Origin: Tetraselmis striata
Lineage: Eukaryota > Chlorophyta > Chlorodendrophyceae > Chlorodendrales > Chlorodendraceae
Direction of reading: 5' to 3'
Assembly (NCBI GenBank): GCA_006384855.1
Contig: VCJN01003438.1
Coordinates: 40,886 to 104,885 of the forward strand
Length of the DNA stretch: 64,000 nucleotides
The translations under genes and the position numbers were made by a program. Under the pieces are notes generated by a model. That model saw only the letters and a program-made list of their open reading frames with translations, had not been told where the DNA came from and searched no databases. Within the stretch, counting starts at the first letter, position 1. Each line of letters starts with the position of its first letter. Of the stretch, positions 1 through 64,000 are shown piece by piece.

Positions 1-450
1 GGTTGGACCCCCCACTTCCGCTCCTTGCTGCGAGACCTCAACTTCGATGCTCCTTTCCTGTCGGCGCCTTCACATCACATTCGGCCTAGTGCCGCTATTG
101 GAGTGGCCCGGGATTGTGTGCTGGGGAGAGCGTCCCTACTGCGTGGAGCGGCGGCTAGTTGGTGGAGATGCCTGGTCGGTGGCTACCATGGCGGTTCCCG
201 CCTCTGTTGGCCTGTAGCTGGATTGCCTTCTGGATTGCCTTCTGGATTTCTGTGTGGATTTCCTGAATGTTGCGTCTAGCACATGTAACCATGAATAGTA
301 TTTTTCGAGAAGAAATCCCCTATCGAGAGCGCGGGGGTGGACAGGTGCAATCCCAGTGAGCGGAGTTATAGGCGCCGCTGGCGTCTACTTTGGTAATGCG
401 GATACTATTGCTTGGTGATCTCCTAGGTTCAGTCAGCTCTAGCTCAGCTC

Positions 451-1137
451 TTGGCATGCCCCGGTCGGCCCGACTTGCTAGAGCTAGCCCATAGCGCCCG
501 TGTCGGAGAAAAATACGTGATTGACGAGGACGACTACCTCGCGGTGCCTAAACTACATCAACGAGCAAGGTCTGGTTACGGGACCGTTCGACCGGTCACC
601 CGAGTGCTTGGACTCTTCGCCCTAAGCAGCGACCTAACGAACGAGTACCCCAAGTCGGATGACCGGCGTTTCCCTATTCCGTATTCCTTATTCGACCCTA
701 CATCCCTACTGCAAATCAAGACTTCGCCCCCTCCTCACGCGTGCTCGGAATCACGCCGAGGCCATCGACAAGACGTTTCGCTTTCGTTTACCCTTCTTAC
801 GGAGGCTTGACGAGGTCAAGCGTGTGCACGGTGATCAAGACGTTTTGGACGTGTTGCGAGCCCGGCACTTTCAGCATGCTTCTGAGCATATGGGTTGTCA
901 GTGCGATTTTTGGGGAGTGACCTAATGAAGGGGTACGAGCGTCGCGTCTTCGAGGCGCAATTGCCAGCAGCGCAAAAGCTACCGTTACTGCTCGAGAGGC
1001 GGCAGCGGCTGCATGACGCGGGTGTGAACGTGGGCGTGCCGGCGGGCGCGGGCGTGGCCACGAAGGTGAGCACGAGTGACGGTGTGGGCCGCCTTTCGTC
1101 GGAGCTGCTGGCGCTTTGCGAGGCCACCTTTCGGTGA
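451..1137 (+). pseudogene. Possible gag-like ORF remnants upstream of a tyrosine recombinase
   Basis: Short open segments in several frames (about 451-810, 659-925 and 895-1137) read as protein-like, charged, helix-prone sequence, with no intact frame and no domain I recognise. They lie on the same strand and just upstream of a decayed tyrosine recombinase. The phrase YVIDE occurs both here (near 520) and at the start of the recombinase (near 1605), which suggests related element-derived sequence. The likeliest reading is the degraded 5' gene of a DIRS/Ngaro/Crypton-like element. Chance open frames in GC-rich DNA remain possible. The first 450 bases hold one open frame (25-279) with nothing recognisable. 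Confidence 0.35.
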
Positions 1138-1581
1138 CCGCCGCAAGGCGAACCCTACCAGCTCAACGACGGGATGAGCGCCATGTGTCCGGACCAGACC
1201 CCCCACCTTACAGACTTCATTTAGACCTTCCTCGGTGCGGCGCTTCTTACAGCTACAACCGAGTGCGGCTCAACCATCCAGACACCAGCGCATGGCGGCT
1301 CAACAAACCGCCTCCATCCCGTACCATCTCATCGCTGCGTCAGTCGGTTGTCACACTGCGTTACAACTGGTTCGCAACGACCAAGCTTCGCGCATGTACA
1401 TTACGCGCGTGACAGGCGCTACGAGCGCGAAGGACGCGCGGGGCGGCCCTCCTACCTTAACCTAGCCCCGCAAACCCGTACTAGTGCTGTTGCAAACTCG
1501 TCACGCAACTACCGACCAACCGCCGAAAACCTAACCGCTGCCGCCGAGTACTTTGCTAACGTGCACCGTTCCCATGTTAAT

Positions 1582-2660
1582 ATGTCGGCCAAGCGCCGCA
1601 CTTACGTAATTGACGAGCCCGAAGGTGTCGCCCCTTGGGCTGCTTCACTCCGATCTCGGTTGCAAGACGCGTTCGGCTCAGACGAGCTAGGGCAGCGGAC
1701 CCTCGACCTACTCGCCCGCTCCCTCACCGCTCAGACGCTCAAGAGCTACGCCCGCCCGGTAGATTGTCTCAGTTCGTGGATTTCTGCCACGACTCCGAGA
1801 ACATCAGGCCGCTGGAGGCGACCACTGCTACTGTCTTCCGGTACGTTGCTTAGATTGGTGAGCGGCGGAGGCACATTGGGGCTAAGTCGTTATAGCCCTA
1901 CATGTCAGCAATCAACACGTTCTTTGAGCTACACAACCTCGACCCGATCGCCGAGGACATCCTGCACCTTACCGCGGCCCGTCCTGGCATGGTGCTAATA
2001 CAACGCCGCCTGGAGGCTGCCCCTTTGCGAGTCCCTCTGTCTGCTGTTGTCGCTTACATCTTCGAGCGAGCAGAGTTGATTGTGTCTGCTCCCATCCCAG
2101 AGCACCAGTACAACTTCCGAGCCCTCATGGCCTCGGTTGTCAACTTCATGTTCTTCGCCAAGGGACTTACTGACGTGTTCTGCCGAGTGCGAGACTTGCA
2201 TGTCGACGATTACAACATTACCTTGCAGGTGTACCGCGAGAAAGGTCGCGTTGGTCGACGCGGCCCCGACGACCTGCACGTAATTCTCCTTCCCATGTCG
2301 GAGCACCCCCGCGTTGCGCGTCTCCTGCACCACTTCATCGACCAGTTGCAGTCTGCCCCCTTGTTCCTGTTGCCTTGGCCGAAACAAACTTCTGGGCGGT
2401 CACCCCGAGCGAGCAATCCAAGTCTTGGACCGCCGCTACAATTTCGGACTGGCCGTTCGTCTTATCGGTGACGCCATCGGAACTCCACTGTCCCACATTC
2501 GCTACCAAGGCGGCTGGGGCACTAACTCCGACGTCCTACTAGCTAGACTACATCGACCCCACCGTCCTTCCTTCGCCCGGGGCGTGGTTCTTTGGTCACA
2601 TCGCGCCCCTCCGCCAATTCCAAGTCACTCCAACAAGACTCCGCAGCGGTAGCCTTCCCG
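1582..2660 (+). pseudogene. Tyrosine recombinase of a DIRS-like/Crypton-like element, decayed
   Basis: The enzyme would have cut and rejoined DNA through a covalent phosphotyrosine. Reading starts near ATG 1582. The N-terminal SAM-like segment (LTAQTLKSYARPVD, then LSQFVDFCHD) crosses a frame change near 1765. The catalytic part follows in the third frame: PYMSAINTFFELHNL, then ALMASVVNFMFFAKGL and the R/K-containing strand REKGRVGRR near 2238. Another frame change near 2390 leads to IGTPLSHIRYQGGW, the H-x-x-R box. A last one near 2543 restores DYIDPTVLPSPGAWFFGH, whose tyrosine codon at 2549-2551 is the expected nucleophile. Two in-frame TAG codons (1851 and about 1893) sit where Trp and Gln are expected. 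At least three frameshifts and two stops make it a pseudogene. No terminal repeats or reverse transcriptase were found, so the element class is open. Confidence 0.75.
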
Positions 2661-3747
2661 GTGCCCCCTTCATGACATGGCGCTGCCCCTTCTCCGTCAA
2701 CCCACCGCTCTCTCCGTTCGCTCATCGCTGGTAAACCCAGACTCAACTTTGAAATGTCCTAAACTATTTTATGGGGTTTTTCTCCGATCCGTTTCCCTAA
2801 CCGCGTTACTTTCGGCTACCGTGCTGCTCAGTGGTACGGGATACTATGCACATGTCGTTGCGCCCTTTTTGGGTGCAGCACGAGTAGACATGAAAGCAGC
2901 CATAACAGCTGACATAACAGCATAACAACCATAACAACATGAAAACAGCTGAGCCTGCCATCTTCCAGTTTCGCTGCGTTACATGCAGCGCCCCCCTGAG
3001 TGACTCCGTTTTCCCTCCACGCTTTCACTTAACCTTCCTGCCAATTTCGGCTCTTGTACGTGTAATATAGCCTACGCCACCTTTTTGCACCAGTATCCGA
3101 AACCCCACAAACACTACGTTTAGATTACCCTAAACCAGCCCTAAACCAACCACCTATAGCTTGTGCATGCATCAGTACTTTATGTAACGCGACATTGCAT
3201 CCCACTGCGGACAATACACGCAGCAACGGCTCGCAACCCCCTGCGCCGTGCCTCACAAGTGTGCACAACCCATTGCCTCCCTCGTCGAACTTGACACAAC
3301 CTGCGGCACCAATAGCAGGTCGGGCGCGGAAGAGTGGGCACGCCGCGTTGGCTGGCGCCGACAAAAAAGCAAGATGAGGTCCGGCGGGGCGCCGACTCGC
3401 CCCCGAAACAGTAAAAGCAGGCCAAACGACACCCTTCCGCCGGCGGACAGCAGTGCCGAGCCCCCGCCGCGTGCACCGAGCCGCAGCCTCGCGCTACGAG
3501 CAGTGATTTGTCGCCATCACGCCGCAGTCCTGGCGTCCGCCCCAACGCCCGGAGCCCACCGAGTCCGTGCGAGGCTTCAACGAGGGGCGCTATCCGCAAA
3601 AGAAAGCACGCCGAGCCGGCCGGGCGGGATCACCTGCAACAAGCAGCTGTATCGTCGAAGAGCGCCAGGTCGGGGCTTCCCGCCGTAGAAACACGGCATG
3701 ACCACGTTACGGCAAGTCCCAAGGTCGGTTATACTGGTAGTGGCGAC
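2661..3747. other. No gene seen between recombinase remnant and HNH ORF
   Basis: About 1.1 kb with open frames on both strands at 3125-3690 but no recognisable domain, start context or splice-consistent exon. It may be the 3' part of the recombinase element or the 5' part of the HNH gene. Confidence 0.4.
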
Positions 3748-4104
3748 ATGCCGGTTTCTGTGGACGTTGTGCAGGCATCGTCAACGCTGTCGCGGATGGG
3801 GCCCCTTGAGGAGAGCGGATGGTCGGACAAGCCAAGGAACCGGCGAAAATGGGCCAAGCTGCAGCTGACGACAGGCTTTCTTCAGGCCCAGCTGGCGCTA
3901 CACGGCGACCGTTTCTGCCATTATTGCGGCCGCACCGGCCTCAAGCTGTACTCCTGGCAGGAATCCACATTTGTACGGCACTACGACAAGGGGGACATGG
4001 CCACTGCCGACCACGTCGTTGCCCTTGCCAACGGAGGCTCGAACAGCACTTCCAACTTGGTCGTGGCGTGCCAACCCTGCAACTACCGCAAGGGTGCATG
4101 CTGA
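3748..4104 (+). CDS. HNH endonuclease domain protein
   Basis: A small metal-dependent nuclease of the HNH fold is predicted. The frame holds a first zinc-knuckle CxxC (FCHYCGR, 3916-3927). The catalytic D-H pair lies in ATADHVVALANGGS (D-H codons about 4009-4014), followed by the Asn of STSNLVVAC and the second knuckle CQPCNYRKG (about 4069-4095). This order is that of restriction/homing-type HNH nucleases. The frame is open upstream to 3508 without an ATG, so 3748 (MPVSVDVV) is the first in-frame ATG and 3795 an alternative; an upstream exon is possible. It ends at TGA 4102-4104, a few residues after the last knuckle, giving 118 residues. It lies 1.1 kb downstream of the tyrosine-recombinase remnant on the same strand, so it may belong to that element or be a separate selfish gene. 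Confidence 0.65.
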   Translation: MPVSVDVVQASSTLSRMGPLEESGWSDKPRNRRKWAKLQLTTGFLQAQLALHGDRFCHYCGRTGLKLYSWQESTFVRHYDKGDMATADHVVALANGGSNSTSNLVVACQPCNYRKGAC

Positions 4105-5189
4105 AGATGGCCGGCAAAGTCGACAGCGTAGGGATAGCAGTTCCAAACCACTGCGGGTCCTGGCCTCGTTCCCGAACGCGGATATAACTTGGTTGCCACC
4201 ATGAGGTTGCTGCCTCGCTATGTTGTACATTGGCAAAGTAACCGTGACAATCCAACGTCGAACGACTGTCGCGTAGATTGACTGCAGCGGCCTGCTTCGC
4301 ATTGAGGGTAACACTGGACGAAACACTGCCACTGGCATCGCCGTGAAAGTAACACGTGTAAAACTTGATTGCTTGCAAGTCAATCACCACACCGTCTCTG
4401 CGAAGGCCGGAGAGCAAACTATCTGGCGGTACCCCGATTTCGGCGGTCAATATTGGCGAAAATGCACACCGACGAAGTATGTTTGGATCGTGAGACGAAT
4501 TCATATGTTTGAATCGTGAGACTTTTGTGGCTGAGCTGGCTCTGACTCGGGAGTCTAAAGGCTTGCATTGTGGGCGCCAAGGTCACTGATATGCTGACGT
4601 TCAGACGCTACTGGCTGCTGACATATACATCGATGTTTATGTTGGCGAGCGTGCCCCGCTTGGCGCCCCATAACAGCATCTCCCCACCTGCCAAGCGAGC
4701 CGTTCACACCACCGTTAAACCCTTCCAGACAGCTGTGACTGTTGGTCGCTGACTATTGCTGAGGCTCTGTACTTTTGTGCTCCCGCCTTCGGCTCTTTCA
4801 TGTTGACTGCATGCGGGTCACGGCACGAGTCACCCGCAAGGTCACCTGGAGATGCCACACCGCTACTGAGAAGCGGGGCAAAGATCAGGGGATCAACTCC
4901 ACTGACCGATACATGTAGCCAGACATCAACTCGGTGAGCTTGGACATGTCGGCTGGATGGCCTTTGAGCGTCTACCCCCGGCGCATGTTGTCATCATGGG
5001 TGCATTCTGAGCGCCCCCGGGGCAGCCCCACAATGGAACTATGCTGGCTTTGCAGCACACAAGGCTCTCATGATGTTGGGCATCGACGACACCGATATGG
5101 TTGCTGCATTCGGACATCAACGCCGGTCAGCGGATAAATAACGCTTTTGACCTCCCGCAAAGAGGAAAACATCTCAAACCGGAGATACA
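4105..5189. other. Intergenic, nothing recognised
   Basis: No convincing coding region, RNA gene or repeat was recognised. Short open frames on both strands (for example 3941-4504 on the minus strand) look like shadows of the HNH ORF or chance. Confidence 0.4.
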
Positions 5190-5440
5190 GAAAAGTTCGC
5201 CCCAAGACATCGGCCTAAGCCGCCTGCCCCAGCACTTGACCTCTTGCGCCAACTGCAGTCACAGGTATGGCATGGCCCTCAGTAGACCATTGCCCCATTC
5301 GAAACCGGAGGGCGAATGCAGCCCGCAGTAGGCAGCCCCGGGACACGCCCGGTAGATTGCCCACAGTCGGAGAGCCGGGAATCGAGCCCGGGACCTCCGG
5401 GCATACGAGGCCTCCGCTCTGCCGAGCGGGCAGACGATGA
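5190..5440 (-). repeat. tRNA-derived SINE, copy A
   Basis: Read on the minus strand, it starts with a tRNA-like head: an A-box-like stretch GCTCGGCAGAGC and a B box inside GGGCTCGATTCCCGG (near 5370-5390). A unique body follows and ends in a shared tail that includes GCGCAAGAGGTCAAGTGCTG. The same body and tail recur at 39,997-40,220, 40,290-40,512 and 50,610-50,860. The acceptor-stem positions do not pair, so this is a tRNA-derived retroposon head and not a functional tRNA gene. Confidence 0.8.
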
Positions 5441-6044
5441 GGCTTTTTAACGGGTATACCTGCCTGGGTATACAGACGCATCGATTGTATATATCGACGT
5501 GAGCGAGCTTTCAGCACATTCCGGTACACACAAGCGTACCACAAAAGCCAACCGGCGCTTCTATATGTGCTGTAGCCTAATCACATCGTACATGAATAAT
5601 TCCACCCCCCCCCCCCCCCTCTGAGAATCTATGATTGTTTATACTACGACCACTGTCCCTGACTAGTTTCTTGATAGGATGTGTGGATTGACCGCCTGAC
5701 TGATTGATTGATTGATTGATATGCAATCACTGATTATCGCACACGCATGCTGGGGTATGCCACCCACCAGTCAAGGCACCCTCTGGCGGACCCACCCAGG
5801 GGGGGGGGGGGGGTATCATCAGGGAGGCGCATCATGCCGGCATCGTGGCGCATCATATCTCCGCCTTCGTGAGAGGCGCCCAGTGCGCAACAAAAGGCGC
5901 GTCAATATGCTTCGATGGATGGGGACTTGCGGGTTAAAATGTACATTTTAAATGGCGCGTGCGCTGGCTGTGCTGCGGCACGCGGGTCAGAGGAACAGGG
6001 GGACAGCGGGGACAAGGGGTGGGGGGGGGGGGGGGGGGGGGGGC
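5441..6044. other. Intergenic with low-complexity tracts
   Basis: It contains a C run near 5607-5622, a (TGAT/GATT)n stretch near 5700-5720 and a G run near 5800-5813. No gene seen. It is the 3' flank of the cyclic-nucleotide-binding gene, whose stop codon lies at 6045. Confidence 0.5.
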
Positions 6045-9000
6045 TCAGAACGCGCTGTTGGCGCCCTGCACGGCTGGCAGGCCGATGATGTTGAGGTTGT
6101 CGAGGCCGCCCGGCACCTCCGAGAGGTCCATCGGGCCCGCCGACACGGTGAGCTTGAACACGGGGCGACCCGAGGCGAGCTTGCCGCTGCTGGGCTTGCT
6201 GCTGCCGTTGTCGCTGCTGCGCCGGCTGCCCGCGCTGAGCTGCAGCGGGCGCGCCGCCTCGGCCGGGGCGGGGGTGGGCACTGGCTTGACCAGGCGGGGC
6301 AGCCGCAGCCCTGCCGCCTCGCCGCCGGCGCCACCATCCTCCTCCTGGGCGTCGGAGATGACTCCCAGCGGGGGACGCCCGCCCTGTCACGTCAGGCCAC
6401 AAGTCAGCGGGAATGCGGGGGGGCGGGGGGGGGGGGGGGGAGGCGGGTTCGCAGGTGCCGCATATTCTCAAAAAGTACAATCCGCAATAATAGTGATACA
6501 ATCACAAACTTTTGAACTCATTGTGACAAACTGAAACCATACAGCAATCGTGTCACTACTCCAATCCACAAATGATTCCAATCTCACATTCCAATCTCGC
6601 TATCGTCAGTATGACTACCGGGCGCCGACGCGCCTATAAGGACCCCCATTACAAGCGAGGATTATAAGCCTGTATTACCCTCCTCTAATCGGGCTTGCAT
6701 CCATCCTACTATAAGAACGTTCGCTACAGTTCCGTTGTAGTTTCCTCCACATGCCACCCGTGCACACCGCTTCTATACATTGCAACCCGGAAACATGCAG
6801 TCCCCATATATATCGAAAGTGTATCGTCCAAGCGTAAGTGTTCATGCATGCAGTGCATTGGACATACGGTCATGCATACCACTTTGCAAACAGTCCATTA
6901 TCCACCGCGTGTCGAAAGCGCAGAATGGCTTTTGGGGATTGCCCCCCCCCCCCCCCCCCCCCGCCACCCACCCACCCCTATTCTGCACTAGTTGTATCCA
7001 TACAACTATATAAAATACAAAATGCAATAATGAAGCTGCTACTAATAAAACACATTGTAGTTTTATCGTACACAATAACACGTACACGTAACGTAATGTA
7101 GCTGTAACATATTGTAGTTGTAACGTACACGTAACAATCGTAACTGTTATACAAAACTACAATTAGTCAAAACTAAACAAGTATAATAAATGAGTACAAT
7201 GATGCAAACTGACAGTGCCGCCGTGTGGAAACTGACTGCCCGGCACATCGCCAGCACACCCGGCCATGGAGGGGCTGGGCGCGTGCGATCAGGCGCCCGG
7301 TGAGCAAGCATGCGGCGTGCTGTCAATGGCAAGCGGGAAACAGAGGAAAGGAACGGGAAGGAGGAGACGCGCACCTGGTGGGTCAGGCTGTGCAGGCGGC
7401 GCGGCTGATTCGGGGCGGCCTCGGCCTCCGGCGCCGCGGGGCGGCCCGCCGGCATGGACCAGATGCGGTTGATGATGGCCGCCTGGCGGTCCGCGGGCGA
7501 GGGCGGCGGCATGCCCGGGAAGCGGCCCCCGGGGCGCGCACCCCCCGAGGCCGGCGGCGGCGGCGGCAGCGCCAGCACCAGCTGCGGCGGCAGGTTGCCG
7601 CGGCGGTCGAAGATGCGCTGCGCGTCGGTGTCGCTGCGCCGGCGGGCCATCACCAGCGACGCGGACGCCAGACGCCGGGTCTGCCCCGGCGCCTCCGCCT
7701 CGGGCGCCGCCGCCCCGGGCGGCCCGTGCATCTCCTCGAGGGCCGTCAGCTGCGCCGCTGCCGCCGGCGACGCGGCGGCGTTGGCGGCGCGGCACGCGCC
7801 CAGGCGCTCCGAGCGCCAGCGGGCGCGCACGCGCGCGTAGTGCTGCACCGCCGCCACCACCTTGCTGCCAAAGCGGCGCAGGTCGCGCGCGCTGATGGAC
7901 AGCACCTTGAGCGGCGACGAGGTGGCGACCACGGTGCAGCCGTACACCTGCGGCACCTGCCCGTGGTGGGTGACAGGGCAAAGCGAGCGCCGTCAAGATC
8001 CGCCGCTGCCGCAGGGCGCTGCTCTGCCGCGTGGCTGCAACAGTGTGTGGGTGTCTGCGGACCATATGGATCCCCAAGTAGCTTTATGCAACTTCTGGTG
8101 TGGCGGAGGGGATGCCAACTAGACGTATAGTCACTATTATACAGTCCTACCATCATAACTACTGCTCCAACCTCTAGTAAGCATGACATCATCAGAGGGC
8201 CAATATAATTCGGATCAAGAACATTTGTTTGTTTCTTGGAGTAAAGCTGTAGCATTGTTTGGACCAAAAGCATCATGGCATCCACGCAGCAAACAAAAGG
8301 TATACATTCTTGGCCTTTTCATCTGACGTTATTATGGACACACTGCGAGTCGTGTCAATGCGCATCACAGTTCAAGAGATTCACAGTAACACTCAAACGC
8401 CGGAGGGCTTTGGCAGTTTGTGGACCCAATTCTGAGGCGGTGATGCCCTGGAACAACCTACATCTCCCGATAAGTCTCCCACCCCCCCCTCTCTGCTGGA
8501 ACACTAAACGCCATTTCACCCGCCAGTGATTAAGCAGAAAGTGTTATTTGGCTATGATCAGCTGACAGTGGTTGATACACAAACAGGTTGCGACCTCCAG
8601 CTAGGGTACTGCCTAGGGCATCGGCGCCGCTCACCAGGCACTCCTCCCCGTCCTCGTTGACGCGGATGGCGTCGGCCGACAGCCCCAGCAGCTCCTCGCC
8701 AAAGGCCTGCCCCTCGCCCACCACCGCCAGCGGCGCCATGCGCTGCAGGCCCGACACCTCCGCGCCGCCGTGCACCACAATGCCGGCGCCGTTGAGGCCG
8801 CCGACGCCGCCCCAGCGCGCCACGCTCCCCGCGGGGGGCGCCCGGTGGCGCCGCCCGCCCGCAGCGCCCTGCAGCGCTGCTGCATCGCTGGGGTGCATCG
8901 CGCGCATCTTCGCCGCGGAGGGCATGCTGCCGTCCTCGTCGTTGTCGGCGCGGACGCGCTCCGCCGCCCGGGCGGCCAGCTTCCCAGGGTTCTGCGGGGC

Positions 9001-12000
9001 GCTGGCCAGTGTCTGAGGCGCAGGGAGGGGAAGGGGGGGGGAGGAAGGGAAGGGGGTCATCGCCATGTGTGTCATGATTGTCTAGAGTAATAATACAGTA
9101 CAGCTGCGGGCCGGGAGCCCGCGTCGGTTTCAGCTTCAAGTGGAGCCGCATGTAAGCTTGGGTATGGAACAACATGCACGACCACCGTGTGTACATCAAT
9201 GTATAAACATGTGTAGATTTCCCGCGCGTGGTTGTTACCGCCACAGCAAACACGATGCTCCCATTCCGCTCGTCACTGCTTTGTCATTCGTGATATACTG
9301 CCCCGCAAATAAAGGTACGGTGCTACCGTATCCCGACGCTGCGAGTCGTCCGGCCGATCCTTGCACAAGGTCCATCTCGCGCATTACATGGGCAACCCCA
9401 CTAGACCATACGTACCCCCTAGTACTTTGTCATACTGCACAAGGATTACCTAACCTGTGAAAGCATTGCGTAATCGTTGCCAGTATGATTAGCGTCATCT
9501 TAAATATCGTTTTGCATCGGTCCGCATTACTGCTGTATCGTTATTCAATTTCAAACATTACACGTATACTTTTCCCCAATAAATGGGCCATACAAACTCA
9601 AACAATGGACTTAGTGCTTTCCGGGAATCGATTCGCAATACGACAAAGATGTATCTGTCAGTTTTTTTCGAAATAATCCGTACCACAAACATGATTTATA
9701 TTCTATTTCTAATTGCCACACCTCCGTGCTTATATACTTTTTAGTGGGGGAGTGTAACGGCGCCCACCTGCAGGTCCTCGCCGGCGTGGTACCGGCCCAG
9801 CACCCTCGCCTCGCCCTGCGTGATGAGGAAGAGGTGCTCCGCTGGCGCGCCCTGGCTCACCACCACGCCGCCGCGCTCAAAGGTGGCGGAGCGCATGAAG
9901 ACCGCCAGGCTGGAGAGGTGCTGGCGCGGGAGCGCGTTGAAGGGCTCCACCTGCGCGGACCGTGTGCAACAGGGCGCCGTCAGCAGCTGCGGCAGACGCG
10001 CGCTGTCCTCGGCGCGCTCTGATACGAGGCCCGCCACACGGGCGGAACGAAACCCAATTGCGCAGCTTGGGAGAGAATTTTTATCGTCATGCATGTGATA
10101 TGTACACCTCTGTCGTACCTCAGCATAAGGATTATACGACTACGTAGAAAGTACTGTTTGGATTGAACCCGAATGGCGCGTCGCAGTAATGATATATGGG
10201 CGCGCGGTACCGGTACATCAGTCTGCTGCTGTTATGTCTACTCGTGATGCACCCAGCGGGCGCAGCAACGGGTGAAGCAGTAACCCGTACCACTTAGCAG
10301 CAACGGTAGCCGGAAAACGGTTAGGAAAAGAGGAAAACCCATACAATAGTTTAGATCAGATCGACTAATCCTTAATGCGCCGCGCATCGTTGCAAAGCCA
10401 CAAGACACATTGTGTGAATATGAGGTCAGAAAATGCTGTATTACCCTGCAGCATCGTGTCAGACATATGTCCGTATGGCATTTGTGGTGTATTTGTGGAG
10501 TATATTTGAAGACAGATATTTTCTATCTTTGCGGAAAGGGGCTGGGGGAGAGCGGGTCAAAAACGATATGCTGGAAATGTACTGCCGCAAACCCATAGCG
10601 TGCCGGCGGTCGTATGGCGACTATACGGCTACCGGCAGCAAAAGCACCTACTCTACAGTTGGGCTAGCAAAATCGAGCAGCGCAGGGCAGCGGGAATGCA
10701 CAGCTCTGCAGCCGCTAGTATGGAAGGACAGTGTCAGCCACCAGGACTAACAGTAACCGCAATGCCCAAAATACAACGCGCGGATCCACATTACAACAGT
10801 GTTCGCCCACCGCTACATACCCGCAAGTTGGATGCTCGAGTGCGGATACATCTTTCTTCTCGAGGGACCGATGCCCTCCGACTGCGTGGAGCCCCGTGCC
10901 GACACATCGCATTGCATTGTGCCCGCCATAGCCCTGAAGCCCAACTGGTAAGCAAGACTCGGCTAGGTGAGGGGGTGGGGGGGGGGGGGGGGGGGGGGGC
11001 GCACCTTGGCGAGCGTCTCCAGCAGCTCCGCCAGCTGCTGCGTCATCAGCTGGTTGACCGTCTGGTCGTAGCACTCGCGCGTGATGCGGATGAGCTCGAC
11101 GCCCCGAAACTCGCCCTCGCCCTCGCCGCCCTCCGGGGCCGCTGCCGAGGGCGGCGCGGGCGGCACGAGGACGCTGGCGGTGCGCTGCGCGTTGCGTTGC
11201 AGCAGCGCCAGCTCGCCAAAGCTGCTCCCGGGGGTGAGCACGCGCACCAGCGGCCCGTAGTACGAGTCCGGGTCCTCGCCCAGCAGCCTGGGGGACCGGT
11301 AACGGAACACACAGCACACGCACACTTGCGCCTGAGCCCCAGTTTGACTCTTTGTAACACCGCCTAATCGCTACTCGAGCAAGAGGCGGCAGAAAGAGGG
11401 CACGCTGCAACGACACGGACAATGCCGCTCGGGTTGCTGTGGGCGCTGTGTTTTGAAAACGCTCCTACTACTGAAGTGACCAAAAACGAATTGGTCGCGG
11501 ATATTCAATTATACCGGTGCCATATTCCAAAAGAGAGATTCATGATGTGGCCCATCGAAATAATGTAGAAATAAAATGGCTTTATTCCTCATCAGAGGCA
11601 ACAACATCGGCTAAATAGCCAGAACACCAATATACTAAGTATATGCTATTAAGGGATGTTACAAACCAATGCTTTCTTAATACATTCTCTAATACATGTT
11701 ATTATAAATTGATGCAGTAAGAAGCCATGATGTATTACGAGACAGATCCATTTTCAATAGTCGCTATAGTAGTTCGGGGCTGCTTTCTCCGCCCTCATGC
11801 ATCAATCTGCACTTGCTTATCCCCGCTCAGCTGGGCACGTTGGGGCGGTCATCTGAGCGAACATGAAAGCAAATTATTATATTCAGAGGCAATAGACTCT
11901 CGCCCGGGGGGGGTCGCACCTCTTGACGGGCTTGCCGTCAGAGCCGACGCCCACCAGCGGCACCTCCTCCTGCAGCAGCGCGTTGCGCGTCAGCGTGCGC

Positions 12001-15000
12001 TTGTGGTGCGCGGCCGGCACGGTGGGCGACGGCGGCCGGTCCGCGGGCGCGTCTTCCAGGTCCGGGTGGTCGCCCAGCGAGGTGCACGACGCCACTGACA
12101 TCGTCTCCACCGCCGAGCCGGCCGAGCCCTGCGGCAAAAAGGGCATCAGCAGCTGCATCAACAGAGGGAAAGGCCCCCACAGCTCGCTCGGCAACAGTGT
12201 TTGAAGGACGGCGTCCACTGCTCCCGCCACGACGCGGGGCGCAACTCCATTTAGAGCCGGCGTCGTGTAAACTGTATTTGAAAACACCATAACGATATAG
12301 GGTCGTCGCGAGGCGCCCGCTTGCCAGTGTCGCGTAAGGCCCTCCAGCCGCCGGCCGTGTTTATGCCCATTCCGGGCGAGACGCGTGTATCCTTCCCTCG
12401 TCGAGCGTGATAACATGTCGGCAATAAGATTTCATCTCACCCCTACGCGCCGTGGGGTGGTCAACCGCGCCAAGTGGCCAACAACTTGCGAGGAATTTAA
12501 AATCAATTTTACGTAACGTATGTACCTCAAATTGGCATATTTCCCGGTCGTAACATCTGAACGTCGCATGCCAAGGATCTAAGGATACGTTTAGTAGTGA
12601 TGGGCGTTGGGATAAGTACAAGACCCCCCTGGAAAACTCCTGTGAATTCGGAGGGTCTCGGAGTTATCGGCCGCTTCTCCGTGTCGGCTTTTCCGAGGTG
12701 CAGCATAACGCAGCTGAACGGTGCTTGCGCACACCGCCAACTCCCGCTACCCACACGGACCTCCAGAGTATCGTAACTATGTTTCCGGTGCCGGGGGAGG
12801 GGGAGGGGATGTTGCGGGTGGCAGCTGGGCGGCGAGTGACGCCAGCACCTGCGAGAGGCGCAGCGAGCGCATGCTCCGGTTGTCGCCTCCGCCGCCAAAG
12901 CCGCGGTCGCTGGCGCCGCGCTCGATGGTGTGGTTGATCGCCTCGTACAGCTTGCGCGAGTTGTTGACGCTGATCTTGCGCGGGGCGCCGCGCCGCATCA
13001 TGGCCTTGCTCACCTGCGCCCCGGCGCCAACAGCCGCCATGGGGTCAGACGGTGCGGCCACCAAACAGCCCACCACACCGGTCTATCTATCCAGCATGCC
13101 AGAAGGTGGACCCTCAAGGATTGTCCGTGCAGCAGGAACGTCTTATAGTATGGTGGGGCAAGGCACAGCACCGGGAGGGCGTGACGCCACAGCCGACAGA
13201 AACCCAATCTTCCAATCGCCCAAAGTTCCGCCTCTACTCTTCCCACCACAGATGCCGATGAATGGGTGCCAACGCGCGTAGAAAACCCTGATACAACGCA
13301 AACCCTATATAGGGCTTGCACGCAACGCTATGGTTCCGCTTAACTTTCGTCAACATCCGGCCTCTGATGTCGGCAGGATAAATTCTAATTTGCCTATCAT
13401 CGAGCAGGTGCTCGTGCGGATCACGCGACGCCGTGAAACACTCATTGGACTGTGACACGATAGATCACCCCCCTCCCTCCGTCAATGCCTGGCTGGGAGG
13501 GGGCGATACCATGCCCAGCACGTCCTCCACGTTGGCGCGGCGGCTGAGCTCGCTCAGCATGTGGGTGGTGAGGCCTCGCGGGTTCCGCCGCGCGATGCGG
13601 TCCATCATGCGGCGGTTGGGGTCGATCAGGTTGCGCGCCTTGATGGTGAAGCCGACCGCCATGCCGGCGCGGCCCCAGCGCTGGCGGGCCGCTGCGGCGG
13701 CGGCGGCTGCGCGGCCGGCCTCCGCTTTGTTATTATCTGCCAATGCCCAGCAGGGCGCACCACCATGCGTCAGAGTTGCCCATGATCCGACGAGCGGCAT
13801 CACCATCCACCACATACAAAGCGGACGCGCGGTGATGCGGCAACATTCAATTGGGTCTGCGGGGCGCAATGAATGATTCATTGTTTGGCATCACCGAGTC
13901 GGATGTTCTGTGCTGTATTACGAGTGGTGCATTCTAACTATCAGATTTCCGGATGAACATTGTTGTACTGTCTTTGCCGCGGGAGGGGTGGGGGTGGGGG
14001 ACGCAGGAGATTGGGGACAACACAGCGTATGTGTTGGGCAGATAGGCGTACGTTTCAAATTTATGGGTGTGATACATTCGTGTATTATTCGTGCATGTTT
14101 GAAAATAGACAAATGTTCTGCCGACATGAAGAATTATAGGCACTGATACGCCATTTACAACATCGGTCACCCTTTCAATTTTCCAGGTTTACCCTTCTCG
14201 TTGTGCATAGGGGAAGTTCGTATTGATTTCGGATCCGTGGGTCTGTAAGCACGAAAAAGCACATCGCCTGTATGCGGATTACGTACGCTGTGAAGGGGTG
14301 GGGGTGGGGGGTGGGGGTGGACTCACCTCCGGCAGACCCCACAGCTGATGGCTCGGCGTTGAGGTCCGGCGACTCGGCCGCCTCCTGGCCGCCGCCGCCG
14401 CCAGGCGACTGGGCGTCCTCCCCGAGCCGGTCGTCCAGTGTCTTGGGGATCTCAATCACGGCGCGGTGCGTGGTCTCTGCGTGGCTCGCCTTCATGAGGG
14501 ACATGGCCTCCTCCTCCGCCTTCTTTGCCTGCAGCGTCACCCCACTGCATTAGTCGCTGCGGCCAGTGCCTGGCACTAACTGGATTCGGTACATCATTCG
14601 ACTCCATTGAGCCGACTTGAACAGGAAAATGACGCTCAGGATTCTGTTGATATCCTTCATGTAAGCATGTAAGCAAAAGCCGAACGGGGTTCAGATGAAG
14701 AACGCTACAAAAGTGCGCCGATTCAGGCTTGAAAAGTAACGTGGCCTACCATATATAGCGTTCAATTAAATACGGGTTGTGGGGCCAAAAAATTATGAAC
14801 TGTGTTTGCGCCTTTGCGCCGGTATATTTGTTATGTATTCTTGCTGTCTCCTGGATTATTATTCCGTCATAATAGTTTTCTCCTCTTTGCGAGGGGGTCG
14901 AAAACGCTATTTATCCGCGGTCCGGATTTTTGTTAGTACGGTATGTCATATCCATACCTATTTATAGATAGATAGGTGCGGTGCCCGCCAATCCTAAGAG

Positions 15001-18000
15001 GCATTGACGAAAGTCGCCTTGACTCCGCGTAACCTGGCCACTTTATGAAGTGCGCTGAACCATCGCAACTTCAGTACCAAAACATCGTCAAGAGTACTAA
15101 ACACCAATGGCGTAGTTATGAAACGCCAGCTCGAAACGGAGTTGCGCACAACCCCCTGCCCATCCTGAGGGTAAAGAGCAGCAGCGGGGGCGGGGGGAGG
15201 GAGGGGGGGGGGGGGGGGGGCGCACCGCCAGGGCCTGCTGTCGCCACTGGTTGACGGCCTTGGCTGCGCCCATTCCGAGGACGGTCCGGAACGCGCCCGC
15301 CTCACGCAGCTTCTCTTCCTGCCGCCACAGTCACATTCATCTGTCAGGCTCGCCGGGCGTGGCACTCCTACGGCTGCGCGCATCCGAGGCAACGGGGGCT
15401 CATCCGTGCGGCCGGCGCGCACCTCGGCCGCCTTCTTGGCGAGCTCCTCCTCCTCCTTCTTTTTGCGCGCCCTGTCGCGCTCCTCCATCGTCATCCAGCG
15501 CCACTTCGCGGCGGCGATTGCGGCGAGCGGCGTCATGTGGACCTCCGTGAAGCCGGAGGCGGCCTCCTGGGCGGGGATCGCCTTGCGCACCGACTCCATG
15601 AACCTGTGAGGCACCAGCAGCACAAGGCAGCCGGGATGTTGTCAGACACTGCCCGCCTCCATCCTCCGCCCCCCGTGTTGCTCCCCGCAGCAGGAACAGC
15701 CATCAACCCTAAATCCGAGCAGGCGGACATGCAGCTAAGCATCGTGACAATCGTGGTCAAGTCCAGAAACCGAGCGACCTTGGGCCCACTACCCATTGGC
15801 GAGGCTCTTTCGTACTATATCATACATTATAGTATATGATAATGATATTTGATATGTACTTTATATTATTACATATGTACTATAATAATATATTAAGCCT
15901 ACGTTTCTACTAAACAAGGACTTTCATATTCCTGGGAAAAATAGGCTGGAACTGCTCCGTAACCAGAGCATGTGCCCATGAGCAAGAGCAGCTGGGCGCC
16001 ATGTCACGCTTTACCCTTGATATGCCAGGATGGGAACATCGGATAAAGTCTTCGCGGGGCATACTAACAAACGGGCAAACCCAGCACTCAGACATCCTCA
16101 CACCCTTCCCAACTTCCGCAGCCGGGCGACGCACTGGTTGACCCAGTAGGTGCCGTTGTGCTCCACCAGCCCGGCCTTGTCCGCCTCCTTGTCGCTCACG
16201 GCAATCACGGCGTCCTTCTCCACCGCGCTCATGGCGTGCGGCCCCTTGGCGCGGCGGCTGCTCTTCACGGTGCCGGGCGCCATGGTGGACGTGCGCGTCT
16301 TCTTCGTCAGCCGCGTCGCGGCCGTCACGGCGGTGCGCGCGTCGTCGTCGTTGTCGCTGTCGTCGTCCTCTAGACCCAGCATCTCGGGCTCCGGCTGTTG
16401 CCGCACCTGCCGAGACAAGGCCGAGGCGCAAGCGGAAGGGGTCCGCCGGGTAGGCAGAGGAACACATTTAGGCAACAGCGACAAGGCGCCTACGAGCCCC
16501 GGAGGCTCTGACCGATCAAATGTAGGCGCTCATAGGGTTAGGAAGGTGCCAAAGACAGAAGAGACAGGACAAAAGAGGCGCGGGGGTGGGGAAGGCACCT
16601 CAACGCCACCCGACAAAAGAATGTACATACATTCCCCATCATCGCCCTCCTCAATGATGGTGGCGCCTGCCCATGGGACCGGGCATGGGGGTGGGGTCAG
16701 CCGGCAGAAACCGGGACTAGCACGAGGCGCTGGCAGCGCTGCGGCCGATGGTCCAGAGCAGCGGTGACCACTGATGGCTGGCCGCGCACTGGGTGGCGTG
16801 GGCCGGTGCGTACCGTGAGGGGCACGCACGCGCTCCATGCCGGCCGCCAGCTTGCTGCACAGCGCCTCCGGCAGGCCGCGGAACGAGTCCATGCCCTGCA
16901 GCACGCGTGTCAGCAGCGCCACGTCCTCCTCGCTGCGCATCTCGGGCGCCCACTTGAGCGGGCGCAGCGCGAGCGCCGCCTGCAGCGCGCGCAGCGGCCC
17001 CTCGGCCGACGCGGGCCCGTAGCCGGCATACTGCGCCAGGTGCCGCCATGCGGGGCGGTCCAGCAGTAAGCAGTGCGCGCCGCGCGCTCCTCCCGCCACC
17101 ACGCTGACGCTCGCGGGCTGCGGGGGGCATGCCGCAGCGGGGTGGTGAGTACCCGAGCAATGGCATCGGGACGAAGCGCGATTCGATTCGGTTCGCGAGT
17201 CCTAACCATCATGCGCCCTGTTTTGCACCATTGAGTTGCAAAATCTGCACTATATTTGTGGTGAAGTGTACTCGCATTGATTAAGACATATCCTATACCG
17301 TGCAAACACACAAATGGTCAGCGGGCATGTAAAGTTTTGACCCCCCTCTCACAGAGGAACTCTATTAAAACAAAGGAATTATTCAGAATAAACCACGAAT
17401 ACAGCACGAATATTCCAATGATGCAAAGGAGCAAAACAATTAATTTTTTGGGCCCCTAAACTGTATCTAATCATACGTTAGTTAGTATGCCTAGGGAAAT
17501 AATGGACCCCTGGCCCGCCCCCACCTTGCCCGGCTCCAGCAGCGCCCACTCCCCAAATGGCTCGCCCGCCTCCACGATGCCGATGCGCTCCCCCACGTTG
17601 CCGGGGTCCGCAACCGCGGCCGCCAGCGCCACGCCGCTCGGGACGACCGCCCCGGCGGGCGCCTCCTCCGTCGCCCAGCTCGCGCGCCGCTGCGACCGGA
17701 AGCTGTACTGCTTCCCCAGGCGCGGCCCGAAGCCCGCGTCCGCGCCGTCCTCGGTGGGCTGTCGCGAGTTGGCGCCCAGCAGCGGCCTCAGCAGCCCCGG
17801 GTCCTGCTCGTGCAGGTCGCAGTGCCCGGACACCACAATATACCTGCCCACAAAACAAGCAGCTCGCCGTGAGAGCGCTGTCACCTCCGCCCGCCACTGC
17901 CAACTGCCATCCAGCCCCGGGAGCACCAATCACATAAGGAACGTAAGCAAGAACACCCGTTGCTTTGCTGCCAGGATAGGGCTTCCGGCACTTGAATACG

Positions 18001-18848
18001 GATGACGCAATGATAATGGATCCGTGTTCCTGTGGTCTAAATTTCAGCAGCGCCATGGCATAGGGCATGGCATGTTTGTATACACACTGTTCACCGCGTC
18101 GCGCCGGGCCCCGTGCCATACCAGGGGGGGGGGGGGGGGGTACACGAGACGGCGGCCGCAGCTGTGGCTGCAGCACCGCTGCCATGCCGCTCGTAGCAGA
18201 CAGGCAGAGTGTTTGTCCTGCCACTTTTGGCATCTCGGCATGGTGCATGGGCGGGCGGGTCGGGGACGGCGGCATTTGCACATGGAGAAGCGCACGGCCA
18301 GGAGGAGGAACTCACAGGTGCGAGTTGATCTGGCCCTGCAGCAGGACGGGCTCGCCCTCCGCAAAGTGGCGGTGCGCTACGGGGGAGGGGACAGGCGACA
18401 TCAGCATGTGCCCAGCGGCACCGACTGCATTGGGGTGGCCACTGCCGCAAATACAGCGATGAGCGCGTGCGCGGGGTGTGGGGTGTGGAGGCATCGAGCG
18501 AGTACTAACGGGCGCAATTTGAGGGCATCTCACCGAGGTGGAGGCAGAGCGTCTGCGCCACCTCCGGGCTCAGCATGGCGAGGCATCCCGGCAGCGAGCG
18601 CACAAACTGTGCCAGGCTTGCCAGCTCCGCCGTGCTGCGGTCGGCGGGCCTGCTCGCCGCAGGGCGGTGCACACAGGCTCACCGGGGAGCGAGGGACAAT
18701 GGGATGCGTGCAAGAGGGAGCGATGCAATGGAGCAAAGGTGGGCACTGCTGGCCATGCCATGGCGGTTGGCTACCTCTTGCGCAGTAGCTCAAACGCTTG
18801 GTCCTGCGTCAGCGCGGCGCTCGCATCCTGGCTCGCCATGACAGGCAT
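6045..18848 (-). CDS. Protein with three cyclic-nucleotide-binding domains, 18 exons
   Basis: Predicted cytosolic cAMP/cGMP sensor of 1355 residues, with no catalytic or channel domain seen. Exons (descending): 18848-18775, 18649-18534, 18376-18316, 17843-17525, 17117-16814, 16666-16599, 16406-16102, 15603-15423, 15318-15226, 14528-14327, 13724-13510, 13013-12849, 12128-11920, 11287-11005, 9950-9768, 9012-8635, 7947-7375, 6383-6045; all phases close. Domain 1 (about 30-205) has HFAEGEPVLLQGQ and FGEWALLEPGK. Domain 2 starts with GATIIEEGDDGECMYILLSG (about 292-311), is interrupted by about 450 residues rich in charged, coiled-coil-like sequence, and resumes with the phosphate-binding cassette FGELALLQRNAQRTAS (about 793-808), the best preserved. 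Domain 3 (about 866-1090) has VVVSQGAPAEHLFLITQG and GQAFGEELLGL but lacks the cassette Arg. The start was chosen at MPVMASQ; 18839 is the next in-frame ATG. The C-terminus is low-complexity. Such multi-cNBD proteins are common in ciliated algae; a ciliary role is inference. Confidence 0.82.
6690..6765. repeat. MITE-like repeat fragment in last intron of the cyclic-nucleotide-binding gene
   Basis: TCGGGCTTGCATCCATCC, then TATAAGAACGTTCGCTA and CCTCCACATG, resembles the left arm of the element at 58010. Confidence 0.55.
9481..9690 (+). repeat. Dispersed ~200-bp repeat, copy 1
   Basis: Shares TGCCAGTATGATT, ATTTCAAACA, AATAAATGGGC, AAACAATG and AGATGTATC-x-TCAGTTTT, in the same order and spacing, with 61381-61575. 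It lies in the intron between exons 15 and 16 of the cyclic-nucleotide-binding gene. No ORF. Confidence 0.65.
13300..13385. repeat. MITE-like repeat fragment in intron 11/12 region of the cyclic-nucleotide-binding gene
   Basis: AGGGCTTGCACGCAACG, GGTTCCGCTTAACTTTCGTC and CCTCTGATGTCGGCAGG resemble the reverse-complemented right arm of the element at 58010. It lies in the intron between exons 11 and 12. Confidence 0.5.
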
Positions 18849-21620
18849 CCCGTCTGGGGCCGGGCGCTCCAGAGGAGGAAGGCTGACCGCCGTCGCCAGC
18901 ACCCGCTGCGCCTCCACTCCCCTCTATCTGCCTACTGACGCATGCAGCGAAGGGCGGAGGGGGTTGGGGGGGGGGCAGCGCTCTGCGCGGTCAGCCTCTT
19001 GCAGTACACAGCGGGATGACGGACATGCCCATCCAGGCTAGGGGGAGCCGCGCGTGATGGCGCTGGTGCTGGCCGGGAGGACATCAACAGCGCTGCAAAC
19101 TTGGCGCTACAGCACAAAAATCCCATATATCAGGTATGCCTATGGGGCTGGGGGTTGGAGAGCTGGCAAATACTACTGCAGGTCGGGACGGACGGATGAA
19201 TGAATTCTGATACTGCGCGATGCTGGAAAACATAACAAATACCCTTTTTAATACTTTCCCCGTATTAAAAACGGAGAGGGGGAAACGAGGAGATCGAGGA
19301 ATGACCACTAACATAGCAGCGACTCGCTACCTGTAGCTAGGATCAGCAGCTTCAGCAGCTGCTGCCTGCTGCGTTCGAGTTGGGCGCGGGTTGCTCGCCT
19401 CGCGCTGCGCGCGCTTCGGCGCTTCCTGGGGCCATCGGCACATGCGCTGTTACCGAAGCGCGCGAGCAGCGCAGTGCATGTACCGTTGCGTCGAAAGAAG
19501 GCAGTCGGAGGTCGGCTGCCGAGCGACTCGGCGAATCCGGCACGGCGAATACAGCCGCACCCGCGTGCGGTGAGCAGGGTAGCGGCGGCACGTTAACAGC
19601 GGCCGTTACACAATACGAAGCGCGTACAGCTGCAGGTGGTAATCCTTACAGCATCGTGTATGTTCCGCCTGTAATAATTCCGACAGTAACGCGAAACCCT
19701 CTACTGGACATATTATCGTTCGCCACGCCGTGCCGACACAGCGCGACGGCGCTACGGGTTCCAGTGCGCAAGTCGCCAACCGGAGCGCCACGGCCGCCCG
19801 CACCCTGTCGCCTAGAAGCTCTCGAGCTCGCGAGGTGGGTCGGCGGCCCCGCTTGGCCTGTCCTGGTGCCAGCTGTGCAGCTGGTACATGTACGCGAAAC
19901 AACGCGCCCCGCGGCCTTTTACCACCGTCATCACCGTGCCGCACGGAAGTACTGCGGAAATTACTGGAAGCCGAAGGGGGCGGGGGAAGACCGTTATTTC
20001 CAGGTGTCGCCGCCGTACTCGGGAACAGAGGCGAGCTCACCTGAACCTGAGGAGGGTCAATGGTACAGGTGGAAAGATTCCGTGCTGAAGCAGGAGCTCG
20101 CCGCTGCTGTTCCTGTTGCTGCTGTAGCCGAAGGCGCGGTGGGAAGCGCGCTGTTGACGTTGCGGTTGGAGACGAACGCGCGGTGGTGGAGGGATGGCGA
20201 CGGGATGGCTCCGGCGGCATCACGCCGACTTCGTCGCGTCCGCGTCCGCCAATTAACTGTCGGGAAACATGTTCCGCATTAACTACTGCCCTTACTCTGC
20301 TGATCGAATTCATATCGCGACATTTTTATCGCGGCTCATCCGGGCGGGGCTCCGAGCTCATCTCAAGATTTGCGAGTAGTCATCTTCGGGTTTGCCAAAA
20401 ACCCCCAGCGGGCGGGTGATGCGACTTTTTACATCATTTTAATATCACCATCATCCAGGCCATCGATCATCATCACCTGTCAAGATGGCGGCTACTTCAT
20501 TGAGGAACCTGCCAGGGGACCCACATTGAGACAGCCGCCAGCGCCCTCCCCCTCTTCTGTATTGTATTGCCGCCCTTCCCCTACCGGCTCTGCGTAGGGC
20601 GCCCTGCCACTCACTGCTCAGCACGCAAGGATTGGCGCTCATCCGCCCAATGCCGGTGGTCTCCGCCCATGCGCAAGCTGGCATGCCCGTTTCGTCAGCC
20701 GGGCCGGACTTCGACGCCACTACTGGCGCAGACATCCATGGCCATCCATATCCGGATGTCACGCAGCCTGCTGGGCTCAGCCTCGATCCGTGCTTGAGGG
20801 TGTTGTCCCTCTCTTGGGATGACCACGAGGATCTCCACGGATAGAAGTGGGGCTTGGAAACAGAAGAGCAGGCCGGCCGCAGCTTGAGCTATGATTACAC
20901 CATGTAATTTCCACCGCGCAATTGCTGTAGTGGACGTTTCCTATTTCCTTTTCGGGCGGTTCCCTGATCGCCTTTTGCAGGTAGCCCATGTACTAGTAAT
21001 TACACCGTGTGTTTCCCAAAGTGGTTAGAGATAGCAGGCCCTCAGAGCAACTCAATCTGAGCGGCAGAGAGCAGCAGACCAGCACAGTCAAACCAGTTTA
21101 AATTTCAACTGAGTATCTTCACATCAGCGGTGGTCAGTACATACGATGGGTGCCCCCCCCCCCCCCCCTGGCCGCCGCATACACGTACACATATGGTGTC
21201 CCGCCAATGCACTGTGCGGGGACGACTGATTCGTTGTAGAAGTCACGACCGTTAAATTAACCCGCAGCTCTATATTGGAGCTGCACTCACGCGGTTTGGT
21301 CACGGTGTCTTGATTTGCAGGCGTTCCATTATATATTGCCGCGCGCGTGGGGCGTCTCTGGATGCACCCATCTCATTCCTGTGAGCAGCGGGCGCAGGAG
21401 CTGGCCAATCTAATCCTAGGCACATTCCGGCTAGAGCTACCCCTGGAGTAATCCAGCAGCGGCGGTTATCACTGCCGCCTGGGCTACATCGCCCTTAGTT
21501 AGCCGCCCCTTATAAGCACAATGTGGCTGCGAAATGTGGCAATCTGACATCGCTCAATGCCGCCGCGCGTCACATCTCCCGGTGGGCCGTGGTCGCGCTG
21601 GACCTCGGCCGGCGGGCCGC
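18849..21620. other. 2.8 kb without a convincing gene
   Basis: Two long overlapping open frames (19380-20282 plus, 19606-20313 minus) are low in recognisable motifs and consistent with chance in GC-rich DNA. A C run lies near 21153-21168. It separates the 5' end of the cyclic-nucleotide-binding gene from the 3' end of the GH31 gene, so it should hold the promoter of the former. Confidence 0.45.
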
Positions 21621-24600
21621 TCACTCCGGCGGCGCCTCGCGAACGAAGTAAAGCAGCGGCTCCAGCGCCACCGAGCCGCGGGTGCTCGCCTCGCGGACGG
21701 CCCGCACCCGCACCTCCTGCGGCCCCTCCAGGCAGCCCGCCTCCACGGCGCCGCCCGCGCCCCGCCAGCGCCCCGGCGGGATGCGCACCGCCCGGCTGGA
21801 CGCGCCCTTGACCAGGATGGGCGCCACGAGCACGCCCGGACCCAGCAGGAACTGGTCCTGGACGTGCGCATAGCCCTGCGCGGCAGCACCCGGCGGCGGG
21901 TCAGGGAATGGGGGCCGCGGCGATGCTCGTGGAACAATGGGGTTGGCGGCGGAGGAGGGGGGGGGGGGGGGGGGGGGGATGCGACTGGTACGGGGCAGCA
22001 GGCGTGACGGAGTAGGTATTCTAGTCCACAAAAACCTGGATTATATTTGTCTTTCGGCCCAAAATAAGAGTTTATGGGCCGTCAAGAAAGTATCACCGTG
22101 CATGTTTTCGGGGGCGTTTTCCACCAGAATTAGCAATGAATTGTTGTGGCCTAATGCGCACGCAACCTTGGGGCCAAAACCAAGCTTTAAGGTGTGAGGT
22201 GTGAGCCACACTCTGGGAGGGTTTCAACTCTACCTAGCCCGGACCTCCTCTATACGTGAAAAAGGGGAGGCGCCCCACCTGCTGCGGGAACTCGTACTCC
22301 ATGTGGCGCAGGATGGGCGCCCCGCTCCGCGCCGCATCCGCCGCCAGCTCCGCGATGAGCGGCGCATGGCGCCCGTGCAGCGCCGCCGCCTCGGCGCAGG
22401 CCGCCAGGTGCGGGCCGTCCAGCACCCGCCTGCACCGCAGGAGTCGGCACACCCCACATGCCGTAAGCGCATCCCCCGACAGTGGCTAGTGGAGTGTTTA
22501 GGGGAACGCGGGGCGGGGGGGGGGGGGGGGGGGGGGGGCGGACGCACCAGGGCGCCAGCGCGAACTGCATCATGGGAAACAGCGCCGACACCTGCGGGAT
22601 GGCAGCGCCAACGCAGAGGATGCGGTCAGGCCAGGGATTGAGAACAGAGGACAGGTCGGGCAACCCCGCAGGGGGGGGTGGGGGGGAACCTGCGCGTAGC
22701 GCACAAAGAGCTCCTGGTCGATGTCAAAGCGAGGCTCCAGCGTGCCGAGGTGGTAAAAGTCTGTCGGCAGCGGGACAGCGGCGCGCTTGTTAGCATGCCG
22801 GTAAGTGCGATAGTGGGCAGCTACCGGAAGGACGGGGCTTGAGGGGTTGGAGGGGGGAGGGGGGGGCACCGGAGTACTGCCCGCCGCCGATCATGTCGGG
22901 GCACCCAAACGCGTAGCCGGACAGCCCCTGCGCCGCGCCGTTGGGGATGAGGCTCGCCAGGCCGGAGCCGTCCCAGGCGTGGTTCTTGTCGCACAGGCGC
23001 TGCGTCAGGTGGGTGCCTGCCGCCGCGGAGAGGGAGGAGGGCGCTCAGCCTCCACCGTGCCTCCGCCCTCCTGAGCGGAGAACATGGGCGGCTGCTGGCG
23101 GGGCGCCCCCCCACACCCCCGCGGTACCGCTCACCCGCGTGCTTCCAGCAGGCGCGGTACTCGGTCAGCCGGTAGCGCAGCCCGATGGCCGCAAACGCCT
23201 CCGTGTGGCGAAGCGCCGCCGCCGTGCTCTCCCCGGTCACCTGCCAGCCGGGCGAGGCCGCGGGTCAGACCACCGGGGTCGCTCCCCCGCTCCTCGGATA
23301 CCTCTCAGTCAACAACGCTGCCCCCCCCCCCCCCCGCTGTCCAGGCCTACACACTGAGACCCCCATCGCCCAATCCCACGTGTCTAGCTGCTGATACATA
23401 CAGAAAGAGTAACGTGTGCGCCGGGCTGACCGGGGCCTCTTTCTCGAAATTGAAACTGGAATGGAATGACAACGTGCTGACTTGCTGCTCTGCACCCCTC
23501 AAGCCGAGTTGCTTTAAGGACCGCTGTGGGAACCCGGGGGGATCACGTATGCAGCTACCGACCTTCCTCCTTTCTGTCCGCGCCCCTCCTCATTCCGAGC
23601 CGCCCCCCCTTCCAACACCCCTCTCCAAATGAGAAACAACGATCACTGTTTCTCATGACGATCGTCGATTCTCATTTGGGTCAGGAGTCTGCCGCTTCGG
23701 AGCCGTCGGTAGCAGTCTACACGTGGAGCAGGATGTTGGCTGATCGGGAATGACACGACAGCGTCTGACTGCGGCTGCATACAGAGAATTTTCAGGGTGA
23801 TGCAGCTACCCGCTGACTGTGGCCGCCAGCGGAGGGTGATGCGCCCAGCGTAAATATTCAATGCAGCAGTAAAACGCTAGCTGGGTACTACATGCCCTGC
23901 TGTTTCCGTATTGCTATCAGATGAAGTAATAGTTTGTGGGCTAACACACAATCGCAAGGCAGGCAGGCAGGCGCGGGCAGCCCCCCCCCCCCCCCCCCGC
24001 TCCCCACCGCCTTCCCTCCACATCAGCCTGCCGGGCGCAGCGAGGCGGCTGGCGCAGCGCAGGTCGTACCTGGGCATAGTACTCGGGGTCGCCGCCGTCC
24101 ATCTTGAAGCCGTCAACGCCCATCTCGCGCAGCGCCTCCAGCCCCGCCTCAAACCAGCTGCGCCGCATGGCATGCAGGGGCGCCAGGTGAGCCGGGGAGA
24201 CATAACCAAGTCGGTCGGGAAGGCGCCTCTGCGGGGTAATGGGGACATCATCGCCGCAGTGAATGGACACCGTGCCGGCAGGGGGGCGACGCGATCTGCG
24301 AGTCGTGGAGTTGCCCCCTTGGCTCCATGGCAGCAGGCCAGCCAGGGTGCATCGGGGCAGCGCCGGTCGAGCGCACCTCACCGCCGCCGGGTTGAGCGCG
24401 TCCAGCAGGGCGGAGTAGCCGTCCCACCAGTGAGTGATGCCCGGGCTGCCCTGCGCGGCGGAGGCGGAGGCGGCTCAGCGCGGAGTGCGCGCAAGAGCAT
24501 GTCGGCGGGCATCACCTGAAGTGGAGGGGCGGCGAAGCTGTGGTGGTGATGGGTGCAGTCTTGGCAGGAAGAGGGGGGGGGGGGGGGGGGGGCACCTTTG

Positions 24601-26015
24601 GCCCCGGCAGCAGCATGCCCTGCGACTCCAGGAGGCGGAAGGTGGTGGAGTCGGGCGACACGAAGGGCGTGAGCCACACCATCAGCTTGAAGCCCAGCGC
24701 GTGCAGCTCCTCCGCCATGGCTCTGCGCCCCAGGGCCGGCCCAGGGTCATCACAGAGCTGAGACGAGTGGCTGAGGATATGGGGGGCGGTGGAAGAGCGG
24801 GCGGGGCAAGCAGAGCGGCGGGGGGGGGGCGCTCGCCTGGGGTCGGGGAAGCGCGTGCCGTTGAAGTGGAAGCTGCCGTAGTGCTCCGCCCAGTTGGTGT
24901 CCACCATCAGCACGCCGGGGGGCATGCCGTGCGCCACCACCTGCGGCGCACCAGCCGCCGCTTGGTACTGTTGGGATATTAAGCAAGAGGGCTGAGGTGG
25001 CAGTGCTTCTTGCTGGCATGGTGAGCTGTGCGGGACTCATGCTACGGGTGATATGCTTTCAGATGAATGTAGTTTTCTCTCTAATTCGCGAGGGGATCGT
25101 TAAAGATAGTATATAGTGAACCAAAGCGTGGCCACGTTGACTCTGGCAGCTAGCACAGGAGAGTATATTGAGGTGGCATGCAGCCAGGGAAGAGAGGGGA
25201 GGGGAGGGGGGGCATGAGGGCGGTGGCGGACCTGCCGCGCGTACTGCAGCACCTTGTCCTGCGTGGGCCAGTAGTTGCACTCGATCCACAGGTTGTACTG
25301 GGGCGCGGAGAGGAGCATCGCGTCGGGCGTGAGACCTGCGGCGGACCAGAGCCGGGACGAGAGCGAGGGGTGTTTGTTGCGTCGCCCCGACTGCTCCCTT
25401 GGCAAACGCCGTGCTGAGTCGACACCCCGCAGGAGGCCAAGATAACCCTTGCTAGCATGGCGCGGCTGTACAGGGGCGCTTGCCTGTGGGCGGAAAGTGG
25501 CGGTGCGCCGCAGCGCGGAGGGCACCGGCCAGGTTACCGTGGCCCTCGCCAACAGCTACCCCCTCGACCGTGTCGCCCTCCACGCAGACGCGCCCGTCGC
25601 GCAGGCCCACCGCCACGTGGCACGCCGAGTCGCCACACCACACGAAGCGCCCCTCGCTGGACACCAGCAGCGGGTTGCTCTGGTTGCAGCGCAGCGCCGC
25701 CAGGTCTACCTGCGCAGCGGGTCGGTTGGGGGGAAACCCATGGAATCGAGTCACGTCGCCATCGAGCCGCCGGCCACTACGAACCCCTCTTGTCCTCCCA
25801 ACAGCTAGCCGACGACATGGCCCCACCTCCCACGCGACGTTGTCGTGCGGCCCCGCCTCCTCGTCGGACCGCTCCCATCCGTACGGCTGCTCCATCCCTC
25901 CCTGACACGGCCCGCCCCACCACAACTCCCGCCGCCCGGCGGTGCCGCTCGCCACCATCGCCGGCAGCACCTCCTGCAGGCGGCGAGGCGCGGCTGGCGC
26001 CGTGCCGCTCCACAT
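21621..26015 (-). CDS. Glycoside hydrolase family 31 protein (MYORG/NET37-like), 13 exons
   Basis: A retaining alpha-glycosidase of 561 residues. Exons (descending): 26015-25827, 25709-25484, 25335-25232, 24940-24837, 24722-24596, 24450-24377, 24157-24070, 23240-23135, 23016-22870, 22760-22690, 22591-22548, 22429-22279, 21875-21621; phases close. The (beta/alpha)8 signatures run in order: PQYNLWIECNYWPTQ, GVLMVDTNWAEHYGSFHFN, GFKLMVWLTPFVSPD, then GVDGFKMDGGDPEYY with the likely nucleophile Asp295. RLCDKNHAWDGSGL follows, with Asp349 aligned to the MYORG acid/base, then GYAFGCPDMIGGGQYS and ELFVRYAQVSALFPMMQF. The C-terminal beta region is PGVLVAPILVKGASS. The spacing of the two acids and the PDMIGGG motif fit the MYORG/NET37 branch better than classical maltases. 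Introns 2 and 4 use GC donors (AG|GCAAGC and AG|GCGAGC). No signal peptide or membrane anchor is evident at the chosen ATG (MWSGTAP), so a missed upstream exon is possible. Substrate unknown. Confidence 0.9.
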
Positions 26016-27390
26016 CGCGCCCGCCTCCCGGAGCAACCCGCCTATAGCGGGCGAATAAAGCGTGGCCCAAACCACCAAAGCGCGACGAGGACGCCCCGAG
26101 AGCGAGCGATGCGGATGCGAGGAACGTTGATACCACTGCTTGATGCGGTCCTCGCCCCAACAGCAAGTCGGGGCAGGCACGTTGCTTCAAGTGATACGCG
26201 AGATGGTTTCGGAGGCGGCAAACGCGCCTGCATTAACGACTATAATCGTCCTTACCTTCTCACATAAATATTAAGCGGGGGTTTGCACCGACGACAACGA
26301 CGACGATATATATACACCTTTCCACATAAGTATGGGGTTTGCGAATTCGACCCACAAGGCCATGCGCGGCTAAACTGAGACCGCGCGCGCGTGCATGTTA
26401 CTCAGGGTCGTACGGCTGGGGGGAAATGCCGCGATAGCGCGATACACCCGATATTGTCACGCGGTAGCCGTTGCCGTCAACACTTTCATTCAATAGGCAA
26501 AAGCATGGCTTCTGGCGCACGCACTTCATAACCACAAATGGCGCCATTGGTGTGCATACTTAGATAGGCATGAGACGCCACTGCCCCCGTACTCATACCA
26601 CATCACCCTTGGTGTGATATAACTACCCACCATACACGTAGGGCATGGAAATTAGGTCATTCACGACCTGGACCAAGCCCTATGTGTCGATGGCGATGGT
26701 TTTATGGGCAAAATCATGGACAAAAATGCGGTTGTGATTGTTGCACGCGCAAGCGGGAAGTAAAGGGTTCTCGCGGCCTCCTTGCCGTAGGGCAGAGCGT
26801 TTTTGTATAGTAGTGCATGGCCGCATGATTGCTCATAGCGCGCCATGGTAAGCTCAGTGGGATGGCAATGGCGTGCGCCTTAATGCGTCGATGCTGGTGG
26901 AAATAATTTAATTAGTGAAAGGGGGATCCAGCATGGCGGCCGTGGACATCGCTCAAGGGGGGCATGTGCCAAGTATGAGTGGTCCGTGCACGGGTACACG
27001 CAACATACTGTCCCGCCACAATGTATCAAGTTGTGAGATCCACTTGACGTAAAGTTACACGCCAACGTGATGAGTGACCACACGCGGACACATACGTCGG
27101 ATTTCGACCTATTTTTCTAAAACCTCAAAAAGTGCCTAAATGACCTCGGACGACGATGTTCGCCAATGAGGGAATTGTAGCCCTGCTCGCTTAGGTTTTG
27201 GTGGTTTTTTATATGAAAGCTTCTGAGTGACGTTTTCTTGCAGTGCACGGAGCTATACCGCGAGTTTGAGAGTTGCACCACAAGACAATACGAAGTTACT
27301 TCGGCTGCCCTCAAATATTTAGGTTACGCCATAGACAACGGCGCCCGGTTTTAAACGCCGCGGGTCCACCTAGGTGTGCGCCGGCGTATA
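26016..27390. other. Intergenic between GH31 gene and transposon
   Basis: AT-richer than the flanking genes. No exon, RNA gene or repeat was recognised. It should hold the GH31 promoter. Confidence 0.45.
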
Positions 27391-27391
27391 C

Positions 27392-27418
27392 AACAGTAAT
27401 GCAACCTATTTTGCCCCG
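27392..27418 (+). repeat. Left terminal inverted repeat of the two-gene transposon
   Basis: Reads AACAGTAAT, two unmatched bases, then AACCTATTTTGC and a further near-match. The reverse complement of 39962-39988 matches it at 24 of 27 positions. Confidence 0.65.
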
Positions 27419-27504
27419 AGGCACGCGGTGCATTGTGGTTAGGTCTAAATTAGGGTTTGGGGGCAGCAGTGGGATTGCAAGCTAATATGAATGCCGGTTG
27501 GTTC

Positions 27505-27725
27505 ATTTTGTGCCAAGTCGGGGAAACCAATTCCGTCCAACCAGGGACAAATCAAAAGAGTGAAGGAAACGAGATGGTTACAAGTAGTTTGCGCCGTCGG
27601 GGGCTGAAACTCTGTCCAAACTGGGACAAAAATAAGGGCGGGGGCCGTGATGGCTACAAGTAGTTTGTGCCGTCCGGGGCTGAACCTCTGTCAAAGCCGG
27701 GACAAAACATATGAGCGGCTAATTT
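27505..27725 (+). repeat. Left subterminal repeats with GTCCC/GGGAC palindromes
   Basis: A 76-bp tandem duplication starts at 27573 (GATGGTTACAAGTAG) and 27649 (GATGGCTACAAGTAG). Each unit ends in a half-palindrome of the type TGTCC-n-GGGACAAAA (27613-27633 and 27689-27707). A further copy lies at 27533-27552 and a diverged one near 27507. The right end has matching sequences at 39771-39791. Subterminal repeats of this kind often bind the transposase; binding here is inference. Confidence 0.55.
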
Positions 27726-27737
27726 TGCGGAATTGTA

Positions 27738-30700
27738 CTACGTATCATCATCTTCGATCACATAATACCCTCGGCGCTCTGCCGCCTCTCGCCTCTTCTT
27801 CGCTGCCTCAAGACGCTCTGAGAACTCCTCTGACACGGTCATTGGATGGGGTAGACCCGGCCACTTCTCGAAGTCAGTTGGACGCAGTTGTTGAGTCTCG
27901 TCCCATGGCTTCTCTTTGAACCATGAGATCATCCTGGACTTCATCCCAGCGATTTGCGTCTTCTGGTTGTCAATGAGGATAATCTTCAAGTTCCTGTGTG
28001 TGAACGAGTAGCTATGATCCATATGGTCCCACCACACGGAAAAGGCCGCAGCGACCTGGAAAAGGCGTGGCAAACCGCACAAGGCGTTAATTTTTTTATG
28101 TTGGTCCCATTAAGACACTCACCCGGGTTGCACCCCTCACGCACCGCGGTTGTCCCGGTTCCGGCTGTGACGTCGACGATTGTTGTCCCGTCTGTTGCCG
28201 CCATCTTAAGGTGCTTGGCGAAGAGAGCGATAGGCTTTTGGTACTTGTTCACCGTCTGTCTGTTCTCGTCCTTCAATTTCGAACTGTCTTTGAAGTGACC
28301 CAATATGATGGATGTAGAGAACCTGGAAAGGCACAACCGGCTTAGCGAGTAAATAAATACAAGCCGGCTATTTTCCACGGATCAAATCTCACCTTCGGGG
28401 ATCATTGAAACGGATGTTGTCAGCTATGATGCTTGGCGGGGGCTTCCTGACGTAGAGGTAGTACTCAGCGTCGTGACGCAGAGAGCTGCCCATCTTCATC
28501 CCGCAATCCTTGGCCCAAGTCAGGACGTGAAAGATGAGGTCCTCAGCTTGTTTTTGAACGGCTGTGATTGCGGATCCAAGTTGTTGGTCCGAGAGGTGAA
28601 TGACGAAATGGCACCCATCGAGAGCAGTGTGGACGTCAGAAGATCCAGTCAGGATATTCAACTGCCTGCGCGGGGGAAAAATCGGGAATGAGATAAATGA
28701 AAGCACAGTCATCTACGCACCGGGGTTGTGGGGGTTGTCTTGCCTGGCGAAAGCAAACACGTCGTTGAAGTCGTCCGTGCCCCACGCATCATCCTTCGAG
28801 TCCCATGTGTGCGAACCAGCTCCGAAAAGCGCGTCGGCAATGAAGACTGTTGCCTTTCTGGCACGAACTGCCGACATGGCGTCCGCGACGAATTGTTTTG
28901 TCGCGGGAGCCTTGAAGTTCCCCTCCACAATGCAAGTCTTGCAAAGCTCCGTGTTCAACCACACCTTGTCATCCTTGTCGACCCCTTCTCCCTTGGGCAT
29001 CACCGGAAGTTCCTCGGCCTGTGCGTAATAGAAAACAGATTCGGGTTAATGGCTCACAACGAAAATTCAGAAGAGCATTTGTGGTTGCTCAAGATCTTAG
29101 TTACCTTCATCGATATCCACAGCTCATTAGAAACATTCGGAGCGGAAACCGCGATAAGCTCCGGCGCACATGCGAGAAGAGCAAACTTTGTGAAGAAGGA
29201 GATGACCAAGTCCGGCATCTGATTCTTGATGCGATACGCCTCACTCTTGATGGTGGTGTTGGTGGCCGCGATATGCTCTCGAACCGGTAGTGGTGTGAGA
29301 CAATCTATCGGCGGATTTCATGTCCCCCCATCTGGCAGGAGGGGTCAGCAAGACCATCAAAGGACCGGAGCGATGAGCACCTTTGAACAAATCCTGGAAC
29401 TTTCTGGGGAAGCCTGTTGGGCCGAGGTCATCAACCTTGGCTTGGAACTTGGTGATAGCGTCAAGGCGAGCGGCCGCTTGCTCATCCGACACTTTGTCTT
29501 GCACATCCCAATCGATGATGTGGTCCGAGAGATATTTCCCCCAATTCCTGGCCGGTTCGTCCGGCGTCAGCAGTTGGATTGTCTCCCTGCCCTTGGCCGT
29601 GTCAATGACATTCATGAGCTTGATGCTTGCTCGACGCAAGAGATCGCGAAACCTCCAGGTCTCAATCATCGCGAGCCACTCCGCGTTGGTGTGCGTGACA
29701 GCCATGGGGCCATCGTCGCCGGCATGCTTAATGTCATCCACAAGCTCGTAGAGGCTCGGGGTCACACTGTGCTCGCCTTGGATGAGCAGTCCAACCACCA
29801 GGTACATCTGGCCCACAGGGAGATCCGCGCTGTCGCTCTGCTTGGCAAGAGACGGCTCGTCTAGCCAGGGCGCATGGGGTCCAAAGCCAACATCCTGGGT
29901 CGTAAAACAAACTTCAGTACGGAGAAAGACATGTTAGTATTCCATGTGATTAAGACACTGGGGTCGGTCACAACTTACCTCCATGAGTGCGACTCGGAAG
30001 TGAGCTCTGTCTTTGCCGAAGCCGTACTTCTTATTATCGAGGATTGCATTGATAGGCTTCCGAATTGCTTCGTAAACCTTGCTCACTTCCTTCTGGGTGA
30101 GTTGCCTGCCGGAATTGAGGCGCTTGACTCTATTGAGTTCTTGCTTGTAGTACACAAACAGGTCTCCGAGTTTGGTTCTGGCTTCGTCCCATCCTCGAAC
30201 CCCGAGGTCCACATGCCGGTAGGCTTCAGAAATCTGCTCAAGGGGCTCAAAAACACTGCGCAAATCATTTGTCAGAATCTAGCAGCATTAACAACACGAT
30301 AAATTTTCATCATGTACGCAGCTCACCGTTGTGGGCGCGAACCGAGGTCAATCAAATTTGAGAACTCGCTGCTCTTCTCATCTTTGATGCCGATCTTCTC
30401 AAGTTCAACTTGAAGAACTTCAGACTTCTTGAACTCCTTCACTACCCTGATTTGCGGGAGTGCCCTAAAGCCGGGGCGATTTGCATCCTGTTCTGCATAC
30501 CAGCTCTCGAAACATCTGCGAAGGTTCTGCAGAAACAATTGCACCGATTTCAAAATTCCGAACGATTGTACCTCGATGACAAACCGTTTCGTCCCGCTGA
30601 TGACAGACCGTTTCGTCCCGCTGATGACAAACCGTTTCGTCCCACTGATGACAGACCGTTTCGTCCCACTGATGACAGACCGTTTCGTCCCGCTGATGAC

Positions 30701-33700
30701 AGACCGTTTCGTCCCGCTGATGACAAACCGTTTCGTCCCACTGATGATAGACCGTTTCGTCCCACTGATGACAGACCGTTTCGTCCCGCTGATAACAAAC
30801 CGTTTCGTCCCGCTGATGACAAACCGTTTCGTCCCACTGATGACAAACCGTTTCGTCCCACTGATGACAAACCGTTTTGTCCCATTGATGACAGAACGTT
30901 TCGTCCCACTGATGACAAACCGTTTCGTCCCACTGATGACAAACCGTTTCGTCCCGCTGATGACAGACCGTTTCGTCCCACTGTGACATATGTTTAACAC
31001 GCTAACGAAGAACGACTTTTGTCACACTTTACGCCTATTTGCTGCCACGGTCAGCTTAATAATAATTTGGGAGAATGGGGCACTCACCAGGAGTTTGTGC
31101 ATCGACGTGTCTCCCACGACGGTGTGACCCGCCTCGTTGAGCTTCATAGACATGTAGCGGCAGACTTCCGGCGAGAGGCCGATGTACATCTTAGCCGACG
31201 TGAGGTGGATGCCTTTGTTGGCTTTGTAGATTTCCGGGTAGTTTTCTTTCACCATGCGCTTCGCCTCCCGTCTGTGGCTGCCGTCGATGTTGGCTTGACG
31301 CGCATTGCAGTACCTAAGAAAATCGATTGATGACGTCGATCTCTGGCTTGTAGGAACTTGAATCCGCCAACCTCGGGTTCTCCCCGCCTTCGTGTGCTGC
31401 GACTAGCTCCTTGAAGTTGGCCATGGTCTGAGCGAGGGGCTCGAACTCATCGGAGAAAAAATCTTGTACAGGGACTACTGGAAAGGACACCGAGAAATTC
31501 TCGGCGGACAGGGAAGGATTCCTCTGAATAACAAATGCAAGAAATGGATGTCAGTAAGTTGCATTGTGTATTGATTACCGGATAGGTACAACAGGTCGCG
31601 ATAGGCTTTTACCTTGTAGCTTTGCGCCACCATATTGCAGTCTTGCAGCTTTGGGGAACGGAATTCAAATTCCGGCGGCGGAGCGACGAACTTATCGGAT
31701 ATGAAGCTGAAAATGTGAGGCAGCCCCGTATCCTTGTCGACGACGAGGTTGACTCTGTCGGCGTATAGCGTGTTGATGTCGCCACCGTGAGATGTCTTCA
31801 CCTCTGGATCAGCAATCTCGACTCTGAGGTGGCCGTAAGAGATCCAGTCGACGGCACCGGTGTTGTGGAAGCCATTCAAGGCCGGCGGGACGGCCAACGT
31901 GTTGACGTATGGAAGCGCGTTCTTAAAATCCTTGTCAATGTTGGCCAAGTCATTGATGTCAATCTGACCACACGCGAAATCTGTCAGCGCCTGAGCCAGC
32001 ACATTGCGCTCGACCAAAGTCCATGCGTAGTAAGACTGGAACCGCGGCTGGAAGGAGAGTGGCGGTTGGATCGCGTGGAGTAGCAACCTCTCAAAGCTGA
32101 CATCGATCCTGAACTCCTTGTGCACTGTCAAGCGATAAGGTTCAAGGGAGATCTGCGGTAACAAGCATAAGAATATTAATACTTATTGAAACACGACATT
32201 GACACGAATTCAGACATCGAGTAAGCTTTACTCACCTCGTAGTTTCCGGCCGAGTCCAGCTCGACGTCCTTGATCTTTCCGATACACGCGAGAAGTGGCC
32301 CCTCCGGATCATCGAAAAAGTCCTTGCCAGTCAGCAGGCTCGCCTTGTGCAATTCGATGTACAAATAGATCTCTACCTCAGCACTTGCGTTCTTGAACCA
32401 GTGGATAGTCCAGCTCCTTGAGGTTAAGTCGCTGTAGGAGTCATCTTCTTGGGACCCGTCCCTCTCGTCAAAGAAGTCGTCGTAAGAGGCGACCGTCATC
32501 AGCTTTGTCTTCCTCTCGGGTCCAGGAGTGCCGGTGATGTCGAGAGCTTGCTTTCGCTTCTCTGCCGCCCGTTGCCTCTGTTCTTCCTCTGTGCCGAAGA
32601 CCTCTTCATCCGTGCACATACTGAGGAATTCAGGAACCCTTCTCGGAGCCTCGGCAATAGGGGCTCGAGAACCAGAGGCTCCAGAACCAGACGCTTGCCC
32701 GGTAGTCGGCGCTGGAGTCTCGGGCTCGGGCTCCGGCTCGGGCTCCGGCTCCATCTGAGTGGGCTCTGTTTCAGGCTCCGGCTCGGGCTCCGGCTCCGGC
32801 TCAGTGTGCTCTATTTCAGGCTCAGGCTTTGTTTCCGGTACTTGAGATGGGCCTTTAGACAAAGAAGAGCCTTGATTTGGGGAACCTGTAAAGAATGAGT
32901 AGAGAGTACTCAACACACCTGCAGTGGGCGTCACGATTAACTACTGAACGGTATCGCCATACACCATCAGAGCCAAGCGTAATTTTTCTTACCTGGGGAT
33001 CCCGATTTACCAGCTGCTTCCGACGCGGTTGCCTGCGCCAATTTACGACCTGTTGGAACGTCAGATAACTGATTGACGAGAAAGTAATCGGAGTGAGAAG
33101 GCAGGGATTGATACTTTAAGTCACAATTACCTGGCGTCACAATCGTCTCTGAAACCTTTTCTTTTCCCTTGGATTCCTTTGAAGCTTGAGTCGCTACTGG
33201 CTCATGTGCGCGTCCTTTCGAACCTGTCAACACACATGATTTCAAACAATGTCAATATGACACAGTGCACTCACAAAGGCAGGGATTGATACTTTCAGTC
33301 ACAATTACCTGGAGTCACAATCGTTTCTGAAACTTTTTCTTTTCCCTTGGATTCCTTTGAAGCTTTAGTCGGTACTGGCTCATGTGCGCGTCCTTTCGAA
33401 CCTGTCAACACACATGATTTCAACCAATGTCAATATGACACAGTGCACTCACAAAGGCAGGGATTGATACTTTCAGTCACAATTACCTGGAGTCACAATC
33501 GTTTCTGAAACTTTTTCTTTTCCCTTGGATTCCTTTGAAGCTTTAGTCGGTACTGGCTCATGTGCGCGTCCTTTCGAACCTGTCAACACACATGATTTCA
33601 ACCAATGTCAATACGATACAGTGCACTCACAAAAATCATATGATTGGAGAGGCAAGGACCTGATTGATAGTAAGCTTGCATGAGTTTTTCGTAATCGATT

Positions 33701-35282
33701 AGCCTTCGCGCTGTCTGCATTTGAGCATCTGAGAGGACCTGGCCGCTCTTTATTCGGGCGGTCAAAAGAGCGGCGGCCGATCTTTCTCCTTGCGAGTGCG
33801 TGCCGTAAGCCGGCACCCTACCTCCTAAAAGGCTCGGTTTCCAAGGGTTACCTGATGCCTCAGCGCCGGCTCTAGCTTCAGAAGCTGAGGCTGCACGGCT
33901 CTTCTTCGCAGCCGGCTGCTCGGGCACAGAAGATGACGCCTTGTGTTTTCTCCCGACTAGCGCTCCGAGCGCATCGAATTCTTTTGCTTTCTCGGTAGGT
34001 TTTGGTGTCCGCTTGGACCTTCGACCTATAAATATCATATCATGTCAGAGCGTTTCGTCCCAGTGATGACAGACCGTTTCGTCCCACTGATGACAAACCG
34101 TTTCGTCCCACTGATGACAAACCGTTTCGTCCCACTGATGACAAACCGTTTCGTCCCGCTGATGACTGACCGTTTCGTCCCACTGATGAGTGACAGACCG
34201 TTTCGTCCCACTGATGACAGACCGTTTCGTCCCACTGATGACATGCCGTTTCGTCCCGCTGATGACAGAACGTTTCGTCCCACTGACGACAGACCGTTTC
34301 GTCCCGCTGATGACAGACCGTTTCGTCCCACTGATGACAGACCGTTTCGTCCCACTGATGACAAACCGTTTCGTCCCGCTGATGACAGACCGTTTCGTCC
34401 CACTGATGACAGACCGTTTCGTCCCACTGATGACAAACCGTTTCGTCCCACTAATGACAAACCGTTTCGTCCCACTGATGACAAAATGTTTCGTCCCACT
34501 GATGACAAACCGTTTCGTCCCACTAATGACAAACCGTTTCGTCCCACTGATGACAAACCGTTTCGTCCCACTGATGACAAACCGTTTCGTCCCGCTGATG
34601 ACAAACCGTTTCGTCCCACTGATGACAAACCGTTTTGTCCCACTGATGACAAACCGTTTCGTCCCACTGATGACAAACCGTTTCGTCCCACTGATGACAA
34701 ACCGTTTTGTCCCACTGATGACAAAACTATTTTCAATACATTATGTACTGCGGTTTAATAATGTATTGTCTTTAAGTACTGCGCTTCACACTAATATTAA
34801 ACCACTCCTTACGGCGGAGTACAGGCAGAGGTTCCCCCTGGCCGCTCTTCACCCCCACCCCCTCCCACCACCAATTAGCATCCTTACTGCTTGCAACAGC
34901 TGCCTCGACGGGACGTAATACTACCATGCAGGACCCTGATGCCGCTCGTCTCGTTTGTGTTTATATTCCCACTCGTCCGCCTACACCTCGAGCGGTCCTA
35001 GATTACACCGCTTCTACAGGGAACCCTAACCGAATTCGCTAGATCTGGCCGCATCACGCGTCGAGCAGGCAGGCGGCTACTGTACGCTGCCACTCGTCTG
35101 CCTACACCTCGAGTGGTCCTAGATTACACCGCTTCTACAGTGAACCCTAACCGAACTCGCTAGATCTGGCCGTAACACGCGTCGAGCAGGCAGGCAGCTA
35201 CTGTACGCGCGCGCAACTCACCTGGGGTGGCGTCGTCCTTGTCTTCCTTGTCCTTGGCAGGCTCGTTCTTCTTCGGCGCCAT
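27738..35282 (-). CDS. Transposon-borne 1512-residue protein with C-terminal beta-class methyltransferase-like domain, 18 exons
   Basis: Exons (descending): 35282-35222, 34025-33660, 33579-33487, 33401-33309, 33223-33131, 33049-32993, 32885-32236, 32152-31613, 31523-31372, 31313-31088, 30526-30327, 30255-29979, 29894-29381, 29277-29105, 29018-28744, 28665-28393, 28322-28145, 28055-27738; phases close to TAG. The N-terminus is lysine-rich (MAPKKNEPAKDKEDKDD). Residues about 143-235 are a 31-residue cassette repeated three times, one exon each. About 270-320 is an acidic EPEPEPE tract. The middle (400-1165) is unrecognised. The C-terminus has a motif-IV-like ADALFGAGSHTWD (DALF about 1227-1230), then KYQKPIALFAKHL and the S-adenosylmethionine motif I IVDVTAGTGTTAVAAAF (about 1396-1412). 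The order IV then I is that of beta-class N4/N6 amino-methyltransferases. DALF replaces the usual DPP(Y/F), so activity is doubtful. Intron 15 fits best as GC-AG; several other donors are weak (exon 2 and 9 ends). Confidence 0.72.
30575..30984 (+). repeat. 24-bp minisatellite array 1 (about 17 units)
   Basis: Units contain CGTTTCGTCCCA or CGTTTCGTCCCG followed by CTGATGAC, then AAAC or AGAC. The array lies in intron 10 (30527-31087) of the minus-strand methyltransferase-like gene. The period is a multiple of three and the units lack stop codons in several frames. The frame of exon 11 therefore stays open upstream through the whole array, giving an 8-residue repeat of the ISGTKRFV type if the intron were retained. 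Confidence 0.95.
33087..33620 (-). repeat. 178-bp tandem triplication carrying a 93-bp exon
   Basis: Three nearly identical units of 178 bp each contain one exon (33579-33487, 33401-33309, 33223-33131) plus the adjoining intron. Every copy keeps the acceptor (GACAG|GT), the donor (CCAG|GTAATT) and phase-1 boundaries, so inclusion or skipping of any copy keeps the frame. Copies 2 and 3 are closer to each other than to copy 1. Confidence 0.9.
34045..34730 (+). repeat. 24-bp minisatellite array 2 (about 28 units)
   Basis: Same unit and same plus-strand orientation as arrays 1 and 3. It lies in intron 1 (34026-35221) of the minus-strand methyltransferase-like gene, ending about 20 bases from exon 2. 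One unit near 34187 has a small insertion (GATGAGTGACAG). An in-frame stop (TGA, near 34035) separates the array from exon 2 on the minus strand. Confidence 0.95.
34971..35212. repeat. 121-bp tandem duplication
   Basis: Two copies, starting at 34971 and 35092 (ACTCGTCCGCC and ACTCGTCTGCC), differ by a few substitutions. They lie in intron 1 of the minus-strand methyltransferase-like gene, just inside the exon 1 donor. Confidence 0.9.
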
Positions 35283-35827
35283 TCTGGCGGTAGGTAGGTT
35301 GACGCGGTAGATGAGAGTGTTTCTTGGTGGGAAGCGGTGAGGGAGAGGTGGAAATGACGTGGTTTCCGTCTGCCGCCGCTCTGACCCCTGCTGGACCAAC
35401 GGCGCGCGTGCGCACACTATAGTGTACCTCGTCGTCGTCATCAGGTTCATGTATTTTGCACCGCGACGAATATACAGGGCTAACTACTGCGACTATATAT
35501 TACTATTACTGGAAGATAAAATATTCCCTACTCGAGAGTCATAACGGTACGAGAGTACAGTGGCGTGGCAATAATATTCCTTCATGGGATGATATATTCC
35601 TTGGATTGGATTCGGGTGTACTTACTAGTATAGAACTATTTCCGACTTACGAAAGAAGCACGAAATAACACGGTATTTGAGTCATCAATTATTTTGACCC
35701 GTACCTGGATATTATGCACCCCGGTCAACGGCCCGTCCGAGAACGGTCATCGGCCGTCACTCTTCCTCACCACAGATCACAGTCCTTCACCCCCCCCCCC
35801 CCCCCCCACCCACTCGCCCCGCGCTGC
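35283..35827. promoter_or_regulatory. Shared intergenic region of the two divergent transposon genes
   Basis: The 545 bp between the ATG of the methyltransferase-like gene (35282, minus) and that of the transposase (35828, plus) must contain both promoters. A C run lies at about 35790-35807, within 40 bases of the transposase ATG. No specific promoter motif is claimed. Confidence 0.5.
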
Positions 35828-38800
35828 ATGGCGGCGGTCGAAAGCATGGCCTCTTCTCCAGGATCCGGCGCGTCGGACACTACAGTTACATTACCGATGT
35901 GTTCGTGCCGCAGTGGGTACTCGTGTGATTGCGACGCGCGTGCGAGTGATCGTAAGGAGCCTGAGAAAAGGAAGTACACGTGGGGCAAGGGCTGCGATGA
36001 GGTCGCCGAAAGCGGTAATGGCAAGGTCTCGTCTCTGATCAGCAAGCGCACCTCTCGCGATTGTATCCGCCTCATGCTCGCCAAGGAGGCTAGCGAGCAG
36101 TCGCCATGCTGTTCGCGCAAGTGCGTGCACAAGCTATACACACAGTGCGGAGAGGCCCTCGTTGATGCCGTGTTGGACCGTGCGTTGACCGTATACTCTG
36201 GCAATCAGAACCGCTCCTTTGACCGGCTCGCTCAGGTTCTCAGGGGTGGCTACGAGTCGGCATCCGACAAGTTCGATTACATGTTCGATCACGGTGGCTA
36301 CTTGCGATCTTTCGATCATCGCGGCCCCATCTACACGTGTGGGCGTGCGTGGGAGGTCTTGCATCAGGTCTCGAAACACATACGTCTCGTGATCCAGCGG
36401 TCGGTGGTGGATAACGAACCCACGTACATCAGGCAGCGCAAGCAATACGAGAGCAGACAGACCGGACCGAGGGAGCATGTGCGCATGTTTCTCGAGCACT
36501 TCTTCTCGGATGACCTCGGTCACGTCGAGATCATGCCTTTTCATGACGGAAACAGCGAGACCTTCAAGAAGCACCTACCTCCATGGATGACCAAGATTTG
36601 CGTCTACTACTACTACAAGTCGTGGGCCGAGGACGACAACGCCATTCTCCGTGGTGAGGCCCATTTTGTCCCACTGATGACATACCGTTTCGTCCCGCTG
36701 ATGACAGACCGTTTCGTCCCGCTGATGACAAACCGTTTCGTCCCACTGATGACAAACCGTTTCGTCCCACTGATGACAGACCGTTTCGTCCCACTGATGA
36801 CAGACCGTTTCGTCCCACTGATGACAAACCGTTTCGTCCCACTGATGACAAACCGTTTCGTCCCACTGATGACATACCGTTTCGTCCCACTGATGACAGA
36901 CCGTTTCGTCCCACTGATGACAAACCGTTTCGTCCCGCTGCTGACAGACCGTTTTGTCCCGCTGTTGACGAACCGTTTCGTCCCACTGATGACAAACCGT
37001 TTTGTCCCGCTGATGACAAACCGTTTTGTCCCACTGATGACAGAACGTTTCGTCCCGCTATCGCCAGAACGTTTAGTCCCACCGACGCCGGACCGATTTC
37101 GTCCCACTGATGACAGAACGTTTCGCACCGCTCATGGCATACCGTTTCGTCCCACCGACCACAAAAGTATTTGTCCCACATAATTAGCCGATATCGTCCC
37201 ACTGCAGAGAGAACGTCTTGTCCCACTGCTGAGAGACGGTTTTGTCCCACTACTGACATACCGTTTCGTCACACTGATGACAGATTGTTTCGCCATGCTG
37301 ATTACAGAATTATTCACCCACTACCGATATAATTATTTCGACCCACTTCAGACCGAACTTTTCTGTCTCGCATTATGAGACCTTATTTGTATACCGACCT
37401 ATTATGCCCCTGCCCCTTTGTAGATTTGGCTACCGAGAGCGAAGTGAAGCTCGCATCGTTCGACACTTTCCGCCGGACTTGGAAGGAAGACTTCCCGGAT
37501 GTCACCACTCCGAAGGTGAAGCGATTCAGCCACTGTCCCATATGCGCGGCGGGCAAAGCACTCAGAGACCAAGCTCGCGAGATTTGCACAAAGGACATGA
37601 CGCCAGAGGAACGTCAAGTGCACCGTCAACATCAGCAGCTGGTGAGGCGTCAGGTCAGAGCTGAGCAGAAGGTACACCTCGAGAGAGTGCGCCAGGAACG
37701 AAGGGATCTGAACAACGCCGTCTTCCAGTCGCGCCTTGGCCATGGAAACTTCTTCTTCTTCGAAATTGATAGCATGGACTCCGCGAAGACCCTGCTGCCT
37801 CACTGGGTTCGCATCCCCAAGACTGTGAAGCCCGACATGCTCCTCAAGTACCACCTCACCTGTGTGAAGTACGATGGATACCGCCCGGACGACATCTACT
37901 ACTACACCAACACCATCCCCCACGATTCATCCACGACGTGCACTCTGATATGGATCACGATCATGAAGGTGAGCTCGTTAGCCTCCCGATAGGTTCGCCG
38001 TGGTTGTCCGGTAGCCATGGACTGATGAAAGCTTGTCTTCGATGCAGGAAATTCAACACCGTGGTAGAAAGATTCCGTACATCAGAATCCAGATGGACAA
38101 CACCGTCAGGGAGAACAAGAATAGGAACGTGGCGGCCCTCTGCAATTGGCTTGTGTCTATCGGCATCTGCGACGTCATTCATTTGGTCTTCTTGCCTGTC
38201 GGGCACACTCACGAACGGGTTGACCAAATCTTCAGCCGCATCAGTCTTGCGCTATCTCGCAGCTCCGCCTACACAATCGAGGCCTTTCTTGACTTGGTGG
38301 CGAAGGCATTCTCGCCCACTCCGGAGATTGCTGAGCTCTCAATCTCCCTCGACTTCTCTGAGTGGTTAAGGCCCCATTTCCAAGACCACATTCTGGACAT
38401 CAGTAAGCCGCACAAATTCGAGTTCACCCGTGACGACGCCGCCGCGTCTGGCGGCTCGTTGCGCACCGCCTTGTGGTCCAACACACCGCTTTCTGAGCCC
38501 GTGCAGATCTTGAAGAGCGCGCCAACTGGGACGCCCGAGATTCGTGCGGGCCGGCCCCTTTTGTACGCTCTCTGCGACAAAAAGAAGCCCGACGCGGTGA
38601 AGGTCCAGAGGTACTTGGATGATTTCAAGAAGGTCAGGTCGTACATCACGGACCTGGCGGTCCAGTGGCACTTCTCCCCAGTCGAGCGCGAGAGCTGGAA
38701 GAATCTGCTCGACGACTTGGATGAGATGCAAACTGCTCCTTCGGCAGCTTTCTCCGGGTTCTGGCCGCAACGGAAAGAGGAAGTTGACGACTTCTTGCGC

Positions 38801-39695
38801 GAGCACGGGCAGACCGCGCCTGCTGAGGCACGTCACACGATGGCTACCAACGCAGACCTCAACAATGCCGAAGCCGCTCGCGTGGAAGCCGAGGTTCGTG
38901 CTCAAGTGCTTCAAGATGACAGCGCCTTCCGGGGAGTTCACGCCGGCGCCAAGGAGAGGCTTCATGACAACACATCGCCCAGCGATGCAAAGGGCTCGAA
39001 CCTCGTTGTCATCGACGTCTCCGATGTGAGTCCCATTGTTTGTCATTTTTGTCCTTTACGGGACAAAACAATTTGGTTCTTCTACCTTGCTTGTTATTTT
39101 GTCCCAGCTGGGACCAAAATGGCGTGGCGTCTCGCTCGGGACTAACATAGCTCGCGGTCTTGGTCATCGTTAGGTGCATGAGGAATACAAGTGTCCTGAA
39201 ACTCTTGGTGATTGGGAGTCGAGATTCGTCATCGGGCTTGTGAAGTCGCGCGAGACTACCGAAGACACGTTGACCGTGGCCGTATACGAGCCCTTCCATG
39301 CCGATGCAAAGGGCAAACCCCTCATGCCCCTATGGTTGTACGCGCAGACAAAAGGAGGGAAGAAGCCAGTTGACACAAGCTGGGAGAAGTGCTTGACGCT
39401 TCCTTGGAAGCTTGTTGAAGCCGTCCCCCTATCGTACGCGAAGGCCATCCACGACGCGTCGGGAAGTCGAGAGGTGTTCAACGAGGACGGCACCATGGTC
39501 AGAAAGAAGTGGTACGGTAAAAGCGTCCAAGTCGTGAAGACATATGCGCAAACTGGGTGGCAAATCAGCCAGCCACGAAACAACTGCGTCCACGTCATGT
39601 CAACCACCCCAGCGCAACGCAAACCCGGCGGAGTCGTCAAGTTTAACGCAGCCACGAAGAAGGACTTGCTTGAGTTGGGGATGCTCAACGAATAA
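35828..39695 (+). CDS. DDE-type transposase, DUF7869-like core, 4 exons
   Basis: Predicted to cut and join the ends of the surrounding element. Exons 35828-36653, 37424-37968, 38048-39025 and 39174-39695 join in phase to 956 residues. The N-terminus has a Cys cluster (MCSCRSGYSCDCD, about 24-36). Residues about 310-317 give a CPIC knuckle. The RNase-H-like core follows: EIDSMDSAKTLLPHW (Asp391/Asp394, first acid), IQMDNTVRENKN (Asp474, second) and LPVGHTHERVDQIFSRIS (Glu513/Asp516, third). From memory this triad and its spacing match the DUF7869 family of eukaryotic transposase-like proteins; other proteins of that kind also start with Cys-rich regions. The start at 35828 (MAAVESMASS) was taken because the frame further upstream crosses the C run; 35714 is an alternative. 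Intron 1 holds minisatellite array 3, into which exon 1 reads in frame. Confidence 0.85.
36660..37350 (+). repeat. 24-bp minisatellite array 3 (about 19 clear units, then degenerate)
   Basis: It starts 6 bases after the donor of transposase intron 1 (36654-37423), with clear 24-bp units to about 37110 and increasingly diverged units to about 37350. Same orientation as the other two arrays. The exon 1 frame runs through the array to about 37183 without a stop, as an 8-residue repeat of the RFVPLMTD type. Confidence 0.95.
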
Positions 39696-39961
39696 ACTAT
39701 CAGCAACGTCTTGTGGCTAGCTAGCCGCGGGATGTAATAATCATAATAAATATTGATTTCATTGCCTCATCTTGTCCCATTTGGGACAAAATGCTCCAAA
39801 ACCAACATTGGATATGCGTCGCGGCTGGCCTTCATGCTGTTGAATGCTGCACTGCACCCAAGGTCTACAAACCCAAGCTACATCACCAATGAGTCTTAAG
39901 TACTGATAGTAAACCCGGGAAATAGGGTATAAACAAACCCTACGGTGCAAAATGAATTCCA

Positions 39962-39988
39962 CGGCGCAAAATAGGTTAAATTACTGTT
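39962..39988 (-). repeat. Right terminal inverted repeat of the two-gene transposon
   Basis: The reverse complement reads AACAGTAAT, two unmatched bases, then AACCTATTTTGC, pairing with the left repeat at 27392-27418. It ends within about 10 bases of SINE copy B. Confidence 0.65.
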
Positions 39989-39996
39989 CTCTATAA

Positions 39997-40220
39997 ATGC
40001 GAGAGACCCGGGTTCGATTCCTGGCCGATGTATTTCGGCAATATCGGCCCGGTGTGTCCCGGGTTTACCCGGTTGATGCATTAGCCCTTCGGGGTTCGAA
40101 TGAGGCAATGGTCTACGGGCTATGCCAGACCTACGACTGCAGTTGGCGCACGAGGTCAAGTGCTGGGGCGGCTTCGGCCGATGTCCCGGGGCGAACTTCA
40201 CTTTCCTTTCTCTGTAAATG
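39997..40220 (+). repeat. tRNA-derived SINE, copy B (head truncated)
   Basis: It begins at GCGAGAGACCCGGGTTCGATTCC (B box region from about 39999) without an A box upstream. The body and tail are shared with copies A, C and D. Its head abuts the right end of the transposon. Confidence 0.8.
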
Positions 40221-40289
40221 TAGTACGCGCGGAGTATAGCGACTATGATTTTTTCTACCACGTACAGTAGTCGTAAAAGTAAAAGTAAA

Positions 40290-40512
40290 GTTCACCTCGG
40301 CCCGGGACATCGGCCGAAGCCGCCCCAGCTTGACCTCTTGCGCGTACTGCAGTCGTAGGTCTTCTGGCATAGCCCGTAGACCATTCGAACCCCGAAAGGC
40401 TAATAATGCATGAACCGTGTAAACCCAGCAGGACACGCCGCGACGATATTGCCGAAATACATCGGCCAGGATTCGATACCAGACCTCTCATCGCGAACGA
40501 GACGAGCCACAT
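40290..40512 (-). repeat. tRNA-derived SINE, copy C
   Basis: Read on the minus strand: head TGGCTCGTCTCG (A-box-like), B box GGTATCGAATCC, then the shared body and tail. It faces copy B tail-to-tail across about 70 bp, so the two can form a long hairpin. Confidence 0.8.
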
Positions 40513-41140
40513 ACTCGTAGTTGCCGCCTGACTACGGTACCGCCAGACTAAGGTACGGGCACCAGTACCCGACGTGGATATATTATTATTCAAGTTTTTA
40601 AATCCGGCACCCGCCGTACCCTGTTTGTCTACTGGTTTGGTATACCGATGAGGTTCCCGGTACTGTATAAAGGATGTATCCTGCTGTACGTCAGTCAATG
40701 CCCGTCGACCTAACTCATCCCCGACCCACAACCACGCCGCCACAACAGCCACCACCGCAGCGAAGCGTGCAGACTCTCGGATACCTGCCGCCAATCCTCT
40801 GAAGGTTGGAATTACTGGGTATTTTCTGCGCCGGAATTGCATGGGCCCCATCCTACACACATATGAGGACGCTTTAATTGGCGTGTGCCGGCAACATCTT
40901 GCGGTAGTCGCAAGCCTTCGGCGACAGCCGGTCATTATTATCGGAGGTGTCGACGACCTCGCCGGTTCGCGCTGATCGGACGACGTCTCCTGCTCAGGCC
41001 CACCCCAGTACACCCATGGGCTTGGCACCCCGTAAACGCCAACCCTGCTGATTATTGACAGCCCTGATTCCTGAATAAATCTCTCGCACGTCGCTTCTCT
41101 GCCCCGTCCCTACGCCGCAGAGCCACATACAGTCTCCACG
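40513..41140. other. 5' flank of the CMP-KDO synthetase gene
   Basis: No coding exon was recognised. A long minus-strand open frame (40255-41028) overlaps SINE copy C and has no recognisable motif. Confidence 0.4.
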
Positions 41141-43269
41141 ATGGTGTACACCAAGAGTGACGGCGCGCCGAGCGCTGCGGGCGTCGCTGCCATGGCCGCC
41201 GGCACGATCTGCGTCGCCAAGATGGCGTTCGGTGAGCAGCACTCCCTGCTTCCCCTGGTGTAGCCCGATTCGCTGAACCCCGCCCCCCCTGCCCCCCCTG
41301 TATTTCCCGCTCGCTGTGTTCCATCATGACTGCGACCACTCTAGGCTCAGATCACACCGCGACCGACCAGTGGGCAGTTCGCCCGGGGCGCGATCTTGCC
41401 GTGCCGCGCCGGGCGAGTCCTCGCCTACCCCCCGATGCTCATTTCCTCGGAATTCTGTCCGCCTCCCCTTCCATCAAGCTCCGGGTCGTGCGCCCATAGC
41501 TCGCCGAATATTCGCTCTCGCAGTATTGGCGACCAGCCGCTACCCGCGCGCACATGCCCGCGCGGGTGTGCGCTCCCTCTGATTCAAAACCCGCCCCGCG
41601 TGCAGACGGTCTGAAGGGCTTGATCCAGAACCGCAAGCCCGTGACGCTGGAGAACTATCAGCCCAAGAAGTTCTGTGGCAAGCCCCGCATCCTTGGTGTG
41701 GTGCCTGCGCGCTATGGCTCCACCCGCTTCCCTGGCAAGGTGAGCGCAATCCCCCCCCCTCCCCCCCCCCCCCCCCCCCCCCCCACCTCCCCGCCTCCAA
41801 AGCTAGAAGGCGCTGAGCCAGTGCCTTCAGACAATGTCAGCACCCTGAGTCCGTGTTGACGCCGTTGCACACAGCCCCTGGCGCTGATCGGCGACAAGCC
41901 TATGATCTGGCACACATATACGAACTCGCTCAAGTGCAACAAGGCAAGCCACCCCAACCAACCTAATACTGCCCTCCCCGCCTGGGCAGTGCTAGCTGCA
42001 GGCGATGGAGGTACTAGATTGCAGCTGCTGAGAACTCCTCACGTCTTGCATGGTGCGCTCACGCTGTTGCTTGCCCACCACACCTCCATGCGCAGCTGGA
42101 CAAGCTTGTGGTGGCCACAGATGACCAGCGCATCTTCGATGCCGTCATCGCCTTTGGGGGCAACGTCGTCATGACCGACCCCAAATGTAACAACGGCACG
42201 GAGCGCTGCCTGGAGGTGCTGCAGGCGATGCAGGCCCAGGGCGAGAAGTACGACATTGTCGTCAACATCCAGGTGCTTCCCAGTCCGACCCCATTGGGTC
42301 TTGCCCCGGCGTACATTGTACGACTCGCCATGGAACTTCATATCAAAGCCTCGTGTCAGGGCCTAGGCACTGTGTGCACATCGCAGTGGTCTGGGCTGAT
42401 CCTATTTCCCTACGGAGGAGTGACCCAGCTAATTCTGCGTTGCAGCACAGACTGAGAGGGGCACTTCTATGTGGCTGACAGGGCGACGAGCCCTTCATTG
42501 AGGAGATCCACATCTCCACTGTCATCGAAACCGTCACCAGCGGCGACGCCGTGATGGGCACGCTCGCCCGCCCAGCAAACGAGAATGATGAGGCGGTGGG
42601 TGGCCTATACACAACTCCCTCTACTCATGATGAGCGCAAGGCGCCCGTGGGGCCCGGCAGCTGTGAGTAATCCCTCATTACCTGCTGCGGGGCTTTGCAG
42701 GATGTGACGGGAGTCAACAACGTGAAGACGGTACTTGACGTGCACGGCAACGCGCTGTACTTTTCGCGCGCCATGATCCCGCACAACAAGAAGGCCAAGT
42801 ACGACCCCAACACGCACTACTGGCGCAAGCTGGGCATCTACGTCTACCGTGCCGATTTTCTGCCGCTGTTTGTCATCATGCCGGAGTCCCTGCTGCAGAA
42901 GTCGGAGGACCTGGAGCAGAACAAGGTGAGCCTAGACTTTAGCGCAGTGCCATCATAATATCCTATCCGCCAGCGCAAATGCATTCGGAACAATGCATTC
43001 ATAGTCATACCAAAGGCTAAGCAAATCTTAGTGATGCAGTGATGGCCTCTGTAATTGTTGTTTATGAGTGACCCTATCATTGCTGTCGAAACTTCCTGTT
43101 CTTACTCTTTTGTCTTTTGACATTGACCCCCTTTTGACATTGCCAGGTCATCGAGGCGGGCTTCAAGATCCGGGTGGGCATCGTGGAGGAGGCGGTTCAT
43201 GGTGTGGATACCCCGGAGCAGCTTGAAGACCTCAACAAGCAGCTGAAGGAGGGCAAGATCACGCTCTAG
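41141..43269 (+). CDS. KDSB: CMP-KDO synthetase (3-deoxy-manno-octulosonate cytidylyltransferase), 7 exons
   Basis: Activates KDO with CTP to CMP-KDO for cell-wall or scale polysaccharides (rhamnogalacturonan II in plants, theca or scales in some algae). Exons 41141-41231, 41606-41739, 41875-41943, 42096-42272, 42482-42595, 42701-42925 and 43147-43269 join in phase to 310 residues. An N-terminal hydrophobic stretch ([17 protein letters not shown]) resembles the membrane anchor of plant enzymes. Core motifs: [14 protein letters not shown] (nucleotide loop), [72 protein letters not shown] and [10 protein letters not shown]. All key motifs are present, so it should be active. Intron 3 fits as GC-AG (AAG|GCAAGC). 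Intron 2 carries a C run of about 30 bases shortly after its donor. Confidence 0.95.
41755..41784 (+). repeat. C run near the donor of CMP-KDO synthetase intron 2
   Basis: About 30 C with one T interruption, starting a dozen bases after the AAG|GTGAGC donor. It is one of many sense-strand C runs in introns of this window. Confidence 0.9.
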
Positions 43270-44234
43270 GGCCGCGACCTGGGTCTGAGGATAGCTCGCT
43301 TGGGTAGTAACTGCGGCAGGCCGGTGCGGAGGAGGCTGCTTCTGGCCTCCTCCTAGCTAGCCTGCACGCACATTAGATAATGACTCTCCCTGGGAGTGCC
43401 CACTGCATTAGGTGGTCATAGCAAAATCAATTCAGTGCACTGATTCCCATATGAGGATAATGTGCCTGGGCATGGCGGCAGGCATACGCATAGGCACCAG
43501 CAGCAGATATTGTCTGCGTCTGCTATGATGTCAGCTACCCGTCCTCAGCAGCAGTGCACAACATTGCTGACCATGCACCGCTGAGCTGACAGGATGGCCT
43601 GCAGACTGATGTAGCTGGCAATTCCCGGTTGCTGCATACTCTGCATAAGATACTGACACCTCCCTGCAATAGCTGGTATGCGACCAGCATGTTCAGACCT
43701 AGCACACACCTATCCGTATTCATATCAATTGAACACAGACATGTCTGTCAATATATCTATCCATATATATGTGTGTACCCATATTCAAATACTTATCCGT
43801 AAATACCCTCTTTTCCCCAACTTATGCATACCCAACATGGACTGTGATGCAACTAGCGTGGCTGTTGGTTGCGCCCTAGGCATGCTAGATAAGATAGGAC
43901 TGTGACCATGATGGGGGCAGTGTGACAGGCAGGAGCAGCGTGCTGCATGCAAGGATGCACGAGAGAACCCCCCCCCCCCCCCCCCCCCCCCCCTTCCACA
44001 GACACACACACACACACACCTGCATGCCAGTTGTTGTTGGGTTCACTCTGCCGCTGGTTTGGTCTCTCATTAGCTTTGGTCCACGGGGGCAATTACAGCT
44101 GCACATCATCACCGGCGTTGGTGTTAAACCCGCCACTCTCTGGCAGCGATACGCTCTCAGGTACCCATGCCCAAAGGAGCAGCAGCCTATCCGCTGCTCC
44201 TGGTGCCAACTGCTCATGCCAGGGTTGGCCGGCG
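43270..44234. other. Convergent intergenic region
   Basis: Lies between the 3' ends of the CMP-KDO synthetase and RRM genes. It contains a C run at about 43970-43993 followed by a short (CA)n. No gene seen. Confidence 0.5.
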
Positions 44235-44705
44235 CTACTGCCCTGCACCGCTCTCCTCCAGCTCCTCCATTGGGTTCTTAGCGGCGGCCGGCGCCTCCTT
44301 GGCGGGCTGCTTCAGCATCTCCTTCACCTCCGCCTCCTGCGCCTGGCGGTCCAGCCACGAGTCTGTGTCCGCCCACACAGCCTGGTGGCTCCAGCCCTTC
44401 TCACCGCCCTTGATCTTCATGGGCTGCGCGTAGTTCACGCGCAGCACGCGGCCAAAGAGCTCAGCGTTGTGCATGTTGTCGATCGCCGCGGCCGCGTCGT
44501 CCTTATCCAGGAACTCCACAAAGCCAAACCCACGGTGCGTACCCGCAGCGTGGTCCAGCGGGATGTTGACATCCTTCACCTCCCCGAACGGCACGAACGC
44601 CGCGTGCAGCGTCGCCTCGTTCACCGACTCCTCTAGCCCCCCCACATACAGCGTCGTCTTCGGGTTGCTGCCCTTGCCTGCCACGTCCACCAGCGTGGTC
44701 TGCAT
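44235..44705 (-). CDS. RRM protein of the cyclophilin-E (PPIE) type, without a PPIase domain
   Basis: A 156-residue, single-exon RNA-binding protein, probably nuclear and spliceosome-associated by family. The RRM has RNP2 TLYVGGL (about residues 18-24) and RNP1 HRGFGFVEF (about 58-66). The flanking phrases [36 protein letters not shown] and NYAQPMKIK are typical of the PPIE RRM. A short linker [16 protein letters not shown] follows, also a PPIE-like feature. The animal enzyme continues into a cyclophilin domain; here the frame ends after an Ala/Glu-rich tail, so this is the RRM-only form. Start at ATG 44705-44703 ([10 protein letters not shown]), stop 44237-44235. The gene converges with the CMP-KDO synthetase gene. 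Confidence 0.93.
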
Positions 44706-45890
44706 TGTGCCCGTGCCGCAGCACCCCTAGCGCCGGCCCACCTGGCGTCCCCTCCCCTCACGCAACGACTCGCGCCAGCCGCCAAGTTCCGGCCGAGGGG
44801 AGGCGGTAGGGGAGCTGTAAAGCGAAGGAGAACCGCTGATGGCCACCGCCGCCGCCAACGGTAGGGACGCTGGTAGAGAGTACAGAGGCGCAGTGTGGAT
44901 GTCACGGGCGCGATGGGGGGGGGGGGGGAGGGGGGGGGGGTGGGACAGATAAGGCGCAGCGACGAGTCGCTGTAACAAGTGCAGTGCTGTCGAATAGCGA
45001 GTCTAGACGAACTGGGCGCCCGGGATGCAGATCTGGTGCTGCTTTGGTTTATAGCAGCAGGCGCTCTGACAGGACGATCGGACCGGCCGTGTCTTGCGCG
45101 GAGCCTGCTGAGCCGGGCGGCGCGGGCGGAGGGCCGGGGGTGGGGTCCCGCGCCATCATTCACATCCGTAGGAAATCCACGCCAGTAAAACATCCTAATC
45201 ACAAGTATAAATTAACCGGAAAATAATGAAAGTGTCGTCGGTATTGTTATTTTTCGCCCAGCACAGCGAGTTCCATACATGCCGGCATATTTATAATATA
45301 ATAGCCGTCGGCCGCTGCATTCATTATCGAGTAAATTTGAAACTTTGAAAAATTGAGCAAATAACTATAATAAGTAATTATAATCAACCCGCGGATTGTG
45401 TAACGCTTCGGCGTAACTCGCTCGTCATCGTCTTGCCTCGCCTACGGCCGGTGTATATTAACGATTACTTCGAGTACCTGTATTCGTCGTTACGTCGCTA
45501 CTACTAGGGTACTAGCGCTACCTGCAGCATATGAATAAAAGGGACGATGGATTCAGCGACTGAGATATTAAATGATTGCTGCTCGGTCGCTACAAAGCCA
45601 CCACACCGTCCCCACGCCCGCTGCATGCATAGCGACTATCAGTGGGTCGTTGCCGAACGCCCTGCCAGCTATGCATGCCAGCAGGATCCCTTAGCGTGCC
45701 GCCTGACGTGGATATGTGAAATGTGCTTGGTCCTTACGGCAAGGCGTCGACACAAACCGAAGGTGGCGGTTTGCGTCGGCTACCCCGAGCTATCGACGAA
45801 CGAGTCGGTTGCTGGTGGCGGATCAGCTGCGCTGCGCTGACAGCGGCAGGTGGCACGGCGTGCGGCTTGGCCTCTGCCGGCCCGTGCACG
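44706..45890. other. Intergenic, nothing recognised
   Basis: Holds the 5' flank of the RRM gene, with interrupted G runs at 44915-44941, and an AT-rich stretch at 45230-45400. No gene recognised. Confidence 0.45.
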
Positions 45891-47115
45891 ACGGCGTGGG
45901 CGCCGCGGCTATGACAGCTGAGGCTTATAGGCGACCTGACCCGGTCGACCTCGCCGGCCGTGTGGAGTTGCTGGCATGGTCGGTGGGGGAGGGGTGCGAC
46001 TTGGTTGATGACCAGCGGGTGGCGCAGGCGGCGGTGTCAGGCGGCAAGCTAGACGTGCTGCAGTTGGGCGTGCAGGCCCACGACTAGATGGTGTCACTTT
46101 GGGCCTGTTGTCGGGCGGCTCGGGCAGGGCACCAGACGCTGCTGTGTTGGCTGAGGGCGGAAGGCTGCCCTTGAGAGTGAAGGACAGGTCTTGGCTTGGG
46201 CTGCGCACAGTGGCCATCGAGAGGTGTTTCACTGAGCGAGGGAGCAGGGCTGTCCCTGGGATGGGCGAATGTGCATGGAGGGCAGCTGATAGCGCTGGAG
46301 TGGCTGAGGGCACTTGGCTGCCCCTGGGATTGGAGCACCTGTGCTAGTGCAGCCGATAGAGGGCATTTGGATGTGCTGAAATGAGCGAGGGAGCAAGGCT
46401 GCCCTTGGAATGCGATGAATTGCCAGAATGCGGCAGGAAGAGGGCACTTGGCGCTCCTTCAGGTGGCGAGGGCGCATGGCAGCCCTCTAGAACAGATGGA
46501 CATCCAATTCGGCAGTCGGCAGCTGGCACTGCTGGAGTGGGCCTAGGAGGAGGATAGTCCGTGGGATGAAGAGACCTGCGGTCAAGGCATCTCGTAGAGC
46601 GTAGAGGGAAGCTGGAGGCGCTGCCATGACCGGGAGAGCATGGCTGTCCTTGGGACACTTAAGAAGACTTGCACTTCGGGATCCCAAATGGGCCGTTTCG
46701 CAGCACTAGAATGGGCTAGAGAACATGTCTGTCCTGGGGATGAGAACACTTGCAACAGGGCAGCCAGGAAAGGCCATCTGCCATTGCTACACTGGGCCAA
46801 GAGGCAAGGCTGCCCCTGGAGTGAGTAGATTGTAGTATTGCGGGCGCTGGGGGCCAGCTGGCTGTGCTGCAGTGCTTGACAGAGCAGGGCGCCGCCTGGC
46901 GCTACGGCAGCCTTTCAAGGGCACCTGCCGGTGCTGCAGTGGGCGAAAGATCATGGCTGCCCCCGCAGCGAAATAGTATGTGCAGGAACGCAGCAAAGCG
47001 AGGGCACCTGGACTTGCTAATGAGGTTGAAAGAACAGAACTGCCCCTGGGATTTAACGACGTGCTCTTGGGCAGCGCGACACTGCCAACCTGAGCTGCTG
47101 CAGTGGGCCAGGTAA
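45891..47115 (+). pseudogene. Ankyrin-like repeat protein, decayed
   Basis: Repeats of the WAR-x-x-GCPWD / GHL-x-x-L type, common in large algal and stramenopile ankyrin-like families, recur in changing frames. Examples are LDVLQLGVQAHD (near 46050), FAALEWAREHVCPGD then KGHLPLLHWAKRQGCPW (46690-46820), and RLKEQNCPWDLTTCSWAARH (about 47020-47080). Many stops and frame changes interrupt them and no phase-consistent introns explain the breaks. The 5' extent is uncertain; a frame at 45716-46087 may be its start. Confidence 0.65.
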
Positions 47116-48060
47116 GAAGGCAACCGAGACCTGCGCGGCGGATGGTAGCACTCGTCTGCTGCATAAGGCTGATGGCTATGAAGTGAGATGACATTTTTTC
47201 GCATTTTTATGTGGAGATACAACCGTATACCTCACCCGGTTTGGTTATTTAGGGTTTGCATTAGCCATCAGCCATCAGCCATCTCCTTCGCACGCCCCTT
47301 GCGGTGTCTATATTAGCCCTCTTTTTTCTCCTCTCACCTTCCTCTGAGAGGGACTGTGCAGGGATTTGGATGGTACCTAACATCCACCTGATCACCATAG
47401 ATTGCTTACCGGCATTGGCGCATCGAGTGTGAAACCATAGCCCTATTCAGGAGATAACGGGACTTAAGGCCTCAGCACAACATCGGCCCGTTTCTGCCTC
47501 AGATTGTTTCTCTTGTATGCCAATGCAAGACCGGATTGCATGAATGGAATTTCAAAATGGCCTCACTGCATGCAGCCATGTGACATGGCATGGAACAAAC
47601 CTAGGAGGGGACAGACCACCTATCAAAAGGTGGCGTCACGTTACAACAGTGTCCCATGGCATGGTTGGATTGATTGTGGTTGGCGTCCACCTGCAGCTTA
47701 GACCCATGTCGCACCAGCCACCTAGCAGCGGGGCGCACACACACAGGCACGATGAGCCGGCATACGAGGTCGCTGGCGGAAACGAACAAATAGACTCAAA
47801 GGCAAATATGCTGCTGCCAAACCTCATGGCGGACACTGCCCTAGCTAAGAGACCCATTACATATATTCATCAACAAGGCATGTAAGTGTACATATAGTTT
47901 TGCAAATCTGCTGGATTCAACAAACATAATGCGCAGATGATCCGGACAATAATCTTCATGATAGCAAGCACCTGGAATGGTGTAAGCAGCAGGACAGCCA
48001 GCTCGGTGCTTGTCCTCATGATGTCTAGACCCTGAATCCCTCGGTTAGACCCTTCCATTG
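47116..48060. other. Intergenic, nothing recognised
   Basis: It contains a short CATCAGC-type repeat near 47262-47285. No gene seen. A missed 3'-terminal exon of the peroxidase gene could lie here. Confidence 0.4.
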
Positions 48061-50130
48061 CTAATCTTTAGGTATGGGGTTGGGGGAGAGGGGCGAAAGG
48101 AAAGGCGTCGGTGGGGGGCGCACCGACAGCTTCACAAAGGCAGCGGCAAAGTCGTCAAAGAAGGCCTGCTGGTCGCCGGCGTACTTCTCAATCAGCGGCA
48201 GGCACTCCTGCACGCAGCGCCGCCGTCAGCGGCTGCCAGATCCTGCACTGCCATTCGCTGCTCATTTGCCAATAGCCTGATCGCCAAGCTAGGTACAGGG
48301 CTGCGGGCGGGCGCATACCGCATCGACGGCGAGCACGCGGTCGGAGGGGAGCCCGATCATGTCCCGCATCTCTACCGCCGGGTTGTCCCAGGGCTTCTCC
48401 AGGAGGGTCTGGATGGCGGCAGCATAAGTGGTATGGTTGGAGGGCACCAGAGATGGAAAAAAGGAAAGGATGGGGGCGGGGGGGGGGGGGGGGGGGGGGG
48501 GGGTTCGTCCTGAATCGCACCGTGTAATAGCTGCTGTCAAATGTAAGCGCGTCGCCGAAGCCTTTGTTGCCGATCTGCGAGGGGTTTGGTAATCCTCAGA
48601 GCCTCAGATCGGTGGTAATAATAAGGTCCCCAGCTTGGGCAAGACTGGGGCCAGCTTGGTGAGCCCAGAGTGGGGATTGGAGAGAGGGCAGCACCGCATG
48701 CGAGCCGCAGAGCACGACAAACTCGGGCACGGAGAAACCCTTGGCGGCGAAGTTGGCCTTCAGCGCCTCCACTGGCAACGTCTCAGCAGGCAGGCGGCCC
48801 TCCGGATCAGCTCTATCGGCGTCCTTTCGACCTGTTGGGCGCGACAATCCAGGGGCAAAGGGTCAGACCTGCTGGCCAGCGCCCCGCCTTGCGTCCCGGC
48901 TGGTCTGAGCCACAACGTGGCGCTCACCGACGGGCACGTCAATGGCGGGGCCGCCAGTGATGCGGACGGCGTACGCAGCCGCCAGCGCAATCATGTCGGC
49001 AGTGGACACCTCCCCTTCTGCCGCGGTGCCCTTGATGCCTTTCATCGCCTGCAAGTGGGCAGCCAGTCATGACAGCCGCGAGTGATAAGGTCACTCTGGC
49101 TCGCTGCAACTTCACCCACGACACGGCGCGGCACTTTGCGCCACACCTCCGTCACGCAATTCAGGCCGCGCTTCAGGCCCTTGTTCTCCGGCCTGCTCAG
49201 CTCAAACTGCACGCTTGCATTGGCGCCGCCGTCGCCCGCCTGCGCGTCAAACGTGCCCGCGTCGTGGAATATCACACGCAGCACCGCGGGCGCCTGCGCA
49301 GTCAGGGCGCAGCGCGTCATTAGCGGACGAAGGTCAGATGCTACGTGCGATGGCTCATTGGCTCATGAAGTGATACAAAAGCATCATGACTGGAAGCCAA
49401 CCCCCCCCCCCCCCCCCCCCCCCCCCTTTTTAGCCGCCTTCTCATTTCTGCCTTGTTATTACATGAGTGTATTTGTAATTACAGTATTCAAAGAATATAC
49501 TGTATTTTCTGTGGTTTTGCCTGCCGTTCATTTACACATCTAATCGGAGTGACGTGGGTGGGGGTTGCGTGGCCAGGCTGCTCATCGGCACAGCACCTTT
49601 CCCTTCGGCACCGCCGCGGCGAGCGCCGTATCGACGGCAGCCCTGGCTGCAGGCGACAGAGGGGCGCCGCCACCCGCGGCCTGCGCACACGGAACCGCTG
49701 ACGAGAGCAGCGACACCGCTGGGAGTCCCAGAAGAGCCGCTGCAAGCAACCCTCGCCTGCTGGGGCCTGTGGGGGTATGGAGTCAGCGGGAGGGGGCAAT
49801 CAGCGGCTCGCGCGACGGATGCGAGGCCCCTCCTTGGATGCCGGCGATAATATGGCCTGATGTGACGGTATCTGCTCGACAACGCCGAGAAGCTCTGCGA
49901 TGGGGTTGCCGCCCCAACTCACCGCTGGCTGAGTCATCACCCCGTGGACCGGGACCCGCATGGGGCTCCAGCTGCTCCCGAAGCGGCGCGGCAAAGGCTC
50001 GGGTAGGCACTTCGCCGGGCGGCAGTTGCCGCGAGCATATCACGCGCCGCGCGCCGACACTTCGCCTCTGGCCGGCGGGACAGCGCGCCGCGCCAGCAGC
50101 CGCGGGCGATGACAAGGCGGTCGACAGCAT
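48061..50130 (-). CDS. Thylakoid-lumen ascorbate-peroxidase-like protein (TL29/APX-type), 8 exons
   Basis: Class I haem-peroxidase relative, 357 residues. Exons (descending): 50130-49923, 49766-49597, 49293-49147, 49048-48928, 48831-48695, 48574-48521, 48408-48319, 48207-48061; phases close. Exon 1 is a chloroplast transit peptide (MLSTALSSPAAAGAARC). Exon 2 is a twin-arginine lumen signal: SRRGLLAAALLGLPAVSLL, then cleavage after about AQA. Distal site LRVIFHDAGTFDA keeps Arg132 and His136 but has Phe where ascorbate peroxidases have Trp. Then GDGGANASVQFELSRPEN, VSTADMIALAAAYAV, DPEGRLPAETLP, and the proximal LCGSHA with His260. KPWDNPAVEMRDMIGLPSD and YAGDQQAFFDDFAAAFVKLS end the domain. 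The KPW and IGLPSD phrases and lumen targeting resemble plant TL29 (APX4). The C-terminal VRPPPTPF tail may be unspliced intron (donor TCG|GTGCGC). Confidence 0.88.
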
Positions 50131-50609
50131 CGGGGGCGGGAATTTGATGGTGATAGTCAGCAGAGAAGATCCGACGCGCGAGCGTTGTTATTGTTTAACG
50201 TCGGTGCCAGTGCTCGGCTGTGATTGGCAACCTGCGTCTGCTGATGATGCTGGCGACCGCATCCTTTGTCAGAGCGTGCGGCCGGGCGGGCCCGCCGGGC
50301 CGGGCGGACGCGACGACGCCGCGCCGGCATATTTGATCAGCGGCATAGCTACTTGCCGCAACAACACATCAGAAGCATAATTGCTGAAGCGGACAGTGCG
50401 AGGTCACTGAGTGGATGACGCGGACTACAGGTACCACGACAAACCCGGATTGTCCTGGTAATATTCGTTAGTTTCACTCATTTGGTTCGTAATGGTTATC
50501 ATACTTGCATACACCTGGTTTGCACAGCAGCATACGGTGATGATGGCTCATCGTACCCCCTGGTACGCCGTAATGCCGCATATTTACATGTGTGAATTTA
50601 CGCGGGAAT

Positions 50610-50860
50610 TTGCCCCGTGACATCGGCCGAGGCCGCCCCAGCACTTGACCTCTTGCGCTAACTGCAGTCGTAGGTCTGGCTGACCGTCGTAGACCATTGC
50701 CTCATTCGAACCCCGAAGGGCTAACCCCGAGGGCTATGCATCAACCGGGTAAGCCCGGGACACGCCGGGACGATATTATTGCCGAAAATACATCGGCCAA
50801 GAATCGATACCGGGACCTCTCGCGTACCTCTCGGTTGACCGCTCAACCGAGCGGAGTGGT
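50610..50860 (-). repeat. tRNA-derived SINE, copy D (fullest head)
   Basis: Read on the minus strand: CCGCTCGGTTGAGCGG (D-arm-like hairpin with A box), B box GGTATCGATTC, then the body and tail shared with copies A-C. It lies 480 bp upstream of the peroxidase gene start. Confidence 0.82.
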
Positions 50861-53204
50861 AAGGGATGTACCTTGTGGTATACTTAGTATTTCGCGACTT
50901 TACTATAGCGACTTCACGAGCACGGCCTCGTCTTGACAGCTTCTGCCCGCCAGTCTTCCGCCCGCCAATATGAACACTCTCAACGAAGCTCGGGGATAAG
51001 CCCGCTACGCTGCGGCGGTGCGGGAGGCGTGGGGGCGCCTTCATGCGGGTATTGCAATACTGCCGGCCATCTACGTACTACACTCTGAATGATGCACGCC
51101 GAGAGGTGGACCACTTGTTCTAGCATGCTGTCCCTTTGGAAAACAATGTACCCATCATGGAAACTGCGCACGGAAAGGGGAAACACCCGTACTTTTGAAC
51201 TACTCTTGTTCGGATAAAAGTCGTGCATCATACGTTTTGAATATGGCCGCTGCGTCTGCATGGGACCATGCCGCGCATCGATACATTTGTGTAAATGGGT
51301 TAATCTATTGCCCAAGTTCACCGTTCAATAATCCTTGCTCGTGTTTTCTTGTGCATTACGGGGTTTTTTCGTAATGTTTCCATTAGACATGACTGGTACG
51401 TTTAAAAAGTCGGCATATCCCCCTTTCCGTGCGCTGTGACGATGAACTGAAGGACACGGTGTAAGACGCAGAGCTCTATCTCTCTACTCACGGCGTTAAA
51501 CATCGTCGTGACCGGGAGCTATGATGATCCCCGGGGTTGTCAACTCACTATGTTGGAATCCAAGAATGATCATGCGGTACGGGATCAAGTAACTACACGC
51601 ATGCGGCGCCCCGGGCCACGATTGAGGATGCGGCTTGGTACAACACTACGGAGCCGGAACGACATGGCACAGTTCGAGACATATTGACAGACCTTAAACA
51701 TGTTGTCGCCGGAGTACACGGGCATGGTCTATCTCGGCACAATGGCGCCCACCGCCATGCAGCGGCCCATCATGAGCGGAGGATCCAAGGTGCGGCAAGC
51801 CTTGCGGCACCACTCCCACCTCCACGCGGTGGGCGTTGGTGATCCATGCCCGGCTGACCCGTATGACCCGTGCCCGGCTCGGTGCGGCAGGGGGCTAAGC
51901 GGGTTGGTTGGTAGCCGCTGATCCCCGGATCATGCGACGACCGGGGAGCCCAACAGCCAGGAAGCTTTTCAAGTAATACTCGTAATCCCGATAGCGCATG
52001 CTGACGCCGCCGGGCAGCAGCCCTATACGGGGGGCTGCCCGAAAAATATTCATATGTACGACCTCGGCCTTGCGTCGGCCTCTCCGAGATCCGCCTATGG
52101 GTGGGGAGGGGGATGTGTACAACTCGGACGGGGGCAGCCTACTCGCGAGGGCTGTTCGAAATAAAATCGTGTTCTCGTACCTTGGTAGGACCCGCAACCG
52201 ACATGCAAAAGATGTGGCGTACCCCCCACCCGTATGTGTTCCACCTGTGAATCACTCGAATCTCGGCCTACTAGTACAACGGAGTGCTTAGCGGCGCACT
52301 GCGGCCGACCCGATCGGAATACTCGGGAAACCCTCAGCTGTGAGAACGGGCGAGGGTGGCAGGCGCGAGGAGACAGGAGCCCGGCACTTAAAGGCGGGGC
52401 GGGCGTTCCGGGGCGGAGAGGCCGGCCATGGCAGCGACTCAGGGGCCAAAAGACAGGAGTCGGAGTGCTATGAGGGACTCGCAGCCATATGGGAAGTCAG
52501 CTGGCGGACGTTTTTCATTTCGCCGCGGCGTTTTGCGGATATATGGCGGGACTGGAACTTGCGCGCCTTGCGTCGGGCTACTTTTAATATAGCCATTCGT
52601 TGGCTGTAGGCGAAAGCGACCTTTATCTTCTCTTCTATTCAGTTGCCAAGAATATACCTTACATATGTCGATATATACATCCCACATGCACCGTCGCGAA
52701 AATAAGGCCGTGATCAGTCCATGCAGGTGCAATCGTGCAATTGGATGCCTTTATTTTGCAACCTGTAGTATTTTAATGGGTTCATTCCGCCGCATGGGTG
52801 CAGCAACATGCCAGTGGGACTGTCGAGGCATGCCTGCGCTACTGCCCGAGTCCTGGCTACTTGCTTTGCCTTGCCTTGGCACCCGAGGTAGCGGTGGACC
52901 TGCAGCGTAGGTAGCAACGCCTCCACACACCCTAAAACCACATCCTTGCCCATCAGTGACGCACAGCTTCCCACGGCGACCTCCGAGCCCTGCCGTTCGC
53001 ACAGCGAGCCCCCGCCGGGCCGCCACGGCCGCAGGCGGGAGCGCGCGGCCGTCGATCAGCCTGCTACTGCCCGTCACTACCCGTTTCCACACGGCCCAAG
53101 CGGAGCCCGCCCGAATCCAACGCAGCGTAATTGAGGGCACGCGGCACGCATCCGGTGCATGGCAAGTTAGCTCGAGAGATATCCGCCAAAGAGCGAGGAG
53201 CGCG
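50861..53204. other. 2.3 kb without a recognised gene
   Basis: Short frames on both strands, none with recognisable motifs or a phase-consistent exon chain. It should contain the promoter of the QRICH2-like gene. Confidence 0.45.
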
Positions 53205-53453
53205 ATGGCGGAGGTGCTCAGCCTGGACCTGGCCGACCTCGTGGCTGCGAAGCAGGTCTCAGTCGTCCAAGAGCTCGACCTCGGAAAGCTGGCGGCGGCG
53301 CTGACGGCCCTACAGGACGCCGTCAACGCCAAACCCGCGGCGCCGGAGGGCCCCAGCAAGGAAGAGTTTGCCGCGCTGGCGGGCGAGCTTGCTGCTATGA
53401 AGCAGGACATGGCGGACAAGCACAAGGAGATCGAGGCGCTCAAAGGGCAGCAG

Positions 53454-53488
<35 letters not shown>

Positions 53489-56400
53489 AGTTTACCTGTG
53501 CGAGAGGTCTTTGGCGGCGCTCGCTGGTAGTACCATTATAGATAAATATGAATGGTAGCTAAGCCGAAGGGGTGGGGTAGAGAAGAATTGGCATGCGCCA
53601 TGCATGGACGCCTGAAGATATTATCTGCCAGGAGAGCTCCTTCGCGGCATTGTCACTCGCCCTAATATTATACAGCAACACTAGCAGCATTGCATGCCTG
53701 GAAGTTAGCTTTGGCTTTGCCATATGTATGGCGCGTCAACACCGGTAGCAGTATGGGTGGCTGAAGCACGCCGCGTGAATTGCCGCATGATATTGATGCA
53801 GGCAGAGCTATCGGAGCAGCTGTCTCAGAAGCTTGGCAAAGATGAGATTGACCCACAGGTGCCCTGTTGCTTCCTCGTGCCCTCTCGTGCGTCGTATCGA
53901 GCTGCATCCTGCCAACAGGACTACTTGGTCAGGCAACTGCGTTTGTGGTGATGGAGAAGACAGCCCTTGAGAGACCGGGCAAATTACCTTGGTTTGTTGG
54001 CGCGCGTGTGTGTGTGTGGGGGGGGGGGGCGCTCTGTCTTTCTAAGCCAGCGGCTTTCATTGGTCGCGTGGTAGGCTATTGCCGATCTCAAGGCGGGCCT
54101 GCAGGCTCTGGGCGACAAGGTGGAGGAGACGGCAGCTGCCACTGCAGGGGCAGATGCACCCGGAGGCGACGCCGCTGCGGGCCTGGAGGCGCGCGTGGAG
54201 GATCTGGCGGGCGGGCTGGCGGCGCTGAAGGGCGCTGTGCAAGCGCTGCAGGCAGTAGGGCCTGATGGCGACTCGGCCGCGCCTCCTGCTGCCGCAGCTG
54301 CGGTTGCAGGCTTCCCAGCATCTGCAGGTGGGAGTGCCTTGGCGCCTCGGCAGCGCGCCTCTGCCAATGTCATGACCCTCAGCACTGTGCCGCTCATGGG
54401 CGCGGCCGTCCTAGCATGCCCTGTTCATGTTTTTTTTTTTTGCGCCGAATCTCAGCAAGTGTGCGGAGACAGCTCATCTATGCTTGGCAATGTTGATCCC
54501 CGTTGTCCGGGCTTCGTCAGGAGGTGCATCACCGGCTGAGTTTGCGGCCCTGGCGGCGAAGCAAGAGGCTGCGGACGCCGCGCTGGCAGAGCTGCGCGAC
54601 GCACAGGACGCGCTGCGCCGCGCGCAGGAGGAGCTGCGCAAGGGCAGCCGTGAGGCCTCTCTGGGCGCGGAGGACGCCAAGGCGGCGGCGAACAGCGCCG
54701 CCGGCCGTCTTGGCGAGCAGGCGGGCCAGATCGAGGCGCTGCGGGCGGCCATTGAGGCTCTCAACAACGGCGACAAGGTGCGCCCCCCCCCCCCCCCCCC
54801 CCCCCCCGCCTTCCACTTCCATTCCCCAAACCCTCCCGGTTGAGGTATGAACCACCAAGTAGCCTCTCACACCTGTTTAGGCTATATGTTTTCTTTGTTT
54901 CATGATGTGGATGTTTATTAACGGACGCTCTGCCTGCTGCGCGTGGCTGCAGGTGGAGCTTCCTGCCGCTCCTACTTCAGCTCCAGTGTCGGTGGACCTC
55001 GGGCCACTGGAGCGCCGCGTCGCGCAGAAGGCCGATGCCGACACCGTGGAGGCGATGGAGGCGCGCCTGGACGGGCTGGAGGCGGGGCTTCGCGCAGCGC
55101 GCAGCGCCGCTGACGCTGCCGGTCAGCAGGGTGCTGCCGCCGCGGCGCAGGCGGCGTCCCTCGCGTCCCAGATGGCCACGGCGCCCCCTGCCGCCTCCAC
55201 CCTCCACACCACCACCACCACCGCCTCGAACGCCGAGTACGCCAGCGCCTCCGAGCTGGCGGAGCTGCGCGCCGAGCTGGTTGCGCTGGTGGCGCGCCTG
55301 GACGCCGCGGAGTCCGCGGCCGGCGGCGCCTCGGACCTGGCCTCCAGCGTGGCAGGGCTGCAGGCGGAGCTGGCGGCGGTGCTGTCTGCGCTGGACGGCA
55401 AGGCAAGCAAAGCCGACGTGGACGCGCTGCTGGCGGCGGGCGCGCCCCTGCCGGCGGGGGGAGCCAGCGGCGACGGGCAGGCTGCCGCTGCCGCCGAGGG
55501 CGGCCTCGACCCCGATAGCGCCACGGCCGCCTCGGTCGCCGTCACTGTCAATGAGCTCCGGGCGCAGCTGGCGCAGATGCAGGTGCGCCCGGGCCCAGCC
55601 CAGTGGCAACCTCTGGCGCGGGATGTGGGACCACCGGGTCGGGCACGAATGTTCAGCAGCAAATGCGGTCCGCCCAGCAGCAGTACCAAAAGCAGCACCA
55701 ACAGTAGAGTGGCCCCTCCAACGCATCCCGCTACCGCTGACAATCCGTCACAAGCCACCCGTCACAAGTCCGCCTGCCAAATATTTTCCAGAAGCTACCC
55801 GATCTAACCACGGGTTATATGTGCCGCTTGTGGGTAGGGGTTGGGCTCATTCCGCGCTGCTTTCAGCCTGACGTTGGTCTGATGTCGAAGCGGCACGGGA
55901 TCCATTCGCACCGTTGATAAGCTCGCACAGTTCCTATAGTGGGCCGCCGTGGTTTGCCTGCCGGATGCTGTCTTGCGCCGCTGCGACCGACTCGCCCAGT
56001 GCTCGTCCCGTTGCTGTGCTCGCAGGGCTTCCTCAAGGTGCTGCAGGGCCGCATGGACGACAAGGCGGGCAGGGCGGAGGTGGAGTCGCTAGCCCGCGCT
56101 GGCGAGGGCATGCGCGAGACCATCCGGGAGCTCAAGGAGACGGTGCGCGAGATCCAGAGGAGCTTGCAGGACAACAGCAAAAGCAGCGAGCTGCAGAAGC
56201 AGGTTTCCACCATTGAGCGCCGCATCTCCTCGCTCGAGGTGGGGGCCATCCCATCGCAGCGAGCGCTCTCGTCATGGCAATGCTGAAAGGGGCGGGAGGG
56301 GGTGCTTGGGGGATGGGGGATGCCGTCGCCTGTGGGAGATGATTGAAGGGTTGGCAGAGTGTGTCGAGTTGCTGCGCTGATGGGCTGCGCCTTTTGTAGG

Positions 56401-59400
56401 GGATGCTACCCAGCCAGTACGCCGGCTCTGCCGCGCCCGCCGCAGCCACTGCGCCTCCGGCAGGCAGCGAGGGTGGCGCTGCCGGCGGGCAGAGCACCGC
56501 GCACCTGGAGGCGGGCCTGCGCGACTGCCAGGCCGGACTCCAGGCCGCGCTGGCCCGGCTGGCGGATCTGGCAGGCCGCGCTGGAGGGGCTGGCCGGCCT
56601 GCGGGCGGAGGTGGATGCATCGTCTGGCGCCAAGGGCGCGATGGACGCCAGCGTGGCGGCCCTGCGCGACGAGCTGGCGGCCGTGCGGGCGGCGCTGGCT
56701 GGCAAGGCGGACAAGTCCGAGGTGGATGCGCTGCTGGAGGGCGGCGCTGCGGCTGCGCTGGGCGAGGCGGGTGGCGGCGGGGCGGGCGCCACGGATGGCC
56801 AGCTGCCTGGCGACGCGGACGTGAGGGACGCCATCCCGGTGTTGAATGACCTCACAGCACGCGTGGCACAGCTTGGCACCACGCTCAAGGCGAAGACCCC
56901 CCTCCCTGCCCCCCTAACCTGCTGCGTTCTCCCCCTACAAGACTGTCAACCCATACCGTACGCTGTCACGTGCTATCACCAAGGCATTGCTTATCACAGT
57001 GCTCGAGGCCAACATATAGTGTCATTCTCACTTCATTCTCGCTTGATCAATACACTGACAAACGCATAGCGATGATGTACTTGTCTCACTGTCAACGCTC
57101 TGGGTTGCCCCGCGAGGGCGGATGATTTGCGGCGGATATATACGGGTGCCGGCGCAGCAGTAAGAGCGCTGCGAACAAGAACCCGCCCCGCCTGCCAGCG
57201 GTCAAATATAGACAAAACAATGGCGGAACAGTAGCGGGTTGTTCCTATTGGTTGCATGCGAGCTCAACCTGGGGCTCAAAGTAATTAGGGGTCACGTAGG
57301 TGTGTCGGCACCCGTAGCCCCAGTCAGCTGCGGGAGACTTTTCCTGGCCACTCTTCAAATGCCACTTCTGCTGCTGCTGCTGCTGCTGTTTGGCTGATCA
57401 GCTGCGCGGTGGCTCCTGAGGCTGCAGGTGCTCCAAGAGAGGGTGGCTGGCAAGGCGGACGCGCCCGCGCTTGATGCCAAGGCCGACGGTGAGGCGGTGG
57501 CCCGCCTGGAGGCCGCCCTTAGCAGCAAGGCTGACCTGTCGGCGTTGACCTCGCTCAAGGATGAACTTGAGCGGCTCCGACGGGAGCTCAACGGCAAGCT
57601 GGCAACCGCTGCTGCTGCTGCTGGCGCTGGCAGCGGTCTGGGCGCTGGCGGCGGAGGCGCCGTGCCTGCTGGCGGAGCTGCCAGCGGGGGCGCTGCTGGT
57701 GGCGACTGGCTGGCGGCACTGGCGGGCAAGGCGGACAAGGCGGAGGTGGACGCACTGCGGGCGGCACTGGATGCCCTCGCCAGGGCTGTGCCCGCGCCGC
57801 CTGCAGGTGCGCACAGTGGCGGAGCCAACTCCACGTCTCTTGTGCCCTCTCGCCTCCATGCTTCCTTCCCTGCTACTGCCCTTGCGGCAATGCGGAATGG
57901 CACCCAATGGTGCATTTGACACTCTATGGGGGCAACCCGATATAGCGCCCACCCCCCACTGGTGCCGACACACGTATATTAACGCTTATTAATTAGTTAT
58001 TATGTGCCTCATATTGGGCTTGCATGCAACCTATAAGAACAGTCCCTATAGTTGCGATCGAGGTTTGTCCACATGTGACCTTGGACAGGCCGGGCGGGTT
58101 CTTACTCGCAGTGTTCTTGGAACCGCGCCGGCACCCGTTTGGTACGCGACTGCTCCGGGGTGCATCAGCAGCAGTCGCGTATTAAACGGGGGCCGACGTG
58201 GAGATAAGAACACGGCGAGGAAGAGCCAGCCCTGCCTGCCAGAGGTCAAATGTGGACGAACCTAGAGCGGAACAGTAGCCTATGTTCTTACATAGGTCGC
58301 ATGCAAGCCGTATTTGAGGCTCATGGTAATACGGGTTGCGATTGCATATTAAAAAAAGTGCATAAAATAATAAGTGCATGCAGTGACTGGCTTAGTACCT
58401 TCACCAGCCTCCTGAATAATCCACCATTGGCGCCAACTCCGCCACCGCCCCGTAGTTCACTATCATACTATCGGCGTGCCAGGGAGGGGCTTGAAAACGG
58501 GACGCGAGGCTTGAGTAGGCGCTTCACCCGGCACCACTGTTTCCGCCATCCCGGCCTTGCTGCTGAGTTCCACGCGTTGTGCCGTTGCTCCCCGCAGGAT
58601 CGGGCGCATCAACCGCAGGGTCGCCGCGCGATCGCATGGGCAGCGGGCGCCGACAGTCCCCGGGCGCCTCGGCCGCTGCAGCCGCAGCCGCCGGCGATGG
58701 CGACCGCACGGCGGCGCTGCGGCGCGACATGGAGAGCCTGGCGGCGGCGGTGGAAGCCATCGCGCACGCGGCCAACGTGATGGGGGTCGGACCCAACGAG
58801 GCGGCGATGCCGCTCGCTGGCCCAACGCACTACCCGCTCAACGCCGCCACTGCTGCCTCCGCTGTTGGCGGCGGCGCGGCTGGCGGCGGAGGCGGACGTT
58901 CCGGCGCCAATGGTCCGCCGGGGGCGGGCAGCGGTGGCACCGGCCTCCTTGCGAGCGCCAAGGACGGCATCGTCATTGGGCCCACTAACATCCCGCATGG
59001 CGCGGCCGACCGACTGCGCGACCTGCTCAGCCTCGGCGCGTTCAACCACAAGATGGACTGGTTCAACCCGGCATGGCTGGAGGTGGGCTGCGCCTGCCTC
59101 CTGCCCATCGGTGGCTGAGCCCGCTGCGGAATGCGCAGTGCGCGCAAAACTACAAATTGCCAAACTGAGAAGCCTATAGCATTGCCATCATCGCTGGCAA
59201 CGAGCTCACCCTCTGCCTTTCTCTTGCCCCCCCCCCCCCCCCTCCCCCCCGCCCCCCGGTCCGCAGGACCTGGCTCGCCGCATCGGGGAGCTGGAGAGCG
59301 CGGTCCGCTCGCTCAAGGCCCGGCCGCCAGCGGGCAAGCAGACGGCAGAGATGCCAGGCCGCTCCCAGGGCGGCGGCAAGGACTACGACAAGATGATCAT

Positions 59401-60140
59401 GAAGCTGGGCAAGGACATCGCGGGGCTGAAGAAGTCGCTCGCCGACCTGGGCGCCGCGGGCGGAGGCGGCGGATGGGGCGGCACTGCGCGCGTGCCGGAT
59501 GGGGACCACGCCATGCTGTCGTCCAAGCCGCTGTTTGGGTGCGGCCGCCACACCCGCTTCATCAGCACCCGTCACCCCCCACAACAAAGCTGGTTACAGC
59601 GGTTGCTTTGCGGCTCCCTGAGTGCTGCATGGCAGGGCATGCTGCAGCACGCTGCATCGGCGGCTTGTCGTGCATTAACGACGGGCCAGTGGATCCAACC
59701 AGCTGAATCCTACGCGCTGTTGTTCTGGTGCGCGGCCACGCAGGTACCGCTGCATGGCGTGCGACCGGCCACTGGAGAAGCTGGACGAGAAGCCAGGGCC
59801 GTACATCCCCAACAACCAGATGCCCAGCAGCGTGGCACCGTACGAGCGCCGCGGCATCGGCGTGCCCGCCGGGCTGGACTCGCCGCCCAAGCCGATGCAC
59901 GACGCCAAGCGGTCGCATGAGCACTCGGCCAACCGCAATGCGCATGCCGGCAGCGACGGTCGCGGGCCGCAGAACTGGTACCAGAACAGCCACGGCCCAT
60001 CGGCGGCCAACCTGCCGCGTAACGATGTTGGGCCGCACCTGCCGCCTGGCGGCTGGCGCGGCGCGGACCAAGGCACCGGGGACCACCAGCTCCAACGGCG
60101 CCCTGCAAGCCCGCCGACCAAGCCGCGGCTCCATTCCTGA
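53205..60140 (+). CDS. QRICH2/DUF4795-like coiled-coil protein, 11 exons, one apparent frameshift
   Basis: About 1226 residues. Exons 53205-53453, 53802-53858, 54075-54327, 54521-54777, 54953-55582, 56026-56238, 56400-56889, 57428-57806, 58598-59082, 59267-59538, 59744-60140. Long Ala/Glu/Leu-rich coiled-coil segments contain repeated AGKADKSEVDAL / GKADKAEVDAL phrases (exons 5, 7, 8), typical of DUF4795. C-terminal FNHKMDWFNPAWLE, then DYDKMIMKLGKDIAGLKK, and the Cys pair YRCMACDRPLEKL followed by GPYIPNNQMP match the QRICH2 C-terminal domain. QRICH2 relatives act in cilia/flagella, so a ciliary role is likely. Exon 7 needs one base removed near 56573 (GATCTGGCAGGCC) to keep the frame: a sequencing error or a real mutation. 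Intron 7 fits as GC-AG (AAG|GCGAAG). C runs follow the donors of exons 1 and 4. Another frame stays open to 60246, so the C-terminus is uncertain. Confidence 0.78.
53456..53486 (+). repeat. C run at the donor of QRICH2-like intron 1
   Basis: About 30 consecutive C directly after CAG|GT. The 5' splice site itself is therefore GTCCCC, a very weak match to the usual donor. Confidence 0.9.
57135..57268 (-). repeat. MITE-like repeat, single arm, in intron 7 of the QRICH2-like gene
   Basis: Read on the minus strand: GCATGCAACCAATAGGAACA, TACTGTTCCGC, TATTTGACCGCTGGCAGGC and GCGCCGGCACCCGT. These match the arms and inner part of the repeat at 58010-58320. Confidence 0.65.
58010..58320. repeat. MITE-like inverted-repeat element in intron 8 of the QRICH2-like gene
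   Basis: Two arms of about 110 bp are imperfect inverted copies. The left starts GGGCTTGCATGCAACCTAT; the reverse complement of the right end starts CGGCTTGCATGCGACCTAT. Both continue through GTCCACAT-x-TGACC to GTGTTCTT. The arms flank a core with GCGCCGGCACCCGT. No ORF; probably non-autonomous. Partial copies occur at 57135-57268, about 6690-6765 and about 13300-13385, all in introns. Confidence 0.75.
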
Positions 60141-62113
60141 TGGAGAGAGGCTGCCGCCGGTGGGGGCTGAGGGCAGCAACGGCCTGAAGCCCACCAACGG
60201 CGGCGGCTCTGCGGAGAGCTCGCCAACGTCGCTGCCGAGCATCTAGGCCGACACTGCCTGGGCGGAGTTGCAATATGTGATTACGGCAGAGGGTCGCAAG
60301 CAGCTTCCCGTCGTCCCAACATGATACCGTGTCAAGGTCGTGACGAAGCAAGGCCAGCTTATGCCCCCCCCCCCCCCCCCCCCCCCCCTCCCCCCCCCCC
60401 CAGCATTTGTTTAATAGCTCATCCTTACCCCCCCCCTCCCCTTCCCCCTGGGCAGCTTCATGAAGTGATTGATTGCATGTTTCCATGGTGGTTAGGAAGG
60501 CGATGGGCAATATGATGGAGGGGCTGGGGCCTGGTTGGGGCCTGCGAAGTCGGAAGTTGTGGCCAAGTGTGATGACAGCCAGGAGCTATGACTATTCTAC
60601 CAGGGCCGCCGAATGATATGCACACCTATAAGTATGTCACCTGTGTCATGTCACGCTACCTTTATTGGACAGGTGTACCATGGCTGGGGCTTGGCGGGCC
60701 AACTACGAACTAGCAGCAGCAGCAGCAGCAGTACTCCTGGCACCACCAGTAGCGAAATACGTCGTCATATGACTCGGTGATCAGTCCCGCACAGCGGATG
60801 CCATGGTAACTACTCGCCGAAAGGCACAATTCAACCGCATGTCGGGGCATCACGTTGTCGGGGCTTTGGCTGGCTAAGGACGAGGGCGTATTAGCGGGGC
60901 GGAGACAAGCGCCGTGCTTGGTCTCATCCATCAGCTGCAACGCCCGGTATTGCGTGCTGGCCCCGGTGCAGTCGCCCATTTGGACTGGCGGGTAACAATC
61001 CCCGTCCACAGGTGACCGCCAGGGCGCGGTGCTCACCCCGGCTGTTGACACATGGGTTCACAACAGAAACATTGAAGATGTATATAAGAAGTAGCGCGTA
61101 GGTGACAATAACATAAATGGCGGTGCCTGGCCGTGTTTTGCTACCCTTCCAGTGTTTTTCCCTATTTCTATCATATTCTGGCATCATTCTACTCGATTCT
61201 TCTTATTTCAGAAGTTCCATCGTAATAGACTGCTTAGACGCGACAGTAGCAAGGATTACGCAGTCCTTCATGTCTGCAACCCTTACGAAACGCGCTATGT
61301 AGTCCTTAGATACGCGTGCAGTTATCCCGCAGAAGGATTTCCTCGCGCGAAAGGGTATAACGCGTAGCGACTAATGCTGCCAGTATGATTTATTCAATCT
61401 CATCGTTGTGCATTGTCCCGGATTCCGGCATCTCTACCTAATTTCAAACAATGCAGTATCTTTCTTTGAATAATGGGCAATATAAATTGAAACAATGTAC
61501 TCAGTGCGCTTCGAAATCGAGTCACGATACGACTGAGATGTATCCATCAGTTTTCTTTCAACACAATCCAAAATATCAACACATCTTTTATTCCTATTCT
61601 TTTCAAAACTGCCGAGCTGACTTTGATTGACTGTTGAGTTCCGAAGACTGTTGCGTTCATGTCAAGCCGAGCGAAATGGCCTGACGCTGAGGAGGGTGGG
61701 GGTGCCTGTTTGCTGTCTGACCTTAAACCGCGTCGAGCCCACAGGATTGTAATTAGTATGCAGTGTCTCCGGTGCGGATTGGCCCAAGTCACACGGCAAG
61801 GCTCCGTGGTGTGCCCATAAACTCCTAAGCTGTGGGCATCATGGTACCTCCGCAAGTAGGCAGACTGCATTTCGTGTTAAAATGACGGAGCGCGCTCAAT
61901 CGGCGTGCACCAGGGCCGCAATTCCGGCGCGCGCGCAGCATGATCTGTGTCCCCCATCCTCTCGTCACGCTGGGCGGAAAAACGATGATAGTGTAATTAG
62001 TGTAATAATAAGCCAATAGCACAGCCCAGCTCTGGCCGAGCAGCAGGTGCGGATTATTTACGTTTTAACAATACAAGTGTCGGTCCATGGACTCATGGTC
62101 CATGGTCCGTGGC
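60141..62113. other. Intergenic region with C runs and a CAG-type microsatellite
   Basis: Contains interrupted C runs at about 60364-60401, a (GCA)n stretch at about 60711-60731, and the dispersed repeat at 61381-61575. No gene was recognised in the roughly 2 kb between the convergent 3' ends of the QRICH2-like and TBL-like genes. Confidence 0.5.
61381..61575 (+). repeat. Dispersed ~200-bp repeat, copy 2
   Basis: Second copy of the repeat at 9481-9690, in the same orientation and with similar spacing of the shared blocks. It lies in the intergenic region after the QRICH2-like gene. Confidence 0.65.
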
Positions 62114-64000
62114 TCATATCTCTCGCTCAGGCGCCCCCTCTGAATACCGCACACCGACCGGCATCTCCGCCGCCTCCTTGGCGTGTCCCTCCCGGGGCAG
62201 CCCACCCCCCTGGCTGCGCGGGCCAGGCTGCGCCCCCCTCCAGAAGGCGCGCGAGATGTCGGACAGCAGGAGGTGCGCGATGGCGGTGAGCGCGCCGCCG
62301 TGGTAGGCGCACCAGTGCGTGCAGTCCAGCGCGCCGCTGTTCACGTGGTTGTGCAGCTCCGGGTGCGGCGCCAGCATGTCCCAGGTGCGAAACACGTGCA
62401 GCGCCGCCGCGCCCTGCCGGCGGGGGTCCCTCAGCAGGCTCAGCGTCTTCTTGTTGCGGAAGTTGCTCAGCCGCCCCGGTTGCACGCGCCGCATGCATCC
62501 CGGCTTGACGCGGCCCCGCCGCGTGTAGTAGAGCCCGCCCGGGCTGTTGAAGTGCTGCGGCAGGCTCTCCATCCACACAAGGTGCGGCAGCGGCTGCGCC
62601 TGCGCCTGCGCGCGGAGGTAGTCCATCATGCTGTTCACGGCGCGCGGGATGCCGTCCGGCACGTTGTGCCACACGCCGAAGTTGAGCACGTGCACGTCGT
62701 CCGGCCCGCTGTTGAGGAAGCAGGATATGTGCTTGCGGTGGACCCATGCGGTGTCCTTCCACCTCTCCCCGTAGCACAGCGTCAGGGTCCCAAACCTGCC
62801 GCCGTCAGTGCGGGGGCGGTGGCAGTGAGTCTCGGACCCAGTGTAGATACGCCCGCACTTGACCCCGGGACGGGGGAAGAAAATGGGCCCGGGAGATGGG
62901 GGAGAGCATGGAGGCCAGGAGCCTGGGTGTCTCGCTAGACAGCCCCACTGCCGAGCCTGCCGACATGCATGCCGCACCAACCAACACGTGAGGGAGCATA
63001 TGAGCGGCATTGAATCCCCGGCAAAACACTACAGCGTCGCACATATTGACAGTGAGATATCTGAGTCTTTCCGCGTGCACAGGGATGTGAGAGCCCCCTC
63101 CCCCCCCTCTCCTAAACACGGACACATACATACACACACGTGTGTGCGCGCGTCACGTCGCAGTTGCAACAGGGCAGTCGGATTGCAAGAGGTCATCCTT
63201 ACTGGTACCTGACGCAGGGTCGGTACGGGGTGCAGGGCAGTTTAGCGTCCTTTGCCCTCCATTCCAACGGGCTCTTGATCAGCTCCCCATCGACGCCGCG
63301 TCGACCCCAGGCGATGGGGATCGCGGGGGTGTTCCGAAAGATGAAGGCCTCCCGGCGGCGGCGGGCTGACAGCAGCTCTCGCCGCGGGCTGTGCCGCAGA
63401 TGGGAAGGGGGGGCGCACAAGATGATGATGAAGAATTTCATGTGGGAACATGTCAACATTCAGAATGACACTGGCATCTGCTGGTACAGGTACCTATGGC
63501 AACGACACAGCACGCGCCCGCAGCTGAGCCCCTATGCCGAGTCCTGGGAATTCAGCAATCTGGCGGCACCCCTGCCAGCCACGCGCGCCTCACCTGCCGT
63601 ACTCACTCGTCGCATCGTAGCGCCCGTCGCCCGGGCCAGCCGGGCTGACCTCCTCGGCGTGGTGGCTCAGGAAGCACATCAGATGGTCCCACAGCTGCAG
63701 CATCACCGAGTCGCCCCAAAACCACACCGTCCGCGGCTCCGCCGGCATCCAGGCCGCCGTGTCTGCCGGGTCAAAGGCGCTGCAACCGGGCGAGGGCGTC
63801 GCCGTGGGCAGCGTTTTGCACCGGTCGTTGTGGAACTTTTCGTTCCCCTCCAGCTTGTCGCACCAGCCGCCGCCCCGAGACGGCTTCGACGACTCCGGCT
63901 GGCGCCGACGGCCGGAAAGCCCCACACGCGCCCGGAGCGCCGGCCGGCGCGGGGTCATAACCAGCGAGCAGGTGGAGTTTGGCCGGTCGGCGGTGCGCAG
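62114..64000 (-). CDS. TBL/PC-esterase-type SGNH protein, 5' end beyond the window
   Basis: Predicted secreted or Golgi polysaccharide/glycan O-acetyltransferase or esterase of the trichome-birefringence-like / PC-esterase group. Exons 64000(partial)-63594 and 62795-62114 join in phase 2. The open frame runs past the window edge, so the N-terminus (and any membrane anchor) is not visible. Motifs: VWFWGDSVMLQLWDHLMC holds the GDS nucleophile block. YGERW follows across the intron, then DVHVLNFGVWHN, HLVWMESLPQHF, and DCTHWC, the C-terminal D-x-x-H block. Ser, Asp and His are therefore all present, so activity is plausible. The 800-bp intron contains (CA/TG)-rich stretches. The annotated tail SEGAPEREI is short and unremarkable. 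Substrate cannot be inferred. Confidence 0.75.

Follow-up and report, generated by a model that had tools for sequence, protein, structure and literature searches.

A segment of about 12.6 kb in the window (the whole 64,000-nucleotide stretch of Tetraselmis striata DNA that was analyzed), in which two divergent genes lie between inverted repeats, raises the question of whether it is a mobile element with exact ends and of what its second gene, resembling a bacterial DNA methyltransferase (MTase), does for it. The features that define the element are the following.

27392..39988, no strand assigned: complete family-1 element, 12,597 bp, with a boundary common to copies
27392..27421, plus strand: left terminal inverted repeat, AACAGTAATGCAACCTATTTTGCCCCGAGG, matching the right repeat at 26 of 30 positions
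39959..39988, minus strand: right terminal inverted repeat, AACAGTAATTTAACCTATTTTGCGCCGTGG as read on the minus strand

Each terminal 1.6 kb was used as a query against the whole genome of T. striata, where the element is high-copy, and 40 places per end, the window's own counted, were scored out of 464 and 488 candidates, so that copy numbers are at least this high. At the left end, matches start at query base 1 or 2 in 35 of 40 scored places (base 2, position 27392, in 28) and further inward in 5; at the right end, all 40 stop at bases 1598-1601 (base 1598, position 39988, in 29). Since the termini are common to copies and the outside flanks are different at all ends examined (7 left, 30 right), we place the true ends at 27392 and 39988. 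The original prediction that other copies share these ends is thus borne out to within 3 bases for most copies, and the inverted repeats it described do exist (30 bp with 26 matching; 83% complementary across 35 nt between 27387-27421 and 39959-39993), although the ends it proposed have to be moved inward by 1 and 3 bases.

Target duplications of 4 bp were found at four of the six family-1 copies with both ends, and are absent at the other two, the window copy and C914. Comparison of empty and filled sites revealed a paralogous empty site, the joined flanks of one copy matching 40 of 40 scored uninterrupted sites. We weighed these observations against the reading of the segment as a host gene family, a satellite or an integrated virus, in favor of which we found nothing apart from minisatellite arrays inside the element.

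30575..30988, no strand assigned: minisatellite array of 24-bp units with 17 TTTYGTCCC boxes, in an intron of the MTase-like gene
34051..34725, no strand assigned: minisatellite array of 24-bp units with 28 boxes, in intron 1 of the MTase-like gene
36664..37308, no strand assigned: minisatellite array of 24-bp units with 20 boxes, in intron 1 of the transposase gene

Common termini, inverted repeats and target duplications speak against this reading, the empty site contradicts it, and a Pfam scan of both gene products detected neither a capsid family nor any other viral structural one; we regard it as extremely improbable, with the host-gene and satellite versions ruled out by the empty site together with the shared termini. 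The two outcomes named beforehand as fatal to a transposon did not occur: most other copies stop at these bases too, and neither gene proved to be a host gene in single copy.

The TTTYGTCCC box was chosen by eye, and its expectation, derived from 300 first-order-chain sequences, is not a corrected test. Besides the arrays in three introns, there are five outlying boxes, some near both ends. The box at 39783 occurs in the window copy and in 0 of 29 others, and the other four are kept in 16/19, 18/19, 29/29 and 28/29 copies, no more than their surroundings; conservation thus lends no support to boxes near the ends as conserved binding sites. In family 2, which consists of diverged elements of about 17 kb, no comparable shared box was found, with one 9-mer only.

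The plus-strand gene has four exons, all in open frame and joined across GT-AG introns; T. striata models match the first.

35828..36653, plus strand: transposase exon 1, N-terminal part
37424..37968, plus strand: transposase exon 2, containing the first catalytic Asp, in EIDSMD
38048..39025, plus strand: transposase exon 3, QMDN and GHTHERVDQ, remainder of DUF7869
39174..39695, plus strand: transposase exon 4, encoding the C-terminal region, with the stop codon at 39693-39695

Its 956-aa product, with the sole stop at the end, matches DUF7869 (PF25273) at 147.2 bits (E 5.7e-43), above the Pfam cut-off of 26 bits. Candidate catalytic residues are D391 in IDSMD, D474 in QMDN and E513/D516 in GHTHERVDQ, and the protein has the RNase H-like core with D-D-E/D of the DDE transposase/retroviral integrase superfamily, as anticipated from the first reading of the DNA. 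The modeled core resembles an integrase/transposase fold; Foldseek alone returned nothing at E 0.001 or better, and no mention of DUF7869 was found in the literature searched. The protein would bind the AACA.. ends of the element, would cut through its D-D-E/D residues and would insert the element with a 4-bp stagger.

Based on the exact ends, the 4-bp duplications, the empty site, the integrase-like modeled fold and a second family with homologous divergent genes, we conclude with good confidence that this is a DNA transposon that moves by cut-and-paste, is present in many copies in T. striata and probably belongs to Sola1. In family 2, the transposase is 29-35% and the MTase-like domain about 28% identical to family 1, the genes are likewise head to head (9/9), and 4-bp duplications occur at 5 of 8 assessable copies, C1697 and C401 having none and C541 an 11-bp repeat instead. 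A transposase query gave 57 matches; the 5 that lie beyond T. striata sit on contigs 2.8-6.7 kb long, too short to show a partner gene. A DNA pattern for FLPVGHTHE retrieved nothing in viral contigs. Sola1 elements make 4-bp target duplications. Membership is probable from the same duplications here and from a matching published gene layout, not from a Sola1 sequence. Membership in KDZ/Zisupton was rejected, as the duplications here are of 4 bp and not of 8 bp, the length given for Zisupton (PMC12730594). Sola2 elements with Fanzor, as described in PMC3627910, are also DNA transposons with 4-bp target duplications, short inverted repeats and a second protein, but their duplications are AT-rich and Fanzor takes the place of the MTase.

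The second gene lies on the minus strand, with exons placed by eye on GT-AG junctions and with models P0001-P0083 of other copies.

27741..35282, minus strand: MTase-like accessory gene, about 17 exons
31088..31313, minus strand: exon encoding the IDGSHRREA box, which resembles ParB at motif level only
28721..29019, minus strand: exon with the motif-IV position, IADALFG replacing [DNS]PP[YFW]
28393..28666, minus strand: exon lying between motifs IV and I (HFVIHLSDQQL), by PF01555 alignment; pN/pS 0.35 in 20 copies
28145..28322, minus strand: exon with S-adenosylmethionine (SAM) motif I (DVTAGTGTTA)

This gene and that of the transposase stand head to head, their start codons 545 bp apart, and this arrangement was seen in 34 of 34 linked transposase/MTase-like pairs. 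Both genes had been described as full-length and phase-consistent, which is correct for the transposase and not for the MTase-like gene, whose frame in the window copy is broken twice, at about 31.33 and 29.29 kb. Model P0011, from T. striata, stays open across both places, and the breaks could be assembly indels, because the assembly is presumably PacBio-based. The MTase-like query gave 83 matches (7,997 candidates scored), all in T. striata except P0053, which is a 4.2-kb metagenome contig, and the family-2 MTase query gave 3, all in T. striata.

A gene pair of this kind is already published, contrary to the original remark that no described element with this pair and layout was known. In Ectocarpus, the transposon Sola1-1_Ec32 pairs its transposase, according to its description in PMC12477816 (Genome Biology 2025), with a ParB-MTase gene encoded on the other strand, and the MTase-like gene of Tetraselmis has the opposite-strand position of these algal ParB-MTase accessory proteins. 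Compared through this published description and not by sequence, both are giant DNA transposons in which a transposase is paired with a long opposite-strand protein with a 4mC/6mA-type MTase domain, MTase-like in Tetraselmis; they differ in size (21.5 kb in Ectocarpus, 12.6 and 17 kb in the Tetraselmis families) and in the ParB domain, reported in Ectocarpus and motif-level only in Tetraselmis. In the authors' proposal, proteins of this type bind the transposon that encodes them and modify it; the authors also point to similar green and red algal proteins via their references 50, a 2011 chapter on methylation systems, and 51, Petroll et al. 2025 (PMC12477816). More distant parallels are the fungal KDZ, Plavaka, hAT7, IS3EU and PHISTA elements with TET/JBP described in PMC12730594, also DNA transposons with a DNA-base-modifying enzyme, but a dioxygenase rather than an MTase, with other transposases and duplications of 2-8 bp; and the DNMT-bearing Symbiodinium retrotransposons and Dam-bearing DIRS of PMC5890265, mobile elements, some of them algal, that carry DNA methyltransferases, but retrotransposons with cytosine or Dam-like adenine enzymes. 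The Tetraselmis element therefore adds a new member to a published kind. The 2011 chapter is reportedly by Iyer et al.

The MTase-like domain of the window copy just missed the 26.7-bit cut-off of the beta-class amino-MTase family N6_N4_Mtase (PF01555), with 25.6 bits (E=1.4e-5). Models P0001 and P0003 scored 25.4 and 26.2 bits, other family-1 copies about 25.6-29.4 bits in a genome profile scan that reads through introns, and family 2 exceeded the cut-off with 37.9 bits. Strong PF01555 matches on C1010 and C2009 were set aside as they look, on inspection, like bacterial contaminants. SAM motif I reads DVTAGTGTT in 12 of 12 family-1 models holding DVTA and DVTCGTGTT in family 2. At the motif-IV position, which was set by eye beyond the HMM alignment, family 1 has ADALFG (40/40 readable models, 20/20 DNA copies) and family 2 has DSNYG (4 sequences examined); the [DNS]PP[YFW] that is canonical for active enzymes occurs in neither family, the Asp and an aromatic residue being retained and the two prolines lost. 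The prediction of a methyltransferase-like gene holds in that the SAM motif is kept and the gene travels with the transposase, and has to be qualified as motif IV is non-canonical in every readable copy. We therefore use the label MTase-like, not methyltransferase.

Tentatively, and at slightly under even chances, the accessory protein has a role in cis; methylation is less certain than this role because of the non-canonical motif IV, DALF or DSNY, and is unproven although the SAM motif is kept. An active amino-methyltransferase, marking the element with 6mA or 4mC and so blocking silencing or regulating excision, appears doubtful to us. It would agree with the unbroken GTGTT continuation of the SAM motif, with the surviving Asp and aromatic residue in both families, with the adenine methylase CcrM as best NCBIfam match (24.2 and 17.6 bits, far under the cut-off of 830) and with the 4mC or 6mA that the authors of PMC12477816 predict for the related Ectocarpus protein; the loss of both prolines in both families argues against it, as does the bdelloid N4CMT, which loses its activity when SPPY is replaced by APPA (PMC8885841), though Ser and Tyr and not Pro-Pro are removed there.

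The alteration of motif IV in all 40 models and 20 DNA copies, while the domain exons are under mild constraint (pN/pS 0.35-0.67, 20 copies), fits better with a catalytically dead domain that serves in DNA binding or dimerization, as part of a transposition cofactor or of an anti-silencing protein. Such a role would be comparable to that of VANC in Vandal elements. PMC12730594 refers to a regulator of self-silencing in Vandal. The arraying of one box in three introns is in line with this reading, which we hold to be plausible and somewhat ahead of an active enzyme, but a dead fold would not need the SAM motif it retains, and the DNA-binding role is putative.

Overall constraint is weak (pN/pS 0.68; C-terminal tail 0.96), in sums that omit gapped and stop codons and in a non-random set of 20 copies (the window, 7 of its closest and 12 picked among more diverged end-scan matches), with 5 internal stops in two exons and indels in 4, 0, 3 and 3 copies for the four exons. 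These values, not far under 1, and the damaged copies are what would be expected of a functionless passenger, as is a third DUF7869 family in which an MTase was detectable within 26 kb at 0 of 31 places. A passenger is nevertheless unlikely, given a homologous partner in the same head-to-head layout in two families with such diverged transposases, and a similar pair in a brown alga (PMC12477816).

A further feature of the accessory protein is the stretch that is ParB-like by motif. DGSHRREAK is present in 50 of 57 models holding QANIDG, and the HRREA box in families 1 and 2, between which the stretch aligns weakly (E 0.045). Pfam gave no ParB match in P0001, P0011, P0003, P0053, one family-2 exon and two assembled segments, nor did NCBIfam in two assembled segments, P0139 and P0001; an AlphaFold model of the stretch was unusable (pLDDT 29.5). 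A genome scan with the ParB_N model hit 4 places, of which only contig C1010 overlaps the transposase/MTase match lists, and this match was rejected as element-borne since the contig looks like a bacterial contaminant. Speculatively, and with a low probability, the accessory protein could be a self-targeting DNA-binding factor with a remodeled MTase fold, recognizing the TTTYGTCCC boxes that are amplified in the minisatellites of three introns and also lie near both ends, in the way that ParB proteins bind repeated sites. Acting through a non-canonical DxxF/Y active site or by binding alone, it would then determine the state of the chromatin or transpososome at copies of its own element.

In conclusion, DUF7869, an uncharacterized domain in Pfam, is tied to mobile DNA through the exact termini, the 4-bp duplication, the paralogous empty site and the integrase-like fold. 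As motif IV is altered, an MTase label on such accessory genes should probably not be read as proof of methylation. Two high-copy families in one alga offer a direct testing ground for the idea of transposons that mark their own DNA. If self-targeting were true, an epigenetic module borne by a transposon, its catalytic chemistry altered, would have been retained in both diverged families of this genome.

The T. striata genome (224,097,584 bases in 2,903 contigs, the window being C2770:40886-104885) was searched with the terminal 1.6 kb from either end of the element, which returned 464 candidates for the left and 488 for the right. At least 40 places were scored per end, the window's own included, and the other copies were 95-99% identical at the left end and 99% identical at the right end, the latter figure suggesting that family 1 was amplified recently. 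Matches started at query base 1 or 2 in 35 of 40 scored left places and stopped at base 1598-1601 in all 40 right ones (at exactly 1598 in 29). One of the left copies retrieved, L005, matched only from base 13 and was missed by the end pattern. The flanking bases all differed among 7 left and 30 right ends. Because copies stop at common bases while their flanks all differ, we place the element at 27392-39988. The transposon originally predicted at 27391..39991 is therefore real, and its inverted repeats and copies with the same ends were recovered. The two proteins gave top matches 87% and 100% identical to T. striata models (Tetstr1), which assigns the window to this green alga.

Features of family 1 in the window:
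27392-39988, element of 12,597 bp, bounded by terminal inverted repeats of 30 bp that start AACAGTAAT and match at 26 of 30 positions
27387-27421 and 39959-39993, inverted repeats as predicted, 83% complementary over 35 nt
35282 to 27741, minus strand, methyltransferase (MTase)-like gene, about 17 exons, head to head with the transposase

Starting 12 bp past the right end, positions 40001-40489 form a long fold-back inverted repeat (59-nt arms 85% complementary, inner arms up to 100%). On contigs C67 and C313, left and right ends occur together in orientations unfit for a single simple copy, and these are perhaps nested or recombined copies.

A comparison of empty and filled sites for target duplication had also been proposed. 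A flush 4-bp repeat was found in four of the six copies for which both ends were available (C154 GTTC, C735 AACT, C2428 CTGT, C1497 CCTG), but not in C914 or in the window copy, which may therefore be recombinant or rearranged. The copy on C154 is inserted in repetitive DNA. When its flanks were joined at a single GTTC, all 40 places scored among 318 candidates matched (at least 40 matching places), at 98% over 450-455 nt, and the two matching places checked aligned without gaps. These places are paralogous empty sites.

Across the genome, we scored 104 places for N6_N4_Mtase (PF01555) and, among 548 candidates, 150 for DUF7869 (PF25273). At least 34 of the 104 had a PF25273 place within 16 kb, divergently oriented in 34 of 34 pairs; the remaining 70 include places with an unscored DUF7869 partner, family 2 and bacterial contaminants. 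Bacterial-looking loci (L089 and L090 on C1010, L091 on C2009), which hold a classic ParB protein and DNA methylases with DPPY or DVPY, are probably contamination.

Family 2, reached through a second set of MTase-like matches, spans 17 kb with the same divergent gene pair and has its own minisatellites (units of about 25 bp).

Features of family 2:
C761 (loci L050/L048/L046), 75258-92320, copy starting AACATTCG, shared sequence stopping near 92320; other copies run on to AATGTT, giving termini AACATTC../..AATGTT
One strand, DUF7869 gene with EIDGMD, QLDN and RHTHERVDQ
Opposite strand, MTase-like gene, 37.9 bits, motif IV ADSNYG, motif I DVTCGTGTT

Both genes are homologous to their family-1 counterparts but far diverged, the transposases sharing 29-35% identity (best E 1e-56) and the MTase-like domains about 28% (E 1e-14). 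An MTase place lay within 26 kb of 9 of 28 typed family-2 DUF7869 places, divergent in all nine. Five of eight assessable copies carry 4-bp duplications (TATT, CACT, GTTA, CATC, CTTG); no duplication flanks C1697 or C401, an 11-bp repeat takes its place in C541, and for C1134 the left end was missed by end recognition. The C761 copy is inserted into the end of open frames that, judged by eye, look like a tyrosine recombinase (L050:150-1274), perhaps another mobile element. DUF7869 also occurs in a third family (P0131), located at C652:18953-21761 and in about 30 further places. None of its 31 typed places had a PF01555 place within 26 kb, so the MTase-like partner, though common, does not seem to be obligatory.

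The MTase-like gene had been described as full-length and phase-consistent; in the window copy its frame is broken near 31.33 and 29.29 kb, whereas model P0011, which comes from another copy, is uninterrupted at both places. One 93-bp exon of the window's gene is present in three tandem copies (33131-33579; 178-bp unit, 97% matches). An upstream DGSHRREAK box, found in 50 of 57 models holding QANIDG, resembles the G.RR..A box of ParB proteins, a likeness also visible on comparison with the contaminant ParB protein at L089; a ParB domain had no HMM support in the MTase-like protein. The N6_N4_Mtase profile scored 25.6 bits on the C-terminal exons of the window copy (cut-off 26.7) and about 25.6-29.4 in other copies in the genome-wide scan. 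The SAM motif (motif I) reads DVTAGTGTT in 12 of 12 models holding DVTA. At the motif-IV position, assigned by eye from the surrounding pattern, all 40 models in which the context could be read have IADALFG, and all 20 DNA copies have ADALFG; active enzymes have [DNS]PP[YFW], with SPPY, DPPY, NPPY and DPPW listed in PMC8885841.

Over four MTase-like exons in 20 copies, pooled pN/pS was 0.68 (0.35 before motif I, 0.67 in the motif-I exon, 0.55 in the motif-IV exon, 0.96 in the tail), with three internal stops before motif I and two in the motif-IV exon, and indels in 3, 0, 3 and 4 copies, respectively. The MTase-like domain is under mild purifying selection, as would fit a gene in use while the element spreads and decaying afterwards.

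The box TTTYGTCCC, chosen after being seen, occurs 70 times in the window's element (0.28 expected) and is absent from the remaining 51,403 bp. Three 24-bp minisatellites, all intronic, hold 65. Of the five outside, two lie no more than 310 bp from the left end. None of 29 other copies has the one at 39783, and conservation of the remaining four does not exceed that of the sequence around them. These outer boxes are no more than candidate binding sites.

Layout, large size and 4-bp duplication make both families likely Sola1 elements, judged by description rather than sequence. The original prediction knew of no described element of this kind; the idea of a transposon with a DNA-modifying enzyme is already in print for a brown alga (Ectocarpus Sola1-1_Ec32, PMC12477816). 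Parallels in kind are fungal transposons carrying TET/JBP enzymes (PMC12730594) and algal retrotransposons carrying DNMTs (PMC5890265). That family 1 carries such an enzyme is plausible, an idea weakened here because the catalytic motif is altered. In conclusion, what is new are two high-copy families with exact ends and an empty site, a predicted fold for DUF7869, and the consistent absence of the PP pair from motif IV.
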